The translations under genes were made by a program, and so were the position numbers. Below the pieces are notes generated by a model that worked only from the letters and a program-made list of their open reading frames with translations, did not search any database and had not been told where the DNA came from. A DNA stretch of 24,156 nucleotides from Ectocarpus siliculosus (taxonomy: Eukaryota > Sar > Phaeophyceae > Ectocarpales > Ectocarpaceae). The stretch lies in the NCBI GenBank assembly GCA_000310025.1, contig FN648881.1:1-24156 (forward strand), written 5' to 3'. This document shows positions 1 to 24,156 of this stretch, in pieces. The stretch's first letter is position 1, and every line of letters begins with the position of its first letter.

Positions 1-113
1 CGTAACGCTAACCCTAACCCTAACCCTAACCCTAACCCTAACCCTTACTTTTACCCTAACCCTAACCCTAACCCTAACCCTAACCCTAACTTTAACCCTA
101 ACCCTAACCCTAG
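1..113. repeat. Telomere, (CCCTAA)n array
   Basis: About eighteen head-to-tail copies of CCCTAA with a few variant units (a CCCTTACTTTTA stretch near 44-55 and a CTTTAA unit near 89-94). The C-rich strand reads 5' to 3' from base 1, which is the orientation expected at the left end of a linear chromosome, so the G-rich TTAGGG strand would carry the 3' overhang. The array stops at a CCCTAGG junction at 108-114. TTAGGG telomeres are shared by animals, fungi and stramenopiles, so this fixes the position on the chromosome but not the organism. It is short, as expected where an assembly runs out in a telomere. Confidence 0.97.
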
Positions 114-148
114 GTCTTGATAGTGGAGAAAATTTGTCAATACAACCC

Positions 149-511
149 TTCCTCGCTACCCACTTAAGCAACAGCGATGACAAAGGTATTCGCCATGAGC
201 TGTGTGTGTGTGTGTGTATGGTCCGTCTTCTTGTGCGGTGGTTGATACAGACCAGGAGGTTGAAAGCGCTCAAAAATTGGGAGCCCGAGGGTCTTGGACA
301 AGCAGGAAAAATGACCCGCTCGTCTTCAAGCAGGTTTTGTTCGCTCTTTCGCCCGTGTCGCATCTTTAGTTTATCGATGCTCCCTCGCCCCACTCAAGCA
401 ACAGCGATGGCAAAGGTATCCGCCATGAGCTGTGCGTATGGCCCCGTCTTGTTGTGTGGTGGTTGGCACAGACCGGGAGGCTAAAGGGTGCCCAGAAGTT
501 GGGTTCACAAA
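149..511 (+). repeat. Diverged direct duplication, about 135 bp, offset 230
   Basis: The segments 149-287 and 381-511 align over their length. Both begin with a CCTCGC-rich stretch, contain AAGCAACAGCGATG (165-178 and 395-408), then CGCCATGAGCTGTG, then GTGGTTGG/ACAGACC, and end at TTGGGAGCC or TTGGGTTCA. The first copy carries an expanded TG run that the second lacks. The copies differ at many single positions, so the duplication is not recent. No gene is visible in either copy. Confidence 0.8.
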
Positions 512-652
512 GAAAGGTTGACAGCACACCAAAACAAAAACACCGCTCGCTGCTGCTGTGTCCGCGCTCTCTCGGCTCGTGGGCTCCTTGTTTATGCCGC
601 ACACATCGGGTTGTCCACCCGGTCCAGCCGAATGAAAAAAACAACGACTACT

Positions 653-782
653 GCTGATGCTACGAACTCCGCATGATTACATGACACAGGTCGTGTGACC
701 CTGTCCAAAACTTCATGAAAAAGGGTTAGCTGATGCTACGAACTCCGCATGATTACATGACACAGGTCGTGTGAACCTGTCC
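653..782 (+). repeat. 54-bp direct repeat, two copies
   Basis: Positions 653-706 and 729-782 are identical except for one base (ACCCTG versus AACCTG near the right end). They are separated by a 22-bp spacer containing AAAAAGGGTTAG. The near identity implies a recent local duplication or slippage event, in contrast with the older duplication to its left. Confidence 0.9.
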
Positions 783-1017
783 TATGGCCAGCAGTTGTCA
801 TTTCTCGGCACGAAAAAGAGAAAAAGAGGGCCAGAAAAAGGAACCGTAAAATGGCCGAAAGGACGCCAGCTGCCCTTCGTGCCAAAAAACATCTTTCCGG
901 GGTCGAAAGTTCATGTGTATGGCGGCCATGAACGGCCTCTTTACAACAAAAAGTGAAAATGAGCTCTTCTTCAAAACGTACATCCGAAGCCCGTTAGCTA
1001 TCTCATTTTTTTTGTGC

Positions 1018-1038
1018 GACGCCAATTTTCTTGGCGTC
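1018..1038. other. Short perfect hairpin
   Basis: GACGCCAA at 1018-1025 and TTGGCGTC at 1031-1038 are perfect reverse complements around a five-base loop TTTTC. The stem is preceded by a T-rich run at about 1005-1013. No neighbouring gene gives it an obvious role, so it is recorded as structure only. Confidence 0.7.
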
Positions 1039-1713
1039 AAAATGAAACCTACAGCAGCAGTACAGTAGTCCCACAGGGGTTAAGCATGATGGCGAAAATA
1101 TACTCCGTTTTCGTGGAGGATACTATCGTAGCACCTTACTATAGTACATCATGGGTACATGCAGACCTTTTGAGCCGCAAGCTACATAGATATATATATG
1201 AACGTTGGTGCAGCGGCACAATATCTCCGGGGAGTGATAGCGGTCAGTAGGGTTGCAACATCACCACGCCCTCCCGCAGCATTCCCCTATAGTGTCGGTA
1301 CTTCTCTTCGAGAAACATTCATGTTATTCGCCCACATGCAAATATCTGAGACATCTGAGCGCGCCGTGTGCGCGTTGCTCGAAAACACGAAATCGGTCTC
1401 TCGTGGTGTACGTGAACTGGACACCAAGTAGTTTGCGGATCCATACCCAAAGCAGGTTCCGTACGGCCCGGTACACAAACATGCAGAACGCGGTAGGCCA
1501 AAGAAGTGAAGAGAGACTCGCGCATATTTCATCCCATACCATCAACAGAACCGCCACGCATACCCTCGGGGTGCGGGTGCCGTTTGCTCGCCAGGTACAG
1601 CCGCTGGGTTAGGGCATCCGCGGCTGGCTCTGGGAAAGTAGGATCGCCCCCGCGCATGCTTCAAGCGTACAAGACAAGTTTCCAAGATCCCGGTACCTAT
1701 AAAATCGGTAGCT

Positions 1714-4700
1714 TCACACCTGCCAAGCCCCCCCTAACCCCCCCTCCTCAGAAATGCTGAAGTGGCTCCCACGACGTCGAGGAACATCTATCTCAATCGG
1801 TTTGTGCTCGGCATGGGCCCACCCAAGGAACGAAGGTCTCGCCGTTTGCCTTGCGCTACTGGTTCTAGTGCTCCCACCTAAGCGATCGGCGGGGTTAGCC
1901 ATAATGTCACCCCGCGAACCTATTTGGCTGGCATCAGTTCCCGTTGAGAAGTCCCCGTCCTGACGGCACAGCGCGTTGTTGGCGGCTAGGCCCGTGCCGT
2001 GGGTCGAATCGAACGAGCTTCCAGAATGTCGTCGTGGAAGGTCTATGGCAATGGGCTTATCCCGTGGAAATCCCCACGTTCTCCTTAATAGGCCTGTGCT
2101 CTCATCCATGTTGCTGGGTTCAGACGACTGTTGTTGTTTCCCTTCGGGGTTGGCCGCGGTACTGCCAAACGAACTGGACTCGCTGGGATCTCTTCTGGTG
2201 CAGAAACTTCCATCCTGACGGAAAGAACCTTTCGAGGCTAGGCCCATGCGATGTGTTGAATCGGACGAGTTTCGGGAATGACGTCGTGGAAGATCTACTG
2301 CAGTGGGTTTTCCCCATGGAAATCCCCATGGCATTCCGAACAGGCCCTGGATTTCATCCGTTCTGCTGGGTTCCGATGACCTGCCGACATCTCCACTTGC
2401 CTTTCTCCCGGTGCCGGTGGGTCTGCCCTCGCCTGCATCGATTCCCCCAAAACTGCCCAGTACAGTTTCTCTATCACAGTCGCGCTCTGGCGTGAGGGAC
2501 GAACCAGAATCATCAACGCCCACGACCGAAGTCTCCGAGACACCGGGGCGACGGTGGGGAATACTGCCCTGAACGGATTTTCTTCCGTTCCACGCCCAGC
2601 GACCTCTGGTACCGAACGTTTCGGAATCTGCACTGGTATCGCCCTCATGATCAGTCGTCACCAGCACGCCAGATATATGACCGCAGTCTACTCTTGCCTC
2701 CATGCCAGAATCATGGGTGAGACGGCGGCGAGGCAATTCGTCTTCCGTGAGTGCTCCCCCATCCCGACTGCGACCATGTCGTTGACCGTGAATGTCCGAC
2801 ACCACCCCTACGAACCTTTCGTCAGCATGCGTTTTTCGCAGGTGAGGTACATCGTCATTATTATCGGTCGAATACCCCGAAGTAGAGGTTGAGAAGATGG
2901 GACGGCGGTGGGGCAGTATGTCTTCAACAACTCCTCCAGGTATACGACGCCCCTGTCCCTCTCGTGGGTCGTTGTTGTCAGTGGTGACGACCGACAGTGC
3001 GCCATCATCTTGTTCATGCCGAGCCTGCACGTCTGGTGCCTTGACGGCGTCTGCCGCCACACCAGAAAAGGAGAACCACGAGCGCCGTCGCGGCACATCA
3101 TCTTCAACAAGCCCTTCCTGGGCGCGACCCTGAGCTCGCTGTCGGCCGGCCCAATCTACCGAAGATCCTCGGCGATTTCTATTCTCCGGCATTGACTGCA
3201 GAAAGGGTTCATCAACGTTGTCTACCGATGTCGTCGTCGAAGTTGTAGAGAGAAAAACCGGCCGACGACGAGGGAGACCGTCCTCAACGGGTCCTCTCCT
3301 TTTGTCGCGTCGTTCCCCTTGCCGTGAACGGTTTACATCATCATCAATGGTGGGCGCGTCGCCGCCGTGCTCCGGCACTGCCTGCAGTCCATATTTTGCT
3401 GAAGGATGATCTTCCGCCGCAAAAGCGGAACTGAAGGAAAAACTGAAGGAGGGTCTGTGAGGCAGATCGTCCTCCACGGGTCCGCCATGTGGACGGCTGC
3501 TGCTGCGACGGCATTGGGGTAGGGTCTCATCGACATCAGACTCCAAACCATGCTTCGGGACAGACTGCCGGCCAGATCCATTGATGCTGTCCATCGATGC
3601 AGTCGAAGCAGAATAGAAAACCGACCGACGGCGGGGTAAGTCGTCTTCGACAGGCTCTCCCCACTTGTGAGTCCGATCACTCCTTGCGCTCTGTTGGTCG
3701 GAAGCAGGCCACATGTTCGTGTCGAGATTGTGCATTGCCTGCAAGCCTGGGTCCTCACCAAGATGTTGTGCAAACCCTGATGTGGATGTGGCGGAGTAAC
3801 CGGAACGGCGGCGTGGCAGATCGTCCTCAAGAAGTCCTCCCCGTCGATGACCCCAACCATGCTGCGAACCATCCTCCTCGACAACAGCTTCCAGGTCGTT
3901 CCCATGCTGTGGCAGAGGCTGCCGGTCGGCTTCAATGGAAGAGTTGTCTACCGATGTCATCGGAATAGAGGAGGAACAAAAGCGTCGTCGGGGCAAGCTG
4001 TCCTCCACGGGTCCCTGCCGTGCACGTGATTGACGGTTCCGTGGACCGTGTGCATTGGAAAAATACTCTAGGTCATTGTCATGTTCTGGCATAGACTGCA
4101 CGTCAGTATTGTTGACGTGGTCTACCGAAAAACCTGAAACAGACCAGACACTCGAGCGGCGGAGCGGAAAATCTTCTTCTGTGGGTTCTCCCGGCCTACG
4201 ACCCCGACGGCGCCTCGGACCTCCTTGCACGTCTTCATCAGACTCCAGGTCAGCTTCTTTCTCGTCGATCACCTGTTTGTGGACGGCATCATCCAAAATC
4301 TTCGGCGCTGCGGCAAGTCCGATGCGGCGACGAGGTAGGTCATCCTCAATTAGACCTGCTCCGTTCTGCCTTCCATGGCTTCCGTGACGGCGCTTGAGTG
4401 AGACACTCTGAAAGTGACTGGCACACTCCCGAGCTGTCAACGGGCCAGCATCGCCTTGACGGTCTACGACCACCACCGCTGATGGTATCAGGATACTGGA
4501 ATGCGGGAAGGAGAGACTGTCCTCAATGGGCCCACTCTCGTTCGAGCCGCTACGTTCATCATCAGAGCCGAAGGTATCCGCGCTCCGCAGCGATGACGTC
4601 TGACCAGCTTTTTCCATGCTAACGGCGACGATTGTCGAATCAAGAGAGTAGCTGGAGGGACGGACAGGATGAGCACTCTCCGTAGGCCCTCTTTTCCACC

Positions 4701-5263
4701 TCCAACGTCTGTCCGAGGCTCGTTGGTCTGTGATGGCATTGGCATCGTCGTCTTGCCCCCCGTACCAATCGAAACCACCAGAGTTGCGACGTGGAAGGTC
4801 GATAGGAACCGGTGCCCGAATTCTTGATAGGGACCATACGGGATAAGGGCCGACTGGCCCCGCTCTCGATCGAGCTTGGTGCCTGGAGCCTGTGGGGTCA
4901 CGGATGCCTTCTCTCGTATCTCTCACGCCTGAATTCGAAAAGGAAAATGTCAAGAGGGAATATGATTTGATGTAGACTATTTAGACGCGTCTGGCCATCG
5001 AGATGCTACAACCGACGGTTCAACATGTCAGATTATAGCTCAGATTCCATTGTTGGCATGAGGTCCTCCGACAACGTTTTGATCAATCAAAACGTGTTGT
5101 TTGGTCTGGGCTCGTTCAACTTGGAAGACTGAGCGACTAAATATCCACACAACGTAGGCCCATCTCTCGTGCCCGCAGTTCAAGACGTCAACTGTAGGTG
5201 GTGCACACATTCAACACCATTCCGTCACCGGCACTTACATGCGAACAAATTGCTGCCGACCAT
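1714..5263 (-). CDS. Tandem-repeat protein with recurring EDDLPRRRS motif, two exons
   Basis: Function unknown. The main exon (4928 down to 1714) has no in-frame ATG before residue 112. A good 3' splice site (pyrimidine-rich, ending TTCAG) lies at 4929-4931, and a GTAAGT donor starts at 5238. Removing the 310-bp intron joins ATG at 5261-5263 in frame and gives 1079 residues starting MVGSNLFAC. A motif of form (P/V)(V/I)ED(D)LPRRRS recurs at residues 53, 206, 262, 320, 379, 439, 497, 560, 620, 680, 740, 798, 888, 972 and 1057. The spacing is 56-63 residues in the middle and 84-90 in the last three steps. A second weaker motif, Q(S/A)MPEHxND, follows about 22-24 residues after many copies. The protein is rich in Ser, Arg, Asp and Gly, with no membrane segment or signal peptide visible, and is probably disordered. 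Many copies fit the basophilic kinase pattern RRxS. A donor (CAG|GTGTGA) overlaps the stop, so another 3' exon is possible. Confidence 0.75.
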
Positions 5264-6209
5264 CCGGAACCAAGTTCTCCCCCACAGCCGAAGAGTTCGA
5301 CGGTTGATGAACTCTCGCTCGGCGCGCTGCGAAGTGTTGCGTGATATGAGACAAAAAATGTGAGCCTGACTTTGACTTTGGTGATGATTCAGTTCGGCTG
5401 GGGTACACACAGAAGGGTAGGCGTGTTTTCCACTTATTCCAAGCTGGGACAACGCCAGCGATTATCAGCTCTGAAAGAAAGAGATATATTGTAGGACAGA
5501 CCAGACGAAAACAAAATCAAGTTTTGTTGAAAAGCAATTCGAATTAGATAGAACGTCGTTTTTGGGTATGAGGAAATGGACACGAACGTACGGGGGCCTC
5601 GAACGAGAGAACGGGGGAAGGCTCACCTCGAACACTCTGTCGACGCTACGTGCTCACCCATTGAGTCTTACGAGTGCTAAAGAGGGTAACACTGGGACAA
5701 GGAGCAAGGTGGACACATAAAAGGCTTTAAGTGGTTTGCCAGCTGCAGGAGCTGCACAGACGTTTCGTCCTTCTACACCTACGAGAGCCGTGAGGGACAA
5801 CAGAGGGCCATTCAGCAGTCCGTGGGCCGAGCGAGTGGCTCCATTGCGGCGGCGTGGCGTGGGCAGAGCCGCCGAGAGGAATGCCGGCCGTGCCGCCGCA
5901 CGTGCACACCACCGAGGGGTCGTGGGGGTAGGTGTGCAGAGTGAAATGACTCGGTAAAATCGAGGGTGAGAACGGTAGCGTTTGTCTCGGCGACTGCCAC
6001 CGTTGGTGTTTTTGAGAATACGGCAAGTTTTGGTGGTGCGCATAGACAATGCACACGGCGTGAGGTACAGCGTGGATACAAAAAAGACATTCACAGCAAG
6101 CCGTGCTGGTGGTTGTGTGCACACTCTGATGAACAAGAGGCCAAACGTAGACGGGCATATCCGAGGACGCAGAGGCATTCGCTACGCCGAGGCTCCTCGC
6201 GTTTACACG

Positions 6210-6505
6210 CGATGCAACTGCGTGCATGATGAGGTACCAATCAAGACAAACACAGAAAACACCTTTCTTTCGGCTGTCTTTATGCTTGGTTCAAGTGCAG
6301 TTAGCGCCCGCGAATAAACAACATTTTAAGAGACAACGGCTCAAATTTCCACGAAAACACAAGAAAATAGGGTTGAGAAACACAGCTCAATCTGGGCCAC
6401 AATGTAAGAAACGTCTCAGTGCGTAAACAGGAGCGATCGTCACCTACTATATACGAGACGAGGGTTTACGGGAGTGTGTCGAATAAGCTCCTATTCAGCT
6501 GTCTC

Positions 6506-6561
<56 letters not shown>

Positions 6562-7290
6562 CCTTTGTCAAACCCTTTCTCAAGTGCGACCGACCCCGAC
6601 CCCCTCGCAGTAGTGCAGTGCATACGGCGAGGTGGGTGTTTTTATTGCGGCGCGCCCTCCCCCACCCTGCCGGCTCTGGCACTGCTGTATGGGTTCCATG
6701 GCGCTCTCCGCCGCCAGTCGTGAGGGCTTCAAAAGTTTGACAAGTTCCATTTTAAGAAGTTCAGCAGGATTCTGCAGCACAAAAAAAATGAAACTTGACA
6801 TACGCATAAAAAAATATACCACGCAACCATGAGTTTTCAGCCCACAAAAAGCATTTGAGGCTGGACCGGAACTTGGCGCTAACTTCTATACACCACCCCA
6901 TTCACCGGCCCGTTGCTTCCGTGTGGCGTGCCGCACGCAGTGACACGTGCGCGCCGTATGCATGGTGGAGATATATATATATATATGTACCACTTTGCAA
7001 ACGATACAACAACTGCATGATGTTCAGGTACACGACCAAACAAGACAGTACACAACAAACCTATTGTTTGGCTGTTCAAATACGCGAAAGCTGTATGACA
7101 TGTGTGTGCTGGTATATATGTAATACTTGTATGGCATTCGATACAACCGCGTGCAGTTGAGGTACACACACAAACAAGATCAAACACACAAAACTATTTT
7201 TGGTTTATATGCATTCTTCCGAAGTATACGAACGCTGTATGTTCTGTGTGAAGTACGCGACTGCATCACATGTGTGTGCCGTGCAGTATG
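6210..7290 (+). repeat. Diverged dispersed repeat, three copies
   Basis: Three segments align by eye: 6210-6300, 7002-7106 and 7139-7290. Each begins CGAT(G/A)CAAC followed by an A/C-rich stretch with (G/C)AGGTAC about 20-25 bases in, then AAACAAGA or a variant. The second and third are tandem at an offset of about 137 and extend further, sharing ACATGTGTGTGC near their right ends and a TATATATGTA stretch on their left. Conservation is patchy, so this is an old repeat. It carries no coding capacity. Confidence 0.6.
6501..6563 (+). repeat. (CT)n microsatellite
   Basis: An almost uninterrupted CT dinucleotide run of about 60 bases with one CCCT interruption near 6515-6518 and a C-rich end. On the minus strand it reads as GA. 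It makes long spurious Ser-Leu or Arg-Glu reading frames in both directions, which are not annotated. Confidence 0.95.
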
Positions 7291-7647
7291 CCATGGTGAA
7301 GGTTCATGAAATTGGCACTGCAATCGTAACCAATGTAGGGAGATTTATATAGTTGCCAGTAATGCATGTGGGCAATACCTGCAATGAACACAATTGTTCG
7401 AAACTTGCCGTGAGAATCGAGGCCCCGGTTTCGACAGGATATGTTGAGAAACATGCTGGACAGCACCCATGCGGCTTTGGTTGGAGCAGAAGGATCCTTG
7501 ACAGCAGTTCCTGACTTGATAGTGATCAGTCCTCGAGTGATATGATCATGATTACAAGAAGAAGTTCAAAAATTTGCCGGGGACAACACACAGAGACTGT
7601 TGTTGAGCAGTCGCGGTAGGTGCCACCTACCAGGGTCGTCGTATGGC

Positions 7648-7890
7648 GCGATTCGCGCAGAAAGAAAAACTGGCGGAACCGAAGGGCATCAGTAATGCTT
7701 GGTGGCCGTGCTAAGTGGGAGTGTTTGTTAACAGTGCTACAAACACCTACCTACCTAGGGGGCGATTCACGCAACAATAACGACAATGTAACTGCCGGTA
7801 CCAAACCGCATCAATAGTGTTGGGCGGCCGTGGTTGGTGGTCTGGTTGATCGACAGTGCTACCAAGTACGGTTGTCGCCTTGGGCGATTC
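7648..7890 (+). repeat. Degenerate tandem repeat, about 118 bp unit
   Basis: The heptamer GCGATTC occurs at 7648, 7762 and 7884, spaced 114 and 122 bases. Between anchors the units share GGCGGCCGTG or TGGTGGCCGTG, then ACAGTGCTAC, and an ACCTACC or ACCAAGTA stretch. There are two units and the start of a third. It ends just before the coding relic that follows. Confidence 0.65.
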
Positions 7891-7978
7891 ACATAGGGTA
7901 AGGGTGTGGTATGTCGAATGACAACAACTTGTTCATCCGACGCCGGTTGGCAGGGGCTGTATTTCTCAAAGGCTTCAG

Positions 7979-9270
7979 ATGGCTATCGAAACGAGGTCGC
8001 GGGAGTACACCAGGATGAGGGCGGACTGGGCGGGGGGGGTGGCCAGGGTCTGCCGGACGGTCCGCGTCAAGGGCAGGAGCGGCGGCCAAGTCTGCTGGGT
8101 GTTCCGCATCGCGAAGGTCTCCCGTGCGGTACAGTAGTGCGTGCTCCTCATCGGCGACCAGGTCGCCCGTCGCGGACGAGGCCGTCTACTCGGAGCGAAC
8201 GGGGGTGGCGGAGAAACTGACCGCTATATCATTGCTGATTTCCGCCGAGAGTTGACGGAGCTACGGCGTGTGACCGTGAACCATGATGTCGTCATGAAAC
8301 AACGCAATGGCGCAAGCGTCATCTCTAACAGAGATGCCGCGGGGGGCAGCGAGGTGGCGATCGTGGGGACGGTTCCGCCGCCAACAACGGGTGGGGGAAA
8401 CGGTGCGGGCGACGGCAACGGTGAACGCGCAGTCCGCTCACATCCAGCAGGTCGCCTTCAAGGCGGACATGAAGCGTGGCGCAACTCCGCCATCATCATC
8501 ACAGGCCATGGTCTACTACCACAGAGCTTCCATCGTTCCCCGAAATGTCGAAGGCAGACATGCAGATCGTTTTTCGTGACGTAGCTCACGTTTCAACTTC
8601 AGTGGTGGAGATGCTGAACGACCTGTCCGGCTTTTCTAGGCGCAGATATTCGTGCCCAACGGGGAACACGACAGTGGTGACGGAATCTCCCTGCCGAAGC
8701 ACCTCCATCTTCTCATCGAGGCCCTCGCGACAAACTTGTCGAAGGGCGTGCAGTTTGGCCAAGGTCTACAACGTGTGGATGTTCTACGAAAAGGGCTGCG
8801 CCGAGGGCTGACGATGTTGCGGCGGCACTGCAAGGAGTGCGGCATGAAGATGAGCGTCGCCAGTGTTTTCACCCTGATTGCCAACATCGTTGACGAGGAC
8901 CTCGATCGCGTGAGGGAGCTTTTCGAAGCGGCGAAAACGTTCGGGAAATTGCACGTGTCACCGCCGGCTGCCGCCGATTTTCACGCCGTCGTTCCACCGG
9001 CGTTGATCGGGCTGACGTCATGCATCGCAGCCGGTGGTCTCCGCAACTCCTTCCATCAGCTTGAACATCGCTCGTCTGCGGCGGGGCTCCGGCAAGACAA
9101 AAGGCATGACGTTTACGCATAAGGACGGGCCTCAATACTGGTTTGCCTTCGCGTTGGAGGCGGGGTGCAGTCGATCGGCCTGCGACTGTCGGAGGATTCA
9201 CCATCTCGACCCCAACGAATTCACCCTATCGACCCCAACAAGTGCGGCAGCAAGCGGGGTGAGGTAAGCG
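7979..9270 (+). pseudogene. Frame-broken coding relic, possibly signalling-domain related
   Basis: Coding character is visible in pieces that change frame. Frame A runs from ATG 7979 through an internal TAG near 8134 to about 8400, frame B to about 8510, frame C about 8520-8650, frame B about 8650-8740, frame C about 8755-8810, and frame B 8811-9120, with a last piece near 9050-9190. The best stretch (8811-9030) has GC-rich third positions and amphipathic helices, for example MKMSVASVFTL and DRVRELFEAAKTFGK. The helices at 8520-8640 (MSKADMQIVFRDV) and 8758-8830 (KVYNVWMFYEKGCAEG) faintly recall helices of RhoGEF (DH) domains, but that is a weak resemblance from memory. Some shifts could be introns; a donor GAG|GTAAGC at about 9263-9271 and an acceptor GTGCAG at about 9346-9351 exist. 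Decay by small indels fits better, since the breaks lack splice signals. Confidence 0.4.
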
Positions 9271-9911
9271 GTGCCGATGAATCCGTCAGTGGCTGCAGCC
9301 GCGGTGGGAGCCGAGCTAAGAACAACTAGTGATACGGGCTCTGTCGTGCAGCATGGCCAACCTCGACAAGCTGCCCGGAGGTAGAGCGACGGAGCGGACG
9401 AGGCCGACCCCCAGGCCGCGGCAAGGAGCAGCATCGACACCAAGAGGGGATGGACGTCATTTCAGTGGTCGAGGCCTCAGGCTCATCGCAAGATCAGTTC
9501 CGACTCCGTCCCAACGTAATTACGCGTCAGGGTTTTGGTCTTGGTATGTCGTTCGCAGGATGATGGGTTACCACAAGTTTCTTGAGAGCAAATCATCACC
9601 CGCGGAAGATGGTTTGAGCTCTGATTGGTTTTTTGGCGCGTGGTGTTTCGAGTCGGAAGGAAACCTGCCCGCGACATCTCGGGAAGATGGCAACGGTGCA
9701 GTACTACTGTACCACAGGACGTAAATATAGTCACGACGTCTCCGTCGTTGTTGTCGCGCCCTTCGGGGCATTGCCAAGTCCCATGTGGACGCCGGGCTAC
9801 ACCGCCGGGGTTCGATTGCCGGTCACCTGGAAGATGTTGAGAGAGAGTGAGGACTTTATTCCAACTTGGGGGGTGGGAGGACTCGTGATGTGGTTGGTTA
9901 TTTCTTGGTCG
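9271..9911. other. Region without a supported gene
   Basis: A possible small plus-strand frame starts at ATG 9687 and runs to 9920 (77 codons). Its last third is hydrophobic (LVMWLVISWSLL) and its middle is valine-rich (VSVVVVAPFG). It may be the tail of the broken gene to its left, reached through the candidate intron ending near 9351, but no frame links them cleanly. Nothing else stands out. Confidence 0.4.
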
Positions 9912-10616
9912 CTATTGTAGGTCGGACGGGATGTTTGCCGACAGTTCCGGGGTCGCGCATCCAGTGCACTGTCTCATGTTGCGTTCTTCTCTGGGAGTGA
10001 AGAATTGGAGTATGTCCCCTAACCCTACGGCAGGTAAGACAGAGGTGCATTTTAGGGGCACAAGGGCGACCAGGACCAGATAGGATCGGTCGGGGCTCGT
10101 GCACGGGATGAAGTCAGCGACCCGCGATCGGGGTACAGAGCAGACGGCGAAGGAGTTGCGCTGAGATTGGATAATGTAGTTGTCATGTAATGCAACCTTG
10201 CCCGATGATGCACTACTGCTGTCATCATACCGTAGTAAGGATTCTACAGTATGACCAAGCTCTTCGTGCATTAAAAGAGATTGTTGAGAAGTCGGGGAAA
10301 ACCCGAAAGGATTGCCATTACGTTCGCTTCGGATTGGGGGGCCTTTGACGTAGGCGTGCGGCTGGAGGTAATGTTTCGGAAAGGGTAATCCATAGAGCAC
10401 GAAGGTGCAAGTCTGATGCGTACAAGCCGTATACAGCATACAACGCGAAGAGTCGCGAATGGTCTCCCATACACTGGGAGATAAGGACAAGGGAGTCGGG
10501 CGGCAGCCAGGAGAAGGCACGGTGCGGGGTAGGCATAAGACGAGGCTAGCATGACCGAACGAGTACATGGCAGCATGATGACCTAAGAGTTGGCAAAGAA
10601 ATGGTAGGGTTGCCAT
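9912..10616 (-). CDS. Hypothetical protein, 234 codons, unrecognised
   Basis: An ATG-initiated open frame from 10616 to a stop at 9912. By a rough count of stops in random sequence, frames this long are expected well under once in a window of this size, so it may be real or recently real. No domain is recognised. The first 75 residues are hydrophobic and cysteine- and proline-rich. The C-terminal half is more ordinary (NGNPFGFSPTSQQSLL, then a Ser-rich stretch) and contains VLVALVPLKC. Its first 71 bases overlap, in another frame, the last putative exon of the membrane-protein gene (10546-10788). It could be a separate gene, an alternative final exon, or chance within that gene's 3' untranslated region. 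Confidence 0.3.
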   Translation of the reverse strand: MATLPFLCQLLGHHAAMYSFGHASLVLCLPRTVPSPGCRPTPLSLSPSVWETIRDSSRCMLYTACTHQTCTFVLYGLPFPKHYLQPHAYVKGPPIRSERNGNPFGFSPTSQQSLLMHEELGHTVESLLRYDDSSSASSGKVALHDNYIIQSQRNSFAVCSVPRSRVADFIPCTSPDRSYLVLVALVPLKCTSVLPAVGLGDILQFFTPREERNMRQCTGCATPELSANIPSDLQ

Positions 10617-11583
10617 TTTGGGGACTTGGTAAGATTAGTTCCTTCACGTACATATAGAGTACTACTGTAGTGGTTGCCCCCCGAAGGAAAGAGGGAGAAT
10701 TGTACATGTAGTTACATGTAAATACGTATGCAAAGGCAAAGGCAGAGATACGTAGCAAAGGCGCAGAAAGGTGTCTGCGGGGAGGTGTCTGCGAGGGAAA
10801 TGTGATTAGCCAAGTTGGCATATCTCTCCTTCCTCGGGCGTAGAACCATACAATTCGAAAGAAAACAATAAATGTGGGTGGGGTCGATTGCTCATGATGT
10901 GTAGCGGTAGACCTTTCCACCTCCATTGTTCGCCCGTAAAAAAAGTAACGTACGCACACAACTCAGCAGTCACGGCAGATAGTATGTACTTGACATTGAC
11001 AGCATCCATTCAGCGGCTCTGGTGTGCGCATGGTGTTTACATATAGACTCACTTGAGCTGCGCTTTCCCTGGTCTTCACGCGCCCTCTCCTGTTCCGAAT
11101 CGCCCCCCACACCAACAGGAGAGTGTCTACATAGAGCGGTACCACCAGTACTGTAAATGTAACCAAGGACGTTGCACGGAGAGCGGACAGCGAGGTGAAC
11201 TCAACATGTGCCGGCAACTTCCCTGGCGGCAGGGTAACAAACATTGTTGGGGCGTCTAGCCACAGGACTTTCGGCGGTACACCCACCAAAGGGAGAGGGC
11301 ACCCTGAGCAACTCTGCGTAGCAGAAAACCAGAGGTCCAACAAAATACATAGCAGACCCCTAATTGGCAGGCATGATAGGCGTACGGCGTACGTTGGAAA
11401 TATGTTGCTGCTAGGAAGTTCATCCGCATCTCACCTGCAATACACAGTTGTTGTGTGACCATGACCACAATGTCGATCCTATCCGCTGCGGCAGTCATGC
11501 GGAACATGCCAGCGGACAGGGCCAGCATCCCCATACAAACCGCATCCGTCAACATAACGATAGCTCCCATTGTATTCAGAACG
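10546..11583 (-). CDS. Putative last three exons of the polytopic membrane-protein gene
   Basis: Three exons read on the minus strand: 11583-11435, 11303-11053 and 10788-10546 (stop TAG). Donors are CAG|GTGAGA at 11434 and CAA|GTGAGT at 11052. Acceptors are TGTACGCAG before 11583, TTGCTCAG before 11303 and the pyrimidine-rich CCCTCGCAG before 10788. Phases match at both internal joins. The first exon needs two incoming bases, exactly what the exon ending at 16782 supplies, giving KPFAN then SVLNTMGAIVML. The exons encode membrane segments near MGAIVMLTDAVCMGMLAL, IDIVVMVTQQLCIAG and VTFTVLVVPLYVDTLLLVWG, then a basic tail (RNRRGRVKTRE). I infer they end the gene at 16782-21673. Alternatively they belong to a separate paralogue starting at ATG 11570. 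If the last intron is retained, the frame stops at 10963 instead. Confidence 0.5.
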
Positions 11584-12388
11584 CTGCGTACAGGCGGCCA
11601 GCATATCAGATTGGGAAAGCATCAAGTTGGGATTGTTCTCCTTCGCCTTGTTACTGTAATCCGACATTTTTAGTCTGCGCACAGAATAACGACGTGCCAC
11701 GGTGAAGAAATTCATCGACTACAGAATATTGTTTGGAGTGCACACAATACAATCAAGTTGCTACAGCAGCACACAGCCAGACATGGGCAAAATACAACAA
11801 CACAATACACAATGTAGATTGCATGCAAATGGCGGTGCGTGCGAGGACATGATATCTGCGGACTTGGAGACCTCCCGTATCTTTTCATCGTGCTCCACAC
11901 TATTTATGTAGTGTGCACGGTGTGCGCATGGAGGCTCCTCCTTCTGCACGCGACAGATTGTGCGCGCGCGAGGAGGTGCGGCCTGGGTTCGCCTCCTGAG
12001 TGCGGTGGGTCTCGTGCAGACTTACTGCACTTCTATCAGCTGATGTATTGTAGTATTGAAATTCGCAGCGGTCCCGAAATTTTCATGTGCAACATACAGC
12101 GGCAGTCTAATTTGCACTGCGAACTGTAAAGAAAGGAAGGTGTTCTTTTGCGTTGGTGGCGAAAGATTTTGAGGGCGTTTTGTTTATCTCCTCGCTCAGC
12201 CCATGGCCTGCATTGCACAAACAGCACGCGTCGTTGTTGTTTTTCTTTGCTTTTGCAAAGGGTGCGAAACAGCATCGAGCAAGAGGGGAGCTCAGGAGTA
12301 AAACAAAACGGCATCGTGCGCTCTGTCCGTTCATTCGTGTGAGAGCACCTGGAGCACTTGAATTGTTAACGTTTCTTTCAGTTAACTT

Positions 12389-12538
12389 CATGGAGCGCCA
12401 TGGAGCGCCATGGACAAAGACGTGGACATGTTCATGGGAATGTTCATGGTGCATGGACAAAAGTTTGGGTGCTCCATGGAGCACCATGGACTACCATGAA
12501 AATGTTTTCATGGTGCACCATGGAGCACCATGAAAACA
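12389..12538. repeat. Palindrome-rich CATGG/CCATGG cluster
   Basis: About 150 bases dominated by the words CCATGG, CATGGA and GGAGCACC. It includes the 16-base perfect palindrome GTGCTCCATGGAGCAC (12468-12483) and the 14-base palindrome CATGGTGCACCATG (12509-12522). It also holds an inverted repeat with 14-base perfect arms: 12503-12516 pairs with 12525-12538 around an 8-base loop. A CATGAAAA/TTTTCATG stem overlaps its left side. Both strands stay open and yield repetitive HGAPW-like peptides, which I regard as a by-product of the repeat. Confidence 0.85.
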
Positions 12539-13421
12539 GCAAAAAGACAAGACCCAATGATGTTATCCACTCGTGATTTCCAACAATCAACGCAACAATC
12601 GATGTACTACATTAAAGACTAATGCCTGATGGGTAGATTATTTTACGCATGCTGTATGCATGTGGCCGACCCATTGATAACATATTCTGGCCAGCGTTCT
12701 CTATGACTGTCGGTTGCCCACGTCGTTCTCGAACTTGAGCGTTGCTCATCATATATTACGCGCTGCTGGCAGACGTGCACATGCTCCAATGTAGCTATTT
12801 TGACTGGAGGTTACATGAAGAACGCTCCACCACTTCCCATCATTTAGGTCAAAACTGGTGGTTGTTTGTGCTTGTTGTTGATTGTGTTTGGTGTTACATG
12901 TACTGTATGATACTGTAGGAAACACTGTATTCGAAGTGCTACTTGTACGCCGATTTCCCATAATGAGAGCTGCGTATGCAATACCTTTCACCCCCTGGTG
13001 AAAGAGAAGTATTCTTGTCTGTGATGGCCACCACATTGAAGGCCCTCCTCTCTTGCGACACACACCCCTCACTTTGTTGGTCTCTTTAACAAGCCAGACA
13101 TACCAAAACTGTGTGAGTTTTTACACGCGCTGCTGAAACCTACAACATTGTTGTCGGCCTTTTCATCTCCCGCTTTCACGAGGAACACCCTTACCTCAGC
13201 CTACCGTTCATTCCATGCACTGCCCGTGAGCCAGGAACACACCTACCTTGACCTTGTGTCAAAAGTGCCTTTCCGTGCCCTGCTCAAGCCTGGATGTGTC
13301 AGGGATATGTACGTGTCCATATAGATAGCCGGTGGCCAATTTCAATCCCTTCTGTGTTCGCCGTAGACAACATGGACTCCAAGCTATGACACTAACATTG
13401 CGCATGCTAGGTCTGTAGTTC

Positions 13422-13458
<37 letters not shown>

Positions 13459-13566
13459 CTTCACATTAAATACTCGTTCCGGTCTCCGCTCAGTACCTTG
13501 CAATGTCCGTATACAGTAGTACTGGTCCAACTGTCGCGGACGCCTTCCGTGGTTCACAAGGCAACT
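13422..13566 (-). mobile_element. SINE-like repeat with (CAA)n tail, copy 1
   Basis: On the plus strand this is a run of about twelve TTG triplets (13422-13458) followed by a body of about 105 bases: TCTTCACATTAAA, then CGTTCCGGTCTCCGCTCAGT, ACCTT, AATGTCCGTA and CCGTGGTTCACAAG. Read on the minus strand it is a short body ending in a (CAA)n tail, the layout of a short non-autonomous retroposon. Copies 2 and 3 share the body. It has no coding capacity. Clear RNA polymerase III boxes and target-site duplications were not found. Confidence 0.6.
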
Positions 13567-13928
13567 GCCCCCAAAGGGGGGGCACACCAAACAAAAAAAA
13601 AATGGACACCACCAGTGGTATGGTATAGAAAGGAAAGTAGAGCAGAGACCAGATGCTGTGTGACGCGTTCCCGTACGGGCCTATCAGCGAACGGTCAGAA
13701 CAGTTATCGGGGGAACCCAAATGGCCGGTTGACCATTCATGGTCTGCGACAGACGATTTTGTTTCTCTTGTTTCTATAGTAATCCAGAGCTGCCCAGCGC
13801 GCCAATATATCACTGCCATCTGCTACCCGTTCTGCTGTAGCTAAACACAACCTTCCACATTTATTGTGTGTATGTTACGGAGACGTCTCTCACCACTGAC
13901 GCATGTGCATTGCTTGCCATGAATTCTG

Positions 13929-14652
13929 ATGTTGTTGCAGCTGTATACTTTCTTTTGTAAGAATTGCCCCAAGCAGTGTCTTCTCACAATACACCATGCC
14001 CGATTTTTCTTTGGCACTTGGACATACATGGGCTTGGAATGTTTCCCTCCTCTCTTTCGTTCTTTGTCTGGGGGACAAGGCTGTGACGGATCAATCCTTG
14101 GCGTCATGTATTTTCCATGCTTTGTCAGCACAGCAAGGACAGTTTTCTTAACTTTTTTGGACTTCTACAAATGGTATTTCGGCGGACACAATTGCACGAT
14201 GTTGCGAGAGAAACCCCTCCTTCCAATGTATTACTTTTATATACACCACACTTCTTCGTATCGTCTACGTATGCGTACCACATTCTTTACCTACTTGATG
14301 AGGCTACCCAAGCACACGTCAAATCTCGACCGCAAACGTTTCCTCCTCAAATTTGTCCGTCACATTCTGGCCGCCCGCCGCATTGACTGGGGGGCGGGGG
14401 GGTCAATCCTCCCCCCTGGTACGTCTATGCACCGACGATAGCCCACATGAACCTTCTCTAGTGACCGTTTTGTTTGTGGCTCACGCCAACATCTACCCTT
14501 CGGGGCAACTTCAAAGTTGGACGTCCTGCCAATTAAATGAGGAAGGGGCTATCAACTCCTTCGCACACGCCGTTTCCAAGGTGTGGATAAAACTACAACA
14601 ACGGAGTCACGACGCTCGTTACTGTTTCCAAGCTTTAGCCGGTCCACCGTGA
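13929..14652 (+). CDS. Hypothetical protein, possible two-exon gene nested in the long intron
   Basis: An ATG frame opens at 13929. Its 170-codon frame would stop at 14441. A candidate 43-bp intron (GTACGT donor at 14419, TTCTCTAG acceptor ending 14461) joins it in frame to a second open stretch ending TGA at 14652, for 226 residues in total. The N-terminal part is aromatic- and cysteine-rich with hydrophobic stretches (VMYFPCFVSTARTVFLTFL), and the C-terminal part is more soluble (NEEGAINSFAHAVSKVW). No family is recognised. A 43-bp intron is shorter than the others here, so a one- or two-base frameshift or a chance frame is also possible. It lies opposite to the surrounding membrane-protein gene. 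Confidence 0.25.
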
Positions 14653-15407
14653 ACACTCAGCTGTTCAACATAGTTTCTCCCTCGAACGCCGTCCGGCTTA
14701 CGTAGCAGGAAAGCTTATCCGTCGAACTACGGTTTATTGGTGTAGCCGTTTGAGTTTGAAGATTGTTTAGGTATTCGGAAACTCGGGGTCACTACAGGTT
14801 AAGAGGTGGAACCCCCCTGTCTTTCCGGTGAGAAGAAACCATGCAGTAGCCTTGGCAAGTTGAGTGACGAGCGGCAGCTACAGAGCGCGAAGAGAAGGAA
14901 GGACAGCAGTGGTCCCCCAACATCAGTGGCGGCAACATCTAATCTATACGCCACGAAGCAGTCAACTGCGTTGTATCGCTCTTGTTTTTTTGAGCGGGCC
15001 TACTTGTGACAACGGAGGCGTCAAAGCGCATATTGACTGACCACCAGCCTCCAAACATTTCCTCGAAACGACGCCTTCAAGCAGCACAGCCGCACATTTC
15101 GGATTTGGCAAACGTACGGGTTAACAACGCCCCACTGAGCATGTACACCACATTTCATGGTGAATGATGATGTTGATGGCCACTGTAGGGACCGCGCAAC
15201 CGTCTTGGCGTATAGTAGGTACGTTAGATCGGTTTGAAAGTAAATCTGCGGGCGGTATCGTCGTATGAGCGTGGGAAGCCGTCGCGTTTCGCAAAGCGGT
15301 CTTAGTGGCATTCCTCCCGCGCGTCATCTACGCTAATGCGTTCATTGCGTCTGTCTTTTTTTGCTCTTAGAGAATCGTCTTTGTGAGGGACGCATGCCGA
15401 AAGGTAC

Positions 15408-15439
<32 letters not shown>

Positions 15440-15550
15440 GTTGTTGTCTTCACATTAAAAACCGTTCCGATCTCTCTCTACCCAGTACCTTCGTATGTCC
15501 TTACTGATCCAACACTCGACGCGGTCGATTCCCGTGGTCACAGGTTAACT
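15408..15550 (-). mobile_element. SINE-like repeat with (CAA)n tail, copy 2
   Basis: Same orientation as copy 1: a GTT run (15408-15447, with one GTTT interruption), then GTCTTCACATTAAAAACCGT, CAGTACCTTCGTATGTCC, ATCCAAC, GACGCGG and CCGTGGTCACAGG. It is the most diverged of the three in the middle of the body. The word ending the body (CCGTGGTCAC) is shared by all three copies, apart from an extra T in copy 1, and sequence outside it is unrelated, which defines the element's non-tail end. Confidence 0.6.
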
Positions 15551-16002
15551 TACCCTAAAAAGGTACACTCAAATAAACTGGCCCCGAGGGGTCCGGAAGT
15601 CAATACAAATCAACGACAGATATTCTGGAATCCTCCACTCCCTCTGCGCGCTATGCGAGGTATCAACTGAGACTAGGAGTCACTATCTATCATGTGGTAC
15701 TGTACACCAAAGTCAAAAAGAGGACGAAAGGCGGCAGCAGTCATGTGACGCTGTGCAACTGTTATCGTTTCACGATAGACGAGTAGCGGGCGGTTTGCGC
15801 TGGAACTACTGTACATGTACATACGATCGCTTCGCGAGAACCAAGTATGTATGCCGCGCAAGAGTTGTCGTCGATTGATTGATTACTACAGTAGGGAAAA
15901 TATATTAGGAAAAATGTATACACACACAGAAAGACTACCCACAGTCGAACGGGATATGGTGGAGTCTTTTCAGTGAGTGGAGGAAAACCGTATCAACTGA
16001 GG

Positions 16003-16103
16003 GCGGTTGGCTTGTGACCACGGAAGGTGTCCGCGTCAGTCGGACTGTTATAGTACGGACATTAGAAGGTACTGAGCGGAGACCGGAACGGTTTTTAATG
16101 AGA

Positions 16104-16144
<41 letters not shown>
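16003..16144 (+). mobile_element. SINE-like repeat with (CAA)n tail, copy 3, inverted
   Basis: The reverse orientation of copies 1 and 2: the body begins near GGTTGGCTTGTGACCACGG (16006-16024) and passes through GTACTGAGCGGAGACCGGAA. It ends in an (AAC)n tract at 16105-16144. It is closer to copy 1 than to copy 2. Because copies occur in both orientations at three sites, this is a dispersed element and not simply a microsatellite with chance flanks. Confidence 0.6.
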
Positions 16145-16781
16145 GAATGACTACTGTACCCGTTCCGAGATCGTTGATGCTCAATTGGCAGCAGGCGATT
16201 ACATGCAACCCGCAAGAGGAGATGGCATCCCATCCCTAGCCCAACTTGTAGCAACGTGTGTGGACAGCGTGTGAGATCGGACGTCTGCAGTATGAGGTCA
16301 AACAGGGATGGTACACAAACACAGGGGAGTACCAGGGGGTACGGAAGAAAGTTGGAAGTGTCAAGTTGTTGGCGTTTTTCCGGACGTGCCCCATCGCCCT
16401 CTCGCCAATTAAGCGCGACGGAAGCAGCGTTTTATGCTGTACGGGCAATGGTCTCATGTATTTTCATCCGCCAAAAGGCCGTATTGGATGATTTAGGGCA
16501 AAAGCGCACAAAAACAATCAACATATGGGCCAAACAAATGCCAAAAGCATGCTAAAATCAACATACACGTCACAAGGACTTCTGCTACTGAAGAAGCATC
16601 GAATTTTCTTGCCCATACGATCGCCGAACGGTCACGTTCACAGAACACCCAAACATTTCGATAAAATTAGGGTTGATTCAGGGTTGAAAACGACAACATG
16701 TAGCCCGAAGCGATGCGTTCGTATTTGTCGTACGTGTGTAGACGTACGTGCGGTTCATCCGCAAAATTTACAGGCACCCAC

Positions 16782-19700
16782 CTGTTTGCGAACGGCTTGC
16801 AAACCGCAATAAGGATGAAGGTCGCCGAATGTATGGCGCAGAACAACCCGCATTGCACCGCACTGTTGTCCACGAGCACGGCAATGCAGGCAAGGGTAGC
16901 CCACTATGCAAGAAGACACGAGAGAGGGCAAACACCGAAATCCAGTAGTTTGAATGCGCCGATATTTCGTCACAAGTCGATCGGACGAAAACGAACCGGA
17001 CTGAATTGGCGTATGTAGCTACGCTCGTTGCTGGAGCCCATACCCTTCAGGTGCATCACAGACGCGACGGTTGTTTGTTCAACCCCACTTGGCTACTATG
17101 GACCGATTGCTATGGACAGATGACCAACATACGACCAGAGGGCGCGAAAATAGCGCTTGAAACGGATTGACGCTTAAAGTTGGCACGTGAAGCGTTCGGC
17201 GGAAACACGGCCCACAGAAGAAAATTTCGTGCGAAGGGTAGACGTTGTGGACAAGTAGCGAACCGTCAGTAACAACCAACGTACATGTAGTTCAACCGCT
17301 GGTCGCCTTTGAAATCTGCATCTCCTGCTGCGCTCGGAGATAACGAGCAGGGTTCCGGAACGAAAGCTAGAGAAGACCCCTCCTGAAGACGACATACCTC
17401 AATCAATGTGTAGACGATGAACCACGATCCAGCTTGGGTGAAGTCTGCATACAGCGGTTCGAACCCGATCCGGAACCAATCAGCATTCCGTCTTGCGTCG
17501 TCGTCCGCCGTCTGGACTGTCTCCCACTGCCCCTTATCCGCCCATGCAAACAAGCTGGAATCTTTCTTCAACCCGGTAATCATTTTGGAGTAAAGGGTCG
17601 GCTTGCCGGTCGACCCTTCGTTGGTTTCATTGGAGGTGAACACGATGAGGGCGTCTGATCGAACCCTTACCCTGCCGCGGACATCGAAGAGGGTAAAACC
17701 GAGAATTGACATGGCAGCTATCCGGGACAAGTTGCACCTGGTCCGTTGACACAGCAACCCATGAAAGAGCTGTCGATACTACAAGACGCAAGATGGCTCT
17801 ACTGTAGGGCAAAAACAAGCCTTCCACAGAGTTTCTCTTCAGTGCGTGGCTGCGTGTTGGCGAATATGGTGACTGTCGGAAATCCCCGTAACTTCCGGCA
17901 ATACTGAAGGAGGTCGTTGCAAGCACACAAACAATACAGAAGCAGAAGTTCTCACAGCACCGGTACGGGCCATGAATGAGCACTGCCCTACTCAAACTGC
18001 AAACTAGCCACTTTCATGGTAGGGGGCTCGCTTACCTGTGAGTTCGCGCGACCATTGCAACCATCAGCACCGGGTAGAGAACCTGTTCGCGCGATTGTTC
18101 GCCGAGTAAAGCGCAAACAAATAAGGACGTTCGTCACGAAGATTGTCACTCTAGAGTATATTGCAGGGCACAGAGTACCATCCCAACAACGGGCACGGAC
18201 TGTAGGAAGCAGACACGAGGGGGGTGGAGTTAGGCAACGCTCAACCGTAGCCCGTGAGCCTTGAGGTGGCGTCCGAAAATCAAGTGGGCCCAGCAGAGAC
18301 GCTGCTATGGTTGGAGAGCCTGGCGAATGCTACAGCAGTGCATAGTACATGAACCCATCAGGTACAGCAGCAATCCATTTGTGAAAACCCAGTGTGGGTA
18401 ATTTTCCACCTCCACCTGGCGACACCTCTGTCCAGATGCTTGCATGGCTGCCGATTGATATTTGTGCAGCGCACGGGCAGTCAACCCGTACGGGAACATT
18501 GCCTCGAAACGCCCATACCAAACGCAGGTGCACCATCGTCTTGAACACATGCAGTTGTGGGTATGTTTACGTGACGGTGTTTTGCGATCCGACCCGTACG
18601 AAAATTCAGTTACTGGGCATTCCGGATTATCCCCTATCCTTGATCGGTTCAGACAGACCCATTTTCTCCGCACGTACGTCTATCGTAAGCACCACAACAC
18701 TCCTGTTGATTGCTAACGGCGCACGCCCATATCCTCACCAAAGTCGCCACGGCCGCGTAGAAAACTGTTGAAGAGCTCGTACTTCGCAACGCTGACACCT
18801 GCGAGGTCACTGCGCCCTCGAACGCGAAGAAAAGGAAGACGAGCTCTAGGTGCGGGTAATGAAGCCACGCTGACTGCGATAGTTCTCGGCACTCAGACAC
18901 CTGGCCAATGGAACTGCCCGCACGCGTGTTCGTTCGCCCTCTTTCTTGTACGTTCGTTGAATCCTCCCGGCCAGTGCTGTCCCAAGAAGACAATGCTTGG
19001 TGTTCCATCAGTTCAGGTGACTGGATGGCCCGCGTGCCCGACAAAGCGGTGGAACAACCGCTGGTAGATACCTCACCACGCAACGCTCTTGGAACCTCGT
19101 TCCTCGCCCGTTGCTAGGGACGCAAGCAACAAACAAACGACGGCAGTGCGGTTTGGTGAACCCCAGTATACCTATCTCTTGCTTTTGCGGCGGCAACCCC
19201 TTTGATCTACAAAACCTCTTTTTTTTTTTTTTCTTAATATGACACAACGAATCCATCTCTATCATTGAAAAGAGTCTTTTTATTTTTTGCGGCAAAAAAA
19301 AAAAGGGAAGAGAGAGTGCGGGGAGCGGGGAGAGACAGAAGACAGCAGAAAGAGACGAATGTACTTTCTGTAGACGCAACAGTCATCTCCTCCCATAGGC
19401 CACGAGGGCTGCCCGCGACAGGACGGTGGGCACAGGCAGGGTCATAGAAGGGTTGATGCGTGGTCGCGATGCGGCCGGTAGGGCAGGTTAGGCTTGTAGA
19501 CCTCGAAAAGAAAAGTCGTCAAGCAGCCTAAACTACTGTATTCAAATGTTCAGTGAATATGATCCGTGAGAGGGCTTGTAGACCCGTAGCTGGCTCTTGT
19601 ACTTGTATACTTCTCTGTCCCCTCCCCAATGTGAGCCCTGCCTGCTCACTGCAGCTCCTGTGATTCTCCCACAATTCCCACAAGCACGCAAGCACACCAG

Positions 19701-21673
19701 CACACACCTACCTTTGCATCAGTGGCTCTCTAGGTTCGGGCGAGGGTATGTGTGGGGCTATGATGATAGTGTATGTGTTACTACAGTACTGCTGTGTGGC
19801 GTCCATACTGCTGCTGCTGTGTAGTGTAGCTGCTGACATGATGACTGCTGGATCTTGGGAGTGTACGATTTTCAAACTTGGAGGATATGCAGCATACCAC
19901 GATATCGTGGCCTGGTTGAGCTTGAAGCGCCCCTTTTCGTTGTCCTCTTGTCTTTAGTGGCTTCCTAGATTCGGGCGAGGGCATGTATGTGGAGCTATTG
20001 ATGTGTGCCTCTGTGAAAGGATATGGGGAGAGATTCATGGTGGCATTCGCATTTAAAGCAGTGTGCATATTTTGAATTTTGGCCGTTCCAGGGACCTTGA
20101 TATTACCCGCTGGCACTAACGTCTTTTCATTGGTCACCGGGTAGCGCGGTCGATGCGAATAATAAAGACACACCACCTATTGCCAACACCTGGCGCGGAG
20201 GGATACAGGACGGCAACTCCATGGCATGCCACATCACCAGCATTTGCAAATGATCAATCAATGATCTATCAAGACGCCTATACACCCAAAAGGGTTAACA
20301 CCACAACCCATGCAAGGTACAAGTCATTTTCAACGTTATCACGTAAAACACATGCGCTCTAGACCAGTTGGCGAACAGTTCGTACTCCGTCGGGAAAGCT
20401 TCCACCTATCTCACCTTTGCCAGCCAGTACGCCTCAACCGCCGACGCCACCAAAATGTGCACCGAAAATATGGTCACCAGGAACCCCGCAAACAGCACGA
20501 GATTCCCCATAAACAAGAAAGAGCCAACATCGCTGATGACTGTCCAGGAGATGCCTCGCTGCGTTGCATCACCGTCTTCTTCGGAATCGTCATCTTCTCC
20601 GGAGGTTGGCTCAGGGTCGTTGGATAAAAACCGTGATACTATTCCCTCAGAGAAGCTCTGGGAGGGCCACAAGTTCACCCACCTTTTCCATGCGGGCGGC
20701 ATGGGCGCGACGGCAAACCAACACAAAATGAAAGTTTAAGGACATGTTCTTGCATGTCTCCGCAAGCCGTGCTCGTTCGGCCACGTGGTATCAAAAGCGC
20801 ATCGTCACTCTGAATGCAGTTCTTGGATGCAAGAGCCTTTTGCATTTGTTCATCTACTGGTACAGTTGATGCCACCTCGGTCCAGCGGATAGACCTACAG
20901 GAGGGATTGGATTTTCCTTCTTACCTGAGGTTTTTGGTTAACCCAGAGAGAGCAGAACCTTCCACTCCTGTATCGTCCACGAAAGACAGAGTTGCTAGGA
21001 ACTGTATTTGCGAGGTGAGGACCAGCGCCATTGTCGACGAAGGGTTGCGGAATGTGCTCTGCGTCGCTGCCTGGCCCTGGTTCGAATGAGAAGGGTTAAG
21101 AAAGCGAAAGGTCAGGATCATCAAACCGAGCTTGAACGGATTTTACCCATCAATTGTCGCCACATGGGAGCTAATTAAGGTGAATTCGTGACGGAATGCG
21201 GCCATTACAACCAATCCACCGTGAATAAATACGCCGGTATCCGGGTGTGCGCACGAACCGCGACATACCGTGCCCCCCGAAACAACTGACGCTGATGCAC
21301 TCGTAGTGCCGCCGACTGCGGTGCCGACCGTAGAAGCCACTACACCGGCAACGGAGGCGGTGGACACGGCTGCGGCAGCACTAGCAGCGATCTCCTGAAC
21401 CTGTCACAGAACATGCAATCGCCGGTGTGGAGCCGATGATGTGGTCGGCGAACAAGGGTACTTCGTGAGAACATTCAACATGCCGCCAATATTTGCTCCA
21501 TATATCTCGGCCACAAAACCGACGCGAGCATGTACTTGATACCGAGGAAATTTCCCACCCAATCACCGCCCAAAAGCAAATACAAGGAAATTTCACCTCG
21601 AGCATGAGCGTTGGTGCGGATGTGGGAGCCGGGGATGCAGCTGCAGCTTCCGCGCCAGGAACCACGAACTCGC
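16782..21673 (-). CDS. Polytopic membrane protein, eight exons (C-terminal region of a large protein)
   Basis: Exons in order: 21673-21597, 21400-21269, 21076-20925, 20682-20415, 18900-18739 (or from 18873), 18082-18036, 17737-17398, 16903-16782. Donors are GTGAAA, GTATGT, GTAAGA, GTGAGA, GTGAGG, GTAAGC, GTATGT and GTGGGT. Every join keeps frame. The product runs from an Ala/Pro-rich linker (VPGAEAAAASPAPTSAP) and an Ala/Ser/Thr/Val stretch (STASVAGVVASTVGTAVGG), through SFVDDTGVEGSALSG, to membrane segments FMGNLVLFAGFLVTIFSVH, LELVFLFFAFEGAVTSQVSA, FYAAVATLVLYPVLMVAMVA, a soluble loop holding FRIGFEPLYADFTQAGSW, WFIVYTLIEWATLACIAVLV and HSATFILIAVCKPF. The order resembles the C-terminal membrane region of large Pmp-like ectodomain proteins I recall from brown algae. 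That is memory, not a search. Function is unknown; a surface receptor or adhesin is a guess. The N-terminus is not in the window. It probably continues to 10546. Confidence 0.75.
18901..20414 (-). other. 1.5 kb intron of the membrane-protein gene
   Basis: Lies between donor AAG|GTGAGA at 20414 and acceptor GGCCAG at 18901-18906 (an alternative acceptor, ATCGCAG, ends at 18874). No coding exon was found inside. It contains a diverged direct duplication: 19721-19765 and 19956-20005 share AGTGGCTTCCTAG(A/G)TTCGGGCGAGGG-like sequence, here given only in outline. It also has a perfect 14-base palindrome, CCACGATATCGTGG, at 19897-19910, and a T run near 19218-19232. Plus- and minus-strand open frames in this interval are short and mostly lack ATG. 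Confidence 0.6.
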
Positions 21674-24156
21674 CTGTTGAACATCAGCACGAGAATATCA
21701 TCAAGCATTCAAGACCACCATCAGACAATCATGCACGTGGGAGTCACCTCGAGTGGGCAACACTGTGCCAGCAACTGTCGGCGCCGGGGTGGTGACTGCC
21801 ATCAATCGTGGCAATCATCCATAGAGACAAGCCGTAGCCCGGGCAGGTCACCCCGACCATCAACGGCAACAACGAGCGGGACACGTTCAAGCTCAGGTTT
21901 CGGAGATGACGAGTCCAAGCGAACAGGGAACGGATGCCACAAATTCGATCACATCGTGGATCCCTCGGGGTACTGTAACCCTAGGCACCACGAACAGCCC
22001 AAAACACGCTGTGCACACCATGAAGGCATACGCTTCGACCACCACACAATATCATCAAGCATTCAAGACCACCATCCAGACAATCAAGCACGTGGGAGTC
22101 ACCTGGAGTGGGCAACACTGTTCCAGCAACTGTCGGCGACGGGGTGGTGACTGCCATCAATCGTGGCAATCATCCATAGAGACAAGCCGTAGGCCGGACA
22201 GGTCACCCCGACCATCAACGGCAACAACGAGCGGGACACGTTCAAGCTCAGTTTTCGGAGATGACGAGTCCAAGCGAACAGGGAACGAATGCTACAAACT
22301 CGATCACATCGTGTAACGCTCGGGTACTGTATACCAGGCACCACGAACAGCCAAAAAACACGTTGTGCACACCATGAAGGCATACGCTTCGACCACAACA
22401 CAATATCATCAAGCATTCAAGAGCACCATCAGACAATCAAGCACGTGGGAGTCACCTGGAGTGGGCAACACTGTTCCAGCAACTGTCGGCGCCGGAGTGG
22501 TGACTGCCATCAATCGTGGCAATCATCCATAGAGACAAGCCGTAGCCCGGGCAGGTCACCCCGACCATCAACGGCAACAACGAGCGGGACACGTTCAAGC
22601 TCAGTTTTCGGAGATGATGAGTCCAAACCAACAGAGAACGCACGGTCCAACCTCGATCACATCGTGGATCGCTCGGGCACTGTAACCCTAGGCACCACGA
22701 ACAGCCCAAAACACGCTGTGCACACCATGAAGGCATACGCTTCGACCGCCACTCGATATCATCAAGCATTCAAGACCACCATCCGACAATCAAGCACGTG
22801 GGAGTCACCTGGAGTGGGCAACACTGTTCCAGCAACTGTCGGCGCCGGGGTGGTGACTGCCATCAATCGTGGCAATCATCCATAGAGACAAGCCGTAGCC
22901 CGGGCAGGTCACCCCGACCATCAACGGCAAAAACGAGCGGGACACGTTCAAGCTCAGTTTTCGGAGTTAACGAGTCCAAACGAACGTGGAACAGATGCTA
23001 CAAATTCGATCACATCGTGGATCGCTCGGGTACTGTAACCCTAGGCACCACGAACAGCCCAAAACACGCTGTGCACACCATGAAGACATACGCTTCGACC
23101 ACCACACAATATCATCAAGCATTCAAGACGACCATCAGACAATCAAGCACGTGGGAGTCACCTGGAGTGGGCAACACTGTTCCAGCAACTGTCGGCGCCG
23201 GGGTGGTGACTGCCATCAATCGTGGCAATCATTCATAGAGACAAGCCGTAGCCCGGGCAGGTCACCCCGACCATCAACGGCAACAACGAGCGGGACACGT
23301 TCAAGCTCAGTTTTCGGAGATGACGAGTCCAAACGAACGTGGAACGGATGCTACAAACTCGATCACATCGTGGATCGCTCGGGTACTGTAACCCTAGGCA
23401 CCACGAACAGCCCAATCCACGCTGTGCACACCATGAAGGCATACGCTTCGACCACCACACGATATCACCAAGCATTCAAGACCACCATCAGACAATCATG
23501 CACGTAGGAGTCACCTGGAGTAGGCAACACTGTTCCAGCAACTGTCGGCGACGGGGTGGTGACTGCCATCAATCGTGGCAATCATTCACGACGACAAGCC
23601 GTAGCCCGTGCAGGACACCCCGACCATCAACGGTAACAACGAGCGGGACACGTTCAAGCTCAGTTTTCGGAGATGACGAGTCCAAGCGAACGTGGAACGG
23701 ATGCTACAAACTCGATCACATCGTGGATCGCGCGGGTGCTGTATACCAGGCACCACGAACAGCCCAAAACAAGTTGTGCACACCATGAAGGCATACGCTT
23801 CGACCACAAAACAATATCATCAAGCATTCAAGACCACCATCAGACAATCAAGCACGTGGGAGTCACCTGGAGTGGGCAACACTGTTCCAGCAACTGTCGG
23901 CGCCGGAGTGGTGACTGCCATCAATCGTGGCAATCATCCATAGAGACAAGCCGTAGCCCGGGCAGGTCACCCCGACCATCAACGGCAACAACGAGCGGGA
24001 CACGTTCAAGCTCACTTTTCGGAGATGACGAGTCCAAACCAACAGAGAACGCATGCTACAACCTCGATCACATCATGGATCGCTCGGGTGCTGTAACCCT
24101 AGGCACCACAAACAGCCCAAAACAAGATGTGCACACCATGAAGGAATACTCTTCGA
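21656..24156 (+). repeat. 353-bp tandem satellite array, running off the right edge
   Basis: The anchor GTGGGAGTCACCTGGAGT recurs (with minor changes) at 21737, 22092, 22445, 22798, 23151, 23504 and 23856, spacings 355, 353, 353, 353, 353 and 352. That is about seven units, the first truncated on its left near 21656. Units differ by scattered substitutions. Because 353 is not a multiple of three, long open frames on both strands shift from unit to unit and end at recurring stops, so I do not annotate them as genes. Two sequence types alternate at one site (TGTAACCCTAGG versus TGTATACCAGG). The array lies 5' of the membrane-protein gene, and its truncated first unit overlaps that gene's exon at 21597-21673. 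Confidence 0.95.

Follow-up and report, generated by a model that had tools for sequence, protein, structure and literature searches.

A predicted multi-span membrane protein gene of Ectocarpus with a putative micro-exon stalk array and a tail of repeated LPRRR motifs

The window, that is, the whole stretch of Ectocarpus siliculosus DNA analysed here, is the complete contig C321 (24156 bases) of a genome searched at 189 Mb in 492 contigs. All 150 candidates scored in this genome, out of 880 at first look, matched the EsV-1-7 family PF19114, a marker of brown algae that was found in 0 of 14 control genomes; this fits the stramenopile origin guessed in the earlier reading. One predicted gene on the minus strand fills it, with 19 exons and 18 introns whose spliced frame runs for 1769 aa without an internal stop. 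The 5' end is missing, as the contig ends before the gene start and the ectodomain. A telomeric TAACCC array (3..112, repeat scan) lies beside the 3' end of the gene. The gene looks real and undescribed, and no published account of the family was found in a limited literature collection judged by title or abstract opening.

The listing of open reading frames contains a minus-strand frame at 1714-4980 (1088 codons) that holds a ladder of LPRRR-like motifs. A previous sequence-only reading had extended this repeat protein to position 5263. In the gene model, the ladder occupies the last exon (1714..4928, minus strand, stop codon included), which encodes a 1070-aa tail, while 4929-5238 is a predicted intron and 5239-5326 belongs to the previous exon. 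The acceptor of the last exon (gaattcag/GC) is found at the same place in the paralogue on contig C309, and reads cgcag/GT in that on C339. Scanning the tail with the pattern [LVFI]P[RHL][RP][RHPNS], which was derived from the window protein and therefore undercounts the motifs of the paralogues, gave 15 matches, compared to a mean of 0.15 and a maximum of 2 in 2000 shuffles. The motif cores span tail residues 44 to 1052 (1771..4797, minus strand) in steps of 153, 56, 58, 59, 60, 58, 63, 60, 60, 60, 58, 90, 84, and 85 aa. This bears out the earlier description of about 15 copies spaced by 56-63 aa in the middle and by 84-90 aa in the last three steps. The outer motif type that it had distinguished was also recovered, with PVPID, PTAVD, PIAID, and PIEID preceding the core; one of these copies is N-terminal and the other three are C-terminal. 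Over a wider set of 21 chosen units, the consensus reads PVEDDLPRRRS followed by a Ser-rich stretch, and the acidic PVEDD is about as regular as the arginines.

A Pfam scan of the tail returned no family at E up to 1. In the AlphaFold2 prediction, 1068 of the 1070 residues have pLDDT values below 50 (mean 31), which is weak evidence given an alignment only four sequences deep. The tail is a charged, near-neutral chain, and charge and hydropathy place three of the tails on the disordered side and that of C463 on the ordered side. The tail is thus probably disordered, as had been proposed.

Comparison of the upstream DNA among the copies revealed conserved coding blocks on the same strand as the tail. 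The exon immediately preceding it (5239..5326; alignment and splice model) encodes an Arg-rich segment after the last hydrophobic span and ends in ..NLFA(C). Further upstream, all on the minus strand and supported by alignment and hydrophobic peaks, follow exons with the spans VLVVPLYVDTLLLVWGAIRNRRGR (11053..11222), GAIVMLTDAVCMGMLALSAG (11435..11583), and ACIAVLVDNSAVQCGLFCAIHS..KPFAN (16782..16903). In C339, the acceptor chosen for the exon matching 11053-11222 gave stops, and the alignments took only the aligned part of this exon. Alignment also defines an exon with the conserved SLFAWADKGQWET..DWFRIGFEP, in which a span begins (17398..17671), a 47-nt exon VLYPVLMVAMVARTH (18036..18082), an exon with the span WLHYPHLELVFLFFAFEGAV (18739..19020), and one with an acidic loop and the span LVLFAGFLVTIFSVHILVA (20415..20682). 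The exon carrying the span MALVLTSQIQFLATLSFV (20925..21076) has both alignment and a splice model behind it. The splice model alone places an Ala/Val/Ser-rich segment, possibly the first span, at 21269..21400, with a counterpart in C309, and a 77-nt exon with the end of a Pro/Thr stalk (GEFVVPGAEAAAASPAPTSAPTLMLE) at 21597..21673, for which a nucleotide counterpart was looked for in C309 and none was found.

The introns have GT-AG borders in 18 of 18 cases in the window and in 10 of 10 in C309, a count that is not independent since GT-AG was one criterion when the sites were picked. The C309 model, built without the 5' part, has a spliced frame of 1606 aa, also free of internal stops. In the alignment, the splice points of the window, C309, and C339 coincide for nearly all core exons. 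The C463 copy is without the last intron, and its sequence continues uninterrupted as NVFAC-ARDTREGVR where the junction is predicted, which at the sequence level is an independent check of that junction. Elsewhere in C463, neither the donor after VLYPLLMFATVVRT nor the acceptor that should follow it could be located, and the residues in between were excluded.

These exons bear on the earlier view of a free-standing protein or soluble scaffold. A charged, near-neutral chain without a predicted fold and with a regular motif ladder would suit a free cytosolic scaffold or condensate former, but in the four repeat-tail genes the exon continues in frame from conserved membrane exons. In the gene model, the tail is what the last exon contributes to a protein predicted to be polytopic. 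We therefore reject a free-standing repeat protein and consider a free scaffold very improbable.

Between the stalk and the tail, the window and C309 proteins each display about eight hydrophobic peaks. The membrane core could be aligned in eight genes of the genome; its blocks include WADKGxWET and FRIGFEPLF.DFT, and a box resembling FAC.xDTxEG..GPYP comes after the core. C157, C487 (two genes), and C90 entered this alignment as segments matched by tblastn and not as full exon models. Further core pieces in C479 and C10, the latter containing a stop, were left out of the alignment as partial or broken.

All eight aligned members match the fungal-type TRP channel family PF06011 at E up to 10, with a best E of 0.00022. 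Five of the eight were scanned singly and gave E values of 0.00019, 0.00094, 0.0011, 0.21, and 0.7; none of these five reached the curated cut-off of 28.5 bits, the best score being 20.8 bits. The match of the window copy covers profile positions 281-387. Another scan found two of four members matching at E up to 1, and a C309 fragment had no match at E up to 10. Comparison by hhalign with the PF06011-matching frames of the genome was weak (E 0.0016, probability 16%, 63 columns) and became weaker with more rows (E 0.0058, probability 6%); the reference consisted of three frames of this genome that match PF06011 and that lie close to the Pfam cut-off themselves. Owing to the sub-cut-off scores and the weak profile comparison, we call the core TRP-like and do not assign it to PF06011. 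The likeness to fungal-type TRP channels lies in the polytopic core and these weak matches; the Thr/Pro micro-exon stalk described below and the PRRR tail are, to our knowledge, not part of that family. Searches of the PDB by sequence or profile (best E 0.31) and of NCBIfam (best E 0.16) gave nothing credible, and Rfam had no match at gathering scores. A viral collection searched with the membrane core and the tail yielded 41 and 31 pattern matches, respectively, and no relative. According to the available part of one report, TRP-type channel activity in Ectocarpus has been described from inhibitor experiments, with no gene tied to it (PMC5907779).

Upstream of the core, the contig ends inside a 353-bp tandem array of 7.0 copies (21694..24156, repeat scan). 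Each of the seven units contains 48 nt bordered by AG and GT, in phase 1 at either end, whose translation is VTTPAPTVAGTVLPTP or a close variant of it. The splice model thus places seven minus-strand micro-exons encoding a Thr/Pro stalk repeat, numbered in the direction of transcription from the first within the contig: 23867..23914, 23515..23562, 23162..23209, 22809..22856, 22456..22503, 22103..22150, and 21748..21795. C339 has a 355-bp array with ten copies of the same kind of 48-nt exon (GITPAPTADGTVLPTP). The AG/GT borders, the shared phase, and the 48-nt length hold in 7/7 units of C321 and 10/10 of C339, and both counts are lower bounds because both contigs end inside the array. When the units of C321 are compared with those of C339, identity is 81% in the 48-nt exon and 46% in the rest of the unit (40% counting gaps). 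Allowing up to one mismatch, the exon core occurs 20 times in the whole genome and only in C321 (7), C309 (3), and C339 (10); a reversed control gave none. Judged from its sequence, the 353-bp "satellite" looks like a tandem exon array. No description of a 48-nt stalk exon within a satellite-like array was found, again in a limited collection judged by titles and abstract openings.

The extracellular part can be approached through two other genes. In C463, a Thr/Pro-rich stretch and the membrane core are preceded, on the same strand, by Cys-rich tandem units (CDSFVDAxSGASLCPSGFSA..CGIGEECDEATCC). The genome holds nine such units in C463 and nine in C90, the latter about 30 kb upstream of the core; in both, strand and order suggest a link to the core. 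The WSC domain had no match in the three C463 ectodomain frames scanned, and the ectodomain of the window gene would lie beyond its contig.

Tail copies are present in the same genome in C309 (71%), C339, and C463, with a broken fragment in C252. A search with the PRRR tail unit recovered C321, C309, C339, and C463; beyond these four, the only matches listed were C17 (E 0.003, interrupted by a stop) and C9 (E 5). The core genes of C157, C487 (two genes), and C90 have just 68 to 105 aa of readable frame, measured from where the matched exon begins, and later exons were possibly missed. Counted by one common pattern, the motifs number 16 in C321, 11 in C309, 18 in C339, and 6 in C463, so that the recurrence with different copy numbers anticipated earlier is seen among paralogues. 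The C339 tail has five motifs exactly 58 aa apart and a 348-bp tandem within the exon, and its frame stops without a match to the last repeats of the window; at the sequence level, its ladder shows unit expansion.

A ladder of this kind could also arise from a translated non-coding minisatellite, for which the tandem structure and the 348-bp in-exon tandem of C339 would speak. However, the window units share a mean identity of only 33% with each other, and 11 of the 15 match the collinear C309 unit at 0.60-0.88; the other four, at residues 44, 370, 789, and 963, lack a C309 match because their counterparts escape the pattern. Equal substitution at the three codon positions had been named as the mark of such a minisatellite. 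Over 1037 codons compared between the window and C309, the tail substitutions at positions 1/2/3 are 175/152/209 (chi-square p 0.010), unequal though not far apart, and a long open frame is kept in four genes. This leads us to reject a minisatellite, whose probability we regard as negligible, and the earlier view of the repeat as coding stands.

Between the same two copies, the tail has a dN of 0.169, a dS of 0.285, and a dN/dS of 0.59 by NG86, and a dN of 0.185, a dS of 0.228, and a ratio of 0.81 by YN00. By NG86, dN/dS is 0.40 for the motif windows (dN 0.121, dS 0.304), 0.64 for the linkers (dN 0.180, dS 0.280), and 0.33 for the membrane exons (dN 0.065, dS 0.197). Identity is 78% in the motif windows (150/192) versus 69% elsewhere in the tail (585/845; Fisher p 0.008), a level reached by 38 of 1030 circular shifts. 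Of 34 indels in the tail, 23 have a length divisible by three, compared with 20 of 64 in eight introns (p 0.0006); the remaining 11 tail indels in the DNA alignment do not. Nucleotide identity is 84.5% for the tail, 77.6-85.4% for introns, and 90.3% for the other exons pooled. As far as these comparisons indicate, the tail codes for protein and evolves under weak constraint that is somewhat focused on the motifs.

The same values could describe a decaying subtelomeric copy, in which the family is real while this copy or its tail is becoming a pseudogene, with repeats of little function. The high tail dN/dS and the intron-like nucleotide identity would fit, as would the broken C252 fragment, the stop in the C10 core piece, and a dispersed repeat sitting in an intron. 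The C309 stalk gives a further hint: the AG acceptor is kept in 0/3 of its units, and in a fourth, degenerate one a TAG interrupts the exon frame, so this array appears to be decaying. Against decay, the modelled exons remain open for 1606-1769 codons in two copies whose proteins differ by 13% in the core and 29% in the tail, in-frame indels are in excess, and the motif windows are better conserved than the linkers. Decay of this copy hence seems unlikely.

Telomeric or subtelomeric repeats adjoin two of the four tail genes, C321 and C339. Downstream of the C339 copy, runs of GGGTTA are joined by a 98-bp satellite that contains TTAGGG; in C309 and C463, the nearer contig end reads N. In the accessible portion of a study on Ectocarpus sp. 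7, a satellite of about 98 bp with TTAGGG lies next to telomeres (PMC11541908). The resemblance of the C339 satellite to it is one of length and of the TTAGGG element.

The Arg-rich segment after the last span suggests that the tail lies inside the cell. A membrane-protein tail with multiple Arg clusters, often followed by Ser, raises the possibility that the LPRRR core acts, in many copies, as an arginine-type signal for ER retention or sorting, from which phosphorylation and then 14-3-3-like binding would release the protein. The tail contains 11 RRx[ST] sites against a shuffle mean of 2.42 (maximum 9), in line with the RRxS fit noted before for about half of the copies, and RXR-type retention and 14-3-3 binding are treated together for ion channels in the literature, as far as the available excerpts go. 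Yet the residue directly after LPRRx is Ser in only 8 of the 15 window motifs, with Pro, Phe, Ile, Leu, and Gly also present at this position. The Ser after PRRR is not the best-kept feature of the motif, Ser being present in both the window and C309 at 7 of 15 aligned positions, in one of which the core is lost in C309. A single signal would suffice for retention, and we know of no retention signal that needs an acidic part before the Arg cluster, such as the PVEDD seen here. We regard an ER-retention role as quite unlikely.

We propose instead that the PRRR tail belongs to a multi-span sensor at the cell surface, extends into the cytosol, and serves as an array of docking motifs, a reading to which we give an even chance. 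The Thr/Pro repeat would form a glycosylated extracellular stalk that holds the Cys-rich part in the cell wall, and stress, force, or a ligand would act on the TRP-like membrane core. On the cytosolic side, the disordered tail would present about 15 copies of P-V-E-D-D-L-P-R-R-R some 60 residues apart; the repeated core may be a short docking motif through which each receptor would assemble several molecules of a single cytosolic partner. A likely switch would be phosphorylation by a basophilic kinase of the Ser-rich stretch after the core. The copy number of stalk and tail would shift by tandem duplication, through symmetric exons outside and in-frame units of about 174 bp inside. Sequence comparison supports the gene anatomy (well supported), the coding nature of the tail, the motif constraint, and the copy-number change; the function is what we infer from them.

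The overall plan resembles that of the yeast Wsc cell-wall integrity sensors, for which the available part of PMC9024836 lists a Cys-rich outer domain, a Ser/Thr-rich stalk, a membrane part, and a cytosolic tail. A Wsc sensor crosses the membrane once and carries a WSC domain, whereas the algal protein has about eight hydrophobic peaks. Arrays of equal-length symmetric exons occur in the same algal group in brown-algal ROCO genes, where, in the part of PMC11378527 available, shuffled LRR exons of 72 bp and phase 2 are described; the principle of repeated equal exons is therefore already known. Here the exons are of 48 nt and phase 1 and encode the stalk repeat of a membrane protein, and LRR, ROC, and COR had no Pfam match in the parts scanned. 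Schistosome micro-exon genes also have very small symmetric exons, which permit splice variants according to the accessible text of PMC4350168. Their products are secreted helminth proteins, while here near-identical exons stand in a satellite-like array upstream of a membrane core.

Taken together, these genes may represent a receptor family on the telomere side of chromosomes in which both protein ends vary by copied symmetric units, with stalk length and docking-motif number evolving quickly and independently between chromosome ends, an idea that we put forward tentatively and that is for now rather doubtful. If it holds, the reach of a mucin-like stalk and the signalling valency would both change fast, as expected of recognition or cell-wall sensing proteins. 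What looks like a satellite at the end of a contig can be a tandem array of exons belonging to a coding gene and would then be lost from view under repeat masking; these membrane-protein genes provide a concrete candidate family. The locus would also offer a system for comparing stalk length and inner motif number between strains.

Two stretches of dispersed DNA are found in the window. The first, a repeat at positions 148-700, lies between the telomeric array and the gene, and most of its length is matched at 76-82% identity at no fewer than 43 other places in the genome. The second, at positions 7900-9600, is transposon-like and sits inside the intron spanning 5327-11052; approximately 880 of its bases are common to 12 other genome places (69-74% identity), and no credible protein family was found in it.

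Tandem Cys-rich units (CDSF..CPSG..CGIG..CDEATCC) are present in C463, a contig with a paralogue bearing the PRRR tail (18185-24734, with a 328-bp period in part), and in C90, which carries another member of the family with the membrane core (38517-59932). Scanning three C463 ectodomain frames revealed no credible Pfam family for these units. A second tandem exon-like array in C463, at 19732-20794 of the joined, gene-oriented piece, comprises four units of 354 bp and encodes VALGPSSVSYCGLGPECTDANC. Its period is close to those of the stalk micro-exon arrays in the window (353 bp) and in C339 (355 bp), but its sequence is different.

Downstream of the C339 paralogue, C339:18694-22354 (1194-4854 of piece L018) holds GGGTTA runs and a satellite of 98 bp that includes TTAGGG; it resembles, by description, the Ectocarpus subtelomere satellite of PMC11541908. 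The contig ends adjoining the C309 and C463 genes, on the side where a telomere could lie, read as N (approximately 1-1660 of L009 and 1-2970 of L012, respectively). Finally, the tail's last 72 residues are matched at 92% identity by a fragment at C252:38532-38747 (piece L011), which has one TAG and is a relic of another gene copy.
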